Shown: piece after piece, positions 1-64,000 of the stretch
How positions within the stretch are numbered: position 1 is the stretch's first letter
Layout of the letters: the number at the start of each line of letters is the position of its first letter
From: Mogibacterium neglectum
GTDB taxonomy: Bacteria > Bacillota > Clostridia > Peptostreptococcales > Anaerovoracaceae
Length of the DNA: 64,000 bases
Assembly (NCBI RefSeq): GCF_030644205.1
Contig: NZ_CP128647.1
Location: 496,001-560,000, forward strand
Direction of reading: 5' to 3'
Made by a program: the position numbers and the translations under genes
Notes under the pieces: model-generated
Databases searched by the model: none
The model's input: the letters and a program-made list of their open reading frames with translations, nothing else
Told to the model about the DNA's origin: nothing

Positions 1-13
1 AATGAGGTAGTGG

Positions 14-721
14 ATGAGTATTTTCTACGAGATGGATAAAGATTTCGGAGATCTTCTTAAAGAGAAGAAGAATTTCCTCTTTATAGGAGAGGCTGGAAGT
101 GGTAAGAGTGAGATTGTTCTCAATGTTGCAGCAAAGCTTGCTGAACAGACGGGTGCTAAGGTCCAAGTATTCGATATGGACCAGAGCAAACCGCTATATC
201 GTTCTAGAGATATGAAGGATGCATTCGCCCAAAAGGGTGTGGAGATAAATTATCAGCTGCAATTTCTCGATGCGCCGACAGTAGTTGGTGGTGTTGCCGA
301 ATCGCTGATGAATAAGGATGTATATACGGTCCTTGACATCGGTGGCGGTCACAATGCTTCGAGAGTTGTGGGAGTATACGCACACTTGCTAAAGGATGAC
401 AATACGGTTCCGGTATACGTCATTAATCCGTATAGACCTTGGACGAAGAGTCTAAAGGCGATTGATGAGACCATGAGCGATATTGTCACTGCGGCTAGGT
501 TGAATCGCATCTATATTCTTGGTAACCCTAACCTAGGTTACCAGACGAGTGCAGAAGAATTCATGGAAGGGCTTGCTAGGCTCGACGAGATGCTGAGCGG
601 AATAGTTACCGTCGGCAGCTTCGTTGTGAGAGACGAGATATATGATGAAGTCAAAAGTATGACTGACAGACATCTATTCCCAATTGAGTTGTTCCTGACG
701 TATTCGTGGGTTGATCGCTAA
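14..721 (+). CDS. P-loop NTPase of unknown role, first gene of the 2-oxoacid oxidoreductase operon
   Basis: A 235-residue soluble protein with a Walker A motif GEAGSGKS at residues 25-32. An aspartate-rich strand VFDMDQSKP near residues 52-60 recalls the second loop of SIMIBI-class (MinD/CooC-type) NTPases, and VLDIGGG at about 106-112 could be the Walker B strand. No further family was recognised. It lies 27 bases before a ferredoxin subunit and the rest of a 2-oxoacid:ferredoxin oxidoreductase operon, so a role in assembly or regulation of that enzyme is a guess from context. A GAGG element at about 4-7 supports the ATG start. Genes upstream are outside the window. Confidence 0.7.
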   Translation: MSIFYEMDKDFGDLLKEKKNFLFIGEAGSGKSEIVLNVAAKLAEQTGAKVQVFDMDQSKPLYRSRDMKDAFAQKGVEINYQLQFLDAPTVVGGVAESLMNKDVYTVLDIGGGHNASRVVGVYAHLLKDDNTVPVYVINPYRPWTKSLKAIDETMSDIVTAARLNRIYILGNPNLGYQTSAEEFMEGLARLDEMLSGIVTVGSFVVRDEIYDEVKSMTDRHLFPIELFLTYSWVDR

Positions 722-748
722 AATATTTTATTTAAGGAGGTAATGTTG

Positions 749-961
749 ATGGCTAAAGGTAGAGTTGAAATCAATGCTGAAGCTTGCAAATCTTGCCAAT
801 ATTGCGTGATTTCATGTCCAAAGAAAGTCCTCGTTATTGGTGAGAATGTTAACTCAAAAGGTTACCCTTATTCGGTTGCAGCTACACCAGAGGATTGCAT
901 CGGTTGCGCAATGTGCGCACAGATATGTCCAGAGGACTGTATTGAGGTTTGGAGAGATTAG
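749..961 (+). CDS. korD: 2-oxoacid:ferredoxin oxidoreductase, delta subunit (2[4Fe-4S] ferredoxin)
   Basis: A 70-residue ferredoxin-like subunit with two complete CxxCxxCxxxC clusters: Cys13/16/19/23 and Cys50/53/56/60. It should carry electrons from the catalytic subunits to free ferredoxin. Two in-frame ATGs exist; the one at 749 is preferred because AAGGAGG at 734-740 is 8 bases away, against only 2 for the ATG at 743. The alpha, beta and gamma subunits follow at once, so the order is delta-alpha-beta-gamma, as in bacterial Kor/Vor enzymes. Confidence 0.9.
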   Translation: MAKGRVEINAEACKSCQYCVISCPKKVLVIGENVNSKGYPYSVAATPEDCIGCAMCAQICPEDCIEVWRD

Positions 962-975
962 TAAGGAGGAGCAAT

Positions 976-2055
976 ATGGCAGAACGTGTATTTATGAAAG
1001 GCTGCGAAGCTATTGCAGAGGCAGCTGTAAGAGCAGGATGTCGTTTCTTTGCTGGTTATCCAATCACACCACAGAACGAAATTCCTGAGTATATGGCAAG
1101 AAGAATGCCAGAAGTAGGTGGTAACTTTGTACAGGGTGAATCTGAGGTTGCATCTGTAAACATGCTTTATGGTGCTGTTTCTACTGGAATCAGAGCAATG
1201 AGCTCTTCATCCAGCTGCGGAATCAGCTTGTACTCAGAGGGTATCTCTTTCTGCGCATCTGCTAGACTACCAGCAGTATATGTAAACGTGCAGAGAGGTG
1301 GTCCTGGAATTGGTGCTATACAGCCAGCTCAGCAGGATTACCTTCAGGCAACTAAGGCTTCCGGAAACGGTGGTTTCAGAATGATCGTACTCGCCCCATC
1401 AACTGTTCAGGAGTGCGTAGATATGGTATATAAGGCATTTGATTATGCTGAGAGAGACCAGAATCCAGTACTCGTCCTCACAGATGGAGTTATGGGAACA
1501 ATCATGGAACCAGTAGTTCTTCCTCCAATGAAGACACCAGAAGAGATTGCAAAACTAAGAGATGCATTCAACTACAGAGCAATCGTAGGTCACCCAGTAG
1601 GTGAGAACGCATTCTGTAGACCTGGTTCTGTTGGAACAGGACAGGAAGCTGTTAATATCGAAGCAGATAAGCTCTACAGAACTTGGGATAAGGATGTTGA
1701 GTACGAGGAGCTTGAGACAGAGGATGCTGAGATCATCATCGCAGCATACGGAATCTCCGCTCGTATCGGAAAGGTTGTCGTAAGAGAGCTAAGAAAAGAA
1801 GGAGTTAAGATTGGTATGATAAGACCTATCAAGCTTTCTCCATTCCCATATGAAGCATTTGAGAACCTAGACTTCAACAGAATAAAGGGTATTCTCAATG
1901 TCGAGATGTCCATTCCTGCTCAGATGAGATGGGACGTGGATCATGCAGTTAAGGGCAGAACAGTTATCAAGGAGTGCCTAAGATCCGGTGGTCAGCTTCT
2001 GACTAATGATCAGGTAATGGAAGCTGCTCGTGAACTGATTAAGGAGGTACTATAG
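976..2055 (+). CDS. vorB: 2-oxoacid:ferredoxin oxidoreductase, alpha subunit (VorB/KorA type)
   Basis: A 359-residue alpha subunit of the pyruvate/2-oxoacid:ferredoxin oxidoreductase superfamily, holding the pyrimidine-binding and C-terminal transketolase-like domains. The N-terminal GYPITPQNEI stretch (residues 27-36) and the following QGESEVAS (about 53-60) are typical of KorA/VorB. With the beta subunit it decarboxylates a 2-oxoacid to the acyl-CoA while reducing ferredoxin. Sequence alone does not separate 2-oxoglutarate from branched-chain 2-oxoacids; this short four-subunit form is often annotated as 3-methyl-2-oxobutanoate dehydrogenase VorB and is also called korA. The ATG at 976 follows AAGGAGGA at 963-970. 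Confidence 0.9.
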   Translation: MAERVFMKGCEAIAEAAVRAGCRFFAGYPITPQNEIPEYMARRMPEVGGNFVQGESEVASVNMLYGAVSTGIRAMSSSSSCGISLYSEGISFCASARLPAVYVNVQRGGPGIGAIQPAQQDYLQATKASGNGGFRMIVLAPSTVQECVDMVYKAFDYAERDQNPVLVLTDGVMGTIMEPVVLPPMKTPEEIAKLRDAFNYRAIVGHPVGENAFCRPGSVGTGQEAVNIEADKLYRTWDKDVEYEELETEDAEIIIAAYGISARIGKVVVRELRKEGVKIGMIRPIKLSPFPYEAFENLDFNRIKGILNVEMSIPAQMRWDVDHAVKGRTVIKECLRSGGQLLTNDQVMEAARELIKEVL

Positions 2056-2808
2056 ATGGCAAAAGTTTATTCAAGAACTAAGGGAATTCTTCCTGATACA
2101 GTATCCGGATTCTGTCCGGGATGCATGCACGGTACTGTGCATAAGCTAATCGGTGAAGCGGCAGAAGAACTAGGTAAACTCGATAAGCTCGTAAGAGTTG
2201 AGGGTGTAGGCTGCTGCGGACTCGGTCAGTTCTACGTTGCTCACGATGCTACTATTGCTGCTCACGGAAGAGCTTGTGCTGTAGCAACAGGAATCAAGAG
2301 ATCATCCCCTGATTCACTTGTATACACATACCAGGGCGATGGAGACCTTGCTTCAATCGGACTTGCAGAGACTATGTCAGCTGCTAACAGAGGAGAGAAC
2401 TTCACAGTTATCTTCGTTAATAATGGAATTTATGGTATGACTGGTGGACAGATGGCTCCAACAACTCTTATCGGCATGAACTCCACGACTACACCAGAAG
2501 GTAGAGAGCCAGATATTCACGGATACCCAATGCATATCGTTGAAATTCTCAACCAGCTAACAGCTCCTTACTATCTAGAAAGGGTTTCTTGCAACACTCC
2601 TCAGAACGTAATCAAGGCTCGTAAGGCAATCAAGAAGGCATTCCAGTATCAGCTAGAAGGAAAGGGCTTCTCACTTGTGGAGATTGTTACATCTTGTCCA
2701 ACGAACTGGGGAATGAGCACGCTTGATTCGCTCAAGTTCCTTGAAAAAGATATGTTTGATGAGTACCCTCTAGGTCTCGTTAGAGACAAGGGCGCAGAAG
2801 CTAAATAG
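2056..2808 (+). CDS. korB: 2-oxoacid:ferredoxin oxidoreductase, beta subunit (TPP-binding)
   Basis: A 250-residue thiamine-pyrophosphate subunit. GDGDLASIG (about residues 95-103) followed by FVNNGIYGMTGGQ is the TPP/Mg-binding GDG...NN motif. The N-terminal FCPGCMHG and the GCCGLG stretch around residue 52 match the KorB family. The ATG directly abuts the stop of the alpha gene, so the two are probably translationally coupled. It catalyses decarboxylation of the 2-oxoacid as part of the alpha-beta-gamma-delta complex. Confidence 0.92.
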   Translation: MAKVYSRTKGILPDTVSGFCPGCMHGTVHKLIGEAAEELGKLDKLVRVEGVGCCGLGQFYVAHDATIAAHGRACAVATGIKRSSPDSLVYTYQGDGDLASIGLAETMSAANRGENFTVIFVNNGIYGMTGGQMAPTTLIGMNSTTTPEGREPDIHGYPMHIVEILNQLTAPYYLERVSCNTPQNVIKARKAIKKAFQYQLEGKGFSLVEIVTSCPTNWGMSTLDSLKFLEKDMFDEYPLGLVRDKGAEAK

Positions 2809-2819
2809 GGAGGTTTAGA

Positions 2820-3368
2820 ATGGAAAGAAATTTGATGATTGCCGGATTTGGCGGACAGGGTGTAATGACCATGGGAAAGCTTCTTTCAGAAGCTACATGT
2901 CAGTCAACAGACCTTAATGTAACATTCTTCCCTTCTTATGGCGCAGCTATGAGAGGTGGTACAGCAAACTGTTACGTTGTAATTTCTGATGACGAAATCG
3001 GTGCACCTGTATCTAACAGTGTAGATGACCTTGTAGTAATGAACGGACCTTCACTACACAAGTTCCTTCCAACTCTTAAGAAGGGTGGTACATTGTTCAT
3101 TAACAGTTCAATAGTAAAGGATCCTATTGATAGAGATGACATCACTGTGGTATCTGTTCCAGTTACAGAGATGGCTCTTGAAATGGGTAACCCAAGGGTT
3201 CTCAACATCATTATGCTTGGAGCTTATATCGGATACTCTAATGCAGTACCTGAGCAGGTTATTTATGATGGAATTCACCACAAGTTTGAGCACAAACCAA
3301 AGGTAATTCCACTAAATGATAAGGCTTTCAAGACAGGTCTCGATATTGGTGCTGAAGCTAGACAGTAA
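2820..3368 (+). CDS. korC: 2-oxoacid:ferredoxin oxidoreductase, gamma subunit
   Basis: A 182-residue protein of the 2-oxoacid:acceptor oxidoreductase gamma family. The N-terminal GFGGQGVMTMGKLL (about residues 9-22) and PSYGAAMRGGTANC (about 38-51) are the family hallmarks and form the coenzyme A-binding domain. GGGAGG lies just before the ATG. It is the last gene of the operon: a rho-independent terminator follows 50 bases later. Confidence 0.92.
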   Translation: MERNLMIAGFGGQGVMTMGKLLSEATCQSTDLNVTFFPSYGAAMRGGTANCYVVISDDEIGAPVSNSVDDLVVMNGPSLHKFLPTLKKGGTLFINSSIVKDPIDRDDITVVSVPVTEMALEMGNPRVLNIIMLGAYIGYSNAVPEQVIYDGIHHKFEHKPKVIPLNDKAFKTGLDIGAEARQ

Positions 3369-3419
3369 TGGCATACGCTATGTAATGGGCGTATATTGAT
3401 AATCCATAAAGTATGAGGG

Positions 3420-3455
3420 AAGATGGCTGAATTTCAGCCATCTTTTCTTTTTTTT
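3420..3455 (+). terminator. Rho-independent terminator of the 2-oxoacid oxidoreductase operon
   Basis: Perfect arms AAGATGGCTG (3420-3429) and CAGCCATCTT (3435-3444) are separated by AATTT and run into a T-rich tract to 3455. It separates the oxidoreductase operon from the fatty-acid operon. Confidence 0.88.
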
Positions 3456-3535
3456 GAAAAAATTAAAATTAGAATAAGGGGCTTTTAATGTTGAAAAATA
3501 GCTGTTTTTAAAGCAAAAAAAGGATTCCACACAAA

Positions 3536-3614
3536 ACTTTCACTTGACGAAAGTCACAAAGGCAAATAAAATAGTAAAAAAATAATAGATAAAAATATTT
3601 AACTAAAATATTTT
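3536..3614 (+). promoter_or_regulatory. Promoter and candidate operators of the fatty-acid operon
   Basis: TTGACG (3544-3549), a 17-base spacer and TAAAAT (3567-3572) form a good sigma-A promoter. The -35 box sits inside an inverted repeat ACTTTC-N7-GAAAGT (3536-3554), which loosely recalls the TTTGA...TCAAA pattern bound by FabT-type MarR repressors. A second perfect repeat, AAAATATTT-N5-AAATATTTT (3592-3614), lies in the predicted leader. The operon encodes a MarR-family protein near its 3' end, the obvious candidate to bind here. The promoter is seen directly; the operator role is inference. Confidence 0.65.
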
Positions 3615-3652
3615 ATCCAACGTAGAGATTAAGAAAAAAAGGAGTAAATGCT

Positions 3653-3880
3653 ATGACTTTTGAACAGCTAAAGGAATTAATTTGTGAGAATTTTGGTGTT
3701 AGTGAGGATAAGGTAACTGAGACTGCTGACCTTCAGGAGGACTTAAAGCTTGACTCATTAGACGCTGTAGAGCTTTCGATGATGATGGAAGAGGCTCATG
3801 GTGTTTCGATTCCTGAGGAAAAATTCCCAGAGTGCAAGACTATTGCAGATGTACTGAAGTTCGCAAATGGTGGTAACTAA
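3653..3880 (+). CDS. acpP: Acyl carrier protein (fatty-acid operon copy)
   Basis: A 75-residue acidic four-helix carrier protein. The DSLDAVE motif near residue 34 supplies the serine that receives 4'-phosphopantetheine. It carries the growing acyl chain between the Fab enzymes encoded downstream. It is first in the acpP-acc-fab operon behind a strong promoter, with AAGGAG about 8 bases before the ATG. A second, differing acyl carrier protein is encoded at 33933. Confidence 0.95.
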   Translation: MTFEQLKELICENFGVSEDKVTETADLQEDLKLDSLDAVELSMMMEEAHGVSIPEEKFPECKTIADVLKFANGGN

Positions 3881-3882
3881 TT

Positions 3883-4419
3883 ATGGAAAAGTATCTAGAG
3901 CTAACCGAGAGGCTAGTCAGCGTATTTGACCGTAGTAGCAGTGACTATTTAGAAATCAAGATATCGGATTATGCCTTAACGCTTAAAAAAGGTTCATCCG
4001 CATGTGCAGTGCCATCAGTACCTGTGACCGAAACAGTAGTACCTGCGGCTTCTTTGCAGCCTGCCGTTCATGCTTCAGCACCTGCTACGCAGACAGTATC
4101 AGGAACAGTAGCAAATGATGTGTCTATGTCTGAATCGTCAGCGCATACTGCGGAAGTGGCAAAGGAAACTCTTAATACAGAGGTTGTAAAATCACCGATT
4201 GTAGGAGTGTTCTACGCAGCTAAGGATCCTAATTCACCTCCGTTTGTAAAGGTCGGAGATACTGTGAAGAAAGGTGATGTGCTCTGCATCCTAGAATCGA
4301 TGAAGATGATGAATGAGATTAGGTCTGATTATGACGGAGTGATCAGGGAGATTCAGTGCAAGAACGAAGAGCTTGTAGAGTTTGGTCAGATCATGTTTGT
4401 GCTGGAGAAGTGTGAATGA
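3883..4419 (+). CDS. accB: Biotin carboxyl carrier protein of acetyl-CoA carboxylase
   Basis: A 178-residue carrier. The C-terminal biotinyl domain holds ESMKMM, whose first Lys (about residue 140) is the expected biotinylation site. The N-terminal region is linked to it by an Ala/Pro/Thr/Ser-rich flexible stretch (about 45-95), as in classical AccB. It passes carboxybiotin from AccC to the AccA/AccD transferase. The gene begins 2 bases after acpP and overlaps accC by 4 bases (ATGA). Confidence 0.94.
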   Translation: MEKYLELTERLVSVFDRSSSDYLEIKISDYALTLKKGSSACAVPSVPVTETVVPAASLQPAVHASAPATQTVSGTVANDVSMSESSAHTAEVAKETLNTEVVKSPIVGVFYAAKDPNSPPFVKVGDTVKKGDVLCILESMKMMNEIRSDYDGVIREIQCKNEELVEFGQIMFVLEKCE

Positions 4420-5786
4420 TTAGAAAGGTCTTAATAGCCAATCGCGGAGAGATTGCGCTTAGCATACAGAGAAATTGCAGTGAGATGGGTGTGGAGACTG
4501 TAGCTGTTTATTCTGACGTGGATAAGGGGCAGCCTGCAATATATTTGGCGGACCAGGCTATCTGCATAGGCGCAGGAAAGAGTTCAGCTTCATATCTCAA
4601 TGTTGCTAATATACTGACGGCTGCTATCGAATCTGGTTGTGAAGCCATTCATCCCGGATATGGGTTCCTTGCTGAAAATGGCGATTTTGCTGAAAAGGTG
4701 GAGGCCTGTGGACTGAAGCTTATCGGACCATCGTCAAAGGTTATAAAGCTTATGGGCAACAAGCTCTCAGCTAGAGGTCTAATGGAGCAAAGTGGCGTTC
4801 CAGTCGTACCTGGATGTAATGATGTAGTTCATGATGAAGAACAACTCTACAGGATTGCTGATGAGATTGGTTATCCAGTTCTCCTAAAGGCTTCGGCTGG
4901 TGGCGGCGGAAAGGGTATGCGTAGAATCTATAAACGTGAAGATCTCGTTGCTGGCTGGGAATTAACGAAGCGAGAGGCAAAGGCATCATTTGCAAATGAT
5001 GACATATATGTTGAGAAGCTAATTGAGAATCCTAGACATATCGAGATTCAGATTCTCGCAGATAGTCACGGAAACGTGGTTTACCTGCCTGAGAGGGATT
5101 GCAGTGTCCAGAGAAATAATCAGAAGATAATCGAAGAGAGCCCTAGCAGAGCTAACAACGAGCTACTGGAAAAGATGTATAAATCTGCCGTACTGTGCGC
5201 GAAAGCATGTGAATACGAAGGCACCGGAACAGTAGAGTTCATCGTAGATAAATACGACAATTATTATTTCATGGAGATGAACACGAGGATTCAGGTTGAG
5301 TATCCTGTAACAGAGATGGTAACAGGAATCAATCTGATTAAGGAGCAGATTAGAATTGCCTCGGGACTTCCGCTATCTGTAAAGCAGGAGGATGTAGCAG
5401 CTAATGGTCATGCTATCGAGATTAGAGTTAATGCTCAGAATCCATACGATGATTTTAGACCTAGCTGTGGCGATATAAGCTTCTTTCTACCGCCAGGGGG
5501 TCTCGACACGAGATTTGAGACGGCGCTATATCAAGGTGCAAAAATACTGCCATTTTATGATTCTATGATGGCGAAGCTAATCGTAAAAGGACGCACACGA
5601 ATGGACGCTATAAAAAAGCTAAGACGTGCAGTCTCTGAGACGATTATAGACGGTGTTCCTACAAACCTAGGATTTATCTATGCGATACTGTATGACAAGG
5701 ATTTTATCCTTGGAAATATTGATACAAACTATATTGCTAATAAGGAAGCTGAGCTTCTGGAAAGCATGCATGTAACAGGAGAATAG
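4416..5786 (+). CDS. accC: Acetyl-CoA carboxylase, biotin carboxylase subunit
   Basis: A 456-residue ATP-grasp enzyme, the usual AccC length. It starts MIRKVLIANRGEIA, contains the glycine-rich ATP loop GGGGKGMR, and has the catalytic MEMNTRIQVEYPVTE stretch. It carboxylates biotin on AccB using ATP and bicarbonate, the first step of malonyl-CoA formation. The ATGA overlap with accB suggests coupled translation. Confidence 0.96.
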   Translation: MIRKVLIANRGEIALSIQRNCSEMGVETVAVYSDVDKGQPAIYLADQAICIGAGKSSASYLNVANILTAAIESGCEAIHPGYGFLAENGDFAEKVEACGLKLIGPSSKVIKLMGNKLSARGLMEQSGVPVVPGCNDVVHDEEQLYRIADEIGYPVLLKASAGGGGKGMRRIYKREDLVAGWELTKREAKASFANDDIYVEKLIENPRHIEIQILADSHGNVVYLPERDCSVQRNNQKIIEESPSRANNELLEKMYKSAVLCAKACEYEGTGTVEFIVDKYDNYYFMEMNTRIQVEYPVTEMVTGINLIKEQIRIASGLPLSVKQEDVAANGHAIEIRVNAQNPYDDFRPSCGDISFFLPPGGLDTRFETALYQGAKILPFYDSMMAKLIVKGRTRMDAIKKLRRAVSETIIDGVPTNLGFIYAILYDKDFILGNIDTNYIANKEAELLESMHVTGE

Positions 5787-5792
5787 CAGAAA

Positions 5793-6680
5793 ATGGGAAG
5801 CTTAAATAAGCGAAAAAATCTATTGTCCGCAATTAAGAGTATAAGAGGCGGGAGCAAGCAGAGTCAGGTTAGGCGTGAGCCTCGAAGGGCGCTTCCCGAC
5901 CTTTTTCTTAAGTGTGAGGGATGCAAATCGGTAATCGACTACAAGGAGTTCGTAGAACATCTTAAGATATGTCCAGAGTGCGGATATCACATGAAGATGA
6001 ATGGACACGAGCGTTTCGAGTATCTCATGGATGAAGAATATGAAAAAATCAGTTTTGGTAGCGAGATCAAAGACCCAATTTCATTCCCTAAGTACGATGA
6101 AAAGCGTGCAAAGGAAGAAGCAAAGTCAGGGCTAAATGAAGCGGTTTCTATCGTCAAAGGTGCGATAGAAGGGAAATCTGTCATAGTGGCAGTTCTTGAA
6201 CTGCAATATATGATGGGAAGTCTCGGTACATACGTTGGCGAAGAGCTGACTGCAATGTTCGAGTATGCGATTAGAAATGAACTTCCAGTTATCATATTCT
6301 CTGCTTCAGGTGGAGCTAGAATGCAGGAGGGGATTTTTTCTCTCATGCAGATGGCCAAGACAAGTGCAGCTATAGGAAAGTTTCAAGACGCAGGATTGCT
6401 TTATATAAGTGTTTTAACAAATCCCACCACGGGAGGTGTATCAGCAAGCTTCGCATCTCTCGGAGATATAATCATAGCCGAGCCTAATGCTCTTATAGGA
6501 TTTGCCGGACCAAGAGTAATCGAGCAGACAATCAAAAAGAAGCTGCCAAAAGGATTCCAAAGAGCTGAGAAGCTTGAGGAATGTGGTTTTGTAGATATTA
6601 TTTCCGAGAGAGAGAGCCAGCGTAGACTGATTGCTAAGCTGCTCAAGCACCATGTGAAGATTGGAGCGAAATATGAGTAA
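5793..6680 (+). CDS. accD: Acetyl-CoA carboxylase, carboxyltransferase beta subunit
   Basis: A 295-residue crotonase-fold subunit with an N-terminal four-cysteine zinc finger (CEGC and CPEC pairs, about residues 42-64). ASGGARMQEG and the GGVSASFA region form the acetyl-CoA/carboxybiotin site. With AccA it transfers the carboxyl group from biotin to acetyl-CoA. It starts 6 bases after accC and overlaps accA by 8 bases. Confidence 0.95.
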   Translation: MGSLNKRKNLLSAIKSIRGGSKQSQVRREPRRALPDLFLKCEGCKSVIDYKEFVEHLKICPECGYHMKMNGHERFEYLMDEEYEKISFGSEIKDPISFPKYDEKRAKEEAKSGLNEAVSIVKGAIEGKSVIVAVLELQYMMGSLGTYVGEELTAMFEYAIRNELPVIIFSASGGARMQEGIFSLMQMAKTSAAIGKFQDAGLLYISVLTNPTTGGVSASFASLGDIIIAEPNALIGFAGPRVIEQTIKKKLPKGFQRAEKLEECGFVDIISERESQRRLIAKLLKHHVKIGAKYE

Positions 6681-7443
6681 TGCTTATGAAATAGTTAAGA
6701 AGGCGAGATCCAGTAACAGGCTTAGAGCTAAAGAGGTTATCGAGAGACTTCTCGAGGACATAGTTTACCTTAAGGGAGACAGATGCTTTGGGGACTCCAA
6801 GACAATAATCGGTGGAATCGGATCATTTGAGGAAAGACCGGTTACTTTCATCGGAATTCAGAAAGGGCGCGGCATTGAAGAAGGAGTAGAAACAAATTTT
6901 GGAATGCCGATGCCTGAAGGTTATCGCAAAGCCATGAGGCTAATGGATCAAGCGGAAAAATTCAGAAGACCAGTAATCACATTTATAGATACCCCGGGTG
7001 CATATCCAGGTGTAGGTGCAGAAGAGCGAGGACAGTTTGAAGCTATAGCATCTTCGCTGGAGAAGATGTCAATGCTAACAGTTCCTGTAATTGCCGTGGT
7101 TATAGGTGAAGGTGGCTCTGGCGGTGCGTTAGCACTATCCGTAGCCAACAAGATATTTATGTTTAAAAATGCAGTGTACTCAATACTTTCACCAGAAGGC
7201 TTTGCGTCTATTTTATGGAAGAATGCAGGGCTTGCCGAAAAGGCTGCTGATGTGATGAAGATTACATCGCAGGATTTATATGACTTCGGAATCGTGGATG
7301 AAATCATAGACGAGAATGGAGAAAAGGTGAACTTTACACAGCTTAGAAATTTGATTTCAACTGAGCTTAAGACCTTCTCAGACATGACCGGCGAGGAAAT
7401 CAGAGAGTGCAGATACGATAAATTTAGAGAGATTAGAGGATAA
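6673..7443 (+). CDS. accA: Acetyl-CoA carboxylase, carboxyltransferase alpha subunit
   Basis: A 257-residue carboxyltransferase alpha subunit with DTPGAYPGVGAEERGQ and the GEGGSGGALA oxyanion-hole region. It is shorter than the E. coli form (about 319) because the N-terminal helical extension is reduced, as in many Firmicutes. The ATG at 6673 is preferred because GGAG at 6663-6666 is 6 bases upstream; a TTG at 6661 is a weaker alternative. It works as AccA2AccD2. Confidence 0.94.
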   Translation: MSNAYEIVKKARSSNRLRAKEVIERLLEDIVYLKGDRCFGDSKTIIGGIGSFEERPVTFIGIQKGRGIEEGVETNFGMPMPEGYRKAMRLMDQAEKFRRPVITFIDTPGAYPGVGAEERGQFEAIASSLEKMSMLTVPVIAVVIGEGGSGGALALSVANKIFMFKNAVYSILSPEGFASILWKNAGLAEKAADVMKITSQDLYDFGIVDEIIDENGEKVNFTQLRNLISTELKTFSDMTGEEIRECRYDKFREIRG

Positions 7444-7444
7444 G

Positions 7445-8338
7445 ATGGGACTTAAAGTTAAGGACATTAAGAGTTTGACTAGAGGAGTTAAGCGTAGCAA
7501 TAAGTACTATGAAGAAAGACTCGACACCACTGATGAGTGGATTTTAACTCGTACGGGGATTGAAAATCGCTACATAACTGAGGAGACTCCATCGGAGATG
7601 GCGAAGGAACTAGCAGATAAGCTAGTATTTGATAGAGATAAGGTAAAGGCTCTTATCGTCGCATCTTTCTCGAGTGACATTAGGATTCCTTCAATTGCTG
7701 GTATCCTACACAAGAGATTAGAACTTAAGAACAGCTGTTTTTCTGTAGACATTAATGCTGCCTGTGCAGGCTTTGTATCAGCTATGATTATGGCTGAGCG
7801 CATGCTTAATCCTGGAGAAGAGGCTATTCTCGTTGCCAGCGAACAGGTTAGCAGATACATAGATTTTAATGACAGAGGGATAGCTGTGCTGTTTGGAGAT
7901 GGATGTGCAGGAATTGCAGTTGAGAAGAATGACAAGCTATGGCTAAGTGATGCAAGCACCTATGGAGATGACCGAGTAATTGTTATGGATGATAATGACT
8001 TTATTCAGATGAATGGTCAAGAGGTTTTTAAATTTGCTATAAGTAAAGTTCCAGAATCACTTGAACGCCTGCTAGAGAGAGCTGATCTTACTGGAGCGGA
8101 TATAGATTATGTCGCTGCCCATCAAGCTAATGTGAGGATACTCGAACAGATTTCCAAGAGGACCGGGATAGATGAAGACAAGGTTCTAAAGAATATCAGG
8201 GAGCGTGGAAATACTTCTGCAGCCTCGATTCCTACACTTTTATACGAGTATAGAGATAAGTTTAAAGATGGGGATAAGGTTCTGTTCACAGCTTTTGGAG
8301 CGGGACTAATTGTTAATTCAGTACTGATGGAGTGGTAG
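7445..8338 (+). CDS. fabH: Beta-ketoacyl-ACP synthase III
   Basis: A 297-residue thiolase-fold enzyme that starts fatty-acid synthesis by condensing acetyl-CoA (or a branched acyl-CoA) with malonyl-ACP. The Cys-His-Asn triad is visible: Cys in NAACAGF, His in AAHQAN, Asn in GNTSAAS. It is slightly shorter than the usual 315-330 residues but both halves are intact. The ATG directly follows the accA stop and the gene is followed by fabK. Confidence 0.94.
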   Translation: MGLKVKDIKSLTRGVKRSNKYYEERLDTTDEWILTRTGIENRYITEETPSEMAKELADKLVFDRDKVKALIVASFSSDIRIPSIAGILHKRLELKNSCFSVDINAACAGFVSAMIMAERMLNPGEEAILVASEQVSRYIDFNDRGIAVLFGDGCAGIAVEKNDKLWLSDASTYGDDRVIVMDDNDFIQMNGQEVFKFAISKVPESLERLLERADLTGADIDYVAAHQANVRILEQISKRTGIDEDKVLKNIRERGNTSAASIPTLLYEYRDKFKDGDKVLFTAFGAGLIVNSVLMEW

Positions 8339-8340
8339 AG

Positions 8341-9264
8341 ATGAACTTAAATAAATTACTTAATATTAAATATCCGATAATTCAGGGAGGAATGGCGAAT
8401 ATAACAGATGGTAAATTTGCAGCTACTGTATCTAATGTTGGTGCTCTAGGGACGATTGGATCAGGCGGAATGAAAGCCGATGTGCTTGCCAAAGAGATTG
8501 AAATTTGTAAAGGACTTACAGATAAGCCTTTTGCTGTAAATTTAATCATGTTTCGTTCAGACATCAAGGAGCTTGTTGAGGTTGTATGCAGGGCGAAGGT
8601 TCCTTATGTAATTGCTGGAGCAGGCAGTCCTGGTCCGTACATGGAAGAGTTCCAAGCAGCTGGTATCAAGATTATGCCGGTTATATCATCACCGCTTCAG
8701 ATTAAGCGCCTCGATAAGTTCGATGTATTTGCTTACATTGCAGAGGGGATGGAAGCTGGAGGTCATATCGGGGAGATGACGACTATGACGCTTATCTACC
8801 AAGTAACAGGCGCAACTGATAAGCCAATAATTGCAGGTGGAGGAATCGGATCAGGTGCTCAGATGTTAGCTGCGGAAGTGTTAGGAGCTGCAGGAGTTCA
8901 AATTGGGACAGCCTTTCTGTTCACTCATGAAGTTCCAGTACACGAGAACTACAAGGATTTGCTGATGCATACTGAATCTCATCGCATAACATCGATCGGA
9001 AATCTAAATGGAAGACCTATGCGTCTTGTAAAGAACCCGATGACCAGAGAGTTTAAGGAGCTTGAGAGAAGCGAGAGTGACAAGGAAGTACTAGAGGATT
9101 TCACACTTGGTAGATTAAGGAAAGCAGTATTTGAAGGTGATGTTGATCAGGGTTCCGTTATGGCAGGATATACAGCCGCTCAGTTCGATAAACTGTATTC
9201 AGTTCCTGAGCTACTGGATAAACTAATGGGTGAGTATCAGCTCGCAAAAAATAGTATCAAATAG
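8341..9264 (+). CDS. fabK: Enoyl-ACP reductase II (FMN-dependent)
   Basis: A 307-residue TIM-barrel flavoprotein of the nitronate monooxygenase/FabK family: N-terminal YPIIQGGMANI, then EGMEAGGHIG and AGGGIGSG forming the FMN-phosphate site. It performs the last reduction of each elongation cycle; no FabI is encoded in this operon. The ATG at 8341 matches usual FabK N termini and has GGAG at 8329-8332; an in-frame GTG at 8332 would overlap fabH. Confidence 0.93.
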   Translation: MNLNKLLNIKYPIIQGGMANITDGKFAATVSNVGALGTIGSGGMKADVLAKEIEICKGLTDKPFAVNLIMFRSDIKELVEVVCRAKVPYVIAGAGSPGPYMEEFQAAGIKIMPVISSPLQIKRLDKFDVFAYIAEGMEAGGHIGEMTTMTLIYQVTGATDKPIIAGGGIGSGAQMLAAEVLGAAGVQIGTAFLFTHEVPVHENYKDLLMHTESHRITSIGNLNGRPMRLVKNPMTREFKELERSESDKEVLEDFTLGRLRKAVFEGDVDQGSVMAGYTAAQFDKLYSVPELLDKLMGEYQLAKNSIK

Positions 9265-9321
9265 ATAGTTTGTTTGCATAGATGACAGTTAAGTTAACCT
9301 ATCAATGAAACAGAGGAAATA

Positions 9322-10245
9322 ATGAATAAATTAGCAGTAATATTTGCCGGACAAGGCTCACAGTATGAGGGCATGGGCAGTAAGTTATATGATAGATATC
9401 CTGAGATTAGAGGTATATACGACAGCTTAGGAAAAGAGCTCACAGATATATCCTTTAAAGGTAGCATCGAGGAGATATCGAAGACACACAACCTTCAGCC
9501 TATTATGATTGCTTTCCAACTTGCCGTTTTAAAGCTAATTCACACACATAAGCCAGGGCTTCTAAATGGGCTTAGTGCGACATGTGGACTCAGCTTAGGG
9601 GAATACAGCGCACTCGCACTATCAGGAGTAATCGACGAAGACGATGCACTACGACTCGTTGCCGTACGAGGTTCTCTAATGGGAAAAGCGTCAGAGAACA
9701 GAAGTAGCAAAATGCTTGCAATTCTCAAGATGACTGAGGAAGAGGTTAGGAAAATCACCGAGGAAAATCCAGATTTTAAAGGTAAGCTATATATTGCTAA
9801 TATAAATAGCAGCAGGCAAATCATCGTATCAGGTGAAGGTGAAGCAATAGATAAACTTAAGGCTTTTCTAAAAGCTAACGGTAAGCTCGCTAAGCCTCTT
9901 GCTGTTAGTGGCGCATTCCATACTCCGTTTATGGAATCAGCGAAAGACGCCTTTGTGACAATGCTTGAAGGCACTTCGTTTAACTCGCCAGAAATTTCAT
10001 ATTATCCCAATGTTACTGGAGAGAAATATGAAGGAACTCCGATGAGTGAAGTGCTGTCTGAACAGATAGTGTCACCAGTGCTGCTATATAAGACTTTCAA
10101 GGAAATGGTAGCCGATGGAATTAAACACTTTCTCGAAATAGGACCAGGTGGTGTTCTTTCAACTATTCTAGAGAGAGAATTTGAAGGTCTAGAGGTAAGC
10201 GTTATTAAGAATGATGATGATTTAATTGAGCTACTTGAAGCCTAG
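9322..10245 (+). CDS. fabD: Malonyl-CoA:ACP transacylase
   Basis: A 307-residue acyltransferase that loads malonyl groups onto acyl carrier protein. FAGQGSQYEGMG is at the N terminus. The nucleophile serine lies in GLSLGEYSAL, a variant of the usual GHSLGE in which the His before the Ser is replaced by Leu, also seen in other Firmicutes. The catalytic His is in SGAFHTPFM. GAGGAA precedes the ATG. A 57-base gap separates it from fabK with no clear promoter. Confidence 0.94.
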   Translation: MNKLAVIFAGQGSQYEGMGSKLYDRYPEIRGIYDSLGKELTDISFKGSIEEISKTHNLQPIMIAFQLAVLKLIHTHKPGLLNGLSATCGLSLGEYSALALSGVIDEDDALRLVAVRGSLMGKASENRSSKMLAILKMTEEEVRKITEENPDFKGKLYIANINSSRQIIVSGEGEAIDKLKAFLKANGKLAKPLAVSGAFHTPFMESAKDAFVTMLEGTSFNSPEISYYPNVTGEKYEGTPMSEVLSEQIVSPVLLYKTFKEMVADGIKHFLEIGPGGVLSTILEREFEGLEVSVIKNDDDLIELLEA

Positions 10246-10287
10246 GCAGAGTGTTCAATTCTTAGTAGAAAAAAAAGGAGTAGATGT

Positions 10288-11025
10288 ATGGCGAATAAAG
10301 TAGCACTTATTACGGGCGCTGCTGGTGGAATCGGCACAGCAATTGCGGAAAAGCTAAAGAGCGAAGGGTTTAATCTTGCACTAAATGTTCGCACCGTTAA
10401 GCCACAGTTTAAACAGCTAGTAGAGAAACTGTCTGACGAAAACTGTCATGTGCAAGTAGTGCTCGGTGATATATCTCGCGCTGAAGATTGTAAGAGGATA
10501 GTAGAGGAAGTCGCTAAAGAACAGGGACAGATTGACGTGCTGGTTAACAATGCAGGTATCACGAGAGATAAGCTCGTCATGCAGATGAGCGAAGCTGACT
10601 TTGAAGATGTTATAACTACTAACCTAAGTGGTGCTTTCTATCTAAGCAAATATGTGTCGAGATACATGATGAAGAGGCGTTGCGGTAGAATCATCAACAT
10701 GTCTTCGGTCGTAGGTCTACATGGTAACGCTGGGCAGGCTAACTATGCTGCAGCAAAGGCAGGGCTTATAGGTATGACCAAGTCATTCGCAAAGGAATTT
10801 GCATCGCGAAATATCCTTGTAAATGCGATAGCACCGGGGTTCATAGAGACACCGATGACTGAAAATTTGACAGAACAGGTAAAGGATAAGATAAAGTCTG
10901 AAATTCCGCTCGGGATAATTGGGGAACCGAGCGATGTTGCAAATCTGACAGCATTTCTCGCCGGAGAGGAATCGCGTTATATAACAGGACAGGTTATATC
11001 TGTAGATGGGGGTATGAACGTATAA
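10288..11025 (+). CDS. fabG: 3-oxoacyl-ACP reductase
   Basis: A 245-residue short-chain dehydrogenase. TGAAGGIG (about residues 9-16) binds NADPH, NNAG is present, and the Ser-Tyr-Lys triad includes the YAAAK motif near residue 152. It reduces the 3-ketoacyl-ACP formed by FabF/FabH. AAAGGAG precedes the ATG. Its stop shares one base with the fabF start. Confidence 0.95.
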   Translation: MANKVALITGAAGGIGTAIAEKLKSEGFNLALNVRTVKPQFKQLVEKLSDENCHVQVVLGDISRAEDCKRIVEEVAKEQGQIDVLVNNAGITRDKLVMQMSEADFEDVITTNLSGAFYLSKYVSRYMMKRRCGRIINMSSVVGLHGNAGQANYAAAKAGLIGMTKSFAKEFASRNILVNAIAPGFIETPMTENLTEQVKDKIKSEIPLGIIGEPSDVANLTAFLAGEESRYITGQVISVDGGMNV

Positions 11026-12260
11026 TGAGTAGAGTAGTAGTGACTGGTATCGGCATGATTACGCCGCTAGGAAACAGCGCATCTGAAGTGCTTGAGGGAA
11101 TCAAGAATTCGCGCTGTGGAATCGGAGAAATCACGAGATATGATACGAGTGATAGAGCGGTGAAGCTAGCTGCAGAGGTAAAGGACTACAATCCAGACGA
11201 TTACTTTGATAAAAGGGAACAGAGGCGATTGGATAGAGTCACGCAATTTGGTATAATAGCCGGCAGAAGAGCTTTGGAAAACGCTAATCTTACAAGAGAA
11301 TATTTGTCAAATAAAAGGGCTGGAGTCTTTGTTTCCTCTGGAATCGGTGGAATAAGCACTATCGAGTCAGAGCATGCCAAGGGTATGAACCGCGGGTTCG
11401 ACAAGGTATCACCTTATTATATTCCGATGGCAATAATAAATTTAACGGCTGGAAATATCGCTATTGACTTAAATGCACACGGTTCTTGTCAGGCTATGGT
11501 TACAGCTTGCTCCAGTGCAACGAATGCTATCGGTGAGGCATACCGTCATATCAAGCATGGGTATGCAGATATCATGTTTGCCGGCGGCAGTGAAGCTCCT
11601 ATCACCGAACTTTCGGTAGGTGGGTTTACATCTATGAAAGCACTATCGCTCTCGCAGAATCCTAACAGAGCGTCGATTCCGTTCGATAAGAAGAGAGATG
11701 GATTTGTAATGGGTGAAGGGGCTACGGTGTTAGTCTTAGAGGAATATGAGCATGCGGTTAAACGCGGGGCTAACATACTTGCAGAGATTGTCGGATATAG
11801 TGATACCTGCGATGCAAATCATATAACAGCTCCTTGTGAGGATGGAAAGTATGCCGCGCAGGCCATGACACAGGCGATAGCAGATGCAGGACTTAAGACT
11901 GGTGATATTGATTACATTAATGCACATGGAACTTCAACTCCTCTCAATGACAAATATGAAACGGCAGCCATTAAGCGTGCATTCGGTGATGGCTACAGAG
12001 ATGTGCTCGTATCTTCTTCCAAATCACAAGTAGGTCACCTTCTTGGGGCTTCAGGATCAACGGAGCTGGCGATGACTATTATTTCTATGCAGGCTGGTAT
12101 AGTTCCACCAACTATAAACTACGAATATCCAGATGATGCATGCGATCTCAATCTGGTAGTTAATAGGTATAAGGAAGCAGAAATCAACTATGCTCTTAAG
12201 AATTCGCTTGGATTCGGAGGGCATAATGCATCAGTCGTAGTAAAGAGGTGGACCGAATGA
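11025..12260 (+). CDS. fabF: Beta-ketoacyl-ACP synthase II
   Basis: A 411-residue condensing enzyme with the Cys-His-His triad: Cys in TACSSAT, His in NAHGTSTPLND and His in VGHLLGASGS. It elongates acyl-ACP with malonyl-ACP. Length and motifs match typical FabF. It overlaps fabG by one base and fabZ by four (ATGA), so translation is likely coupled across the three genes. Confidence 0.96.
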   Translation: MSRVVVTGIGMITPLGNSASEVLEGIKNSRCGIGEITRYDTSDRAVKLAAEVKDYNPDDYFDKREQRRLDRVTQFGIIAGRRALENANLTREYLSNKRAGVFVSSGIGGISTIESEHAKGMNRGFDKVSPYYIPMAIINLTAGNIAIDLNAHGSCQAMVTACSSATNAIGEAYRHIKHGYADIMFAGGSEAPITELSVGGFTSMKALSLSQNPNRASIPFDKKRDGFVMGEGATVLVLEEYEHAVKRGANILAEIVGYSDTCDANHITAPCEDGKYAAQAMTQAIADAGLKTGDIDYINAHGTSTPLNDKYETAAIKRAFGDGYRDVLVSSSKSQVGHLLGASGSTELAMTIISMQAGIVPPTINYEYPDDACDLNLVVNRYKEAEINYALKNSLGFGGHNASVVVKRWTE

Positions 12261-12679
12261 AATTGACATATGAAGAAGTGAGAAATATTTTACCGCACAG
12301 ATATCCGTTCATCATGGTGGATAAAATCGTTGAACTTGAGGCGGGTAATAAGGCTGTAGGAATTAAGAATGTTAGTGGAAATGAGCCTTTCTTTCAGGGA
12401 CACTTCCCTAGTGAGGCTGTAATGCCAGGAGTTCTTCAAGTGGAGGCAGTGGGCCAGGTCGGAGCGGTTGCGGTCCTAATGGATCAGGAAAAGGGTGCTA
12501 ATGCATTCCTAGCAGGAATTAAGAAGGCTAGATTCCATAAAAAAATCGTTCCAGGAGACCAGCTGGAGATTCACTGTGCAATCAATAATAGAGTTGGAAA
12601 TATTGGATTTGGAGAAGGTTACATCCTCGTTGACGGTGAAAAGGCGATGTCATGCGAGATTTCGTTTGCTATCATGTAG
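12257..12679 (+). CDS. fabZ: 3-hydroxyacyl-ACP dehydratase
   Basis: A 140-residue hot-dog fold dehydratase. The catalytic His is in LPHRYPFIMVD (about residue 14) and the Glu in PGVLQVEA (about 61). It dehydrates 3-hydroxyacyl-ACP to the trans-2-enoyl form for FabK. The ATG at 12257 overlaps fabF by 4 bases; an in-frame GTG at 12248 is less likely. Confidence 0.95.
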   Translation: MKLTYEEVRNILPHRYPFIMVDKIVELEAGNKAVGIKNVSGNEPFFQGHFPSEAVMPGVLQVEAVGQVGAVAVLMDQEKGANAFLAGIKKARFHKKIVPGDQLEIHCAINNRVGNIGFGEGYILVDGEKAMSCEISFAIM

Positions 12680-12727
12680 GACGCCAGAACTATAATCCCT
12701 GTAATTAAGAAAGGCGGATTTGAATAG

Positions 12728-13189
12728 ATGCTTACAGAGGTATTCGCAGAGGTATACGAGAAGTTCAAATTGAACTTGTATAAGCATATGTTTGTAAATG
12801 GCGGAGGCAAAGAGCATGAGCTTACAGCGACAGAGACATTTACACTAGAGGTTATTCATGCGATGAAGAACCCAAAGGTTAGTCAGCTTGCAGAATTCCT
12901 TGAGATGTCTACACCTAATGTTGCTTACAAGATTTCTTCCTTGATGAAGAAGGGATATATTGAAAAAATTCAGTCTAAAGAGGATAAACGAGAGTATATC
13001 CTCAAGGAGACAGATAAATTTCATGAGTACTACAAGGCGAAGAATAGTTACATACCGATAGTGCTCGACAGATTGGCGAAGAGGTTTACGGAAGAAGAAA
13101 TCGATAACCTGGAGCATATCCTTAAGGTTATGAGCGATGAGTTTATGGGCGAGGTTAATAGGTTTATCGCAGACAACAAGGTTGATTAG
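12728..13189 (+). CDS. MarR-family regulator, candidate FabT-like repressor of the fatty-acid operon
   Basis: A 153-residue winged-helix protein: QLAEFLEMSTPNVAYKISSLMKKGYIEK (in two parts about residues 57-83) is the recognition region, and EDKREYIL is the wing. The length fits MarR proteins. In streptococci FabT is a MarR-family, acyl-ACP-assisted repressor encoded at the 5' end of the fab operon; here the gene is at the 3' end, just before birA. The likely target is the palindrome over the acpP promoter. Family assignment is firm; the FabT role is inferred from context. Confidence 0.82.
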   Translation: MLTEVFAEVYEKFKLNLYKHMFVNGGGKEHELTATETFTLEVIHAMKNPKVSQLAEFLEMSTPNVAYKISSLMKKGYIEKIQSKEDKREYILKETDKFHEYYKAKNSYIPIVLDRLAKRFTEEEIDNLEHILKVMSDEFMGEVNRFIADNKVD

Positions 13190-13975
13190 ATGCACGATTT
13201 TAAATTGTATGAGGGAGCCGTAATTTCAGAAATCAAAAGGAAAAATGCGGATATCGTTTTCCCTCAAGGATTCAGATACATACATTTTGAAAGTATAGAC
13301 TCAACAAATAAATACGCTAAGGAACATGCCGGAGAACTTGAGAACGCTATAATTGTAGCAGAAGATCAATATGATGGAGTGGGTAAGAACTCGTCTCATT
13401 GGTGGTCTTTACCATGCCGCTCGATACTGGCGACGATTGTACTTTCGATTGATCTTGATCCTTCTGAAGCACTTGTGTATCCACTTCTCGTTGGAGCTTT
13501 AATTCGTGAAGTCCTAGCACAGCATGGGGTTGAGGCTGATGTGAAGTGGCCAAATGACATTTATATCGGCGATAAAAAGCTAGCTGGGATACTATGCGAG
13601 ACGATCATAGAGAATGGGAAAGTTGAAAAATTAATAATTGGTTTTGGTATAAACGTGAACCAAACTAAAGACGAGATGGCTATATATAATATGACATCTC
13701 TGTATGAATATAAGGGTATAGAATTCAATAGATGTGAGCTCCTTGCAGATATTATCATAAAGCTGTTTGAGCACATGAACGATAGCAATCCAGATAATGT
13801 GAGGTATATGGAAAGAGAAGTTAATGCACATCTATTCGCAAAGGGATTAAATGTAATTTTTGAATTAGACAAGCGCTATGAAGGCACACTGATCGGAGTC
13901 GGTGCGGACGGAGCGCTTTTACTTTTGACAGATTCAGGCATGAAAAGGTTTATTTCGGGGAAAATAATCCTTTAG
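13190..13975 (+). CDS. birA: Biotin--[acetyl-CoA-carboxylase] ligase, no DNA-binding domain
   Basis: A 261-residue biotin protein ligase expected to biotinylate AccB. Catalytic-domain landmarks are SIDSTNKYA (about 35-43), KWPNDIYI (119-126) and a C-terminal SH3-like domain ending in ISGKIIL. There is no N-terminal HTH, so it should not act as a biotin repressor. Oddly, the biotinyl-AMP loop normally reading GRGRxG is DGVGKNSSHWWS at residues 62-73: the conserved arginines are replaced. It begins at the base after the MarR gene stop and precedes the biotin transporter. Confidence 0.88.
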   Translation: MHDFKLYEGAVISEIKRKNADIVFPQGFRYIHFESIDSTNKYAKEHAGELENAIIVAEDQYDGVGKNSSHWWSLPCRSILATIVLSIDLDPSEALVYPLLVGALIREVLAQHGVEADVKWPNDIYIGDKKLAGILCETIIENGKVEKLIIGFGINVNQTKDEMAIYNMTSLYEYKGIEFNRCELLADIIIKLFEHMNDSNPDNVRYMEREVNAHLFAKGLNVIFELDKRYEGTLIGVGADGALLLLTDSGMKRFISGKIIL

Positions 13976-13999
13976 CTGATGAGAAAGAAAAGGTTAAAA

Positions 14000-14632
14000 A
14001 TGAATAAGAATCAAAATAATGAAAACGATATTTGCGAGAACAATGAAAGCTATAATAAAGGTCCTGTTAAAAGACACAATCGATTGGATGCACGAACTAT
14101 CACAAACGTTGGACTTGCAGTAGCTTTGCTCATAATAGGTTCGGCGATTTCCATACCAATCGGCCCGGTTCCTATCAGTCTACAGTCGCTTGTAGTGCTC
14201 ACTATAGGAATAACCATGGGAAAGAGACTCGGTGTAATGGCAGTTACAGTGTATGTAATAGCTGGGCTAGTAGGACTCCCTGTGTTTGCGGGACTAAAAG
14301 GAGGACCTCAGTATGTCTTTGCCCCAACATTTGGATTCATAATAGCGTTCGTCTTAGCGGCATATATAGTAGGTGCAGGCTATGAGTCGAGTTCAAGCGT
14401 GCGCAGATATGCGAGCCTTGCTATAGCGACCTTCATGATATATGTGATAGGTACGTGTTACTTTTATTTCGTGCAGAGTGTGCATCTTGGAAATAATATT
14501 CCATTTGCTAAAGTTATACAGCTTACTGTTCTGCCATTCATAGTTGGAGATTTGATAAAGCTCCATGTAGCGTTCTGTGTGGGCGGAAAGCTTAAGAGTA
14601 TACTGGGTGCAAATTTTGAAAATGTCAACTAG
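14000..14632 (+). CDS. bioY: Biotin transporter substrate-binding subunit BioY
   Basis: A 210-residue, roughly six-helix membrane protein of the BioY family (S component of ECF transporters). A hydrophilic Asn-rich N terminus of about 35 residues precedes the first helix; [15 protein letters not shown] and [13 protein letters not shown] are BioY-typical. It supplies biotin for the BirA/AccB system encoded upstream. The start is uncertain: ATG 13979 would add seven residues, but ATG 14000 has AAAAGG in front. Energising EcfA/EcfT genes are not in the window. Confidence 0.9.
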
Positions 14633-14651
14633 ATGAATGCAGAAGGTCCAC

Positions 14652-14691
14652 ATCTAAATACCTTGAAAAAAACAAGGTATTTAGATATAAT
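14652..14691 (+). promoter_or_regulatory. Promoter embedded in a 14-bp perfect palindrome
   Basis: TTGAAA (14663-14668), a 17-base spacer and TATAAT (14686-14691) form a near-consensus promoter. ATCTAAATACCTTG (14652-14665), seven A residues, and its exact reverse complement (14673-14686) fill the promoter from before the -35 to the first base of the -10. No T-tract follows on either strand, so it is not a terminator. It has the layout of a high-affinity repressor site controlling the small membrane protein gene and perhaps metG. The repressor is unknown. Confidence 0.75.
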
Positions 14692-14739
14692 CGAGAGAAG
14701 TAGCACATGTAAATACTGCCTGATGGCAAGGAGGATATA

Positions 14740-14973
14740 ATGGTTAGAAGAAGACGTATGACAGATGCAGAAAAGGCACTTCTAATTGAAGAGGGAAAGG
14801 TAGCTAGAAGACATAAGATGCTTAAGACAAGCATGAGAATAGCTGGTCTAAGTTTGCTAGCTGGAGCTACTCTAGTTGTTGCAACTAAGAAAATCTTCGA
14901 CGAAATTTTTGTTGAAGATGATTGGTCAGATGTTGATTGGGGAGAAGAGGACGAGGACTACGGCGTATACTAA
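14740..14973 (+). CDS. Small membrane protein with basic N terminus and acidic tail, unknown function
   Basis: A 77-residue protein. A strongly basic N terminus (five Arg in the first six) and a short helix lead into one hydrophobic segment at about residues 32-49, followed by an acidic, Trp-containing tail (about 58-77). By the positive-inside rule the N terminus is cytoplasmic. AAGGAGG lies 8 bases before the ATG, and a strong palindrome-controlled promoter is just upstream, so this is a real gene. No family was recognised. metG follows 43 bases later. Confidence 0.75.
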   Translation: MVRRRRMTDAEKALLIEEGKVARRHKMLKTSMRIAGLSLLAGATLVVATKKIFDEIFVEDDWSDVDWGEEDEDYGVY

Positions 14974-15016
14974 ACCAATCCTCTGACATATGTTATAGAT
15001 TTTGAAAGGGAATACG

Positions 15017-16618
15017 ATGACGGAAAAAAAGGACACCTTTTATATTACTACACCTATATACTATCCAAGCGCTAAGCTTCACATAGGACACACATACTGT
15101 ACAGTTATGGCAGATGCGATGGCTAGATTCAAGAGACTCACTGGATATGACGTGAGATTCCTCACTGGTACTGATGAGCATGGCCAGAAAATCGCCAGAT
15201 GTGCACAGGAAGCAGGAGTTACACCGCTTGAATATATAGATCCAATTGTTGAGACAATAAAGAGACTTTGGGCGACGATGGAGATCAGCTACGATGATTT
15301 TATCAGAACCACAGAAGAGCGCCACGAAAAGCGCGTTCAAGAAATCTTTATGAGGATGTACAACAATGGCGATATATATAAGGATAAGTACGAGGGTTGG
15401 TACTGCACTCCGTGTGAGTCTTTCTGGACTGAGAGCCAGCTAGTAGAGGGAAACTGTCCTGATTGCGGTAGACCTGTTAAGAAGATGAGCGAAGATGCTT
15501 ACTTCTTTAAGCTGTCAAAGTATTCTGACAAGCTTGTTGAGCTCCTTGGAAATGGCACATTCCTTCAACCTGAGTCTCGCGCTAAGGAGATGATTTCGTT
15601 TGTAGAGCAAGGACTCGAGGACCTATGTATCTCTAGAGCTTCTCTAGATTGGGGTATTAAGGTTCCGATTGATGAGAGACACGTAATATATGTTTGGCTC
15701 GATGCTCTATCAAACTATATTACTGCCCTTGGATTCCCTGGAGAGGATGAAGAACAGTATAAAAAGTACTGGCCAGGAATAAACCTGGTAGGTAAGGAAA
15801 TTGTAAGATTCCATTCCATTATATGGCCTGCAATGCTAATGTCCATGAACGAGCCAGTACCTAAGAAGGTTCTCGGCCACGGCTGGATTCTAATAGATGG
15901 GGGTAAGATGTCGAAATCGAAGGGCAATATTGTTGACCCAGAGATTCTAATTGATCGTTATGGAATAGATGCATTAAAATACTTCTTGCTCAGAGAGTAT
16001 ACTTTTGGTCAAGACGGACTATATACCAACGAGATTATGCTTAACCGCATCAATTACGACCTCGCTAATGACCTTGGAAATCTCTTATCAAGAACTATTT
16101 CGATGATTGAAAAGTATTGCGGCGGAGTTGTTCCAGAAACTACAACTGAGGACGATTTCGATCGTGACCTGATTGCGACGGCACTCGGATGTGCTGTGAA
16201 AGTTGAAGCTCGCATGGATGAATTCCACTTCAACAATGCGCTTGAGGAGATTTGGATAGTTATTTCGAGAGCTAACAAGTATATCGATGAAAAGATGCCT
16301 TGGGTTCTTGCAAAGGACGAGAGTAAGAAAGCTGAACTTGATACAGTTATGAGCAATCTTGCAGAGGTGCTCAGAATGATTTCTGTGTTAATCATTCCAT
16401 ATATGCACACGACGTCAGATAAGATGAGAGATCAGCTCGGAATTTCAGATCAGGAGGCAAAATGGTCGGATCTCGAAGAGTTCCGCATGATGGCTGGTGC
16501 ACATGTCCATAAGGGGGAAGCGCTGTTCCCAAGACTTGATGTAGCTAAGGAAATTGAAGTCCTATCTAATACAGAACAGGAAAAGGTTGCTATAAAGAAA
16601 AACAACCGAAAAAAATAA
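15017..16618 (+). CDS. metG: Methionyl-tRNA synthetase
   Basis: A 533-residue class I synthetase: HIGH-type motif LHIGHTYC near the N terminus, a zinc knuckle with CTPC and CPDC pairs (about residues 123-150), and KMSKSKG near residue 297. It lacks the C-terminal EMAPII-like tRNA-binding domain found in longer MetRS. ATG 15017 is chosen because AAAGGG is 6 bases upstream; a TTG at 15002 is an alternative. A strong terminator follows. Confidence 0.95.
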   Translation: MTEKKDTFYITTPIYYPSAKLHIGHTYCTVMADAMARFKRLTGYDVRFLTGTDEHGQKIARCAQEAGVTPLEYIDPIVETIKRLWATMEISYDDFIRTTEERHEKRVQEIFMRMYNNGDIYKDKYEGWYCTPCESFWTESQLVEGNCPDCGRPVKKMSEDAYFFKLSKYSDKLVELLGNGTFLQPESRAKEMISFVEQGLEDLCISRASLDWGIKVPIDERHVIYVWLDALSNYITALGFPGEDEEQYKKYWPGINLVGKEIVRFHSIIWPAMLMSMNEPVPKKVLGHGWILIDGGKMSKSKGNIVDPEILIDRYGIDALKYFLLREYTFGQDGLYTNEIMLNRINYDLANDLGNLLSRTISMIEKYCGGVVPETTTEDDFDRDLIATALGCAVKVEARMDEFHFNNALEEIWIVISRANKYIDEKMPWVLAKDESKKAELDTVMSNLAEVLRMISVLIIPYMHTTSDKMRDQLGISDQEAKWSDLEEFRMMAGAHVHKGEALFPRLDVAKEIEVLSNTEQEKVAIKKNNRKK

Positions 16619-16626
16619 TAAAAATG

Positions 16627-16657
16627 AGGCCTCAAGTCTATACTTGAGGCCTTTTTT
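16627..16657 (+). terminator. Rho-independent terminator after metG
   Basis: Perfect 10-bp arms AGGCCTCAAG (16627-16636) and CTTGAGGCCT (16643-16652) with a 6-base loop, followed by TTTTTT. Confidence 0.95.
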
Positions 16658-16679
16658 ACCAATATAAGGGGGTAGAAAA

Positions 16680-17516
16680 ATGCTATTTGATGCACATACC
16701 CATTTGAATTACGAGGAGTTTAGCGAAGAAGAGCGGCTTAATAGGGCAAAGGAAATAGAAGAGTCTGATGTGGAGTTTATCATTGATGTTGGCGATTCTG
16801 TAGAATCGTCCAGGCAGGCGATTAAGGATGCAACTGATTATTCTTGGTGCTATGCCGCTGTTGGGATTCACCCGGATAAGGCGCTCACATACTCCGATAA
16901 TGATTTAGATGAAATCAAGGAACTTGCTAGCGCACCAAAGGTTAAAGCAATCGGTGAAATAGGTCTAGACTTCCACTATGGAAAGGATTCTAAGGCAGAA
17001 CAGATTGAACTCTTCAGGAAGCAGATCAGAATTGCGAATGAACTCATGATGCCGATTATGATTCATACACGAGAAGCTGATGCGATTACTAGAGATATTC
17101 TCATCGAAGAAGGAGCATTTAGCGAAGCTCGAAAGGGTCATTTCCCTAAGAGACCAGACGGACAAGAGGGGATGGTTGCTGATGCCAGAGTACAGCTACA
17201 CTGCTACTCAGGCTCACTTGAACTGGCGCGTGAGTATGTGAAGCTTGGGGCGACAATCTCTATAGGTGGACCGCTGACATTTAAAAATGCGAGAAAAACC
17301 GTAGAGGTGCTAGAGGGAATACCGCTTCAGTTTATAATGAGTGAGACAGATGCGCCTTTTCTTGCGCCAGAACCGAAGAGAGGGAGACCTAATAAGACTC
17401 CGTATATTGAGCATGTCGTCAGGAGAATGGCTCTATTAAAGGGCATCGGGTTTGACGAAGCAGTACGGATAACGTCAGAAAATGCGAGACGATTCTTTAA
17501 TATAAAGGTTAAATAG
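16680..17516 (+). CDS. tatD: TatD-family metal-dependent DNase
   Basis: A 278-residue TIM-barrel hydrolase. The metal-binding HTH is at the N terminus (DAHTHLNYEEF), with AIGEIGLDFHYG, IHTREA and the C-terminal SETDAPFLAP. About 20 residues longer than usual owing to an insertion near residues 145-165 (RKGHFPKRPDGQEG). TatD proteins are 3'-5' exonucleases linked to DNA repair; the metG-tatD neighbourhood is common in Firmicutes. GGGGG lies ahead of the ATG. Confidence 0.92.
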   Translation: MLFDAHTHLNYEEFSEEERLNRAKEIEESDVEFIIDVGDSVESSRQAIKDATDYSWCYAAVGIHPDKALTYSDNDLDEIKELASAPKVKAIGEIGLDFHYGKDSKAEQIELFRKQIRIANELMMPIMIHTREADAITRDILIEEGAFSEARKGHFPKRPDGQEGMVADARVQLHCYSGSLELAREYVKLGATISIGGPLTFKNARKTVEVLEGIPLQFIMSETDAPFLAPEPKRGRPNKTPYIEHVVRRMALLKGIGFDEAVRITSENARRFFNIKVK

Positions 17517-17598
17517 CAAGAGTTATATTTTATACATGACAGTATGTTAATGAGATGATTTATAAAGAGCACTTACTAGAAGTTTGCTGGGAATATCT

Positions 17599-19071
17599 AT
17601 GAAGGGAATAATTAAAAAAATTATTGATAGTAAAACAATAAAACATGGAGATACGATAATTGTGGGTTTTTCTGGTGGTCCTGATTCTCTGACACTCCTT
17701 CATGCGCTAGATTCCGTTAAGGAAGTGCTTGGACTATCAATATATGCGGCTCATATTAATCACCAGATTAGACCCGTTGATTGTGATAAAGAGGCAGAGC
17801 ATGCTAGAGATATATGTGAAGAGCTTGGTATTCCGTTTAAACTCGTTATTTGCGACTGTAAGGTACTCGCAAAGCTTGAAAAAGTATCGGAAGAAGAGGC
17901 TGGTCGTAAGATCCGTTACAAAGCATTTTCAGATATGGCGAATGAAATAGAGCAGTGCGGAACATCTAGAGATAAGATAAAAATAGCCATTGCTCAGAAC
18001 TCAGACGATCAAGTGGAGACTGTATTGTTCCATATACTGCGTGGCACTGCAGTTCGTGGTCTAACAGGTATACCTATCAGTAGGCTGGATGAGTGTGGCT
18101 ACATGGTAATTAGACCACTTCTGGGTATAAGTCGAACAGAGATTGAAGAATATGTGGATGACTACGACCTAAAACCTAATATAGATAAGAGCAATGAAAA
18201 ACCTATATACAGTCGAAATAAGATTAGACTTGAGCTGATACCAGAGCTTGAGAGAGAGTACAATCCTTCACTTAGAAAAGCCGTTTTAAGACTAAGTAAG
18301 TCGGCAGCCTGTGATGACGAGTACATGATGAATGAAGCTATGAAGCTCTATGATGAATCTATTTCCGAAAATCATGAATATGGCATTTATAAAATAAGGG
18401 CTGCGCATGGAGCACTAAAGAGGCGTATTGCAACAATAATGCTTGAGGCTGAGGGTGTACATCCTACATATGAACTCGTCAATTCAATAGTAGGAATCAT
18501 CAATTCAGATAATCCTTCGGCAAGCTACAATCTCCCTGGAGGTAAGGTGGCAGAGCGCAGGTATGATAATCTAGTGTTTTCGCAGGAAAAACATGGAGAT
18601 GATTCTTATACAGAGTCGGAAAGTTGGGATATAACAGATATTTCTATAAGTTCTATCTCTATTGCTGAATATCTAGGTATTAGAGGTGGTTTAAATGGTA
18701 GCAAAGAGAAGAGAGCTCTATATGCAGCGTTTGACTTAGACAAATTGATTCGTGAGAGAGGGCTTGAAACGGAAATAGTTTGTGCGACAAATGTACGTTC
18801 GCAGCTTGGCATTAACCTGCGTACAAGGAAGTCTGGGGACTACATTAGAACTGGAAATGGCAGTAAAAAGTTACAGGATTTTTTAGTGGATGAGAAGGTT
18901 CCAAAGAGTTCACGAGATGAAATAAAATTAGCTGTAATAGGTAGCGAGATATTGTGGATTTTGCCAGATGAAATGTTTAGATCAGAGAGATACAAGATTA
19001 AGGGGAAATATTCACAAAAATATCAGATTGACGACAGTTCAGAGCGGGTTTTGTTTCTTGAACTGCGCTAA
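17599..19071 (+). CDS. tilS: tRNA(Ile)-lysidine synthase
   Basis: A 490-residue protein with the PP-loop SGGPDS (near residue 26), the substrate-binding insert, and a C-terminal TilS domain with LRTRKSGDYIR. It converts the wobble C34 of tRNA-Ile(CAU) to lysidine using ATP and lysine. ATG 17599 is preferred; the preceding in-frame TTG (17584) has no Shine-Dalgarno. It precedes ftsH, as in many Firmicutes, but the usual hpt gene between them is missing. Confidence 0.92.
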   Translation: MKGIIKKIIDSKTIKHGDTIIVGFSGGPDSLTLLHALDSVKEVLGLSIYAAHINHQIRPVDCDKEAEHARDICEELGIPFKLVICDCKVLAKLEKVSEEEAGRKIRYKAFSDMANEIEQCGTSRDKIKIAIAQNSDDQVETVLFHILRGTAVRGLTGIPISRLDECGYMVIRPLLGISRTEIEEYVDDYDLKPNIDKSNEKPIYSRNKIRLELIPELEREYNPSLRKAVLRLSKSAACDDEYMMNEAMKLYDESISENHEYGIYKIRAAHGALKRRIATIMLEAEGVHPTYELVNSIVGIINSDNPSASYNLPGGKVAERRYDNLVFSQEKHGDDSYTESESWDITDISISSISIAEYLGIRGGLNGSKEKRALYAAFDLDKLIRERGLETEIVCATNVRSQLGINLRTRKSGDYIRTGNGSKKLQDFLVDEKVPKSSRDEIKLAVIGSEILWILPDEMFRSERYKIKGKYSQKYQIDDSSERVLFLELR

Positions 19072-19158
19072 TACGTATGATAAAATAACACGACAGTTTG
19101 TGTAAAATAACAAATTTCAGACCAAAAAAATTATTTAAGAATATGAGGGGTACGATAA

Positions 19159-21360
19159 TTGAAGAGATTTACTAAGAATTTTGCGATATATTTGGTTATA
19201 TTCGTGGTGGTTCTCGGAGTGGCTTTTTTCTACAAGGGAGCAGATGGTGCCAGGAAGACGGCTGAAGTGAAATTCTCAACATTTGCAACTCACCTCGAAA
19301 AGGGGAAGTATAAAACGATAAATATAACGGACCGCAAGATGACAGCAACGCTAAAGAATGGCAACAAGGAATACGCCTATGCTCCATCGGTTGTTGAGAT
19401 TAGCTGGCTTGAGAACAGCTATGTGTTCCCGCAAGTTAAGACTGGTAAGTTGAAGCTTTCTAGCGATCCTCCTCAGAGTAGTGTGAACTTCTTCTCACTA
19501 CTACCGACTATTATTATGGTTGTCGCACTTGGATTCCTGTTCTACTTCATGATGAGTCAAGGTGGTAACAATAAAGCATTCCAGTTCGGCAAGAATAGAG
19601 CTAAGTTATACAAAGAAAATGGTAAGAATATACGTTTTGCAGATGTAGCAGGATTAAAGGAAGAAAAAGAGGAACTCGAGGAGATTGTTGATTTCCTCAA
19701 GAATCCTTCTAAGTATTCTAATCTGGGGGCTAGAATTCCTAAGGGAGTACTGCTTGTAGGAAACCCTGGTACTGGTAAGACTTACATCTCTAGAGCCACA
19801 GCTGGGGAAGCTGGAGTTCCGTTCTTTACGATTTCAGGTTCTGACTTCGTTGAGATGTTTGTAGGTGTGGGTGCATCTCGTGTAAGGGATTTATTCGATC
19901 AAGCAAAAAAGAATGCACCGTGCATCATATTCATAGATGAAATTGATGCAGTAGGACGTAAGAGAGGTGCGGGCCTTGGCGGTGGAAATGATGAACGTGA
20001 GCAGACACTTAACCAGCTCCTAGTTGAGATGGATGGATTTGATGGAAATTCAGGGATTATCATTTTGGCTGCTACAAATAGACCTGATGTATTAGACCCT
20101 GCACTACTTCGTCCAGGAAGATTCGATAGACAGATTGTAATCGGCATGCCTGATGTTAAAGCGAGAGAGGAAATTTTCAAAGTACATACCAAAAACAAAC
20201 CACTTGCAGACGATGTTACTATTGAGATTCTCGCAAGGAGGACACCCGGATTTTCACCGGCAGATATTGAGAATCTGGTCAACGAAGCTGCGCTTTTAAC
20301 CGCTAGACGTAATGGTACTAAGATTAGAATGGATGAAATTGAGGAGGCTACTACTAAGGTAATGGCCGGACCTGCAAAGAAATCTAGAGTGATTTCGGAG
20401 GGAGAGCGTAAGCTCACTGCGTACCACGAAGCTGGACATGCAATAGTTATGAAGGCTATCCCTAATTCCGACCCAGTTCATCAAATTACTATCATACCTA
20501 GAGGTATGGCTGGTGGATTCACGATGTCGCTTCCTGAAGACGAAAAGTTCTTCATGACAAAAGGTGACATGGTTAATATGATTAAGCATCTCCTAGGCGG
20601 TAGAGTTGCAGAAGAGCTTAAGCTTGATGACATTAGCACTGGTGCAAGTAATGACCTTGAGCGTGCAACAGGTATAGCTAGACAGATGATTACAAAGTAT
20701 GGATTTAGTTCAAAGCTCGGTCCGGTGAGCTTTAGTTCAAGCGACGAAGTTTTCCTTGGGAAGGATTTTTCAACAAGACAGAATTACTCTGAGGAAACAG
20801 CTTCAGAAATCGATGCTGAGATTAAACACATACTTGAGAGCTGCTACGAAGCTACCACTAATATTCTTAAGGAGAATGACGAAGCGTTCGAAAGAGTTGC
20901 GCAGGCACTTCTACTCATCGAGACACTAGATGGAGAACAGTTTAATGATCTCTATGAAGGCAAAATCACACCAGAAGAACTTGCTGAGAATGTAAAAGCT
21001 CGTGACGAAGAGATTGAAGAGTTAAATAAGGCTGAGGCAAAAGAAAGCGAAAGACTCGAGGAGGAGAGACGCCAGGAAGCAGAGGAGAGATTAAAGGAGC
21101 TACAGTCTGTTATCGTGGGCGATTTAAAGTTTGAAGACTCAACTTTTGCAGAAGAAAACAAGCTTGCAGATAAGCAAGCTTCGGAAAAGCCAGCCGAAGA
21201 ACAGAATACAAAGTCTAACGAAGGATGGCCGGAGACTGAAGCAGAATCGAAAGACCCTAGTGTTAAAGAAGATTTAGGTATAGATGCGGATGTAAAGACG
21301 GAATCAGAGCCTGAATCAAAAGACGAAACTAAGAATGATACGGAATCGTACAAAGAGTAA
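19159..21360 (+). CDS. ftsH: ATP-dependent zinc metalloprotease FtsH
   Basis: A 733-residue membrane AAA protease. Two membrane segments (about 9-25 and 113-132) flank an extracytoplasmic domain. Walker A is GNPGTGKT at 201-208 (usually GPPGTGKT), Walker [10 protein letters not shown] at about 256-264, and the zinc-binding HEAGH at 423-427. The C-terminal tail (about 610-733) is long, acidic and low-complexity. The start appears to be TTG, with GGGG about 8 bases upstream and no usable ATG. It degrades misfolded membrane and regulatory proteins. Confidence 0.94.
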
Positions 21361-21404
21361 AAGAGTATTAGACTCTGAGTCAAAGAAATTGAAGGAGCAA
21401 CAAA

Positions 21405-22976
21405 ATGAGGATAACTGTAGAAGATTGCCTTAATCTAGATGCGTTCAAAGGAAGCACCGTAATTTCCTGCAAGAGAAAGATGGATAGAAGAGTGCGAACT
21501 ATCTCGGTTTTCGATGAAATCGATTACGATAAGGGGATTGAGCGTAACGGAGTAAAAGAACAGATGGTCCTTACTCATTTCTGGAATTGCAAGGATGATA
21601 TTGATGCGCAGTGCCGAATTGTCGTTGGTTTTGGTAAAAAGGCAATCGCTACACTGGTAATATTCCTACATGAGGAGGGTGTTAGAGCTATAGACCAAAA
21701 GGTGATAAAGACAGCTGAGGAAAATGGTCTTCTGATTATCGTCATTCCAGATGATAAAGAGACTACTTATGCTGTGCTTATGGAGCAGGTGCTTGATAAA
21801 ATCTTGTACGGGCACAACTACAGTGACAACATTTTAAACAACACAATTTATCATCTTCTTAACTTTGAAAAGCATAGAAACTTCCAGAGTGCACTTAAGG
21901 AAGCGGCTATAAATAACGACTATCAGGCTATCTTGATGACCTCAGAGTTTAATCCAATCCTCACGATTGAAACTCGTCACGAAGAGACTATTGATAATGC
22001 TATAGTTCAGGCCAAGAAAATGGATGTGTCACACTCTACTATGTTCACTCAGGTCAATATAAATGATGTGATCACTTACTGGGGCACTATAGATATAAAT
22101 AACGAGAAGCATATTCTGATGATTGTTGACAATGAGGATAACTATTCTGCTACGGAAATCAAAAAGCTAGCAGAGATTATCGAGCTTGCGATGGGTATGT
22201 GGAAGTACACCCCTGAGAGAGATTCAAGAGCTGAATTTATCAAGTCAGCTATAAGAGGGGATTTGACATTCTGCTATACTCTAATTGATGAGGCGGGACT
22301 CAAAGGCAAGCAGTTTGTCAGTGTATTCTATGCGAATGGGATAAACAACAGAGCCTCTCAGGATATTCTCGAGAGATATAAATCCGACAAGGGTTTTGGC
22401 ATACTTCCTCTAATTGAAGGAAATGAATTTTATGGTATGATTTATGCCGATGCGGGTGAAGAGAAAGGTGTTCAGCTCAAGAATGATTGCCTCAGAATGT
22501 ACGATGATCTCAAGGAAGGCCGTAAAGACGTAAGAATTTTCCACTCAACGGGTATCGAAGAGCTCGACAGCGCAGTAGATGGTTTCAAGATGATTAATGA
22601 AACCTGGAACAACGTAGAATCTGTTTTCCCTTATAAGAGAGTGTTTACTAAGTACGAGATGTCGATGGTTTGTAACTGTATCAATATTCAGATGCAGAGT
22701 AGCGTGCTCAAGAAGATTTATCTAGATTTACTCGAGCCGTTTGAGAGAGAAGTATCTTTAAATAAGGGAAGGTTACTTCTTGAGACGCTAGAAACATTCG
22801 TCCTTGATGCTGGAATGAACAGTAACAAGACTGCGGAGTTTATGAATATTCATAACAACACAGTTCAATACAGACTAAAGCGAATCAATGAGATTCTCGG
22901 AGCAGAGCTAACAGGAAACAGAATTATCCCAGGGCTAACTATGGCACTAGCTCTAAGGAGAATGGAGGATCACTAA
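21405..22976 (+). CDS. PucR/CdaR-type transcriptional regulator
   Basis: A 523-residue protein with an N-terminal PucR-like domain (to about residue 135), a middle GAF/CdaR-like region, and a C-terminal PucR-type helix-turn-helix (about 465-505; AGMNSNKTAEFMNIHNNTV). Such proteins respond to purines, sugar acids or amino acids; the ligand cannot be told here. It lies between ftsH and coaX with GAAGGAG before the ATG. The stop is one base from coaX, so it may be co-transcribed with coaX-dusB. Confidence 0.85.
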   Translation: MRITVEDCLNLDAFKGSTVISCKRKMDRRVRTISVFDEIDYDKGIERNGVKEQMVLTHFWNCKDDIDAQCRIVVGFGKKAIATLVIFLHEEGVRAIDQKVIKTAEENGLLIIVIPDDKETTYAVLMEQVLDKILYGHNYSDNILNNTIYHLLNFEKHRNFQSALKEAAINNDYQAILMTSEFNPILTIETRHEETIDNAIVQAKKMDVSHSTMFTQVNINDVITYWGTIDINNEKHILMIVDNEDNYSATEIKKLAEIIELAMGMWKYTPERDSRAEFIKSAIRGDLTFCYTLIDEAGLKGKQFVSVFYANGINNRASQDILERYKSDKGFGILPLIEGNEFYGMIYADAGEEKGVQLKNDCLRMYDDLKEGRKDVRIFHSTGIEELDSAVDGFKMINETWNNVESVFPYKRVFTKYEMSMVCNCINIQMQSSVLKKIYLDLLEPFEREVSLNKGRLLLETLETFVLDAGMNSNKTAEFMNIHNNTVQYRLKRINEILGAELTGNRIIPGLTMALALRRMEDH

Positions 22977-22977
22977 A

Positions 22978-23784
22978 ATGCTCCTAGCTGTAGATGTAGG
23001 AAATACAAATATAGTGATAGGCGTGTTCAGCAAGTCGCAGCTCATTACGAGCTGGCGACTTGCTACTGATAGCAGGCGAAGTGCAGACGAGTATGGGATT
23101 CTAGTCGAGCAGATGTTCAGACATGAGGGGATTGACCCGTCTGATATCGACGATGTAATTATATCCACTGTCGTGCCTTCGCTGCTTTTTGCCTTACAGC
23201 ACATGTGCTATAAGTATTTGCATGTATCACCGCTTGTTGTTGAAACAGGGGTGAAGACAGGACTTAAGATTAAATGCGACGATCCCCGCCAAATCGGTTC
23301 TGATAGGATTGTAAACGCCGTTGCTGCACATCACAAGTACAAGAGCCCACTAATAGTCATCGACTTTGGAACAGCTACAACTTTCTGCGCTATAACTGAG
23401 GATGGAGACTATCTAGGGGGTACAATTGCACCTGGAATAAAAATTTCAGCAAAGGCACTTTTCGAGCAGACGGCTAAGTTACCACACGTGGATTTGGAAG
23501 TTCCAGGAAACATGATTTGCAAGAATACCATTGAAGGCATGCAATCGGGACTAGTATACGGTCATATGGGTCTTACCGAATACATTGTTGAAGGTATGAA
23601 AAAAGAGCTCGTTGAAGATTACGGGAAAGAGTATGATGCCATTAAAGTTATCGCGACAGGAGGTCTTGCTCCAATGGTAGAGAATGGCGTTAAATGTATA
23701 GATGTTATTGAAAAGAGACTTACACTCGATGGTCTAGTACTCATCTATGAAAAAAATAAATCACAGAGGAAGAAACGTTACTAA
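22978..23784 (+). CDS. coaX: Type III pantothenate kinase
   Basis: A 268-residue ASKHA-fold kinase: DVGNTNIVIGV at the N terminus (phosphate loop), DDPRQIGSDRI in the middle and DFGTATTF (about residues 125-132). It phosphorylates pantothenate in the first step of coenzyme A synthesis, and so supports the CoA- and ACP-dependent pathways in this window. It overlaps dusB by one base. Confidence 0.94.
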   Translation: MLLAVDVGNTNIVIGVFSKSQLITSWRLATDSRRSADEYGILVEQMFRHEGIDPSDIDDVIISTVVPSLLFALQHMCYKYLHVSPLVVETGVKTGLKIKCDDPRQIGSDRIVNAVAAHHKYKSPLIVIDFGTATTFCAITEDGDYLGGTIAPGIKISAKALFEQTAKLPHVDLEVPGNMICKNTIEGMQSGLVYGHMGLTEYIVEGMKKELVEDYGKEYDAIKVIATGGLAPMVENGVKCIDVIEKRLTLDGLVLIYEKNKSQRKKRY

Positions 23785-24749
23785 TGTCAGGTAACAGATA
23801 TATTATTGGCGATGTTGAGCTACCGAATCCGTTTTTATTAGCACCGCTTGCAGGTGTCACAGATGCCGTTATGAGGCGGCTTTGCGAGGAACAGGGTGCG
23901 GCGATGACTTGCACTGAGATGGTGAGTGCAAAAGGTCTATATTATGGAGATAGGAAGACCCCAAAGCTCCTTTACATACCACCAGAGTCTGGGATAACAG
24001 CAGTTCAGATTTTTGGCAGCGAACCTGATGTGATGTCATATGCGGCATCAGCTTTGAACTCGGAACCCAATAGGATTCTTGATATTAATATGGGTTGCCC
24101 GGTCCCTAAGGTGGTAAAGAACGGTGATGGTGCGGCTCTGATGAAGGATTCTGACCTCGTCTATGATATCGTATATGCGGTTGTGAAGAACTCTGATAAA
24201 CCGGTTACAGTTAAGATAAGAAAAGGGTTCGATGATGAGTCTATCAATGCGGTAGAAGTTGCAAAAGCTATATCTAGTGCAGGTGCATCTGCTGTTGCAG
24301 TGCACGGCAGAACCCGCGAGCAGTACTATTCTGGTGAGGCTGACTGGGATATCATCAGACAAGTAAAAGAAGCTGTAGGTATACCGGTTATCGGTAACGG
24401 AGATGTATTTACGGGTGAAGACGGTGTACGCATGATAAAGGAGACTGGATGTGACTTTGTCATGGTAGCAAGAGGGGCTATGGGAAATCCCTGGATATTT
24501 AAAGAATTAAACGCAGCGCTCCATGGTGAGGAGACACCACCTCGCCCGACTGTAAGAGAGTTAAGTCTGATGATGACTAGGCACCTAAACGAACTAGTTC
24601 AATTAAAGGATGAATATTCGGCGGTAAGAGAGATGAGAAAGTTTATCGCATGGTATACTAAAGGGGTGAAAGGAGCAGCCAAACTCCGTGGTAAGATTAA
24701 CAACATTGAAACACATGCAGAGATGAAAGAGGCTTTGAACATTGAGTAA
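23784..24749 (+). CDS. dusB: tRNA-dihydrouridine synthase
   Basis: A 321-residue FMN-dependent TIM-barrel enzyme. The catalytic Cys is in NMGCPVPKVVKNGDGAALM (about residue 100), with VKIRKGFDDES, VHGRTREQYYSG and GNGDVFTGEDG further on. It reduces uridines in the tRNA D-loop. coaX-dusB adjacency is a common Firmicute arrangement. Confidence 0.93.
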   Translation: MSGNRYIIGDVELPNPFLLAPLAGVTDAVMRRLCEEQGAAMTCTEMVSAKGLYYGDRKTPKLLYIPPESGITAVQIFGSEPDVMSYAASALNSEPNRILDINMGCPVPKVVKNGDGAALMKDSDLVYDIVYAVVKNSDKPVTVKIRKGFDDESINAVEVAKAISSAGASAVAVHGRTREQYYSGEADWDIIRQVKEAVGIPVIGNGDVFTGEDGVRMIKETGCDFVMVARGAMGNPWIFKELNAALHGEETPPRPTVRELSLMMTRHLNELVQLKDEYSAVREMRKFIAWYTKGVKGAAKLRGKINNIETHAEMKEALNIE

Positions 24750-26022
24750 TAAGAAGAAACTTAAAGCGGTATCTATTGCGCTAGCAATGTTTATGATAGC
24801 TAGTGTACTTGGTGGATGCACGACCTTTGACAATTTCAAAAAGACTTTTGTAGACAAGCAGGTAGTCGGTGATGATAACATCATAACCATTGGTATATAT
24901 GAGCCTAGCTCTGGAGAATTTAAAGAGCGAGGCGAAGAGGAAATCAGAGGAATTGAGCTCGCGAATTCTATTTATAACAATGTAAATGGAATTAAGATTA
25001 GACTTGTTATAGTAGACAATCAGTCGGATGTCAATTCAGCGAAAGGTGCGATACAGAACCTCATAAAAATGAAACCATCTGTAATACTAGGAAGCGCTGG
25101 CGAGTCAAACTCTATGGTTGCATCTCCATATATTGAGGCTGCGAAGATCCCAACTATTACACCGTCTGCAGTGAATCCGCTGATAACCGAGAACAACAAA
25201 TATTACTTCAGGGCATCTATCACTGAGTCACAGCGAGGGGCGGGATTAGCTGAATACGTTTATAGTGTGCTCGGGTCTAGAAAAATCGCGGCGATATCTA
25301 TGAAGAATGACAGTGCTAATACTGCCATGCAGAGAGGCTTCAACTCCAAGATTAGCGAGCTAGAGCAGAGCTCAGCAGGTGACTCTTCTTCAGCCATTTC
25401 TTCCATAGTCTACCAGAAGTCTGTTGACGTCAATTTTGAAAGCTATGGTAAATTAGTTAAAAGTATAAAGAAATCTGGAGCAGATGTTGTAGTTGTACCG
25501 TTTGGAGCAGAGAATTCCGACAAGCTATTCTCGGAGATAGAAAAAGATAATCTAGAGAAGAAGATAACTTTCGTAGGAAGTTCAAACTGGAATGGTGAGG
25601 ACTTCACTGAGATGATGAAGAGGCATCCAAAGATTAAAGTTGTATTTCCATCAGACTCTGTGTTTAGTGGTGGAAAAACAACGACAAAATCTGTAACGGC
25701 TGAGACTCAGAGATTTATTATTGAGTATGCAAAAAAGTACGGTAATGATTCCGAGCCGACGAGTAATGCTGCACTTGGATACGATTCTTATTTACTTGCG
25801 ATTAATGCCATTAACAGAGCAAATTCTAAGAAACCTGAAGACATACGAAAGGCCTTATCAGAACTATCAGATGTAAGAGGTGCGACTGGTGTATTCACTT
25901 TTGATAAGGATGGAAATCCTATCAAGGCAGTAAACCTATCAACAATTAAGTCTGGAAAGGTTATTTCGCTATATGTAACCAACGACAAAACTACAGCGGA
26001 AAACATGGGAAAGATTAAGTAA
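24742..26022 (+). CDS. ABC-type branched-chain amino-acid-like substrate-binding lipoprotein
   Basis: A 426-residue secreted lipoprotein. The signal peptide ends in a lipobox, SVLGGC, with the acylated Cys near residue 26. The rest is a type I periplasmic-binding fold of the Leu/Ile/Val-binding family (TIGIYEPSSGEFKERGEEEIRGIELA; GSAGESNSMVASPYIEAAKIP). The TTG start at 24742, overlapping dusB by 8 bases, is needed to keep the signal peptide and has AAAGAGG at 24727-24733. No permease or ATPase genes lie nearby, so the transporter is elsewhere or the protein is a sensor. Confidence 0.85.
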   Translation: MSNKKKLKAVSIALAMFMIASVLGGCTTFDNFKKTFVDKQVVGDDNIITIGIYEPSSGEFKERGEEEIRGIELANSIYNNVNGIKIRLVIVDNQSDVNSAKGAIQNLIKMKPSVILGSAGESNSMVASPYIEAAKIPTITPSAVNPLITENNKYYFRASITESQRGAGLAEYVYSVLGSRKIAAISMKNDSANTAMQRGFNSKISELEQSSAGDSSSAISSIVYQKSVDVNFESYGKLVKSIKKSGADVVVVPFGAENSDKLFSEIEKDNLEKKITFVGSSNWNGEDFTEMMKRHPKIKVVFPSDSVFSGGKTTTKSVTAETQRFIIEYAKKYGNDSEPTSNAALGYDSYLLAINAINRANSKKPEDIRKALSELSDVRGATGVFTFDKDGNPIKAVNLSTIKSGKVISLYVTNDKTTAENMGKIK

Positions 26023-26085
26023 GTGTAATCAGGTATTTAGATAAATATTTTTTGTACGGAATGCTTTGCAGCAATAGGTAACAAA

Positions 26086-27513
26086 ATGAATTATATAGAG
26101 TGTTTAGAAAAATCACAATCTGAGATGATTGAGGAACTTGCAAAGCAAGTAAGAATTGACAGTGTTAAGTCAGAACCCGTAAGAACACCTGACGGGGAAC
26201 TGTACCCGTTTGGACAGGGTGTTCAGGAGTCTCTTACGGAGCTGCTTAACCTTGGTGAGCACATGGGCTTTGAGGTTCATAATTATGATAACTATGTTGG
26301 AGAAATTATTTTCCCTGGTGACCCAGGGGAAGAATCGTTTGGTATAGTAGGACACCTCGATGTAGTTCCTGTGGCTGATGATTGGAAACATGGACCATTT
26401 AATCCCGTGATTGAAAATGGTTTTATGTATGGACGTGGTACAGCTGACGACAAGGGACCTGTTATCGCTGCACTTTTCGCTATGAAAGCGATTAAAGATG
26501 CAGGCATCATCCCTAAGAAAACTATTAAACTGATTGCTGGTCTCGACGAAGAGACTGGCAAGGAAAGTGCAATTTATTACAGAGAAGTTGCAAATATGCC
26601 TGATTTTGGAATCACTCCGGATGCGGACTTTCCTGTAATTAATGGCGAGAAGGGGATCCTTATCTTTGATATCGCACAGAAGCTTAAAAAGCATACCGTA
26701 AAGGACGGTCTCGTGTTAAGCAAGGTTCAGGGTGGGCTTGCAGCAAATGCAGTCCCAGCACGTGCTAGAGCGGTTATAGCATCAGATAATAGGTCGAGAT
26801 ATGACGAGATCATTGCTCTCGTTAAATCATATAGCGAAGAGAGCGGATACGATGTTACCGCTAAAAAGACTGGAACATCATTAGCTGTTGAGGCTCGTGG
26901 AGTCGCAGCGCACGGATCAGTTCCAGAGAAAGGCCTCAATGCTATAAGTATTCTCATGGAATTCCTTGGTAAGCTCGACCTAGCTGGAGACGATGTAACA
27001 GAGTTTATCGACTTCTATAATGACCACATTGGGTTTGATTTAAATGGGGAACGACTAGAATGCCAGTTTGAAGATGATCCGTCAGGCAAGGTGATTGTAA
27101 ATGTAGGAACGATCGATATAAATGATGAAGTTGCCACTATGAAGGTGAACATTAGGGTCCCAGTGACATGTGAAAACTCAGCTGTGCTGAGCGGTATTGA
27201 AAGCGTTCTAGGACCGAATCAAGGCATAGTAAAGGGTACAGACGACAAGGCAATATATGTTGACCCTGAGGATGATTTCGTAAAAACACTTATGGAAGCA
27301 TATAGAGATTACTCAGGGGATTTAGACAGCGAACCGATAGTAATCGGTGGAGGGACATATGCTAAGCACTTTGATGGGATATTGGCGTTTGGAGGACTCT
27401 TCCCATGGGAGGATGATTGTATGCACATGTCGGATGAGAGAATCTCTCTTGATTCGTATGACAAGATGGCAAAGATATATGCTTCGACCATATATAAGCT
27501 TTGTTGCAAGTAG
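26086..27513 (+). CDS. pepV: M20 dipeptidase (PepV/Sapep type)
   Basis: A 475-residue di-zinc peptidase. The metal ligands lie in GHLDVVP, YGRGTADDKGP and LDEETGKES; the C-terminal GGGTYAKHF contributes another. The family hydrolyses dipeptides, often beta-Ala-X or D-containing ones, in the cytoplasm. It is followed closely by the t6A genes. Confidence 0.9.
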   Translation: MNYIECLEKSQSEMIEELAKQVRIDSVKSEPVRTPDGELYPFGQGVQESLTELLNLGEHMGFEVHNYDNYVGEIIFPGDPGEESFGIVGHLDVVPVADDWKHGPFNPVIENGFMYGRGTADDKGPVIAALFAMKAIKDAGIIPKKTIKLIAGLDEETGKESAIYYREVANMPDFGITPDADFPVINGEKGILIFDIAQKLKKHTVKDGLVLSKVQGGLAANAVPARARAVIASDNRSRYDEIIALVKSYSEESGYDVTAKKTGTSLAVEARGVAAHGSVPEKGLNAISILMEFLGKLDLAGDDVTEFIDFYNDHIGFDLNGERLECQFEDDPSGKVIVNVGTIDINDEVATMKVNIRVPVTCENSAVLSGIESVLGPNQGIVKGTDDKAIYVDPEDDFVKTLMEAYRDYSGDLDSEPIVIGGGTYAKHFDGILAFGGLFPWEDDCMHMSDERISLDSYDKMAKIYASTIYKLCCK

Positions 27514-27527
27514 GGATTAGACGAGAT

Positions 27528-27959
27528 ATGAGTGTTCATGAACAGATTGTTTATATAAAAAATGAGCATGATACTGAAGAGTTTGGGATTAAGCTGGCTT
27601 CTACATTAGAACCTGGTGATATTGTAGCTCTAATTGGGGATCTTGGAACGGGCAAGACTACTTTGACGAAGTATATTGCAAAGGGACTCGGAGTTACTGA
27701 GGCTATCGATAGTCCAACCTTCAATATTGTTAAGGAACACAAGAGCGGTAGATTACCGCTCTTCCATTTTGATGTATATAGATTATCTAGTGGTGATGAA
27801 CTTCTAGACATCGGAGCTGATGAGTATTTCTACGCAGCTGGAGTATGCATAATTGAGTGGGCTGATGTAGTTTCGGATGTCGTACCTGAAAAGGCAAAAG
27901 TGATATTGATAGATTATGGTGAAAAGCAAGGGGAGCGAGTTTATAGATGTATATTCTAA
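27528..27959 (+). CDS. tsaE: tRNA threonylcarbamoyladenosine biosynthesis ATPase TsaE
   Basis: A 143-residue ATPase with Walker A GDLGTGKTT (about residues 34-42), the SPTFNIVKEH segment and a C-terminal IIEWAD. It regulates the TsaB-TsaD complex that makes t6A37 in ANN-decoding tRNAs. ATG 27528 fits family N termini; an earlier TTG at 27501 would overlap pepV. It overlaps tsaB by 13 bases. Confidence 0.93.
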   Translation: MSVHEQIVYIKNEHDTEEFGIKLASTLEPGDIVALIGDLGTGKTTLTKYIAKGLGVTEAIDSPTFNIVKEHKSGRLPLFHFDVYRLSSGDELLDIGADEYFYAAGVCIIEWADVVSDVVPEKAKVILIDYGEKQGERVYRCIF

Positions 27960-28687
27960 GCATTGAGACAACAGGAAAGTACGGTTCGGTTGCACTTATA
28001 GATAGTGATGGTAATATCACTTCAAAAAACTCCAATGAGGAGATGAATCACCTTAAGGATATCATGTTTCTTGCCGACGAGTGCCTTAAGGCAAAAGGTA
28101 TAGAATCAACTTCTATCGATGCTGTTGCAGCTTCTATAGGTCCTGGTTCGTTTACAGGTATAAGAATTGGTGTATCTACTGCTAGGGGAATCGCAGAAAT
28201 GCTTAATATACCTTGTATTTCGATATCTTCTCTAGAGGGAATGGCGGCTCTAGCTGATGCTCATGTGCGTGAAGAGGTAAGGTTCTTTGCACCTATCATA
28301 AATGCGAGAAGGGGACAGCTTTATGGTGCACTTTTTAAGAAAAGTGGTGCTAAGTATGAAGCTGTACTTAGTGAAAAGCAGTATATGATAGACGAGTTTT
28401 TGGAAGAACTTAAAAAAATAGATGCCGTGGAGAAGCAGATTATCTTTATAGGCGATGGTATAGATGCGTATGAGGAGGAAATTCGTGAAGCCGGGGAATA
28501 TAGATTAGCGGATGAAGACTGGCGGTATCAGGATGCTGCTTCAGTGACTAAACTAGCACTTCAGAATTATGAAAGCAGCAATATAATCTCTTACGATGAG
28601 CTACTTCCTAACTATATGAGAAAGAGTGAAGCGGAGATGAGACTTGAATCAGGTACTCTCAGCAACAAGATAGGTAATCTCAGATGA
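27947..28687 (+). CDS. tsaB: tRNA threonylcarbamoyladenosine biosynthesis protein TsaB
   Basis: A 246-residue ASKHA-fold protein beginning MYILSIETTG, with the GPGSFTGIRIGVSTARG motif near residue 64 that defines TsaB. It is the catalytically inactive partner of TsaD in t6A synthesis. It overlaps tsaE at its start and rimI at its end. Confidence 0.94.
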   Translation: MYILSIETTGKYGSVALIDSDGNITSKNSNEEMNHLKDIMFLADECLKAKGIESTSIDAVAASIGPGSFTGIRIGVSTARGIAEMLNIPCISISSLEGMAALADAHVREEVRFFAPIINARRGQLYGALFKKSGAKYEAVLSEKQYMIDEFLEELKKIDAVEKQIIFIGDGIDAYEEEIREAGEYRLADEDWRYQDAASVTKLALQNYESSNIISYDELLPNYMRKSEAEMRLESGTLSNKIGNLR

Positions 28688-29172
28688 TAATGAATACATG
28701 TGAGAATAAGCAGGGAATTAAAGTCCGAATTGCAGAGTTCTCGGATTTAGATGATATATACAAGTTAGACGTGGCGACGTTTGCAATGCCGTGGAGCAAG
28801 AAGGCGCTGAACTACGATATCCTAGAAAACGATAATGCTTTCGTTATTGTTGCTGAGTATGAAGATAAATTTGCAGGGTACGCAGATATATGGATCGTAA
28901 TGGACGAGGCTGACCTGAATAGCATCGCGGTTAGCATCAACTTCAGAAGGAAGGGGATCGGGGATGCGATTATGATAGCGATGACTGAAATGCTTGCATC
29001 AAATGGCGTGGAGACCATTAACCTAGAGGTTAGAGTGAGTAATGTGCCTGCAATAAGACTTTATAAAAAATACGGATTTAAGGAGTGCGGAGTGCGCCCA
29101 GGGTATTATCTGGATAATGGCGAGGATGCACTGATTATGAAGAGGGAGACAGTTGATTATGCACGACAATAA
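28684..29172 (+). CDS. rimI: Ribosomal-protein-alanine N-acetyltransferase RimI
   Basis: A 162-residue GNAT acetyltransferase. The acetyl-CoA loop is RRKGIGDAI (about residues 87-95), followed by LEVRVSNVPAIRLYKKYGF. RimI acetylates the N-terminal Ala of ribosomal protein S18; in Firmicutes it is usually encoded within the tsaEBD group, as here. It overlaps both neighbours. Confidence 0.92.
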   Translation: MIMNTCENKQGIKVRIAEFSDLDDIYKLDVATFAMPWSKKALNYDILENDNAFVIVAEYEDKFAGYADIWIVMDEADLNSIAVSINFRRKGIGDAIMIAMTEMLASNGVETINLEVRVSNVPAIRLYKKYGFKECGVRPGYYLDNGEDALIMKRETVDYARQ

Positions 29173-30175
29173 GCATATTACGCTGGGAATAGAATCGAGC
29201 TGCGATGAGACGGCAGTGGGCATCGTTGCAGATGGGCGCGAGGTGCTCGCAAATGTCATTTCATCTCAGATTGATATACATACGAAGTTTGGGGGAGTGG
29301 TACCTGAAATTGCTTCGAGGCGTCACCTTGAGAATATAAACGACGTAATAGAACAAGCGCTAAATGAGGCTGGAATTACAATGGATGAGGTTGATCTCAT
29401 CGGGGTGACGTATGGACCAGGGCTTGTTGGTGCGCTTCTTGTTGGCGTGGCAACGGCAAAAGCTATGGCATGGGCGCGAGGTATCCCACTAGTAGGAGTA
29501 AATCATATGCATGGTCATATTGCATCAAACTATCTGGAATATAAGGAGCTTAAACCACCTTTTATCGGCTTAGTGGTATCTGGCGGACATACAAATATCA
29601 TCAAAGTCGATGATTATAACGAATGTGAGATACTCGGAGCGACAAGGGATGATGCGGCCGGTGAAGCTATGGATAAGGTAGCGAGGGTGGTTGGACTAGG
29701 CTATCCAGGCGGACCAAAGATAGATAAAGCTGCCCGCGAAGGTAATAGAGATGCAATCGAATTTAAAAGGGTATATCTCGAGGAGGGAAGCTATGATTTT
29801 AGTTTCAGCGGACTTAAGACTCAGGTGATAAACTACGTAAACAGCGAGAGACAAGCAGGTAGGGAGATAAATGTACCTGACCTAGCGGCTTCGTTTCAGG
29901 AATCAATTATGGAAGTCATAGCGGATAAGGCGATTAGCGCTGCAACCTCATCTGGAAATAATAAAATCGTAGTGGCTGGTGGTGTTGCTGCTAACAGCAG
30001 ACTTAGAGAATTACTAGAGAGCAAGGGTGAAGCTGCAGGCATCGAAATTCTAAAGCCTGCTCAGATTCTCTGCACTGATAATGGTGCGATGATCGCTTGT
30101 TCTGCATATTATCAGATGAAGAAAGGAGAGTTCGCGGACATGTCATTAGATGCGTGCCCCGGACTGGAGTTTTAA
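29159..30175 (+). CDS. tsaD: tRNA N6-adenosine threonylcarbamoyltransferase
   Basis: A 338-residue catalytic subunit of t6A synthesis. It starts with LGIESSCDETA, has the metal-binding HMHGH motif near residue 113 and FSFSGLKTQ, and ends with the metal-binding CTDNGAMIA region. It transfers threonylcarbamoyl from TC-AMP to A37. ATG 29159 is favoured, with GGGAG upstream. It overlaps rimI by 14 bases. Confidence 0.95.
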   Translation: MHDNKHITLGIESSCDETAVGIVADGREVLANVISSQIDIHTKFGGVVPEIASRRHLENINDVIEQALNEAGITMDEVDLIGVTYGPGLVGALLVGVATAKAMAWARGIPLVGVNHMHGHIASNYLEYKELKPPFIGLVVSGGHTNIIKVDDYNECEILGATRDDAAGEAMDKVARVVGLGYPGGPKIDKAAREGNRDAIEFKRVYLEEGSYDFSFSGLKTQVINYVNSERQAGREINVPDLAASFQESIMEVIADKAISAATSSGNNKIVVAGGVAANSRLRELLESKGEAAGIEILKPAQILCTDNGAMIACSAYYQMKKGEFADMSLDACPGLEF

Positions 30176-30177
30176 CT

Positions 30178-32094
30178 ATGCTTGTAATGTCGGCAAAAGA
30201 TATATGCAAGTCATACGGAACAGACATAATCATTGAAGATGTGTCGTTTTCTGTAAATAAAGGTGATAAGGTTGGAATCGTCGGACCAAACGGTGCTGGG
30301 AAAACCACTTTGCTAAGCATAATTGCTGGCGAGAATGAACCGACAAGCGGCGATGTTTTTATTCGTAGTGGATATGTCGTCGGGTATCTCAAACAGAAGG
30401 ATCATTTTTTCTCAGAAGGAACGGTTCTCGAAGAAGCTACGAAGACTTTCACGCACTTTTACGAGATGGAAGAAGAGATTTCTGTTCTAGAAAAGGCAAT
30501 TTCCGATACGAATAATCCGAGATTTGATCAAGACCTAGAAGCTTATACCCATCTTATGGATGAGTATAAGGCGATGGGTGGATATTCGTACAAGAGCGAA
30601 CTTATCGGTGTTCTGGCGAGTATGGGATTTGGTGAAGACACTCATGATAAGGAGATAAGCATGCTTTCTGGTGGTGAGAGAACAAGGCTTGCTTTGGCTT
30701 GCATGATGCTTCAAAAGCCAGATATCCTCATGCTTGACGAACCAACTAACCATCTTGATCTTAAGATGCTTGCTTGGCTTGAGTCATTCCTAAAGACATA
30801 TAAAGGTACGATAATTGTCATATCTCACGACAGATATTTTCTGGATAAGATAGTGAATCGCATATTTGACATGCGTGAAACTCAACTTATAGATTATCGC
30901 GGAAATTACTCTGAATATCTTATAAAGCGCAGTGAGCGTGAAGAGGTTATGAGACGAGAGTACGAGAAGCAACAGAAGGAAATCGCTCGTCAGGAAGAGA
31001 TAATCCGCAGGTTTAAGCAACACAATACAGAACATCTCGTCAAGAGGGCGCAGTCCAGAGAGAAGCGACTTGCACATCTAGAAGTACTAGATAAACCGTC
31101 ATTAAGTCAGGCCGAACTGAAGCTATCATTTGATGCTGACTTTCAGAGTGGTAAGGATGTAATAATGACAGAAGAGCTGTCTAAAAGCTTTGGAGAAAAG
31201 CAGCTTTTTAGAGATGTCAAGTTCGATATCAAGAGCGGAGAAAAGGTATGCTTTATCGGCGAGAATGGTGTTGGCAAGACTACCCTTCTACGCATCATTA
31301 TGGGCGAGGAAGAAGCAGATGATGGATATCTAAAAATAGGGCATAATGTCGATTTCGGATATTATGACCAAGGACAGCTGCTGCTTGATGAAAATGAGAC
31401 CGTATTAGGAGAGATGAAAAATGCATATCACCTATATACGGACACGGAAATGCGAAATATCCTCGGTAGATTCCTGTTTAGAGGAGATGACGTATTCAAG
31501 AGCGTCTCATCGCTTTCGGGAGGCGAGAAGGCGAGATTATCGCTTCTAAAGCTAATGCTATCTGGTGCCAATACCCTAATCTTCGACGAGCCGACCAACC
31601 ATCTTGACATAGAGTCAAAAGAGATTGTTGAGTCCGCGATTATGGAATTTAAAGGAACTGTACTCATCGTATCTCATGACAGATATCTGCTTAGCAAGAT
31701 TCCAGACAGAATCCTCGAGCTCAGGCACGAAGGAATAAGAGAGTACAAAGGTAAGTTTGATTACTACCTCGAGAAGAGTGCTGAGTTCGACAAACAGGAT
31801 ATTGAGGCAGGTGAAGCTGAAGATGCAAATGATGAATTAAGTGCTGAAGAAGAGCGTAGGCTCAGGAAGGAACGTGAAGCTGAGGAGAGACGCAGATCTC
31901 GCAGGGTAGCTGAGTTAGAATCAATTATTCACGATATCGAGGGCAAGATTGATGAAATTGAGACCGAGATGTGTAAGCCTGAACACGCTTCTGATGTATT
32001 TTACCTCCGAAAGGCAGGAGAAAAGGCAGATGACTACAAGACGGAGCTCGAGAGCGTATATGACGAATGGCTTAGTTTACAGGAAGACGCATAA
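30178..32094 (+). CDS. ABC-F family ATP-binding protein
   Basis: A 638-residue protein with two ABC ATPase domains and no membrane segments: Walker A GPNGAGKTT and GENGVGKTT, two LSGGE(R/K) signatures, and two DEPTNHLD Walker B motifs. The Lys/Arg/Glu-rich inter-domain linker and the C-terminal coiled coil (about 570-638) are typical of ABC-F translation factors (Uup/EttA/YdiF types). These act at the ribosome and do not transport solutes. GGAG about 8 bases before ATG 30178 supports the start. Confidence 0.92.
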   Translation: MLVMSAKDICKSYGTDIIIEDVSFSVNKGDKVGIVGPNGAGKTTLLSIIAGENEPTSGDVFIRSGYVVGYLKQKDHFFSEGTVLEEATKTFTHFYEMEEEISVLEKAISDTNNPRFDQDLEAYTHLMDEYKAMGGYSYKSELIGVLASMGFGEDTHDKEISMLSGGERTRLALACMMLQKPDILMLDEPTNHLDLKMLAWLESFLKTYKGTIIVISHDRYFLDKIVNRIFDMRETQLIDYRGNYSEYLIKRSEREEVMRREYEKQQKEIARQEEIIRRFKQHNTEHLVKRAQSREKRLAHLEVLDKPSLSQAELKLSFDADFQSGKDVIMTEELSKSFGEKQLFRDVKFDIKSGEKVCFIGENGVGKTTLLRIIMGEEEADDGYLKIGHNVDFGYYDQGQLLLDENETVLGEMKNAYHLYTDTEMRNILGRFLFRGDDVFKSVSSLSGGEKARLSLLKLMLSGANTLIFDEPTNHLDIESKEIVESAIMEFKGTVLIVSHDRYLLSKIPDRILELRHEGIREYKGKFDYYLEKSAEFDKQDIEAGEAEDANDELSAEEERRLRKEREAEERRRSRRVAELESIIHDIEGKIDEIETEMCKPEHASDVFYLRKAGEKADDYKTELESVYDEWLSLQEDA

Positions 32095-32330
32095 GTGACA
32101 AATCTTAATAATGTATGTGAAGGGCTGCCGAGTGCAGTATTTTTTCATGTCCATTTGTACAATCTGAAAGAAGATTTATCTATTTTATAAACTTAATGAA
32201 TAGAGTGCTCGATATAATAACTTTCAATATGTGAAATTCGTTTAGCCGAACAATTATATAAAATGAAAGAAAGATGTCTTTCCATTAAAAATTTTTATAA
32301 TAATGACTAATTCTATCTTTGATAATAATT
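32095..32330. other. AT-rich intergenic region between the ABC-F and alcohol dehydrogenase genes
   Basis: No convincing ORF. A weak hairpin CTGC-N6-GCAG (32124-32137) followed by a T-run to 32145 could terminate the ABC-F transcript. A GAAAGA/TCTTTC repeat lies near 32266-32283, and a TATAAT-like hexamer near 32213 lacks a partner -35. Confidence 0.4.
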
Positions 32331-32378
32331 TATCACAACCATTAATTCTGTGATATAATCTTGTTAAGAATATATCAA
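32331..32378 (+). promoter_or_regulatory. Alcohol dehydrogenase promoter with inverted repeat and Rex-like site
   Basis: TATAAT lies at 32354-32359; the -35 is poor. An inverted repeat TATCACA-N11-TGTGATA (32331-32355) covers the promoter. Just after the -10, TTGTTAA-N4-ATATCAA (32361-32378) matches 12 of 14 defined bases of the clostridial Rex consensus TTGTTAA-N4-TTAACAA. A rex gene lies 1.8 kb downstream. Rex commonly represses alcohol dehydrogenases until NADH rises, so direct control is plausible. Confidence 0.5.
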
Positions 32379-32408
32379 TTATTGGTATGTATTGAGGAGG
32401 TATTCGAG

Positions 32409-33626
32409 ATGATGAGATTTACAAACCCTAGAGATTTATATCATGGAAAAGGTGCTTTAGAGGCACTCAAATCACTAAAAGGTAAGAAGGCTGTTATCTG
32501 CGTGGGTGGTGGGAGTATGAAGCGGTTCGGTTTCCTAGATAAAGCTCAGCAGTATCTAAAAGAAGCGGGTATGGAGGTGGCTTTAATCGAGGGGATTGAG
32601 TCAGATCCATCTGTAACGACTGTGATGGAAGGTGCTCGCAAGATGCTCGAATTTGAGCCTGACTGGATTGTTGCAATTGGCGGAGGATCACCGATTGATG
32701 CGGCAAAAGCAATGTGGATTAAGTACGAGTATCCAGAATGTACATTTGAGGATATGTGCAAGGTGTTTGGACTTCCAGAGCTTCGCAAGAAGGCGCATTT
32801 CTGTGCAGTATCCTCTACATCTGGAACGGCTACAGAGGTTACGGCATTCTCTATAATTACTGACTACGACAAGGGTATCAAATATCCTCTCGCAGATTTT
32901 CAGATTACTCCAGACGTAGCTATCGTCGATCCGGATCTTGCTGAGACAATGCCTCAGAAGCTTGTGGCACACACAGGAATGGATGCACTTACACATGCGA
33001 TAGAGGCCTTCGTATCATTAGTTGCATCTGACTATACAGATGCACCGGCTCTATATGCAATGCAGATGATTAAGAGGACACTCGTTTCGTCATATGAAGG
33101 AGATATGGAAGCAAGGGATGCTATGCATAATGCACAGTGCCTAGCTGGAATCGCATTCTCGAGCGGACTACTCGGAATAGTGCACTCAATGGCACATAAG
33201 ACAGGCGCTGCATTTGATGATTATGGTGCGCACATCATCCATGGTGCTGCTAATGCGATGTATTTGCCAAAGGTTATAGCATTCAATGCGAAGGATGAGA
33301 GAGCAGCTGAGAGATTTGCTGTGATTACAGATACACTTAAGTTAGGTGGAGAGAGCAGAGATGAGAAGATTAAGAATCTGATTGAATGGCTAAGAGGTAT
33401 GAATGATGCTTTAAATATACCGCACTGCATCAAGCACTACGGTGCGGATAGCTATCCAGTAGAGCAGGGATTTGTTCCAGAGAATGTATTCCTAGCAAGA
33501 TTGCCTGAGATTGCAAAAAATGCTATCCTCGATGCTTGTACGGGCGCAAATCCTCGCAAAATCAAACAGGAAGAGATGGAAAAGTTGCTTAAGGCTTGTT
33601 ACTACGACACTGAAGTAGATTTTTAA
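32409..33626 (+). CDS. Iron-containing alcohol dehydrogenase
   Basis: A 405-residue group III dehydrogenase. GGGSPIDAAKAMW (near residues 95-107) binds the NAD(P) diphosphate; the metal-binding region includes HTGMDALTHAIEAFVS and the later HSMAHKTGAAFDDYGAH. It would interconvert aldehydes and alcohols and reoxidise NADH in fermentation. AGGAGG at 32395-32400 supports ATG 32409 (a second ATG follows at once). It stands alone between a putative Rex-controlled promoter and a terminator. Confidence 0.9.
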   Translation: MMRFTNPRDLYHGKGALEALKSLKGKKAVICVGGGSMKRFGFLDKAQQYLKEAGMEVALIEGIESDPSVTTVMEGARKMLEFEPDWIVAIGGGSPIDAAKAMWIKYEYPECTFEDMCKVFGLPELRKKAHFCAVSSTSGTATEVTAFSIITDYDKGIKYPLADFQITPDVAIVDPDLAETMPQKLVAHTGMDALTHAIEAFVSLVASDYTDAPALYAMQMIKRTLVSSYEGDMEARDAMHNAQCLAGIAFSSGLLGIVHSMAHKTGAAFDDYGAHIIHGAANAMYLPKVIAFNAKDERAAERFAVITDTLKLGGESRDEKIKNLIEWLRGMNDALNIPHCIKHYGADSYPVEQGFVPENVFLARLPEIAKNAILDACTGANPRKIKQEEMEKLLKACYYDTEVDF

Positions 33627-33707
33627 GTCTCAATGATGCATTATTTATTACTTTATTTATATGCAGCATCTAACTATTCGAGGAGTGTTCTCAATTAATA
33701 AAGGCTT

Positions 33708-33739
33708 GAGGGCTGTGGTGTGATCACAGTCCTCTTTTT
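33708..33739 (+). terminator. Rho-independent terminator after the alcohol dehydrogenase
   Basis: Arms GAGGGCTGTG (33708-33717) and CACAGTCCTC (33725-33734) with one G-T pair, followed by TTTTT. It explains the first part of the 306-base gap after the dehydrogenase; the rest holds the promoter of the second acpP. Confidence 0.85.
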
Positions 33740-33799
33740 CTGAAAATGCATGGTTATATCAGTGTAAAATGCAAATAAATTCTGAATCTCTAAATGAAG

Positions 33800-33894
33800 T
33801 TCTCAAAATATGAGAAATATATGTAATAATTTACTTTTATCGTGATTAATATGCATATGGTTGATAAAAAACTTGCAAGAATTGATTGTATAAT
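33800..33894 (+). promoter_or_regulatory. Promoter region of the second acpP with inverted repeat
   Basis: A -10 hexamer TATAAT is at 33889-33894; no good -35 lies 16-18 bases upstream. A perfect inverted repeat TTCTCA-N5-TGAGAA (33800-33816) lies about 75 bases further upstream and may bind an activator or repressor. It does not resemble the repeat before the first acpP. Confidence 0.4.
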
Positions 33895-33932
33895 TTATAA
33901 TTAGCTTTGAATTTCAAAAGGAGGTTAGAGCT

Positions 33933-34160
33933 ATGACTTTTGATACAATCAGAGATATAGTAGTCGAGCAGCTTGGCGTAGATGCTGACATGGTTCAGAT
34001 GGACACCAACTTGATGAAAGATCTCGAAGCAGATTCACTTGATGCTGTAGAAATCATTCTAGGCGTTGAGGAAGCTTTCGGTCTAGACATTCCAGATGAA
34101 GAAGCTGAGAAGTTTGAGACTGTTAAGGATTTAGTAGAGTACGTAGATTCACACAAGTAA
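33933..34160 (+). CDS. acpP: Acyl carrier protein, second copy
   Basis: A 75-residue acyl carrier protein with the phosphopantetheine site EADSLDAVE (Ser near residue 36). It differs from the fab-operon copy in helix II and III and is more acidic at the C terminus. AAGGAGG precedes the ATG. It stands before rex with its own promoter and far from the fatty-acid genes. It may be the constitutive carrier or serve a special acylation; the sequence does not decide. Confidence 0.93.
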   Translation: MTFDTIRDIVVEQLGVDADMVQMDTNLMKDLEADSLDAVEIILGVEEAFGLDIPDEEAEKFETVKDLVEYVDSHK

Positions 34161-34198
34161 GAAACACGAAAATTGTCGAGTTGGGGTGGGAAGTATTT

Positions 34199-34852
34199 AT
34201 GAAAAGCAACAACACAAGGGTATCTAATGCGATTATCCGCAGATTACCAAGATATAGAAGATATCTAAACGAACTCCGCAAGAAGGGTATTAAGAAAATC
34301 TCTTCTAATGAACTAAGTGAGCTTATTGGTTATACTGCATCTCAGATTAGACAGGATCTCAATACATTTGGTGGCTTTGGTCAGCAGGGATACGGTTATT
34401 CAGTTGATTCTCTATTCCATGAGATTAACAAGATTTTGGGTCTTGATCGTGAGTACAAGACTATCGTAGTTGGTATTGGTAATCTTGGTCAGGCAATCAC
34501 GAACTACACATATTACTACAAGATTGGGTTTAATATCGTTGGTCTTTTCGATGTTAATCCAAAGCTGGTAGGTCTAAGTATCAATGATGTACTTGTTCGA
34601 GATTTTTCTGAGATGAGCGATTTTGTAAAGGAAAATGACATAGATATTGCGATTATCTGCGTTAACCGTGAAAATGCACAGAAAGTCACAGATGTCCTTG
34701 TCGATGCAGGTATAGAGGGAATCTGGAATTTTGCTCCAGTAGATCTCAATGTGCCAAACGATGTCGCTGTTGAGAATGTGCATCTAAGTGATAGCTTGCA
34801 CACACTATCGTTCTTAATCAGAAGCAATGAGCTAGAAGATGCTGAGAAGTAA
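34199..34852 (+). CDS. rex: Redox-sensing transcriptional repressor Rex
   Basis: A 217-residue regulator. The N-terminal winged helix contains AIIRRLPRYRRYL, SSNELSELIGYTASQIRQDL and FGGFGQQGYGY, all Rex signatures; the C-terminal Rossmann fold has VGIGNLGQA (near residue 85). Rex binds DNA when NAD+ is high and lets go when NADH accumulates. ATG 34199 is chosen; an earlier TTG at 34181 is possible. The alcohol dehydrogenase upstream is a likely target. Confidence 0.95.
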   Translation: MKSNNTRVSNAIIRRLPRYRRYLNELRKKGIKKISSNELSELIGYTASQIRQDLNTFGGFGQQGYGYSVDSLFHEINKILGLDREYKTIVVGIGNLGQAITNYTYYYKIGFNIVGLFDVNPKLVGLSINDVLVRDFSEMSDFVKENDIDIAIICVNRENAQKVTDVLVDAGIEGIWNFAPVDLNVPNDVAVENVHLSDSLHTLSFLIRSNELEDAEK

Positions 34853-34877
34853 ATAATTAGACATAATGCAATTAAAT

Positions 34878-34914
34878 GAAATGGCTGGGCGGTATCCAGC
34901 TATTTCATTTTTTT
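34878..34914 (+). terminator. Rho-independent terminator after rex
   Basis: Arms GAAATGGCTGG (34878-34888) and CCAGCTATTTC (34896-34906) with one G-T pair, then a T-run to 34914. Confidence 0.88.
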
Positions 34915-34933
34915 CTTTGGCTGTATAGGACAT

Positions 34934-34968
34934 AAAAAATTCCCCTGCGCAAAGCGCAGGGGAATTTT
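34934..34968 (-). terminator. Strong terminator of the minus-strand ferredoxin gene
   Basis: A perfect 15-bp stem (34936-34950 and 34954-34968) with a 3-base loop and a GC-rich core CCCCTGCGC. On the minus strand it runs into TTTTTT. It lies 25 bases past the ferredoxin stop and could also back up rex termination. Confidence 0.92.
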
Positions 34969-34993
34969 ATACCTTTGGTATATCCCTAACAGA

Positions 34994-35161
34994 CTACTCC
35001 TGAGCAGGTGCTCCTACTGGACATACATCTGCGCAAGCTCCGCAGTCAATGCAAGTATCTGCATCGATAACGTAAGGTGTTCCTTCTGTAATAGCCTCTA
35101 CTGGGCAACCATCCATGCAAGCACCACAGCTGATGCAATCTTCACTAATCTTATAAGCCAT
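34994..35161 (-). CDS. Small 2[4Fe-4S] ferredoxin
   Basis: A 55-residue clostridial-type ferredoxin starting MAYKISEDCISCGACMDGCP, with two CxxCxxCxxxCP clusters. An AGGAGGG sits just upstream of the ATG on the minus strand (35166-35172), and a strong terminator follows. This is the classic soluble low-potential electron carrier expected to serve the 2-oxoacid oxidoreductase, hydrogenase-type enzymes and flavoproteins. It is convergent with rex and divergent from the P-loop/Asp23 gene. Confidence 0.95.
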   Translation of the reverse strand: MAYKISEDCISCGACMDGCPVEAITEGTPYVIDADTCIDCGACADVCPVGAPAQE

Positions 35162-35272
35162 AATGACCCTCCTATGATAAACTGTTCATTTAATTTCTTT
35201 ATCAGCATTGTAACATGGTATAATGGGTTTGATAAAGTTAACTTTTTGTGAAGTTTCAAGGACTAACGTTAT

Positions 35273-36127
35273 ATGAAGGTATACTCATTTACTGGAAAAA
35301 GTGGGACAGGCAAAAGCTATCAAGCAATTAGAGTTGCTAAGGGAAAGGGAATTCCTGCACTGATTGATGATGGCCTTTTGATTTATAAAAATAAAATTGT
35401 AGCTGGAAAATCAGCCAAGAAGTGTGAATCAAAAGCGAAAGCTATGCGCACTGCACTTTTTAATTATGAAGATCATCGAAGCGATGTGCAGAAGAAGATA
35501 AAGGCGCTTAAGATTAAGAAACTACTCGTACTCGGAACGTCTGACCATATGGTGGACATAATAACCGATACGCTGGAAATACCGAGAGCGATAGAGAGAC
35601 TTTACATTGAAGATTATACAAGTTCAGGTGAACGTGAACTTGCTTCGGAGCGTCGTTATAACCATGGAGAACACGTCATTCCGGCACCGATGGGGGATTT
35701 AAAGCGAGATTTTGCAGGGTACTTCATGAACCCACAGAGATTTCTCAAAAATTGGAATCTTGCTAACGATGAGACAGATAAGTATGAGAAAACTGTGGTC
35801 ATGCCGCAATACGCTTATAATGGAAATTACACAATCAATGAGAACGTAATTGGTGATATTATCAGAATTGTGGCGAGAAAGTATCGGCGTAACATCAGGG
35901 TGACGAATTTTTATAACAATGGTAAGACTGGCAGTTTGGTAATCGAGCTGGATCTAAAAGTCAGGAAGACTGTCGACTGCATGCGCTCCTGTATTATTCT
36001 GCAAAGAGATGTAAAACGCAGCATAGAGCAGATGACCTCATTTCAGGTAAAGTGTGTAAATGTTAATATTAAGGAGCTAGTACTCGACCGCGAGATAATG
36101 CGTAATCATGGTAGGAAGCAGGCGTGA
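35273..36127 (+). CDS. P-loop NTPase fused to an Asp23/Gls24-like domain
   Basis: A 284-residue protein. Walker A GKSGTGKS is at residues 8-15, with a nucleotide-binding region to about residue 170. From about residue 195 the sequence looks like the Asp23/Gls24 family: VIGDIIRIVARKYRR, then VIELDLKVRK, and the family-like ending SIEQMTSFQVKCVNVNIKEL. Asp23-like proteins associate with the cell envelope in Firmicutes. Function unknown. TATAAT is at 35219-35224 and a 12-bp palindrome AAAGTTAACTTT at 35234-35245. AAGGA precedes the ATG. Confidence 0.75.
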   Translation: MKVYSFTGKSGTGKSYQAIRVAKGKGIPALIDDGLLIYKNKIVAGKSAKKCESKAKAMRTALFNYEDHRSDVQKKIKALKIKKLLVLGTSDHMVDIITDTLEIPRAIERLYIEDYTSSGERELASERRYNHGEHVIPAPMGDLKRDFAGYFMNPQRFLKNWNLANDETDKYEKTVVMPQYAYNGNYTINENVIGDIIRIVARKYRRNIRVTNFYNNGKTGSLVIELDLKVRKTVDCMRSCIILQRDVKRSIEQMTSFQVKCVNVNIKELVLDREIMRNHGRKQA

Positions 36128-36247
36128 AGAATCGAAACCCGAAGCTGAAATAGAGAAGGAGTTAGCCGGTAAATTTATCATATTTTCATATTAGAGCACG
36201 AAATATAAGAACGATGATTGTATCATCTAAATGCAATGATTAAAAAT

Positions 36248-36287
36248 ATCAGCCCGCGGGATATCCCCAGCAGGCTGATGTTTTGTT
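36248..36287. terminator. Bidirectional terminator between convergent genes
   Basis: ATCAGCC (36248-36254) pairs with GGCTGAT (36273-36279), with an inner GGGATATCCC palindrome strengthening the stem. GTTTTGTTT follows on the + side and TATTTTTA on the minus side, so it can serve both the P-loop/Asp23 gene and lysR. It shares the core CAGCCCGC-G/A-GGATAT with the terminator at 42245. Confidence 0.75.
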
Positions 36288-36306
36288 TATATCACATATA
36301 TTTATA

Positions 36307-37191
36307 TTATTTTAATTCGAATTGCTTTAGATAGTTTAAATATTTTTTTTCGCTTGAAGATAGTTCATCTATAGGACGATGTCCTATACCGTATACGAAT
36401 TTTAGATCTGGTTCAATTGGTATAGCCTGTATATTTGAATTGTTTGGTAGATTGTTCGAAAATTCAACAGAATGAAGTGAAATCCCCATTCCAGCCTTTA
36501 GTAGCTCAATACTTCCTATTGAACTACCTTCGTACGTAGGACAAAATTCAAGCCCCTGCGCAATCATAGCATCTTTAATAATAGCCTGTAGAGTGGAGTT
36601 CCTCCCTGGTATGAGTATCTTCTCGCCAGACAAATCCTTAAGCGATAGGCTGGTTTTATTAGTGAGTGGATGAGATGTATTAAGTAATGCTACAAATTTA
36701 GTTTCAACCATTGGCAGGAACTCATAATTCCCAGTTAACTCACTAGGAGGAAATGCCGTAAATAGATTGTATTTTCGTTGTTTGAACATCTCTAACAAGC
36801 CTATTTCATCTGCCTCGATAAGATTAAAGTTTATATCGGGTTCAGCAATCATAAATCCAATCATATACCCTGCAAGATCGTAATACTGTGGATTTGAGAT
36901 AATTCCGACAACGAGTTTATTGTTATCCCGTGAGCTAAATAACTCTAATTCACTCGAGTAAGAGTCGCATAGCCCGATTATCTTTTTTGCATAAGGCAGA
37001 AACATGATTCCTGCTTCAGTTAACCTAATTGATCGCGTGGTTCGAATAAATAACTGTGTCCCAAGTTCCTTCTCAAGAATCCTTATATGTTTAGATAATG
37101 ATGATTGTGATATAAATGAATCCTCGGCAGCCTTGCTAAAATTAAGATTACTAGCCAATAAAATAAATTCTTTTATATGTTCTGTATTCAT
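36307..37191 (-). CDS. LysR-family transcriptional regulator
   Basis: A 294-residue LysR protein: the N-terminal winged helix (FSKAAEDSFISQSSLSKHIRILEKELG) is followed by a two-lobed effector domain. ATG 37191 places the HTH at the usual distance from the N terminus and has AAGG upstream; an earlier start would add 25 atypical residues. It is divergent from the DUF5692-flavoprotein-hypA-hypB unit, the standard LysR layout for control of the neighbouring operon. The effector is unknown. Confidence 0.9.
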   Translation of the reverse strand: MNTEHIKEFILLASNLNFSKAAEDSFISQSSLSKHIRILEKELGTQLFIRTTRSIRLTEAGIMFLPYAKKIIGLCDSYSSELELFSSRDNNKLVVGIISNPQYYDLAGYMIGFMIAEPDINFNLIEADEIGLLEMFKQRKYNLFTAFPPSELTGNYEFLPMVETKFVALLNTSHPLTNKTSLSLKDLSGEKILIPGRNSTLQAIIKDAMIAQGLEFCPTYEGSSIGSIELLKAGMGISLHSVEFSNNLPNNSNIQAIPIEPDLKFVYGIGHRPIDELSSSEKKYLNYLKQFELK

Positions 37192-37237
37192 AACGTGCCT
37201 TTCTATCAACGAAGTTATATATTCTAATATGGAATAA

Positions 37238-37266
37238 ATACTATCATATTTTGAATTGCCGGACAA
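37238..37266 (-). promoter_or_regulatory. Candidate lysR promoter
   Basis: On the minus strand TTGTCC (37261-37266), a 17-base spacer and TAGTAT (37238-37243). Reasonable sigma-A match upstream of the LysR start. Confidence 0.5.
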
Positions 37267-37282
37267 CGTGAAATAAGACTAC

Positions 37283-37304
37283 AATTGATAAAAAGATATC
37301 AATT
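37283..37304 (+). promoter_or_regulatory. Candidate LysR-binding site in the divergent promoter
   Basis: Inverted repeat AATTGAT-N8-ATCAATT (37283-37304), which contains the T-N11-A pattern typical of LysR sites. It lies between the lysR promoter and the membrane-protein gene. Binding is inferred. Confidence 0.5.
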
Positions 37305-37353
37305 ACAGATGTCGGATAAAACGTTGCGAATTATTTATTGAAGGAGGCACCAA

Positions 37354-38391
37354 ATGTTTTTCCAGGTTTATGGTGAAAACTCATTTTACCAACTAATTGG
37401 ATGGGTTATGGTTTTTGCAGGACTTATTATTACAAATGAGATTCAGAGAAGATCTAAGGCAGGGGGCTGCTTTTTCTTTTTCGTGTTACTGGCAGCACTC
37501 ACTGCTTATTTTATCGCTATCTATATTGGTGCGGCTAATGGTGCTTCCTGGGCGCTTAAGAACCCTACATACGTTCATATGACCAGCTGGTTCCACTATG
37601 CTAAGCTCTATGCAGCTACAGCAGGATGTATAGGATTTATGATGCTCAAATACAAGAAGGGCATTGGAAAGACTGAATGGTTTAAAGTCTTTCCGTTTGT
37701 AATCGTGGCCATTAATATAGTAATCGCAGTGTGTAGCGATTTCGAGAGTGCAATAAGAGGATCCATTGCACTTGCAAATACAGGCACGAGATGGTGGTTA
37801 TCCTCTGAGGGTGTATGGCTTTACGGTGGTTGGTGGAATGTCGCAAACGGTGTTGCTGGCATTATAAACATATTCTGCATGACTGGATGGTGGGGGATTT
37901 ATCAGTCTAAAAAGAAAGATGATATGCTATGGCCGGATATGACATGGGCATACATACTAGCTTATGATGTTTGGAATTTTGAGTATACGTATTTAAATCT
38001 TCCAACACATTCGTGGTACTGCGGATTTGCGCTACTATTAGCGCCAACTGTTGCAGCGATGTTCTGGAATAAAGGTGGATGGATTCAGAATCGTGCCAAT
38101 ACACTCGCTACTTGGTGTATGTTCGCACAAGTATTCCCGATGTTCCAAGATTATAGCAGATTCTCCGTAATACCAAGCTTATACGCAGATGGTTTCATGA
38201 AGTCCAATATTCACCCAACTGCCGCTGATCCTAGAGCGGGTGGAGTTGTTGCGATCGTTTCAATCCTTATTAACCTTGCAATATTTGCATACATCGTTAA
38301 ACGAGCAAAGGCTCAAGGTATTAATCCATATAAAAAAGAAGTATTTAAAGGTACTCGTGACTTTGAAGAGGCTATGGCTAGAGCAGCATAA
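37354..38391 (+). CDS. Polytopic membrane protein, DUF5692-like
   Basis: A 345-residue very hydrophobic, Trp- and Tyr-rich protein with about eight or nine membrane segments and a basic C-terminal tail. I recognise it, with moderate confidence, as the DUF5692 type; no function is known to me. TRWWLSS, WLYGGWWNVANG and DVWNFEYTYLNLPTHSWYCG are notable aromatic loops. AAGGAGG precedes the ATG. It is the first gene of the unit holding a large flavoprotein, hypA and hypB, so a transport or electron-transfer role linked to these is inferred. Confidence 0.75.
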   Translation: MFFQVYGENSFYQLIGWVMVFAGLIITNEIQRRSKAGGCFFFFVLLAALTAYFIAIYIGAANGASWALKNPTYVHMTSWFHYAKLYAATAGCIGFMMLKYKKGIGKTEWFKVFPFVIVAINIVIAVCSDFESAIRGSIALANTGTRWWLSSEGVWLYGGWWNVANGVAGIINIFCMTGWWGIYQSKKKDDMLWPDMTWAYILAYDVWNFEYTYLNLPTHSWYCGFALLLAPTVAAMFWNKGGWIQNRANTLATWCMFAQVFPMFQDYSRFSVIPSLYADGFMKSNIHPTAADPRAGGVVAIVSILINLAIFAYIVKRAKAQGINPYKKEVFKGTRDFEEAMARAA

Positions 38392-38420
38392 TCAGATTCT
38401 AGTGATTATAGGAGAGCAGT

Positions 38421-41213
38421 ATGATTAATTACGATAAGATTAGCGGAAATAAAAAACCAGAATGTGTTAAGGATGACGGTCCCATTCGCGAACCGATAGT
38501 TAAACTTGCTAAGATGATTACCGATAGACCTGCACAGCATCTGGGTCTTAAGAAGATTACAAAAGATGACCCGGAGTATTGGGGGCTGGCAGCTTTAATT
38601 TCTGACGAGGAGGCTGAGCTAGCGAGTAAACTCGGAGTGAGGAAACCAAAGACATTTGAAGAAATTCATAAGCTTTCTGGTATGAGTGAAGAGCACTGCA
38701 GGAAACTCATAGATCATATGTCTGAACAGGGCATACTCGAGTATAATTGGGAGAATCTAGACGGTACAAATCCTAAGAATGAAAAGAGATACATAGTTCC
38801 TATGTTTGTCCCTGGAGTTGGTGAATTTGCAGCTATGCACGAGACCAATATGAGTGAGCATCCGGAGCTTGGTCGATTCTTCGAGAGGATGACGTTTCTT
38901 CCTCTTGAGAATGTAACTAAAATTGTTCCTCCTGGAGGTGCTGGTGTTGGAATGCATGTTATTCCAGTAGAGCAAGCGATTTCAATGGAAGAGACATCTA
39001 TCTCTGTTGAGCATATTTCTCACTGGCTTCAGAAATATGAAGGCAAGTATGCGGCGAGCCCATGCTCTTGTCGTAAATCTAACTGCTCATATGACGAAGG
39101 CTGCGCTGACGATTTTAACGATTGGTGCATAGCTGTCGGCGATATGGCGGATTATGTTGTTGAAACGAAGAAGGGCGGACGATACATTTCCAAAGAAGAG
39201 GCGCTTGAGATATTCAAAAAAGCAGAGGATAACGGATTTGTTCATCAGATTACAAATATTGACGGAGAACAGAAGATATTCGCCATATGCAACTGTAATG
39301 TAAATGTGTGCTATGCATTAAGAACGTCACAGCTCTTCAATACTCCAAATATGTCGCGCTCATCATATGTTGCAAGGGTGAAGAAAGAAAATTGCGTTGC
39401 TTGTGGTAGATGTGTAGAGTACTGTCCAGCAGGTGCGGTTAAGCTTGGTCAGAAGCTATGTAAAGCGGACGGGTCGGAAGTTAAGTATCCAAAGAGTTCT
39501 ATGCCTTCGCTTGAAAAGTGGGGCTCTGAGAAATGGGATATAGATTATAGAGACAATAACCGAATCAATTGCTATGAAACTGGAACTGCTCCTTGTAAAA
39601 CGGCCTGCCCTGCGCATATCGCAGTTCAGGGTTATTTAAGACTTGCGGCACAAGGAAAATATAAGGAGGCTCTGGAGTTAATAAAGAGAGAGAACCCTTT
39701 TCCGGCGGTTTGCGGCAGAATTTGCAACAGAAGATGTGAAGATGCATGTACTAGAGGGAATATTGATCAGGCGGTAGCAATTGATGAAGTGAAGAGGTTT
39801 ATCGCACAGCAAGATCTTGATAGCGATAGAAGATTTGTCCCTGATAAGGTTATACCTAAGGTGTGTGGGGAGTTTGAGGAAAAGATTGCCATAATTGGTG
39901 GCGGACCAGCTGGTTTAAGTTGCGCATATTATTTAGCTATAAAGGGATACAGCCCTACAATATTCGAGAAGGAACGTAGAATGGGTGGAATGCTTACCAA
40001 TGGAATTCCTAGTTTTAGACTTGAGAAGGATGTTGTAGAGGCAGAAATCGATGTGCTAAAAGAACTTGGTGTCCAATTTAGATGTGGAGTTGAAGTAGGT
40101 AGGGATATCACGATTCCAGAGCTCAGGGAACAAGGTTTCAAAGGATTCTACTTAGCTGTTGGACTGCAGTCTGGCGGAGAGCTAGATATCAGTGGAGCTG
40201 ATGCAAATGGAATTATATCTGGTATCGATTTTATGCGCAGGGTTAATCTCGGCGATGCAGTTGAACTAAAAGGACGAGTGGTTGTTATCGGTGGTGGCAA
40301 TATCGCTTGCGATGTTGCTAGGACAGCCATAAGACTTGGTGCAGATGCCGTGGATATGTATTCCCTTGAAGAATATGAAAAGATGCCTTGCGGTGAAGAG
40401 GATAGAAGTGAATGTGAGCGTGATGGAATAACGATTCATGGTGGATGGGGGCCAATCTCTGTTTCAAAAAATGAAGGTAATTGTGAAGCGATATCGTTTA
40501 GAAAGTGTCTCAGAGTGAGAGATGATGAAGGTAGATTTGCTCCAAAGTTCGATGATAATGATCGAGTGACTGCTAAATGTAAAGCCGTAATTTATTGTAT
40601 AGGCCAAAAGGTAGAATGGGGGGAAATACTTGAAGGTACTGATGTTGAACTTAATGCAAATGGGACGGTAAAGGCAGACCCAATTACATATCAGACGGAT
40701 GAACCAGATATCTTTGTTGGAGGCGATGTTTACACTGGTCAAAAGTTCGCTATCGATGCGATTGCAGCAGGTAAAGAAGGGGCTGTGTCTCTTCATAGAT
40801 TTGTACAGCCACGATCAAGCCTTACGATAGGGAGATATCGCAGAAACTTTGTTGAATTTAATAAAAAAGATATGAGCGTAAACGAAGAGTCATTCGACAA
40901 TTCACCAAGAGAGAGAATTGGATATAATGAGGCGCTGGCAAGGACGTTTAAAGATGAGAGAATCTCCTTTACTGAAGAGCAGGTCAAGAAGGAAACTTCA
41001 AGATGTTTATCATGTGGAGCCTCAATCGTAGACGAGAACAAGTGTATCGGATGCGGTGTATGTACTACAAAATGTGGGTTTGACGCAATTAAGCTATATC
41101 GTGAACATCCAGAATGTTCCAATATGGTACCTAGCGAAGAAAAGATGAGACATATAATCCCATACGCAATCAAACAGGCAGTGAGAGTAAAGATTGCAGG
41201 AAAGAAAGGTTAA
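38421..41213 (+). CDS. Large Fe-S flavoprotein: cysteine-rich domain, ferredoxin, GltD-like oxidoreductase, ferredoxin
   Basis: A 930-residue soluble protein. Residues 1-200: a winged-helix-like segment. 215-297: a cysteine-rich domain with CSC at 215-217, Cys222, 228, 236 and CNC at 290-292. 325-335: a CxxCxxCxxxC cluster. 392-443: the N-terminal Fe-S domain of GltD/DPYD type (CGRICNRRCEDAC, 431-443). FAD motif GGGPAG at 493-498 and NAD(P) motif GGGNIA at 624-629. 875-885: a last CxxCxxCxxxC cluster. It likely moves electrons between NAD(P)H and ferredoxin or an unknown substrate. No glutamate synthase large subunit is nearby. hypA follows directly. Confidence 0.85.
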   Translation: MINYDKISGNKKPECVKDDGPIREPIVKLAKMITDRPAQHLGLKKITKDDPEYWGLAALISDEEAELASKLGVRKPKTFEEIHKLSGMSEEHCRKLIDHMSEQGILEYNWENLDGTNPKNEKRYIVPMFVPGVGEFAAMHETNMSEHPELGRFFERMTFLPLENVTKIVPPGGAGVGMHVIPVEQAISMEETSISVEHISHWLQKYEGKYAASPCSCRKSNCSYDEGCADDFNDWCIAVGDMADYVVETKKGGRYISKEEALEIFKKAEDNGFVHQITNIDGEQKIFAICNCNVNVCYALRTSQLFNTPNMSRSSYVARVKKENCVACGRCVEYCPAGAVKLGQKLCKADGSEVKYPKSSMPSLEKWGSEKWDIDYRDNNRINCYETGTAPCKTACPAHIAVQGYLRLAAQGKYKEALELIKRENPFPAVCGRICNRRCEDACTRGNIDQAVAIDEVKRFIAQQDLDSDRRFVPDKVIPKVCGEFEEKIAIIGGGPAGLSCAYYLAIKGYSPTIFEKERRMGGMLTNGIPSFRLEKDVVEAEIDVLKELGVQFRCGVEVGRDITIPELREQGFKGFYLAVGLQSGGELDISGADANGIISGIDFMRRVNLGDAVELKGRVVVIGGGNIACDVARTAIRLGADAVDMYSLEEYEKMPCGEEDRSECERDGITIHGGWGPISVSKNEGNCEAISFRKCLRVRDDEGRFAPKFDDNDRVTAKCKAVIYCIGQKVEWGEILEGTDVELNANGTVKADPITYQTDEPDIFVGGDVYTGQKFAIDAIAAGKEGAVSLHRFVQPRSSLTIGRYRRNFVEFNKKDMSVNEESFDNSPRERIGYNEALARTFKDERISFTEEQVKKETSRCLSCGASIVDENKCIGCGVCTTKCGFDAIKLYREHPECSNMVPSEEKMRHIIPYAIKQAVRVKIAGKKG

Positions 41214-41218
41214 ATTTC

Positions 41219-41569
41219 ATGCATGAACTTGGAGTAGTATTTCATATTATCGATGAACTGAAAGTTGTTGCAGATGACAACAATGTGACCAAGTTTTCTA
41301 AAGTCGTCCTTGAACTTGGGGAGGTATCTTCTGTAATACCCTCATATCTTGAGGATTGCTGGGAATGGGCATCTGCAAAACATGAATTTGTTTCAAATGC
41401 TGAACTCCTGATTGAAACTATTCCGGCAGTTACTTACTGTGAGGCATGTGCTCGTGAATATTCAACCGTAAAGCATGGCCTTACTTGCCCATATTGCGGG
41501 AGTGGAAATACTTATTTGATACGTGGTAATGAATTTATGATTAAGGAAGTAGAAGTACCAGAGGTTTAG
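41219..41569 (+). CDS. hypA: Hydrogenase/nickel maturation protein HypA
   Basis: A 116-residue nickel chaperone. It starts MHELG, giving the N-terminal Met-His-Glu nickel site, and has a zinc domain with paired cysteines (CEAC and CPYC, about residues 74-95). HypA hands nickel to a target enzyme with HypB. It begins 5 bases after the flavoprotein and is 2 bases from hypB, so it is part of that operon. No hydrogenase or other hyp genes occur in the window. Confidence 0.94.
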   Translation: MHELGVVFHIIDELKVVADDNNVTKFSKVVLELGEVSSVIPSYLEDCWEWASAKHEFVSNAELLIETIPAVTYCEACAREYSTVKHGLTCPYCGSGNTYLIRGNEFMIKEVEVPEV

Positions 41570-41571
41570 AG

Positions 41572-42240
41572 ATGGATAAAGTAAAGGTAATTGAAGTAAG
41601 GGAAAGCGTTTTTGCAAATAACGATAGAGAGGCGGATAGGGTACGAGAGAAACTTAAATCTAAGAAGACATGCCTAATAAATCTAATGTTATCACCTGGT
41701 GCTGGTAAGACCACTACTATTCGCAGATTAATTGGTGATTTGAGTACTGAAATATCAATTGGGGTAATGGAGGCAGATATCGACTCCACTGTAGATGCGG
41801 AGGCTATCGCTGAAACTGGAGCAAAGGCTATACAGATACACACAGGTGGTATGTGTCATCTTGATGCTGGAATGACTGAGCAAGGGCTTGATGAGATAGG
41901 ATATGAAGACTTTGACCTGTTGGTGCTTGAAAATGTTGGGAACCTAGTATGTCCTGCGGAGTTCGATACCGGTGCCGCTTTCAATATGTCGATTTTATCT
42001 GTTCCAGAAGGTCATGATAAACCACTCAAATACCCTCTCATGTACGAGGTGTGTAAAGCACTCATTATTAATAAGGTTGATGTGTTACCGTATTTTGATT
42101 TTGATATGGAAAAAATAATGGAATATGCATCAAGGAGAAATCCAAGTATCAAGATATTCCCCGTTTCTGCTAAGACTGGAGAAGGCTTTGAAGAGCTCGA
42201 GACATGGCTGAAATCTGAAGTGGGAATGTGGAATTCATAA
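41572..42240 (+). CDS. hypB: Hydrogenase nickel incorporation GTPase HypB
   Basis: A 222-residue SIMIBI GTPase with P-loop SPGAGKTT (about residues 41-48), the metal-binding GGMCHLDA (Cys-His pair, about 92-99), ENVGNLVCP, and NKVD for guanine recognition. It lacks the N-terminal CxxCGC and His-rich regions, so it is a minimal HypB without a nickel store. It drives GTP-dependent nickel transfer with HypA. Last gene of the unit, followed by a terminator. Confidence 0.95.
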   Translation: MDKVKVIEVRESVFANNDREADRVREKLKSKKTCLINLMLSPGAGKTTTIRRLIGDLSTEISIGVMEADIDSTVDAEAIAETGAKAIQIHTGGMCHLDAGMTEQGLDEIGYEDFDLLVLENVGNLVCPAEFDTGAAFNMSILSVPEGHDKPLKYPLMYEVCKALIINKVDVLPYFDFDMEKIMEYASRRNPSIKIFPVSAKTGEGFEELETWLKSEVGMWNS

Positions 42241-42244
42241 AAAA

Positions 42245-42283
42245 CAGCAGCCCGCAGGATATTACATGTGGGCTGCTGATGTT
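42245..42283. terminator. Bidirectional terminator between hypB and the minus-strand membrane genes
   Basis: Arms CAGCAGCCC (42245-42253) and GGGCTGCTG (42270-42278). The minus strand continues into TTTTTT, the plus strand into a weaker GTTATTT. Core sequence shared with the terminator at 36248. Confidence 0.85.
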
Positions 42284-42299
42284 ATTTCTGATTATGAAG

Positions 42300-42812
42300 C
42301 TATCTCTCTATATGCTCGTTAATAATGTCTATATAGCGATCAAGCCTCGGTAATAGTAGTTTTTGAATTATCTTTTCAAACCTATTATGCGTGGGAATCG
42401 CAAATAGGAATGTCACAGCGATTAAGAAGGCTCCTACCATATAGCATATCATAGCAAGTGGTAACATTTCTGTGATAATCTGAGCCATGATACCTACTAG
42501 GAAGAGAAGTACGCTCTCAATAAACAAAAATATCGGTAGTGGTGCTTTATATCCTCTCGGCTCAGCTTCATATGAAAGGGTTGAAGTTTCTCCGGACGTC
42601 GATACGATATCGAATTTTAAGGTTTTTATATTTATTAATAGACCGGAAAGATTCCTTCCCTCAGGAGTTTTTTGCAGAGTCTTTATCGCTTTGCGATCTA
42701 AAGAATAACTTTGAGGGTTATCCACTCCTTTGTATGAAAGGAGTCCTTTAAGAGCGATTTGTACGACTTCGGCTGGGGCATTAATTTTTACAGTCCCTTT
42801 TAATACATTCAT
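42300..42812 (-). CDS. Hypothetical membrane protein with beta-rich N-terminal domain
   Basis: A 170-residue protein. The first 90 residues look like a soluble alpha/beta domain, possibly a polyketide-cyclase/START-like fold (VKINAPAEVVQIAL); then two membrane segments (about 93-113 and 117-140) and a charged C-terminal helix. No family recognised with confidence. It is the last of three small membrane-protein genes on the minus strand; AAGGAG precedes the ATG. Confidence 0.65.
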   Translation of the reverse strand: MNVLKGTVKINAPAEVVQIALKGLLSYKGVDNPQSYSLDRKAIKTLQKTPEGRNLSGLLINIKTLKFDIVSTSGETSTLSYEAEPRGYKAPLPIFLFIESVLLFLVGIMAQIITEMLPLAMICYMVGAFLIAVTFLFAIPTHNRFEKIIQKLLLPRLDRYIDIINEHIER

Positions 42813-42851
42813 GATATATTACTCCTTAAACTTTGATTGTTAAGCAGAGCT

Positions 42852-43322
42852 TTAATTATCCTTCTTTGCGCTATATATCAGCCAGATGATAAATGCTATT
42901 TCAATGATTGAAGCTAATACACCTAAAATCAGAGCTAAGCTTCCGATTACAAGGATAAAAATGCAGATTAATACTCCAAATATATCCAGGAGCATAGGAA
43001 ACAAGTAGAGCGATTGTCTTTTCTTTATATCAAAACTATCATTTAAATCGGCAGCATTATTTAAACACAATGCTAACATCGTAACGGATGCGATTAATAA
43101 TAATATAAAGACAAAGCCCATGAACATCAGCTTGAATAGCGTGGTTATATCCTGATAGAAAAAGTAGCTACTGCCAACCACTATGTCGTTTGATATTGAT
43201 ATTCCGAGTGTAAGATAAAGCACGATACGTATAGATGCGAAACAAATGTACGCTATTAACGATCGTTTGATCGACTTTTCTAGCTTTTCTGTTGAATAAA
43301 ACTTAGTCTCTATGTTTTTCAT
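42852..43322 (-). CDS. Hypothetical four-helix membrane protein
   Basis: A 156-residue protein with four hydrophobic segments and short charged termini, ending YSAKKDN. No family recognised. The start is uncertain: ATG 43322 or an in-frame TTG at 43337, neither with a strong Shine-Dalgarno. It sits between two other minus-strand membrane-protein genes and may form an operon with them. Confidence 0.6.
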   Translation of the reverse strand: MKNIETKFYSTEKLEKSIKRSLIAYICFASIRIVLYLTLGISISNDIVVGSSYFFYQDITTLFKLMFMGFVFILLLIASVTMLALCLNNAADLNDSFDIKKRQSLYLFPMLLDIFGVLICIFILVIGSLALILGVLASIIEIAFIIWLIYSAKKDN

Positions 43323-43378
43323 ATCTTTCTTTGGCAAATCTCTCTATCTAGCTATAAAAAATCGTATTTAAGTTCTAA

Positions 43379-43972
43379 TTATGCTTCGGTGCTATCTGAA
43401 GAACCATTGTCTTCAGACTTCACTTCGTAATCCACATCGACAGGCGCGGCATCATCTTCAGCTTCAGCGGGTACAGCTTCGGCCTGTACAGCGGTCTCGG
43501 TCTTCTGTGCAGGTGAAGCCTGAGTAGAATTAGCGTTATCAGAAGATTTCTTAAGTTCTGCAACTGCTCCAAAATCAAGGTTGCTTTCAAAGTTGCTCTC
43601 GCCCTGGAGCTTCCTGAACTGACTAATCGATACTCCGCAGAGAATCCATGTGATAATTCCTAGCACAAGTCCGAGTAAAGCGAGTATGCCCGCGATAACA
43701 GCTCCGACGATGAGCAGTATGAATCCAGTGTTCTTTCCCTGGTTCTTAGTCATAAGTACTGCTGAGCAAATGGTAACTACCACTGATACGATTAAGAGAC
43801 CGATAAGTGTTGCTTTCTGTAAAGTGAACATTTCCGTGTAGTAACCGCTGTATCCGAAATTAGATGTTAGATACGAATTGGTAATTTTAATTACTATAAA
43901 TGCTACGATTGTAGCGATTATGAGTACGGTATTGAGAATTATACCTTTCTTTGCAATGCTCTGTTCTGTCAT
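43379..43972 (-). CDS. Hypothetical membrane protein with acidic C-terminal tail
   Basis: A 197-residue protein with about four membrane segments (roughly residues 10-28, 48-66, 80-105 and a last one to 120) and a hydrophilic Ala/Glu/Asp-rich tail (about 135-197) of low complexity. ATG 43972 follows AAAGGA on the minus strand; an upstream start would add 21 residues. No family recognised. Confidence 0.65.
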   Translation of the reverse strand: MTEQSIAKKGIILNTVLIIATIVAFIVIKITNSYLTSNFGYSGYYTEMFTLQKATLIGLLIVSVVVTICSAVLMTKNQGKNTGFILLIVGAVIAGILALLGLVLGIITWILCGVSISQFRKLQGESNFESNLDFGAVAELKKSSDNANSTQASPAQKTETAVQAEAVPAEAEDDAAPVDVDYEVKSEDNGSSDSTEA

Positions 43973-44057
43973 AATTATTCCTTTCTTAACAAAAAAATAT
44001 CTACTAGATTGTAACATATTTAAGCCCGTATACATAGTTTTTAATCTACATTTCGTG

Positions 44058-44066
44058 TGTTATAAT
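44058..44066 (+). promoter_or_regulatory. Extended -10 promoter of the aldolase gene
   Basis: TGT-TATAAT (44058-44066) is a consensus extended -10; the -35 region is weak. It lies 61 bases before the aldolase ATG. Confidence 0.55.
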
Positions 44067-44126
44067 GTGAATTAAATACAAGGATTACGGTCATTTGAAA
44101 TTCGAACCGAGAAAGGGAGGTTATTA

Positions 44127-45068
44127 ATGGCACTTGTAACAACAACAGAGATGTTTAAGAAAGCATACGATGGATGCTATGCCATCGGAGCTTTTAATGT
44201 TAATAATATGGAAATCGTTCAGGGAATCACAGAGGCTTGCAAGGAAGAGAATTCTCCGGTGATACTTCAGGTGTCAAAGGGTGCTCGCTCTTATGCTAGT
44301 CACACTTATCTCATGAAACTCGTCGAGGCGGCGGTTATGGATTGCCCGGATATTCCAATTGCGCTTCACCTAGATCACGGTCCGGACTTCGAGACCTGCA
44401 AATCCTGCATAGATGGTGGATTTACTTCAGTAATGATAGATGCCTCGTCAAAACCATTTGAAGAGAACATTGAAATTACTAAGCAGGTTGTAGATTATGC
44501 GCATAAGTATGGCGTAGTAGTTGAAGCTGAACTCGGCACACTGGCAGGCATTGAAGATGATGTGGTTGTTTCAGCGGAGGATTCTTCATATACACGTCCT
44601 GAAGATGTCGAGGAGTTCGTTCGTAGGACTGGCTGCGATTCGCTTGCAATTGCTATTGGAACGAGCCATGGTGCATTTAAGTTTAAGCCAGGTACTAAGC
44701 CGCAGCTGAGATTTGATGTGCTTCACGAGTGTGAGAAGAAGCTACCTGGGTTTCCAATTGTGCTTCATGGAGCATCGTCTGTTCCACAGGAGTACGTACA
44801 CATGATTAACGCTTATGGTGGAGCGATGAAGGATGCGATAGGTGTTCCAGAGGATCAGTTGAGGGAAGCTGCTAGATCGGCAGTATGCAAGATTAATATT
44901 GATTCAGATCTCAGACTTGCTATGACGGGCTCCGTCAGAAAGCATCTGGTTGAGTGCCCTGCAGATTTTGACCCTAGGCAGTATCTGAAACCAGCAAGAG
45001 CTAATATCAAGGAACTTGTAAGGCACAAGATTGTAAATGTTCTTGGCTGTTCAGGAAAAGCGCTATAA
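44127..45068 (+). CDS. fba: Class II fructose-bisphosphate aldolase
   Basis: A 313-residue zinc-dependent aldolase: GAFNVNNMEIVQ at the N terminus, zinc-binding HLDHGP (about 83-88), EAELGTLAGIEDD, and VLHGASSVP. It splits fructose-1,6-bisphosphate in glycolysis. GGGAGG precedes the ATG. It has its own promoter and a hairpin after the stop. Confidence 0.94.
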   Translation: MALVTTTEMFKKAYDGCYAIGAFNVNNMEIVQGITEACKEENSPVILQVSKGARSYASHTYLMKLVEAAVMDCPDIPIALHLDHGPDFETCKSCIDGGFTSVMIDASSKPFEENIEITKQVVDYAHKYGVVVEAELGTLAGIEDDVVVSAEDSSYTRPEDVEEFVRRTGCDSLAIAIGTSHGAFKFKPGTKPQLRFDVLHECEKKLPGFPIVLHGASSVPQEYVHMINAYGGAMKDAIGVPEDQLREAARSAVCKINIDSDLRLAMTGSVRKHLVECPADFDPRQYLKPARANIKELVRHKIVNVLGCSGKAL

Positions 45069-45100
45069 TATTTGAAAAAATATCATTTTCACGAGATTAA

Positions 45101-45125
45101 GAGCATTGCGCAGAGCGCAGTGCTC
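45101..45125 (+). terminator. Hairpin after the aldolase gene, weak terminator
   Basis: GAGCATTGCGC (45101-45111) pairs with GCGCAGTGCTC (45115-45125) with one G-T pair and an AGA loop. No proper T-tract follows, so it may be a processing or attenuating hairpin and not a true terminator. Confidence 0.5.
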
Positions 45126-45175
45126 TACTATTATAGATATATGAAAAAATACTTACATTTGCTTAAGAGGTTTAG

Positions 45176-46585
45176 ATGAAAACACTTTATTTTGATTGTG
45201 CGACTGGTATCAGTGGCAATATGACTATTGGGGCACTGCTCGAGATCTGTAATGGTGAGCAATATCTGAGAGATGAGCTCGCTAAGCTTAGAGTTCCAGG
45301 ATATGAGTTAAATGTAGTTAAGAGGGACTCGCATGGAATAGATGGAACATATGTTGAGGTGCTAGAGGCTAATACAGGATTACCAGTGGATGCAATTTAT
45401 GAAGATAGCCATAATAGAAACTGCGGTGCCACTCTGGAGCCTGATCACGGATATGCTCATAGTTATAATCATGAGCATGAATTTGATTCCGACCATAACT
45501 ATGGAGGGCATAATCACGAACACGAACATGTTCACGAACACTCTTTTGAACATCATAGCTACAATCACCATAATCATAAACATGGGCATGCCCATGACCA
45601 CAACCATAATCATGTTCATAGGACCTATGGTGATATAAGGCAAATAATAGATAGCAGTGGGATTACAGAAGCCGCAAAGGCGCTTTCAAAATCCATGTTT
45701 CATAAAGTTGCGGTTGCGGAAGCGGCAGTTCACGGCAAACCGATAGACGAGGTGCATTTCCACGAGGTTGGAGCGCTTGATTCGATAGTTGATATAGTCA
45801 GTGTAGCAATATTGATGGATTACATTAAGCCTGACAGAGTTATGGCGAGTGTTGTTTCGGATGGATACGGTACGATAAAGTGTGCACATGGGATGTTAAG
45901 CGTTCCAGTGCCAGCAACAGCTGCGATTTATAAAAATGAACAGGTAAGATTTAAACAAATAGAAGTTCCGACGGAGCTCGTAACACCTACGGGGGCCGCT
46001 ATTATATCCACTTTTGCAGAGACGTACGGTCTGATGCCAGAGATGAATCTGAGTAAAATTGGGATTGGAGTAGGTAGTCGCGAAATCGGTGGACCTAACA
46101 CGCTTAGAGTTATTCTCGGAGACGAGGTGTCAACGGGTGGAGGAATTCAGAAAGGAGACATTCTAGTTATAAATTCTAATATCGATGATTCTAGCGGAGA
46201 GGAGCTAGGATATGTGCTCGAGAAGCTGATGGATGCAGGCGCTCTTGATGTTTCGTATGCCCCAATCTTTATGAAGAAGAATAGACCTGCGTATAGGCTT
46301 GAAGTTATATGTAAGGCAGAGAGTAGAGAGAAACTCTGCGAAATCATATTTGCCGAAACGACGACAATCGGTGTTAGATACTATCCCGTACAGCGTGAGG
46401 AGCTCGCGAGGATGAAAACTCTGGTGGAAACGGAGCTGGGGCTGATTGAAGCGAAGAAGGTTGTGACGGCGGATGGGCAGTCGTATACGTATCCAGAATA
46501 TGAGAGCCTGAGGTCTATAGCTTCAGATCTGGGGATATCGATGAAATCGGTAAGAGCTACTTTTGAGAAGGGATTAAGAGATTGA
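45176..46585 (+). CDS. larC: Nickel-pincer cofactor biosynthesis protein LarC with His-rich insert
   Basis: A 469-residue protein of the LarC family, starting YFDCATGISGNMTIGALLE, with VHFHEVGALDSIVDIV and the C-terminal domain (VINSNIDDSSGEELGYVLEKL). LarC is a CTP-dependent cyclometallase that puts nickel into the pincer cofactor of lactate racemase. Residues about 88-148 carry 23 His, a nickel-binding insert longer than usual. Both LarC halves are in one frame, with no need for the programmed frameshift described in Lactobacillus. larA, larB and larE are not in the window. HypA/HypB are encoded 3 kb upstream. Confidence 0.92.
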   Translation: MKTLYFDCATGISGNMTIGALLEICNGEQYLRDELAKLRVPGYELNVVKRDSHGIDGTYVEVLEANTGLPVDAIYEDSHNRNCGATLEPDHGYAHSYNHEHEFDSDHNYGGHNHEHEHVHEHSFEHHSYNHHNHKHGHAHDHNHNHVHRTYGDIRQIIDSSGITEAAKALSKSMFHKVAVAEAAVHGKPIDEVHFHEVGALDSIVDIVSVAILMDYIKPDRVMASVVSDGYGTIKCAHGMLSVPVPATAAIYKNEQVRFKQIEVPTELVTPTGAAIISTFAETYGLMPEMNLSKIGIGVGSREIGGPNTLRVILGDEVSTGGGIQKGDILVINSNIDDSSGEELGYVLEKLMDAGALDVSYAPIFMKKNRPAYRLEVICKAESREKLCEIIFAETTTIGVRYYPVQREELARMKTLVETELGLIEAKKVVTADGQSYTYPEYESLRSIASDLGISMKSVRATFEKGLRD

Positions 46586-47289
46586 TGTATAAAGCTGCAA
46601 TTTTTGACATGGATGGGACAATCCTTGATACCATAACGGATCTAAAGGATAGCACTAATCATGCACTTAAAGTAAATGGACATAGATGCGATTATAACGT
46701 TAGAGATGCTGCAAGATTTTTTGGTAGCGGGGTTAAGGTTGCTATGTCTAGGGCGCTAGCGACTGAGGCTGGATACAGTGATGAAGAGGTTGATCTCATA
46801 GGTGTAGAGACATCCTACGCAGGCGATGAAGCTGAGCTTGCTGCAGTAATAAATTCCTTTGAGGAATGGTATCCAGATCATTGCGATGAGAATACTAAGC
46901 CTTTTGAGGGCATAATTGAAGCAATTGAGAATCTGAGGGAGCAAGGTGTAAGGACAGCAGTAGTGTCCAACAAGATGCATGAAGCTGCGGTGATTCTTGC
47001 TGATAGATATTTTGCTGGGGGTTTCGAATACGTTCAGGGCGTAGATGATAAGATTAGAAGGAAACCTAACCCAGACGCAACACTGAAGATACTTGAACGC
47101 ATGGGTCTTGGACAAGACGAGGCCGTATATATAGGTGATACTGAGGTGGATATCGAAACTGCACATAATGCAGGTCTAAAGTGCATAAGTGTCGATTGGG
47201 GCTTTAGGAACAGAAGGTTTTTAGAGCACGTCGGGGCAAATCCGATTTGTTCCGATATGGATTCACTAGTCAAAGCTATTATAGACTAG
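46585..47289 (+). CDS. HAD-superfamily phosphatase (phosphoglycolate phosphatase-like)
   Basis: A 234-residue HAD hydrolase: FDMDGTILDT (motif I, about residues 7-16), VVSNKM (motif II), RKPNPD (motif III) and YIGDTEVDIETA (motif IV). The helical cap places it with Gph/PgmB-like enzymes; the substrate is not decidable. It overlaps larC by one base (TGATG). Confidence 0.9.
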   Translation: MYKAAIFDMDGTILDTITDLKDSTNHALKVNGHRCDYNVRDAARFFGSGVKVAMSRALATEAGYSDEEVDLIGVETSYAGDEAELAAVINSFEEWYPDHCDENTKPFEGIIEAIENLREQGVRTAVVSNKMHEAAVILADRYFAGGFEYVQGVDDKIRRKPNPDATLKILERMGLGQDEAVYIGDTEVDIETAHNAGLKCISVDWGFRNRRFLEHVGANPICSDMDSLVKAIID

Positions 47290-47320
47290 CATATGTAGAT
47301 GATAATTTATGGAGGGAAAT

Positions 47321-47812
47321 GTGGTAGCGACTAAGCTGAAATGCACCAGAGAGTGCATTTTTGTCGAAAATAAAAAGGCATCGAGAGCGAGCTCATTTAA
47401 TTTTGCTTGCAACTACATAATCATTGGAGATGAAAAGGGGCTTCCTATAGATGGAGCACGAATCAATGCCAACGAACAACTTTATTCAGTACTATTTTAT
47501 GAGAAACGCCATTTTATATCTCTCGTTGTAAAGAAACCAACGCCATACGCTATATCTCTAGTGTTCCGAAATAGGGCAGATTACGATGATGTGCTCGCAC
47601 TACTAGAGATGACTGCGAATAAAATTAGGTTTAGCCGCCAGGATTTTAAGGTAGCAAGCTATGCTAGCAGGATTACAGATAAGCTGAGGGATGGTGTTGA
47701 ACTTGCAATCATGGATGCTATAGATAAATCGAATGTTGCTGTCTGTCCAGAGTGCGGTATGGAGGTGCCACCAGGAGCTGAGTACTGCATGGAGTGTGGA
47801 GCTGAGCTATAA
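47321..47812 (+). CDS. Hypothetical protein with C-terminal zinc ribbon
   Basis: A 163-residue protein. The last 25 residues form a zinc ribbon with paired cysteines (CPECGMEVPP...CMECG). The region before has alternating beta and helical character but no recognised family. A GTG start at 47321 with GGAGGG 5 bases upstream is preferred; ATG 47309 would place the Shine-Dalgarno inside the gene. Confidence 0.65.
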   Translation: MVATKLKCTRECIFVENKKASRASSFNFACNYIIIGDEKGLPIDGARINANEQLYSVLFYEKRHFISLVVKKPTPYAISLVFRNRADYDDVLALLEMTANKIRFSRQDFKVASYASRITDKLRDGVELAIMDAIDKSNVAVCPECGMEVPPGAEYCMECGAEL

Positions 47813-47926
47813 ATGGCGAATTAGCCGAGCAGGGCAGCCGATATTAACCACCTATGATACTAGATGAGATACTGATTGGGCGAAGTGTGTAAATGTATGA
47901 GTAAGGTTTATAGAGAGGAGACTTAA

Positions 47927-48934
47927 GTGGATAAGGATATAATGATTATGGAGTCTTGTCAGACTAATGAAATTAGAAGTGCCGAGGAAATCGATAAGGA
48001 CATGAGTGAATTAGCTGAGCAACTCCTAGAGGATTACAAACATGACCGTGACATCGACGCTGTTAGAATGTTTGAACTGCCTGAACAAAAGGCTATTAAG
48101 GAGATAATTCGCGAGCTTATGATGGTTCTTCTTCCAGGATATTATCGTGAGAAGTCTTATCGCACGTACAGCGTAGATAAGAAAATCCTGGTAATCCTAG
48201 AAGATGTGATGTTTATGATGACTAAGCAGATTGAAAAGGCATTACTTCATAGACCGGAGTTTGAAGACACATGCATCGCTGTCAGGCAGGATGAAGCTAA
48301 GAAAATCGCAAAGTCTTTTTTTAGGCAGATACCCAAGATCAGGGATTTTCTTAATACTGATATAATTGCTACATACGAAGGAGATCCTGCGGCAAATAGC
48401 AAGGATGAAATCGTTCTCGCATATCCGGGGCTTTACGCCACAGCGATTTATAGGCTCGCTCATGAACTACATGAGCTTGATGTTCCACTGATTCCAAGGA
48501 TTATGACCGAGTATGCACACAGAAAAACCGGTGTGGATATTCATCCAGGAGCAACGATTGGTAAATACTTTTGTATGGATCATGCGACTGGAGTAGTAAT
48601 AGGATCAACCTCTGTAATCGGTGAACATGTTAAGGTGTATCAAGGGGTTACCATAGGTGCACTTTCCACAAAGGCGGGTCAGAAGCTTCACGGAACGAAG
48701 AGACATCCGACAATTGAGGATAATGTTACGCTATATTCAGGAGCATCCGTACTAGGTGGAAACACTGTGATTGGTGAAGGTGCTGTTATCGGAGGAAATG
48801 CATTCGTAACAAAGTCTGTAGATTCTCACACTACCGTAACAATTAAGACACTTGAAATGGTTTACGACAAGCAGTCACACAAGACAGGGCAGGAGAAAGA
48901 GCGTAAGCAGGACGAATGGTTTTACGTGATTTAA
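47927..48934 (+). CDS. epsC: Serine O-acetyltransferase
   Basis: A 335-residue enzyme with an N-terminal helical domain and a C-terminal left-handed beta helix of hexapeptide repeats (DIHPGATIGKYFCMDHATGVVIG split over about 202-225). It makes O-acetylserine for cysteine synthesis. It is longer than CysE of enterics and fits the EpsC/SAT type found in anaerobes. The start is GTG with AGAGGAG 6 bases upstream. Confidence 0.92.
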   Translation: MDKDIMIMESCQTNEIRSAEEIDKDMSELAEQLLEDYKHDRDIDAVRMFELPEQKAIKEIIRELMMVLLPGYYREKSYRTYSVDKKILVILEDVMFMMTKQIEKALLHRPEFEDTCIAVRQDEAKKIAKSFFRQIPKIRDFLNTDIIATYEGDPAANSKDEIVLAYPGLYATAIYRLAHELHELDVPLIPRIMTEYAHRKTGVDIHPGATIGKYFCMDHATGVVIGSTSVIGEHVKVYQGVTIGALSTKAGQKLHGTKRHPTIEDNVTLYSGASVLGGNTVIGEGAVIGGNAFVTKSVDSHTTVTIKTLEMVYDKQSHKTGQEKERKQDEWFYVI

Positions 48935-48976
48935 TCAAATTGATTTAGTAGATAGAATTTTCAGAGGGAGGGGAGC

Positions 48977-51610
48977 ATGAGCAAGAAGCTGACACTAGGG
49001 ATATTGGCACATGTTGATGCAGGCAAGACTACGCTTAGTGAAGCTATGCTGTACTCCGCTGGAACAATAAGGAAACTAGGACGAGTCGACAATGGCGACT
49101 CGTTCTTCGACAATTATGAGATTGAGAAAAATCGCGGAATTACCGTTTTTTCGAAACAGGCTGGACTAAACTGGAAGGACAGTCAAATCACCATACTAGA
49201 CACGCCAGGACATGATGACTTTTCAGCTGAGATGGAGAGAGTTCTAAATGTAATCGATTATGCACTACTAGTTGTAAGCGGTCTAGATGGACCTCAAAGC
49301 CATACAGAGACAGTTTGGAGACTTCTCAGAGCGCGGAAAATTCCGACGTTTGTATTCGTAAACAAGATGGACCTTGCTATTGCTGATAGACATGAGCAGA
49401 TTAGCCGCATAAAAGGCAGGCTCGGTGAGGGATTCGTCGATTTTAGTGTGGATAAGAATGATGAGGAATTTATCGATGGCATAACATTTTATTCTCCAGA
49501 TCTTGCCGAGTGTTTTTTGGAAAATCTAAATTTGCCCGAAGAAGGTGTTCGGAAGGCAATCCAAGAGTGCCAGATATTTCCGTGCCTATTCGGTTCAGCA
49601 CTTCATCAAGATGGAGTAGATCGATTGCTCGATGCCATGTCCTCATACACCTACGGCTTTGATGAACGTAGAGAAGACGCTTCACTAGATGATAAAATGG
49701 GGGCTCTAGTCTATAAGGTAGCCCGAGATCAGAGAGATGAACGAATCTCTTTTGTACGCGTGATGATGGGTACTCTTCACCTAAAGGATAGCGTCGCGGT
49801 GAGAACCGAAAACGGTGAGCTTCTACATGAAAAGGTCAATCAGATAAGGATTTACTCCGGTCAGAAGTACACGATGGTTGATTCAGCCTTGGCTGGTGAT
49901 ATATGCGCAATTACTGGTGTGGGCTCATCAAGAGCAGGACGAGGAATCGGTGCATTGGCGGAGGATGAGACCAGAAACGGTATAATTGAGCCGTACCTGT
50001 CTTATAGAATCATTCCTGAAGAATGCGTTGAGCAAAACAAGTTTGTAGCTGATATGAGAATACTCGAAGAAGAAGATCCGAAACTGCATGTTGCTGTAGA
50101 TCTAGGTTTCCGTGGTGCTAATATCAGGCTTATGGGTGAAGTGCAGCAGGAAATTCTTGAAGCTCAGATAATGAGTAGGTTTGGATATAGAGTGCACTTT
50201 GAGACAGGAAATATAATCTATAAGGAAACTGTGACAGAGGCAGTTGAAGGTATTGGCCACTTCGAACCACTTAAGCATTATGCTGAAGTGCATCTAATCA
50301 TTAGGCCAGGTGAACGCGGAAGTGGCATTGCCACAGATAGCATTATCCCAGAGGATGTCCTCAGTAGAAATTGGCAGAATTTAATACTATCGCATCTGGA
50401 CGAGAGAATGTTCCGAGGTGTGCTGATCGGGGCACCTATCACGGACATACGCATTACACTTGCGGCAGGAAAAGCGCATGAAAAGCACACAGAGGGTGGA
50501 GACTTTAGACAGGCAACCTATAGAGCAGTTAGAAATGGGCTGCTGCATGCCAAGTGCCACATACTAGAACCTTGGTTCAGCTTTGAGATAAAACTACCCA
50601 GTGCTAATATCGGAATGGCGATGACTGATATAAGAAATGCATCGGGGGCGTTTGATGAGCCAATTATTGACGGAGATATGTCTACTTTAATTGGGAAGGC
50701 GCCGGCAGTAGCACTAATTGACTATCAGAGAAAGCTTGCTTCGTACACAGGTGGCAGAGGATATATTAGCTGTATGCTAATCGGATATGACTTTTGCCAC
50801 AATGAATCTGAGGTTATAGAAGAGTCCGAGTACGAGCAAGATAAGGATGAATTAGAAACCGGAGATTCGATATTCTGCTATCATGGGGCTGGGAGAACAG
50901 TTAAATGGGATGAGGTTCAAGACTTCATGCATCTTCCATTTGCGCTTGAGAAGGAGACTGATTCAAATAAAAGAGAAGATTCAGCGAGAGCTGAAACGAT
51001 GGCAGCCGGTCGGAAGCTGGCTAGCGATGCAGAGCTGTTAGCAATATTTGAGAAGACATACGGTAAAATTTCAAAGGGCAATGCAGTGAAGCGTAAGGCA
51101 AAGCCGAAAGGATCCGATTACCATGCTATGGAGATGCAAAAACGTTCTCTTCATAGGCTCGAAAGGGTTGGTAGTCCGGATACACACTTCATCATAGATG
51201 GCTATAACCTCATAAATGCTGACAAGCATATGAAAGAACTTTCTAAGGCTGATATTGGGGCGGCCAGGGATCATCTGATAAATATTCTTGCGAATTATCG
51301 CGGATATCTAGGATGCAAGATGACTATCGTCTTTGATGCGTACAGAGTGCCATACAGCTTCGGAAGAAAATATAAAGTAAGTGATACCGAAGTCGTGTAT
51401 ACTAAGGAAAATGAGACAGCAGATGCATATATCGCTGAGCTTACAAAAGAGATTGGGAAACGAGAAAGTATTACGGTGGTATCATCTGATGCACTCGTTC
51501 AAGAGATGTCGCTAGGACACGGCGCTCTCAGGATATCATCTAGGGAGTTCCTAATTGACATCGAAACAGCTCTGCAGGAGATTAGGGAGTTCCTCGATGA
51601 AAATAGATAG
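48977..51610 (+). CDS. Tet(M)/EF-G-like translational GTPase fused to a C-terminal NYN (Rae1-like) nuclease domain
   Basis: An 877-residue fusion. Residues 1-645: a five-domain translational GTPase of the Tet(M)/EF-G type, with AHVDAGKT (11-18), RGIT (53-56), DTPGHDD (75-81, His79 intact) and NKMD (129-132). About 650-730: a charged linker. About 735-875: an NYN/PIN-like domain resembling YacP/Rae1, with acidic residues Asp741 (IIDGYN), Asp787 (FDAYR), Glu813/Asp816 (ETADAY) and Asp838 (SSDA). Rae1 of Bacillus cleaves mRNA in the ribosomal A site. The gene has GGGAGGGG before the ATG and no neighbouring tetracycline genes. Role in ribosome rescue or mRNA surveillance is inferred. Confidence 0.88.
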   Translation: MSKKLTLGILAHVDAGKTTLSEAMLYSAGTIRKLGRVDNGDSFFDNYEIEKNRGITVFSKQAGLNWKDSQITILDTPGHDDFSAEMERVLNVIDYALLVVSGLDGPQSHTETVWRLLRARKIPTFVFVNKMDLAIADRHEQISRIKGRLGEGFVDFSVDKNDEEFIDGITFYSPDLAECFLENLNLPEEGVRKAIQECQIFPCLFGSALHQDGVDRLLDAMSSYTYGFDERREDASLDDKMGALVYKVARDQRDERISFVRVMMGTLHLKDSVAVRTENGELLHEKVNQIRIYSGQKYTMVDSALAGDICAITGVGSSRAGRGIGALAEDETRNGIIEPYLSYRIIPEECVEQNKFVADMRILEEEDPKLHVAVDLGFRGANIRLMGEVQQEILEAQIMSRFGYRVHFETGNIIYKETVTEAVEGIGHFEPLKHYAEVHLIIRPGERGSGIATDSIIPEDVLSRNWQNLILSHLDERMFRGVLIGAPITDIRITLAAGKAHEKHTEGGDFRQATYRAVRNGLLHAKCHILEPWFSFEIKLPSANIGMAMTDIRNASGAFDEPIIDGDMSTLIGKAPAVALIDYQRKLASYTGGRGYISCMLIGYDFCHNESEVIEESEYEQDKDELETGDSIFCYHGAGRTVKWDEVQDFMHLPFALEKETDSNKREDSARAETMAAGRKLASDAELLAIFEKTYGKISKGNAVKRKAKPKGSDYHAMEMQKRSLHRLERVGSPDTHFIIDGYNLINADKHMKELSKADIGAARDHLINILANYRGYLGCKMTIVFDAYRVPYSFGRKYKVSDTEVVYTKENETADAYIAELTKEIGKRESITVVSSDALVQEMSLGHGALRISSREFLIDIETALQEIREFLDENR

Positions 51611-51704
51611 GAAAATTGAGTAGAAGGATAGAATTAACATTATAGTTACAAAATATTAGACATAATTGTAAGGCTAGAAGTAAAGAGACAGAAAGGGACT
51701 ATAG

Positions 51705-52529
51705 ATGGAGAAATATTTGGGATGCCACCTATCGTCTTCGGATGGGTTTGAAGCGATGGGGAAAGCTGCACTTTCGATTGGTGCAAATACATTTGCGTTT
51801 TTTACTAGAAATCCACGTGGTGGTAAGGCGAAGGCAATCGATGAAGCCGATGCACAGGCTTTGATAAAGCTGATGGATGAGCACAACTTCGGAAAGCTTG
51901 TAGCTCACGCACCGTACACGCTAAATCCATGCTCGGGTAAGGAAAGCGTGAGGGAATTTGCACGAACATGCATGCTAGAAGATCTAAAGCGAATGGAATA
52001 TTTGCCAGGAAACTACTATAATTTCCATCCTGGCAGTCACGTTGGCCAAGGCAGTGAACTGGGAATACAGATGATTGTTGATACGCTTAACCACGTGATG
52101 TGGGAGGACCAGCATACAGTAGTGCTACTCGAGACAATGGCTGGCAAGGGTAGTGAAATAGGTAAAAATTTTGAAGAGCTTCGTGAGATTATCGATGGGG
52201 TGAAAATCAAAGACAAGATAGGGGTTTGCCTTGATACATGCCATATAAGTGATGCGGGATATGATGTGAAGAATGACTTCGCTGGAGTGCTGGAAGAGTT
52301 CGATAGAATTATAGGGTTAGATAGATTATGTGCGCTACATATCAACGATAGCAAGAATCCTATGGGGGCGGCAAAGGATAGGCACGAGAAGATTGGAGGC
52401 GGAGAGATAGGTCTTGAGGCAATGATGTCAGTAGTTAATAATCCGCACATAGTAGGGCTTCCGTGCATCCTCGAGACTCCGCAGGAAGACCTCGAAGGTT
52501 ATGCAAGAGAGATTGAGACACTTAGATGA
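51705..52529 (+). CDS. nfo: Deoxyribonuclease IV (AP endonuclease)
   Basis: A 274-residue TIM-barrel enzyme of the endonuclease IV family. Zinc ligands lie in [55 protein letters not shown] and ILETP. It cuts DNA at abasic sites in base-excision repair. AAAGGGA precedes the ATG. It overlaps prmA by 4 bases. Confidence 0.94.
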
Positions 52530-53506
52530 AATATTACGAGATAAAAATTGAAGTATCGGAGATTGGAATTGAGCCAATGCTTGGTGCGCTCATATGCGAA
52601 GGAATAGATACTGCTGAAGTAAACGATCCTGCAGATGCTCTGTTTATGAATGACCAACTTGGGGATACGGATTATCTAGCGCCAGAGGATTTTGAAAAGG
52701 AGAGCAGCAAGGCTCCAAGCATTATAGTATATACAGCAGATGATAGAGCGGCTGATGGCACTGTTGATGCGGTGAATAAGGCGGTAAATGCAGTTAGGAA
52801 AAATGCAGAAAATGGTTTTTTCGGTACTACTGCTGCTGATCTCGGATCATTAAAGGCAACAGTGCGTGTCAGAGATGACGAAGAGTGGAAAGACCGCTGG
52901 AAGGAATTCCTTAAACCGGTGAACATAGGATATAGCTATATAGCTGCTCCACCATGGATAGATATGACTGACTATTTACAAGAATTTGAATCTGATAGAG
53001 AGGTTATACGTATAAACCCGGGCATGGCCTTTGGAACCGGCCTTCATGAGACTACCTCGCTGTCAGCGGATTTACTAGAATCCTATATCGATGAAGGCGA
53101 TAAGGTCCTGGACGTTGGCTGCGGCACAGGAATCCTATCTATATTAGCTAGTAAGCTCGGAGCTAGTGAAGTGCTAGGTATAGATATCGATGAAGAGGCT
53201 GTGGCTGCTTCAATAGAAAACTGCAAGAGCAATGATGTACACAATGTGGATATAAAAAAAGCTGATTTGACAGCAGGAGTAGACTTTAAGGCAGATATAG
53301 TAGTAGCCAACCTGCTTACTAATCTTGTTGTTCGCCTTACCGGTGATATTCGCAATCACCTTAATTGTGGCGGAAGATATATTATGTCTGGTATACTAAC
53401 TACTCAGCAGAATAAAGTGATTGCGGTACTTAAGGAGAATGGTTTTGAAATGTTAGCCGTTGCAGAACTAGGCGAATGGTGTGCAATCGCAGCTGAACTT
53501 ATATAA
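52526..53506 (+). CDS. prmA: Ribosomal protein L11 methyltransferase
   Basis: A 326-residue SAM-dependent methyltransferase with the PrmA N-terminal domain, [15 protein letters not shown] (SAM/substrate loop, about 161-175), [13 protein letters not shown] (motif I) and VVANLLTN. It trimethylates ribosomal protein L11. The stop is 24 bases before the metA-aspartokinase fusion gene. Confidence 0.93.
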
Positions 53507-53530
53507 AAGGGGATTTGGGAGGAGAATATA

Positions 53531-55792
53531 ATGCCAATTAAAGTACCAAATAATTTGCCGGCTATAGAGACGCTTACTGATGAAAATGTATTCGTAATGA
53601 CGGATACACGTGCTATGACGCAAGACATGCGTCCGCTTCACATACTTCTTCTCAACCTCATGCCGACAAAGATTGACACTGAAACTCAGATTACACGTAT
53701 GCTCAGTAATACACCACTGCAAGTGGAGCTTGAGCTACTGCAGACCGCAACACACAAGCCTCACGTTACTTCTCAGGAACATATGCTCGCATTTTATAAG
53801 ACGTTCAGCGATGTAAAGAACGAGTATTATGATGGGATGATCATCACAGGTGCTCCGATAGAGCTACTTGAGTTTGAAGAGGTTAATTACTGGGAAGAGC
53901 TCTGCGAGATAATGGAGTGGTCGAAAACTCATGTTCACAGCACATTTCACATATGCTGGGGAGCACAGGCTGGGCTTTACTATCACTATGGAATAAACAA
54001 GAAAAGACTTCCTAAGAAGCTATCAGGGGTATTCAAACATACGCTTAAAACTAAGCGTAGCATGCTATTTAGAGGTTTTGATGATGAGTTTTATGTACCT
54101 CAATCCAGAAATACTACAGTAGATGAGGAGGATATCGACAATACTCCGGGAATTACTGTTCTTTCCACTTCAGAGGAAGGCGGTGTATTCTGTGTTAAGT
54201 CAGATAATGATAGGCAGATTTTCGTTACGGGTCACACCGAGTATGATTGGAATACACTACTTAAGGAGTATGTAAGGGATAAGGGAACAGGCATTAATCC
54301 GGAGATTCCTGCAAATTATTTCCCTGACGATGACGATTCAAAAACCCCTGTGGTCCGCTGGAGATCATCAGGGAGCCTGCTGTTCTCAAATTGGCTGAAC
54401 TATTTTGTATATCAGTCAACTCCGTACGATATAAAGCTCATCCATAACGAGGATCTTGCACCTGCACTTAGAAATAACTCCGAGCTCACAGTAGCGAAGT
54501 TTGGAGGATCTTCACTTGCAACTGCTGAGCGCATTAGGCATGCTGCGGAAGTAGTCCGTCAAAATAAAGCACGACGCTATGTAGTTGTTTCGGCTCCAGG
54601 TGTTCACGACGACGAAAAGGTAAAGGTCACAGATCTTCTGATTTCTGCGCACGAGAACCCAGATGAATTCGATACCAAGATTACTCAGGCTAGAAATCGT
54701 TTCAAGAACCTTGCAATTGGACTAGGTTCAGAGATTAATATCGATGAAATCTTTGATAAGATAATTGAAAAGTATAAGGATTCTAGGTGCCGAGATTATC
54801 TCATCAGTAGAGGAGAGTTCATAACTGCCCAGCTTATGGCTGAGCAGCTTGAGTATGATTTTGTAGATGCAGCTGAGATTATTAAGTTTGATGACACGGG
54901 GAAACTGCTTGATGATACGACGAGAAATAACATCGAGAAACTTATTAAGAATCATAAGAAAATAGTATTTCCTGGATTCTATGGTTCAAATGAAACAGGG
55001 GAAGTTGTGACCTTCTCGAGAGGTGGATCAGACATCACTGGCGCGATTATAGCATCAGCAGCAAAGGCTGATTTATATGAGAATTGGACAGATGTGCCTG
55101 GACTACTGATGGCGGATCCTCGTATTGTGAAGAATCCTCTCAGTGTTCCTGTAATTATCTATAAGGAACTAAGAGAGCTTGCGCTCAGAGGTGCTGAGGT
55201 TCTTCACGAAGATGCGGTTAGACCTGTGAGCCAGTGCGGAATTCCAATCAATATTAAGAGCACATTAGAGCCGGATAAGCCTGGTACTCTCATAGTTAAG
55301 AATGCTGACTCATATGAGAACCGCCTTGAGATTTCCAGTATAACCGGTAAGAAGGGCTATTCTTCAATTCTTATCGAGCGAGAGAAACTGAATGATGATG
55401 CGAAGTATCGCGAAAGAATACAGAGCATTCTCGACGAGTTTAACATCACAGTTGAAAGTGAGCAGCTTGGGCTCGATTCATTCTCGGTCATCGTCGGTTC
55501 AGAAAGTGTAGCTAACTGTGAGGAAGAGCTAACGGAGAAGCTAAGGAGCGCAACTGATGCTGACGAAATAACAATATCTACTGGTATTGCAGCTATAGCT
55601 GTAGTTGGAAGAAATATCTCGGGAGAAGTTTCTGTTGCTATGAAGATATTTGAAGCACTATCAAGCGCTCATGTAAATGTAAGGTTTATCGACCATGCAC
55701 CAGAGCGTATAAGCGTGCAGGTAGGAGTGTCGGAATCAGACTATCAGAGAGCCATTAGAGCTATATACAATGCTTTCGTTGTGAAAGCATAA
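53531..55792 (+). CDS. Fused homoserine O-acetyltransferase (MetA) and aspartate kinase
   Basis: A 753-residue two-enzyme fusion. Residues 1-303 are a complete MetA with Cys142, His235 and Glu237 as catalytic residues. Glu111 in GAPIELLEF is the residue tied to acetyl-CoA in place of succinyl-CoA use. Residues 318-753 are a complete aspartate kinase: VAKFGGSS at 321-328, [14 protein letters not shown], and two C-terminal ACT-like regions. No in-frame start codon occurs at the junction, so the kinase cannot be made on its own from a nearby start. It joins the first step of the aspartate family with the branch step to methionine. GGGAGGAG precedes the ATG. Confidence 0.93.
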
Positions 55793-55819
55793 TTGGAATA
55801 AAAATTAGATGCTTAACTA

Positions 55820-55874
55820 AACCGTCATCTGAAGTGAACGCATTCAGATGACGGTTGGGAAGCGTCTTTTTTTT
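55820..55874 (+). terminator. Hairpin and T-tract after the MetA-aspartokinase gene
   Basis: Perfect 14-bp arms AACCGTCATCTGAA (55820-55833) and TTCAGATGACGGTT (55843-55856). An eight-T run (55867-55874) lies ten bases beyond, so the terminator is not of the tightest form. Confidence 0.75.
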
Positions 55875-55911
55875 GCTATTATCTAGAAATTTTTCTAAAT
55901 AATAATAAAAT

Positions 55912-55952
55912 GTAACATCTGTTACGGAGATTAGATACATTTAATGTATAAT
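55912..55952 (+). promoter_or_regulatory. CRP/FNR-type site and promoter of the hemerythrin-like gene
   Basis: GTAAC-ATCT-GTTAC (55912-55925) is a perfect palindrome resembling sites assigned to HcpR-like CRP/FNR regulators in clostridia. TATAAT is at 55947-55952 with no -35. The palindrome centre is about 41 bases before the expected start point, the classic class II activator position. An extra TAGAAA-TT-TTTCTA repeat is at 55884-55897. Confidence 0.6.
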
Positions 55953-56049
55953 GTATATACAATTAAAGAGTAAATTAAACACAGTATTGCGACCGTTACA
56001 CAAGCGGATTATAAAAAAGATAAGATTAATTTTAAAGGAGGAAATAGAC

Positions 56050-57834
56050 ATGACTGCAAAAGTATTAGATATGAAGAAAAATGTACACGATCTGGCTACA
56101 GAATTTCCAGAGGTGATAGATATCATGATTGAGCTCGGATTTAAGGATATTTCGAATCCTGTTGCTCTAAATACCATGGGACGAGTGATGACAATTCCAA
56201 AGGGGTCACAGATTAAGGGAATAGACCTAGCTTCGATTATTTCTCTGTTTGAAGAAAAGGGATTTGAGGTTATAAATGTTCCTGAGTTGAAGAAGAAGGG
56301 AACGGATAAAACCCCTGTAGTTAAAGAAGAATCTTCAAAGCCAGCATTCGATTTAAGTAAGCTTAATATTCCTGATTTTGCAAAGGCTTACATCAGAGAA
56401 GACGGAACTGTGGATGTGGAAAAGGTTCCTGATTTCGTAAAGAACTTCTTAGATGAAGATGGAAGAATCGATCCAAGCAAACTCCCATCTTTTACATCAG
56501 GTAGTGATGCGAAGCGTGAAGAAGAACCTGCATCTGAGGAAACTAACAAGCCTAAGAATGCTAGTGAGAGAGAGGTTCTGCTTCGCAGTTACATAGAGAG
56601 ACTGACTAAGGGCGAGGATTTAGAGACAGTAAGAGAAGAGTTCGTACAGAACTTCAAAGAAGTCGATGCTCTTGAGATTGCTAATGCGGAGCAGCATCTG
56701 ATAAAAAGTGGAGTGCCTTTCCAGGAGGTTCAGAAACTTTGTGATGTGCATTCTGCACTATTCCACGGTTCAACTAAGCAGGAAAAGATTATGAACGCTG
56801 AGAAAGCCGTTACAGCATCAAAAGAAGCTGCTCAGAGAAGAATGAATGGCGCAAATGATCGAAAAGCGGCGGAAATTAAGGCTCAGACGCTTATCGCTGA
56901 ACCTGGACATCCGTTAAATGTGCTGACTCTCGAGAACGAGGGAATTGCTGAACAAATTGCAGTAATTAACAAGCTATTTGAGGAAAGTGAGGACCGTTCT
57001 GTAATTACCGATGAACTAAATAAACTTCGTGATGTTTCTATTCACTATGCAAAGAAAGGTGACATAATCTACACGATACTTAAGAGTAGATACGATGTAA
57101 CAGGCCCATCTGATGTAATGTGGACAGTCGATGATGAAATCAGAGATGAACTAAGAAACGTTACCGATGGAACACTATCCGATGATGAGTGGCTTGAGAG
57201 ATCTAAGGCAGTTGTTAAGCGAGCAGATGAGATGATCTACAAAGAGTCGAATATCCTGTTCCCAATCTGTGTACAATTCTTCAAGGATGAAGAGTGGGAA
57301 GAAGTAGGGCGTGATTTCAAGGAATATGATTACTGCCTGCTCAAGGAAGAACCGGCTGAATGGGCTAAAGCTTCTAAGGAGGATTATACGCATAGAGCAG
57401 CTAAGGAAGGTAAGAACGGAGCTACTGCAAATGATGGAGACATCATATTCGCGAGTGGACACATGGCTCCGTACCAGCTTGAGGCGATGTTAAATACTAT
57501 TCCTCTCGAGTTAACATTTGTAGATCACGTGGATATGAACAGATACTACAATGATAACGGTGAGAAGAAACTATTCAAGAGACCAATCAGTTCGCTCGAT
57601 AGAGAGGTGTATACTTGCCACCCACCAACGATTGAACCGATGGTTCGCAGCATCATATCTTCATTCAAATCAGGTGCGCAAGACAAGGTAGAGGTATGGA
57701 TGAATAAAGGCGGAAGCGATGTCCTCGTGAGCTACAGGGCTGTTCGAGATGCGAATGGTGAATATGTAGGAACTCTTGAATGCGTTCAGGTGATGGACGA
57801 AATCATGGAACACTACAAGGAGAAGTTCCAGTAA
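56050..57834 (+). CDS. DUF1858-DUF438-hemerythrin-PAS protein
   Basis: A 594-residue soluble protein. Residues 8-75: DUF1858-like. About 75-170: a charged linker. 172-245: DUF438. 280-430: hemerythrin-like HHE region (His287, His332, then the VMWTVDDEIR motif at 356-365). 465-590: a PAS-like domain (HMAPYQLEAMLNTIPLELTFVD in two parts; KRPISSLDREVYTCHPP). The HYxRKE metal motif reads HYAKKGD here, so one metal ligand may be lost. Such proteins are thought to sense redox, oxygen or NO. AGGAGG supports ATG 56050. Confidence 0.85.
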   Translation: MTAKVLDMKKNVHDLATEFPEVIDIMIELGFKDISNPVALNTMGRVMTIPKGSQIKGIDLASIISLFEEKGFEVINVPELKKKGTDKTPVVKEESSKPAFDLSKLNIPDFAKAYIREDGTVDVEKVPDFVKNFLDEDGRIDPSKLPSFTSGSDAKREEEPASEETNKPKNASEREVLLRSYIERLTKGEDLETVREEFVQNFKEVDALEIANAEQHLIKSGVPFQEVQKLCDVHSALFHGSTKQEKIMNAEKAVTASKEAAQRRMNGANDRKAAEIKAQTLIAEPGHPLNVLTLENEGIAEQIAVINKLFEESEDRSVITDELNKLRDVSIHYAKKGDIIYTILKSRYDVTGPSDVMWTVDDEIRDELRNVTDGTLSDDEWLERSKAVVKRADEMIYKESNILFPICVQFFKDEEWEEVGRDFKEYDYCLLKEEPAEWAKASKEDYTHRAAKEGKNGATANDGDIIFASGHMAPYQLEAMLNTIPLELTFVDHVDMNRYYNDNGEKKLFKRPISSLDREVYTCHPPTIEPMVRSIISSFKSGAQDKVEVWMNKGGSDVLVSYRAVRDANGEYVGTLECVQVMDEIMEHYKEKFQ

Positions 57835-57877
57835 GAATTTATATAAAAACTACACATGCCATACTGCATATTTTATG

Positions 57878-57901
57878 ATAATATAGTAACCACTATATTA
57901 T
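57878..57901 (+). promoter_or_regulatory. Perfect inverted repeat before the NlpC/P60 gene
   Basis: ATAATATAGT-AACC-ACTATATTAT, ten-base arms at 57878-57887 and 57892-57901. AT-rich and without a T-tract, so more likely an operator near the promoter than a terminator. It lies 28 bases before the ATG. Confidence 0.5.
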
Positions 57902-57929
57902 TTAGAACAGAAGGATTGGGAAAGCACAT

Positions 57930-58577
57930 ATGGTATCAAAGCTAAGAACAGCTTTTAAGAATATTAAGGTGATAGTCGTTACTGAATTGCTACTCATGGT
58001 AGTGATGGTATCGACTATTGTCGTTAAGGCAGATGCTATAAATGACAGACGTGTTGTGACTATGTATCTAAACGTGGCCACGCTCAAGACAATTAGCTCT
58101 GATAATAAATCAAGCGAATCGACTGGGATGAAGGCGACAATCACTAATGCTGAGACTGAGAGGAATATCAAGGTTGCCGAAGATAAGCGTGCGAGTGTGA
58201 TTTCATTTGCGAGGCAGTTTATCGGTAAGCCGTATGTGCTCGGTGGAAAGAGTCTCACTAATGGATGTGACTGTGCTTCATTTATAACACTGGTCTATAA
58301 GGAATACGGTTATAACTGGAAGATGGGTTCGGTTAATACGCTCTATGATAACTGCGGTGGCACGCTCGTGTCAGTGGATGATATGAAGCCAGGGGATATA
58401 ATTTTCTTTGGTAGAGGCACTAGGAAACTGCACGTTGCAATGTATGCGGGAAATGGTCGCGTTGTACATGCCATGGACCCAGCACACGATATTTGTGAAA
58501 TCGATCTCTACAAGCCAGGTACTAAGACCACCTATAGTGGCAAGAGCATATTGGCAGTTAAGAGGATAATTAACTAG
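57930..58577 (+). CDS. Secreted NlpC/P60 peptidoglycan peptidase
   Basis: A 215-residue protein. A basic N terminus and hydrophobic segment (about 13-33) form a signal peptide or anchor ending near KADA. The C-terminal NlpC/P60 domain (about 92-215) holds the nucleophile Cys in GCDCASF, His in LHVAMY and a further His in VVHAMDPAH. It cleaves cell-wall peptides, commonly gamma-D-Glu-diamino acid bonds. AAGGA lies upstream of the ATG. Confidence 0.88.
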   Translation: MVSKLRTAFKNIKVIVVTELLLMVVMVSTIVVKADAINDRRVVTMYLNVATLKTISSDNKSSESTGMKATITNAETERNIKVAEDKRASVISFARQFIGKPYVLGGKSLTNGCDCASFITLVYKEYGYNWKMGSVNTLYDNCGGTLVSVDDMKPGDIIFFGRGTRKLHVAMYAGNGRVVHAMDPAHDICEIDLYKPGTKTTYSGKSILAVKRIIN

Positions 58578-58610
58578 ATTTTTACCGAGTGTAGGAAGCC
58601 AGGGCTAAAT

Positions 58611-59000
58611 ATGAAACCATTGTATGATGAGCAAGGGTGCAATTTTCTGCAATATTTAATAAGGAAAACTGCTCCTTTTATGGTTTTAGGATTCGTATAC
58701 TATATTTGGCTTAGGATGACGCATTTGTATATTCCTTGCATCTTTAAATCAATAACCGGTTATAGGTGTCCGTGCTGTGGTACGACAACCATGTGTATAA
58801 GTATACTGTGGTTCAGGTTTATCGACGCTTTCTATGCCAATCCGTTTATCTTCACAACTATCCCATTTATACTGTTTGAGATAGTGTATAACGTGTATTT
58901 GAGCTACACAGAAAGACGCATGCCACTGTGGAACAAGATCCTGCTCGGGGTTTACTGCTCTGCGCTATTAATCTTTGCAATTATAAGAGATTTCATGTAA
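58611..59000 (+). CDS. DUF2752 membrane protein
   Basis: A 129-residue protein with three hydrophobic segments and the DUF2752 signature: a PCIFKSITGYRCPCCGTTT loop in which CPCCGTT is invariant in the family. No function is established. It follows the NlpC/P60 gene by 33 bases and may be co-transcribed; a bidirectional terminator follows. Confidence 0.8.
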   Translation: MKPLYDEQGCNFLQYLIRKTAPFMVLGFVYYIWLRMTHLYIPCIFKSITGYRCPCCGTTTMCISILWFRFIDAFYANPFIFTTIPFILFEIVYNVYLSYTERRMPLWNKILLGVYCSALLIFAIIRDFM

Positions 59001-59080
59001 AAGACTCTATGTCTGAACGCAAGTACGACGATTTAACATGAGAGGGTGGATGGCAGAGACCTTCTAATCACAAAGAAATA

Positions 59081-59110
59081 AAAATGCGCTCCATACGGGG
59101 CGCATTTTTT
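59081..59110. terminator. Bidirectional terminator between DUF2752 and the dehydrogenase
   Basis: AAAATGCGC (59081-59089) pairs with GCGCATTTT (59100-59108), with T-runs on both strands. It serves two convergent genes. Confidence 0.88.
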
Positions 59111-59130
59111 ACATCCTTTTCTGTAGTTTT

Positions 59131-60318
59131 CTACTTGTTATCATAAGCCATTCTGTATATCTCTTTGAAATCATCCCTGTACAGAACCTTTGCAGCACCT
59201 ACTTTGCCACCGACAGCTTTCTCGCATTTCTCAGCAAGCTCATCTATAACTTCATCTGTTAGCTCAAATCCAAAATCCTTCAGAGATATAGGCATTCCGA
59301 TGTTTTTAAAGAAGTCCTCGGTTCTTGATATGCCTTCGAGTGCGACTTCACGGTCATCACCAGAATCCTCAATATTCCATACATTTGTTGCAAATTTCTT
59401 AAACCTTGTGAGGCAGTCGTCTAAAACGTATCTAGCCCAGCTTCCCCAAATTGCGGCAAGGCCTGCACCATGTGCTACATCGAACATGCCGCTAATTTCA
59501 TGTTCAATTCGGTGGGTAGCAAAGTCGTCACCACCATTTCCGCAGCCTGTAAGTCCGTTATGAGACAAACTACCAGCCCACATTACCTCGGCGCGTGCTT
59601 CGTAGTTATCCGGCTCATCTACGAGTATTAAGGCATTTTTTACAACTGTCCTGAGCAGTGCTTCGGCAATCCCGTCAGTCAGTTCCATATTTCCTGCTGA
59701 TGTAAAATATCTCTCCATCGTATGCATAATTATATCTGTGCAGCCGCATGCTGTCTGGAAGTCAGGAAGAGTCATCGTTAGCTCTGGGTTTAGTATAGCG
59801 AATTTAGGTCTAACCATGTTGTTGCTATAGCCGCGCTTGATACCTCCGTCTTCGTTAGTGATTACAGAAGAATTGCTCATCTCGCTACCTGCAGCTGCGA
59901 TTGTAAGTACAACACCTACTGGAAGGGCGGACTCTGGGGTTCCCTTTCTATCATATAGATTCCATACGTCAAAGTCAGCTACAGCACCATATGCGATTGC
60001 CTTTGCGGAGTCTATTACACTGCCACCACCAACAGCGAGTATAAAATCTACCCCTTTAGATTTCGCAAGTTCGATGCCTTCATAAACGAGTGATAGTCTT
60101 GGATTAGCTACCACCCCTCCAAGCTCTACGTAATCTATACCCGCTTTATCTAGCGAAGATTTGATCTTGTCGAGCAGACCAGTGCGAATCACGCTACCGC
60201 TTCCGTAGTGGAGGAGAACACGGTTACATTTTGATGATTTGAGGAGAGAGCTCACCTCGGATTCAGTTCCTCTACCAAATACAATGTGCGTAGGTGCATA
60301 CCAATCGAAGTTATTCAT
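59131..60318 (-). CDS. Iron-containing alcohol dehydrogenase, butanol dehydrogenase type
   Basis: A 395-residue group III dehydrogenase beginning MNNFDWYAPTHIVFG, typical of NADH-dependent butanol dehydrogenases (BdhA/YqhD-like). GGGSVIDSAKAIA (about 96-108) binds the cofactor. Metal ligands lie in CGCTDIIMHTMERYF, HRIEHEISGMFDVAHGAGLA. ATG 60318 is preferred, with GGAGG 10 bases upstream. It is divergent from nrdD. Confidence 0.9.
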   Translation of the reverse strand: MNNFDWYAPTHIVFGRGTESEVSSLLKSSKCNRVLLHYGSGSVIRTGLLDKIKSSLDKAGIDYVELGGVVANPRLSLVYEGIELAKSKGVDFILAVGGGSVIDSAKAIAYGAVADFDVWNLYDRKGTPESALPVGVVLTIAAAGSEMSNSSVITNEDGGIKRGYSNNMVRPKFAILNPELTMTLPDFQTACGCTDIIMHTMERYFTSAGNMELTDGIAEALLRTVVKNALILVDEPDNYEARAEVMWAGSLSHNGLTGCGNGGDDFATHRIEHEISGMFDVAHGAGLAAIWGSWARYVLDDCLTRFKKFATNVWNIEDSGDDREVALEGISRTEDFFKNIGMPISLKDFGFELTDEVIDELAEKCEKAVGGKVGAAKVLYRDDFKEIYRMAYDNK

Positions 60319-60489
60319 AATATGTATTACCTCCATATATGACACAATATCTTGTGCTAGCATGTACAAATGAAGTGAAAAAAATATGCATAAATTATTT
60401 TTCGTATTTTAGTAAATATTAGCACAGAAGGCTTGAAACTTCTACTTTGCAGGCTTAAAATTGTATAAAATAATATAGTATAAAACTGA
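60319..60489. other. Divergent intergenic region before nrdD
   Basis: First part of the 312-base gap between the dehydrogenase and nrdD. A CACAA-TATC-TTGTG repeat at 60343-60356 lies just upstream of the dehydrogenase start and may be its operator. The rest is AT-rich; no ORF or RNA gene is seen. Confidence 0.4.
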
Positions 60490-60545
60490 TTGACTAACCC
60501 CACTATATGGGATATAATGACAGGGCGTCAAACAAGATATAGTGT
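60490..60545 (+). promoter_or_regulatory. nrdD promoter with tandem NrdR-like boxes
   Basis: TTGACT (60490-60495), 17 bases and TATAAT (60513-60518). Two boxes 32 bases apart resemble the NrdR consensus ACACWATATATWGTGT: one within the spacer (60498-60513, about 10 of 16) and one at 60530-60545 (14 of 16). Paired boxes about three helical turns apart are the NrdR norm, so repression by NrdR is likely. Confidence 0.75.
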
Positions 60546-60630
60546 TTAGCGTTAAAAAGTGTATTAATTAATTTTAAGAGAATTAACTCACATAAATCAA
60601 TATGTTCGGGTATTCGGTTAAGGAGAGACA

Positions 60631-62802
60631 ATGAATGTTATCAAGAGAAATGGCTCAGAAGTAACTTTTGACAAAGCCAAGATTGAGAATGCAATTATCA
60701 AAGCAAATAGTTCCGTTGAAGAAGCAGTTAGACTTACACCAATTCAAATTAAGAGAATCACTGACAGCGTAATTCTATCTTGTGAAGACCTTGGTCGTTC
60801 ACCTGCAGTAGAAGAGATTCAGGATATGGTGGAAGAACATATCATGCAGCACGGCGCGTATGAGGTTGCAAAAGCATATATCACATACAGATATACAAGA
60901 TCCCTTGTTCGTCAGTCCAACACAACAGACGACAAAATTCTTTCGCTTATCGAGCTTAACAACGAGGAAGCTAAGCAGGAGAACTCTAATAAGAATCCTA
61001 TTATCAACTCCACTCAGAGAGACTATATGGCTGGAGAGGTAAGTAAGGACCTCACTAGAAGAATCCTTCTTCCAGAGGAAATCTCTGCTGCGCATGATGC
61101 TGGTATCATCCATTTCCACGATTCCGACTACTTCGCACAGAAGGAGCATAACTGTGATCTTATCGACCTAGAGGATATGCTGCAGAACGGAACTGTAATC
61201 AGCGAGACTCTTATCGAGAAGCCACATAGTTTCTATACAGCATGTAATATTACAACTCAAATTATCGCGCAGGTCGCTTCTAACCAGTACGGAGGGCAGT
61301 CATTTTCACTAGCTCACCTAGCTCCTTTTGTTGATGTGAGCAGACAGAAAATCAGAACTAAGGTTGAGAAGGAGTTCAAGGACGCAGGTATTGATGCAAC
61401 TCAGGAAGCACTCAACAAGGTTGTTGAAGACAGACTTAGAGATGAGATTAAGAGTGGTATCCAGACTATCCAGTACCAGCTCATCACACTGATGACTTGT
61501 AACGGACAGGCTCCATTCGTAACTATGTTCATGCACCTCGAGGAAGCACCGGAAGGAAGAATTAGAGACGACCTAGCTCTCTGCATCGAAGAAGTTCTTA
61601 AGCAGAGAATGCAGGGTGTTAAGAACGAGAAGGGTGTATGGATTACACCAGCCTTTCCTAAGCTAATCTACGTGCTTGACGATTGCAACATCAGAGAGGA
61701 TGCACCATACTGGCATCTAACAGAAATCGCTGCAGAGTGCACATCTAAGAGACTCGTTCCTGACTACATCTCGGCAAAGGTTATGAGAGAACTCAAGAAG
61801 GGTAACGTGTACACTTGCATGGGATGCAGATCCTTCCTGACGGTTGAAGAATCACAGAAGAATGCTGACGGAAGCTACAAGTTCTACGGAAGATTTAACC
61901 AGGGCGTTGTAACAATCAATCTAGTTGACGTAGCTTGCTCATCATATGGAAATATGGACAAGTTCTGGGAAATTCTCGACGATAGACTCGAGCTTTGCCA
62001 CCGTGCACTGAGGCTGCGTCATGAGAGACTTCTCGGAACACCGTCTGACGTTGCACCTATACTTTGGCAGTATGGAGCGATTGCTAGGCTCAAGAAGGGC
62101 GAGACGATTGACAAGCTGCTTTATAACGGATATTCGACCATCTCACTTGGATATGCTGGACTTTGTGAGATGTGCTACCGCATGGTAGGAAAGAGCCATA
62201 CAACTGATGAAGGTAGAGAGTTTGCGCTAAAGGTTATGCAGAGACTCAACGACAAGTGTTCTGAATGGAAAGCAGCTGAAAACATCAGCTATTCCGTATA
62301 TGGAACACCGATGGAGTCAACAACTTATAAGTTCGCTAAGGCTCTACAAAGAAGATTTGGAGTAATCCCTCACGTTACAGATAAGAACTACATAACTAAC
62401 AGCTATCATGTTCATGTTGAAGAGGAAATCGATGCTTTCCAGAAGCTGAAGTTTGAGTCGGACTTCCAAAAACTATCTCCAGGTGGCGCTATTAGCTACG
62501 TTGAAGTTCCTAACATGCAGGATAATATCCCAGCTATACTCGAGGTTATGAAGTATATCTACGAGAACATCATGTACGCTGAACTCAACACAAAGAGCGA
62601 CTTCTGTGAAGAGTGTGGATACAGTGGTGAGATTAAAATCGTTGAAGATGCTGAAGGTAAGCTTGTGTGGGAGTGCCCAAATTGTGGAAATCGCAATCAG
62701 GACAAGATGTCTGTAGCAAGAAGGACTTGTGGGTATATCGGAACACAGTTCTGGAATCAGGGAAGAACTCAGGAAATCAAGGACAGAGTTCTCCACCTAT
62801 AA
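60631..62802 (+). CDS. nrdD: Anaerobic ribonucleoside-triphosphate reductase
   Basis: A 723-residue class III reductase. The N-terminal ATP-cone spans about residues 1-95. The C terminus has a zinc site (CEECGYSG and CPNCGNRN) followed by RRTCGYIGTQFWNQGR, which carries the glycyl-radical Gly. It makes deoxynucleotides without oxygen. AAGGAGAG precedes the ATG. The activase gene nrdG lies 850 bases downstream. Confidence 0.96.
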   Translation: MNVIKRNGSEVTFDKAKIENAIIKANSSVEEAVRLTPIQIKRITDSVILSCEDLGRSPAVEEIQDMVEEHIMQHGAYEVAKAYITYRYTRSLVRQSNTTDDKILSLIELNNEEAKQENSNKNPIINSTQRDYMAGEVSKDLTRRILLPEEISAAHDAGIIHFHDSDYFAQKEHNCDLIDLEDMLQNGTVISETLIEKPHSFYTACNITTQIIAQVASNQYGGQSFSLAHLAPFVDVSRQKIRTKVEKEFKDAGIDATQEALNKVVEDRLRDEIKSGIQTIQYQLITLMTCNGQAPFVTMFMHLEEAPEGRIRDDLALCIEEVLKQRMQGVKNEKGVWITPAFPKLIYVLDDCNIREDAPYWHLTEIAAECTSKRLVPDYISAKVMRELKKGNVYTCMGCRSFLTVEESQKNADGSYKFYGRFNQGVVTINLVDVACSSYGNMDKFWEILDDRLELCHRALRLRHERLLGTPSDVAPILWQYGAIARLKKGETIDKLLYNGYSTISLGYAGLCEMCYRMVGKSHTTDEGREFALKVMQRLNDKCSEWKAAENISYSVYGTPMESTTYKFAKALQRRFGVIPHVTDKNYITNSYHVHVEEEIDAFQKLKFESDFQKLSPGGAISYVEVPNMQDNIPAILEVMKYIYENIMYAELNTKSDFCEECGYSGEIKIVEDAEGKLVWECPNCGNRNQDKMSVARRTCGYIGTQFWNQGRTQEIKDRVLHL

Positions 62803-62814
62803 GAGAAAATTAAT

Positions 62815-63561
62815 ATGAAGAGACGATATTTGAGAAGCGTGAAACGCACTGAAGCTCACGTTGTAAGCATAGCTGGGGAAACTCTGGTCTATACCTTAGA
62901 GCGTAAGAATGTGAGAAATATAAACCTGCGGATTAGACCAGATGCTTCTATATACGTCTCAGCACCTCATAGAGTGCCCTTAGCTGAGATTGAAGACTTC
63001 ATGATTAGTAAGGGCGCTTTTATTATGAATGCAATTGACCATATCAGAGATGCAAGAGCAGATATATCGAGATATGAAGACGGAAATAAAGCGTATTTCT
63101 TAGGCAGACCACTTGAGGTGAAGTTATCGCAAGGGCCGAGAGTTAATGTCTCTATAGATGGTGATTTCCTTTTCATCCAGATGCCAGAACCAACGAATGT
63201 TTCTGCTCGTATAGAGTTAGTGAAACGGTGGTATAGTAGGCAGGCAAGGGATATATTTATAAGTGCTTTGCATGATGTGTATGATGAATTTAGATGCGTT
63301 TATCAGGTCCCTTTTCCACATGTAACTATTAGACAGATGAAATCAAGATGGGGATCTTGCCGCCCTGATCTAGGCAAGATAACTCTAAATCTTCTGCTTG
63401 TGACTGCATCATACGAGGATCTGAGATATGTAGTGGTGCACGAGTTAGCTCATTTTATTGAGGGGAATCATTCGGAGGCATTTTGGGATGTTGTAAGACA
63501 ATTTGAACCGAACTATAAGGAGAGGAGACAGAGCCTTCGTAAACTCCCAACTAGGTGGTAG
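62815..63561 (+). CDS. M48-family (YgjP-like) metallopeptidase
   Basis: A 248-residue protein of the YgjP/DUF45 type: MKSRWGSCRPDLGKITLN (about 180-197) and the zinc motif HELAH (about 216-220) with a downstream Glu/His (GNHSEAFW). No membrane segment. Members are predicted zinc proteases, poorly characterised. It begins 12 bases after nrdD and separates it from nrdG. Confidence 0.88.
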   Translation: MKRRYLRSVKRTEAHVVSIAGETLVYTLERKNVRNINLRIRPDASIYVSAPHRVPLAEIEDFMISKGAFIMNAIDHIRDARADISRYEDGNKAYFLGRPLEVKLSQGPRVNVSIDGDFLFIQMPEPTNVSARIELVKRWYSRQARDIFISALHDVYDEFRCVYQVPFPHVTIRQMKSRWGSCRPDLGKITLNLLLVTASYEDLRYVVVHELAHFIEGNHSEAFWDVVRQFEPNYKERRQSLRKLPTRW

Positions 63562-63650
63562 GAATCCGAACAGAGTATGATTTTTAAGGCTTATAATAAT
63601 ACTGGTTATACGATATAATTGTATTAACAGAATGAAAAGAGAGTAAGAAA

Positions 63651-64000
63651 GTGTATTACGGAGAGATTAAAGATTGTGATATAGCCAATGGAATTGGTGT
63701 AAGGGTAAGCCTGTTCGTGTCAGGCTGTACAAATAGATGTCCTGGCTGTTTTCAGCCCCAGACTTGGGACTTTAATTACGGACAAGAATTCACCAAGGAG
63801 ACTGAAGACAAGATTATTGAGATGCTTAAGCCCGACTATATAACAGGGTTAACAGTTCTTGGGGGAGAGCCTTTCGAACCAGAAAACCAGGTGGTACTTG
63901 TGCCATTCCTTAAGCGCGTAAAAGAGATTTATCCTGATAAAACGATTTGGTCGTTTTCAGGGTTTGTGTTCGAAGATCTCATGAGAGAGGGCACGCACTG
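63651..64000 (+). CDS. nrdG: Anaerobic ribonucleoside-triphosphate reductase activating protein, partial
   Basis: The first 116 residues of a radical-SAM activase, cut by the window end. CTNRCPGC near residue 27 is the CxxxCxxC cluster motif, and LGGEPF follows. It makes the glycyl radical on NrdD. The start is a GTG at 63651, giving a typical YYGEIKDCDIANG N terminus. A TATAAT hexamer at 63614-63619 suggests a possible own promoter. Confidence 0.93.
   Translation, partial: MYYGEIKDCDIANGIGVRVSLFVSGCTNRCPGCFQPQTWDFNYGQEFTKETEDKIIEMLKPDYITGLTVLGGEPFEPENQVVLVPFLKRVKEIYPDKTIWSFSGFVFEDLMREGTH

Follow-up and report, generated by a model that had tools for sequence, protein, structure and literature searches.

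Aspartokinase is a textbook example of how isoenzymes and end-product inhibition control the branches of a pathway, E. coli having MetL as its isoenzyme on the methionine side. In ThrA and MetL the kinase is joined to homoserine dehydrogenase (HSD), a later enzyme of the same pathway; in the aspartokinase-diaminopimelate decarboxylase (DapDC) protein the entry enzyme is likewise fused to a branch-specific enzyme, in that case of lysine, according to the accessible part of PMC555942. As far as the accessible parts of PMC555942 and PMC2705460 go, known aspartokinase fusions are those with HSD or DapDC. The first-pass annotation of the DNA described here had reported a kinase fused to MetA as unlike these types, a judgement that agrees with the partners named in those two sources, and among open-access papers we found no description of a MetA-aspartokinase fusion.

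The window, i.e. the whole stretch of 64,000 nucleotides from Mogibacterium neglectum that was analysed, comes from a genome of 1.75 Mb in 3 contigs (G000). It contains an uninterrupted frame (53531-55792, + strand) of 753 codons with an ATG start and a stop codon at 55790-55792, in which Pfam recognises HTS at residues 2-299 (E 3.7e-136), AA_kinase at 319-576 (E 3.4e-37) and ACT_9 at 689-749 (E 3.8e-14), so that the first reading of a MetA and a full aspartate kinase in one 753-residue frame was right. MetA (2-299) is thus followed by a short linker, the kinase (319-576) and an ACT region extending to about residue 750. The features of the locus are:

52526..53506, + strand: ribosomal protein L11 methyltransferase-like gene (named by eye), upstream, 24 bases from the fusion gene
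53517..53524, + strand: ribosome-binding-site-like stretch GGGAGGAG, seen in the sequence ahead of the start codon
53531..55792, + strand: metA::aspartokinase fusion gene, 753 aa (frame, Pfam; in at least 60 of 296 family genomes)
53531..54436, + strand: MetA (homoserine O-acetyltransferase) domain, residues 1-302 (Pfam, NCBIfam, structure match, invariant residues)
54437..54484, + strand: linker, residues 303-318, with no in-frame ATG, GTG or TTG
54485..55330, + strand: aspartate kinase catalytic domain, residues 319-600 (Pfam, structure match, invariant residues)
55334..55780, + strand: ACT region, residues 602-750, with His722 and Ser728 replacing Gln and Asn of standalone kinases

In comparison with ThrA and MetL, the partner here is MetA, it is N-terminal, and there is no HSD domain (NCBIfam AK-HSD I model 213.3 against a cut-off of 726); in comparison with the DapDC fusion, the branch is that of methionine and the order is reversed (NF006515, 122.8 against 802). 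By Pfam the domains of the frame are restricted to the HTS, AA_kinase and ACT families, with HSD and DapDC domains absent. The monofunctional clostridial aspartokinases (PRK09034 type, PDB 3tvi) share the active-site residues of the window kinase, but the latter is fused to MetA and has lost the ACT pair discussed below. Similarly, the MetA homoserine O-acetyl/succinyltransferases (PDB 2h2w, 2ghr, 2vdj) match over their full length with the catalytic residues kept, the difference being the C-terminal kinase of the window protein.

The N-terminal half scores 477.8 bits with NCBIfam MetA_acetyl, above the curated cut-off of 460.5, and 438.3 with MetA_succinyl, below the cut-off of 495; by these models it is a putative homoserine O-acetyltransferase of the acetyl-CoA type, in agreement with the earlier prediction of acetyl-CoA use from Glu111. 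Its closest solved structure is 2h2w, matched over the full length. The kinase half belongs to the asp_kinases subfamily (TIGR00657, 263.3 against 208.7) and falls below the cut-off of every kinase equivalog among the best 25 of 27 NCBIfam families, including PRK09034 (417.5 against 434). The closest solved kinase is 3tvi (337 bits, query 2-432 on chain 4-437), which we take to be the Clostridium acetobutylicum enzyme.

In an alignment of 59 of the 61 distinct fused frames from the family of the window genome (f1; alignment A1, with L124 and L125 left out), the MetA residues Lys47, Glu111, Cys142, His235 and Glu237 are invariant in 59/59 proteins, four of them (Cys142, His235, Glu237 and Glu111) lying exactly where the first-pass annotation had placed them. 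The same holds for the kinase residues Lys323, Gly325, Gly326, Asp368, Arg427 and Glu429, and for Arg497, Asp501, Glu517, Asp521 and Asp529 (59/59 each). The equivalents of these MetA and kinase residues are invariant in all 27 fusions of a second, ACT-less form (see below), and the KFGG motif together with the conserved catalytic residues is invariant in the 62 fused and 27 ACT-less kinases. The catalytic roles of these residues are presumed; on their conservation both halves look alive, and we rejected a dead kinase in view of the invariant active site.

Distribution and origin of two fused forms

In at least 60 of the 296 family genomes sampled, from 13 of 92 genera, both domains were found in one frame: 58 as full-length matches, plus G259 (with an insert) and G175, the frames being checked after fetching. 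The match lists for family, class and phylum run best first, with fused frames near the top, and split ones lower down may escape these counts. The carriers include cultured Mogibacterium and Aminicella. For the named ones identity is 90% (Mogibacterium pumilum), 86% (M. timidum), 64% (M. kristiansenii) and 58% (Aminicella lysinilytica), and the fusion also occurs in metagenome-assembled genomes; whole-length matches make up 20 of the best 80 loci, and in many genomes of the family MetA and the kinase lie apart among the matches listed. The first-pass annotation had proposed a search for further proteins with both domains in the same order, and had named a sequencing error hiding a stop codon at the junction among the things that would refute its reading. 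Since the fusion recurs in one frame across so many genomes, chance and a sequencing or assembly slip are excluded. The Tyr299 equivalent and the kinase lysine are separated by a nearly fixed distance, 23-25 residues in 62/62 frames (those of the 60 family genomes, that of the named locus L035, and that of L123, in which the kinase is interrupted at a later point). L123 (G265) is a fused gene with a whole MetA and an interrupted kinase frame, and two genomes of one genus (L153 and L154 in G128 and G224; g69) carry a standalone MetA besides the fused gene.

A class-wide search (391 genomes) revealed frames of about 600 residues that match approximately residues 1-590 of the window protein in at least 6 genomes of another family, f42. 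Among 130 genomes of this family, at least 30 encode MetA and kinase in a single frame, which appears as one match in 25 genomes and as two pieces in 5 (of the latter, G1220 was fetched), and a phylum-wide search (299 genomes) added at least one ACT-less fusion from another class (G930). The 27 distinct frames fetched have 587-608 residues and end right after the kinase domain; Pfam found an ACT domain in 0/3 tested (L174, L194, L216). In all 27, 11 residues separate the Tyr299 equivalent from the kinase lysine.

The relationship between the two forms was approached with trees of either half. In the kinase tree (34 fused rows of the window's family, 17 ACT-less, 25 standalone) the fused kinases of the family group together (SH-aLRT 94), as do the ACT-less ones among themselves (99). 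In the MetA tree (30, 15 and 33 rows, respectively) the fused proteins of the family again form one group (95; 99 when two long rows, L255 and L257, are left out) among standalone MetA, and the standalone row L257 falls inside the ACT-less group. We regard it as a tentative possibility, somewhat short of even odds, that one ancient fusion gave rise to both forms, followed by loss of the ACT region and, in many lineages, by splitting of the fusion, as opposed to two separate events: a tree in which all fused kinases are constrained to one clade is not rejected (AU p 0.674, with a log-likelihood 7.67 above that of the free tree), nor is one with the same constraint on all fused MetA (p 0.442), but the free quick trees place the two forms apart, and their linkers differ in length (23-25 against 11 residues).

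A cousin fusion was encountered in a further family, f50. In G727 (L180, 1635-3926, - strand) MetA is fused to HSD in a protein of 763 aa (HTS 2-299, NAD_binding_3 391-493, Homoserine_dh 504-682), whose gene has a metY-type gene upstream and a cysK-like gene downstream. Among the 11 f50 genomes searched, G527 has the MetA-HSD protein in pieces with 100% identity and a further partial copy with 81%. MetA is therefore found joined to two different enzymes that precede it in its pathway.

The ACT region and the junction

Solved aspartate kinases (3tvi, 3c1m, 2hmf, 2cdq) carry a Gln and an Asn at the same place in the ACT sensor, a pair of the QGxSxxN type that presumably contacts the effector. 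We compared the corresponding positions in 62 fused kinases of the window's family, 27 ACT-less and 25 standalone kinases. Rows with matches at fewer than about 240 positions, including those of L123 and L124, were excluded from this table; L126 and L238, both truncated at the end of a contig, count as fused, L238 comprising the kinase only. Gln722 and Asn728 are both present in 25/25 standalone kinases, including the second kinase of the window genome, and in 0/62 fused ones, where Gln is kept in three and Asn in 25; the residue pair expected of a lysine/threonine-regulated aspartate kinase is therefore incomplete throughout the fused set. At other positions that are near-fixed in standalone kinases, the fused ones mostly carry different residues: Arg628 (24/25), Glu635 (24/25), His643 (22/25), Pro645 (23/25) and Glu726 (23/25). 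In their stead the fused kinases have His722 in 53/62, Asn643 in 37/62 and Leu645 in 37/62. Genomes that have a DapA-type gene and genomes that lack one show similar replacement, a split that covers 14/22 and 14/19 rows found by name, as duplicates are kept under other names.

The ACT region of fused kinases also diverges faster in most bins of equal kinase divergence. At a kinase identity of 0.35-0.45 the mean ACT identity is 0.311 for standalone and 0.327 for fused pairs (14 pairs each), but at 0.45-0.55 it is 0.459 versus 0.358, at 0.55-0.65 0.550 versus 0.429, at 0.65-0.75 0.716 versus 0.575 and at 0.75-0.95 0.869 versus 0.802, i.e. the fused region drifts faster in 4/5 bins and the lowest bin shows the opposite, the pairs within bins not being independent. 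The second kinase of the window genome scores 71.6 bits with ACT_9, against 52.6 for the fused kinase. We conclude that the fusion went along with decay or change of the sensor. The interpretation offered by the first-pass annotation thus survives in part: the fusion and, by model, the acetyl-CoA type are supported, but its suggestion that control of the two steps is coupled through the ACT regions finds no support: the sensor pair is incomplete in 62/62 fused and complete in 25/25 standalone kinases, the region drifts faster in 4/5 bins, and a second form has no ACT region.

That the region has switched to another ligand (methionine, S-adenosylmethionine, homoserine or O-acetylhomoserine) instead of being lost strikes us as rather doubtful. 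The new residues at positions 722, 643 and 645 are fairly conserved, the region is kept in the window form, where it still scores as ACT_9, and a changed ligand fits as well as a lost one; the faster drift and the disappearance of the whole region in the second form speak against it. It is unlikely, in our estimation, that MetA, now that the ACT domains are eroded or missing, has become a new regulatory and dimer-forming domain of the kinase, with feedback from the methionine pathway on MetA and its dimer passed to the kinase and a catalytic domain replacing the ACT sensor of an allosteric enzyme. Still less do we favour an ordinary lysine/threonine-regulated aspartokinase, whose working ACT region would couple the control of both halves: an ACT_9-scoring region is indeed still there (in the window and also in L129), but the Gln722-Asn728 pair separates 25/25 standalone from 0/62 fused kinases, and Arg628, Glu635, Pro645 and Glu726 are mostly replaced whether a DapA-type gene is present or not.

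The first-pass annotation had further argued for a single product from the lack of an in-frame start at the junction. This is correct for the window, whose frame has no in-frame ATG, GTG or TTG between about residue 278 and residue 322, but it does not extend to a general rule, since 49 of the 62 related frames have at least one ahead of the kinase lysine (ATG in 21). Only 14/62 combine such a start with a Shine-Dalgarno-like word, 12 of these 14 having GTG or TTG only, at differing places. Two separate proteins, made by an internal start or by cleavage of the linker, are extremely improbable: in-frame starts do occur near the junction in these 49 frames and in 7/27 ACT-less ones, but the window frame, 13/62 frames of its family and 20/27 ACT-less frames have none, ATG occurs in 0/27 of the latter, the places differ among the rest and the linker length is nearly fixed, and the survey of start codons at the junctions of relatives led us to reject the internal start.

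Gene neighbourhood, leaders and other genes of the pathway

No methionine genes lie near the fusion gene of the window. The L11 methyltransferase-like neighbour adjoins the fusion gene in the other Mogibacterium loci too, with no pathway link. No RNA family matched at gathering score by the window gene, the two sub-threshold matches being chance-like and on the other strand; with neither a T-box match nor paired Met words, a riboswitch or T-box on this gene was rejected. Promoter-like matches (12 against 10.9) and terminator-like matches (2 against 2.7) in 51500-56200 are at chance level. Paired Met T-box words were found in 0/57 leaders of the 61 distinct fused frames of the family, and the search for T-boxes and riboswitches on these relatives (10 + 20 loci) matched only SRP RNA, tRNAs and THF riboswitches. 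The THF riboswitch matches lie near the fused gene in three loci of genus g83 (L129, L130, L137); in L129 the riboswitch is ahead of a small membrane-protein-like gene (551-1096).

Methionine-related partners and leaders are found at the fused genes of relatives. According to tblastn searches, whose queries were identified by Pfam for MetY and HSD and by eye for the other partners, a metY-type gene sits immediately upstream on the same strand in 3 fused loci of the window's family, again those of genus g83 (L129, L130, L137), and in 11 of the 27 distinct ACT-less loci; among the latter, an asd-type gene is found downstream in 4/27 (L194, L216, L256, L221) and a hom-type gene in 2/27 (L218, L221). 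T-box leaders reach the Rfam gathering score in 9/27 distinct ACT-less loci, and all nine have AUG in the specifier loop (GAA-N-AUG-G). An AUG word and an antiterminator word 105-130 bases apart occur in 15/27 ACT-less loci, against a mean of 0.0 in 200 mononucleotide shuffles. Judged by where it stands in the alignment, AUG would be a Met specifier, following the principle of T-box specifier reading set out in the accessible part of PMC2494555. In G044, a member of the window's family (L122, 580-4121), a metY-type gene, metA and an aspartokinase gene are three adjacent separate genes, with 6 bases between the metA stop and the kinase start, which are in the same frame; this row is likely a precursor layout for such a fusion.

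The window genome has a second kinase of 439 aa, whose neighbours, identified by eye, are asd- and hom-like genes and a divergent thrC-like gene. Two genes over the PF01053 cut-off (MetB/MetC/MetY family) lie away from the fusion. Among the 60 fused genomes of the family, a second match is absent among the matches listed for G201, G218 and G230 (77-85% complete), so that a second kinase was not seen there. PF00701 (DapA-type) had no match in the window genome, with controls at 14/14; the aspartate route there therefore seems limited to threonine and methionine, and the lysine of the species may come from outside. PF02574 (methionine synthase) also had no match in the window genome, with controls at only 9/14 for this family, so that the last step to methionine there is not accounted for by this search for PF02574 alone. 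In a survey of 80 genomes picked for completeness, in counts that ignore kinship, PF00701 is present in 22/41 and absent from 19/41 fused genomes of the window's family, present in 24/27 and absent from 3/27 unfused ones (all three of genus g77), and present in 7/12 and absent from 5/12 ACT-less fused genomes. By these counts the link between the fusion and loss of the lysine branch is only partial, and a tight one was rejected.

Proposed role of the fused enzyme

The reading we prefer, to which we assign a probability of roughly 0.72, is that the fused protein is an aspartokinase dedicated to methionine, whose synthesis keeps pace with that of MetA and which has escaped feedback by lysine and threonine. 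The fusion, its conservation, the catalytic residues, the missing ACT pair and the operon partners and Met T-boxes of relatives are observed; for the window's own species we infer both activities, the lost feedback and the dedication to methionine. The second kinase, the recurrence of the fusion, the operon partners and the putative methionine T-boxes of relatives, all described above, had no place in the first-pass annotation.

The protein would be one bifunctional enzyme serving methionine synthesis. Its N-terminal half would acetylate homoserine, the commitment step to methionine, and its C-terminal half would phosphorylate aspartate, the entry step, so that the fusion would yoke entry to exit and aspartate would be drawn in whenever MetA is made. 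As the joined steps are the first and the fourth of the route, direct hand-over of a product would not be the gain; it would rather be equal synthesis of the entry and commitment enzymes under one switch. The separate aspartokinase with an intact ACT pair, next to the asd-, hom- and thrC-like genes, presumably works for threonine. The fused kinase would have shed its lysine/threonine sensor, partly in the window form and wholly in the ACT-less relatives, and with the sensor gone or changed this part of the flux should escape restraint by these amino acids. Its supply may instead be set by synthesis, as the candidate Met T-boxes of many ACT-less relatives would allow, or by the MetA half.

The occurrence of the fusion in many relatives and in two forms suggests that cells reserve a separate supply route for methionine, under different control. 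A recurrent fusion to the methionine branch, with a sensor that is decayed in one form and, in the other, absent and often accompanied by a putative methionine T-box upstream, offers a natural test of privatising a shared entry step for one end product, and such proteins may be ready-made, possibly feedback-free aspartokinase-MetA enzymes for work on methionine production.

Elsewhere in the window (48977-51610, + strand) another composite protein was noted, an EF-G-like GTPase of 877 aa (GTP_EFTU, EFG_IV, EFG_C) with a C-terminal YacP-like NYN domain (739-875), which is kept in M. pumilum (81%) and M. timidum (72%). It is an unusual pairing of a translation-factor paralogue with an RNase-like domain.
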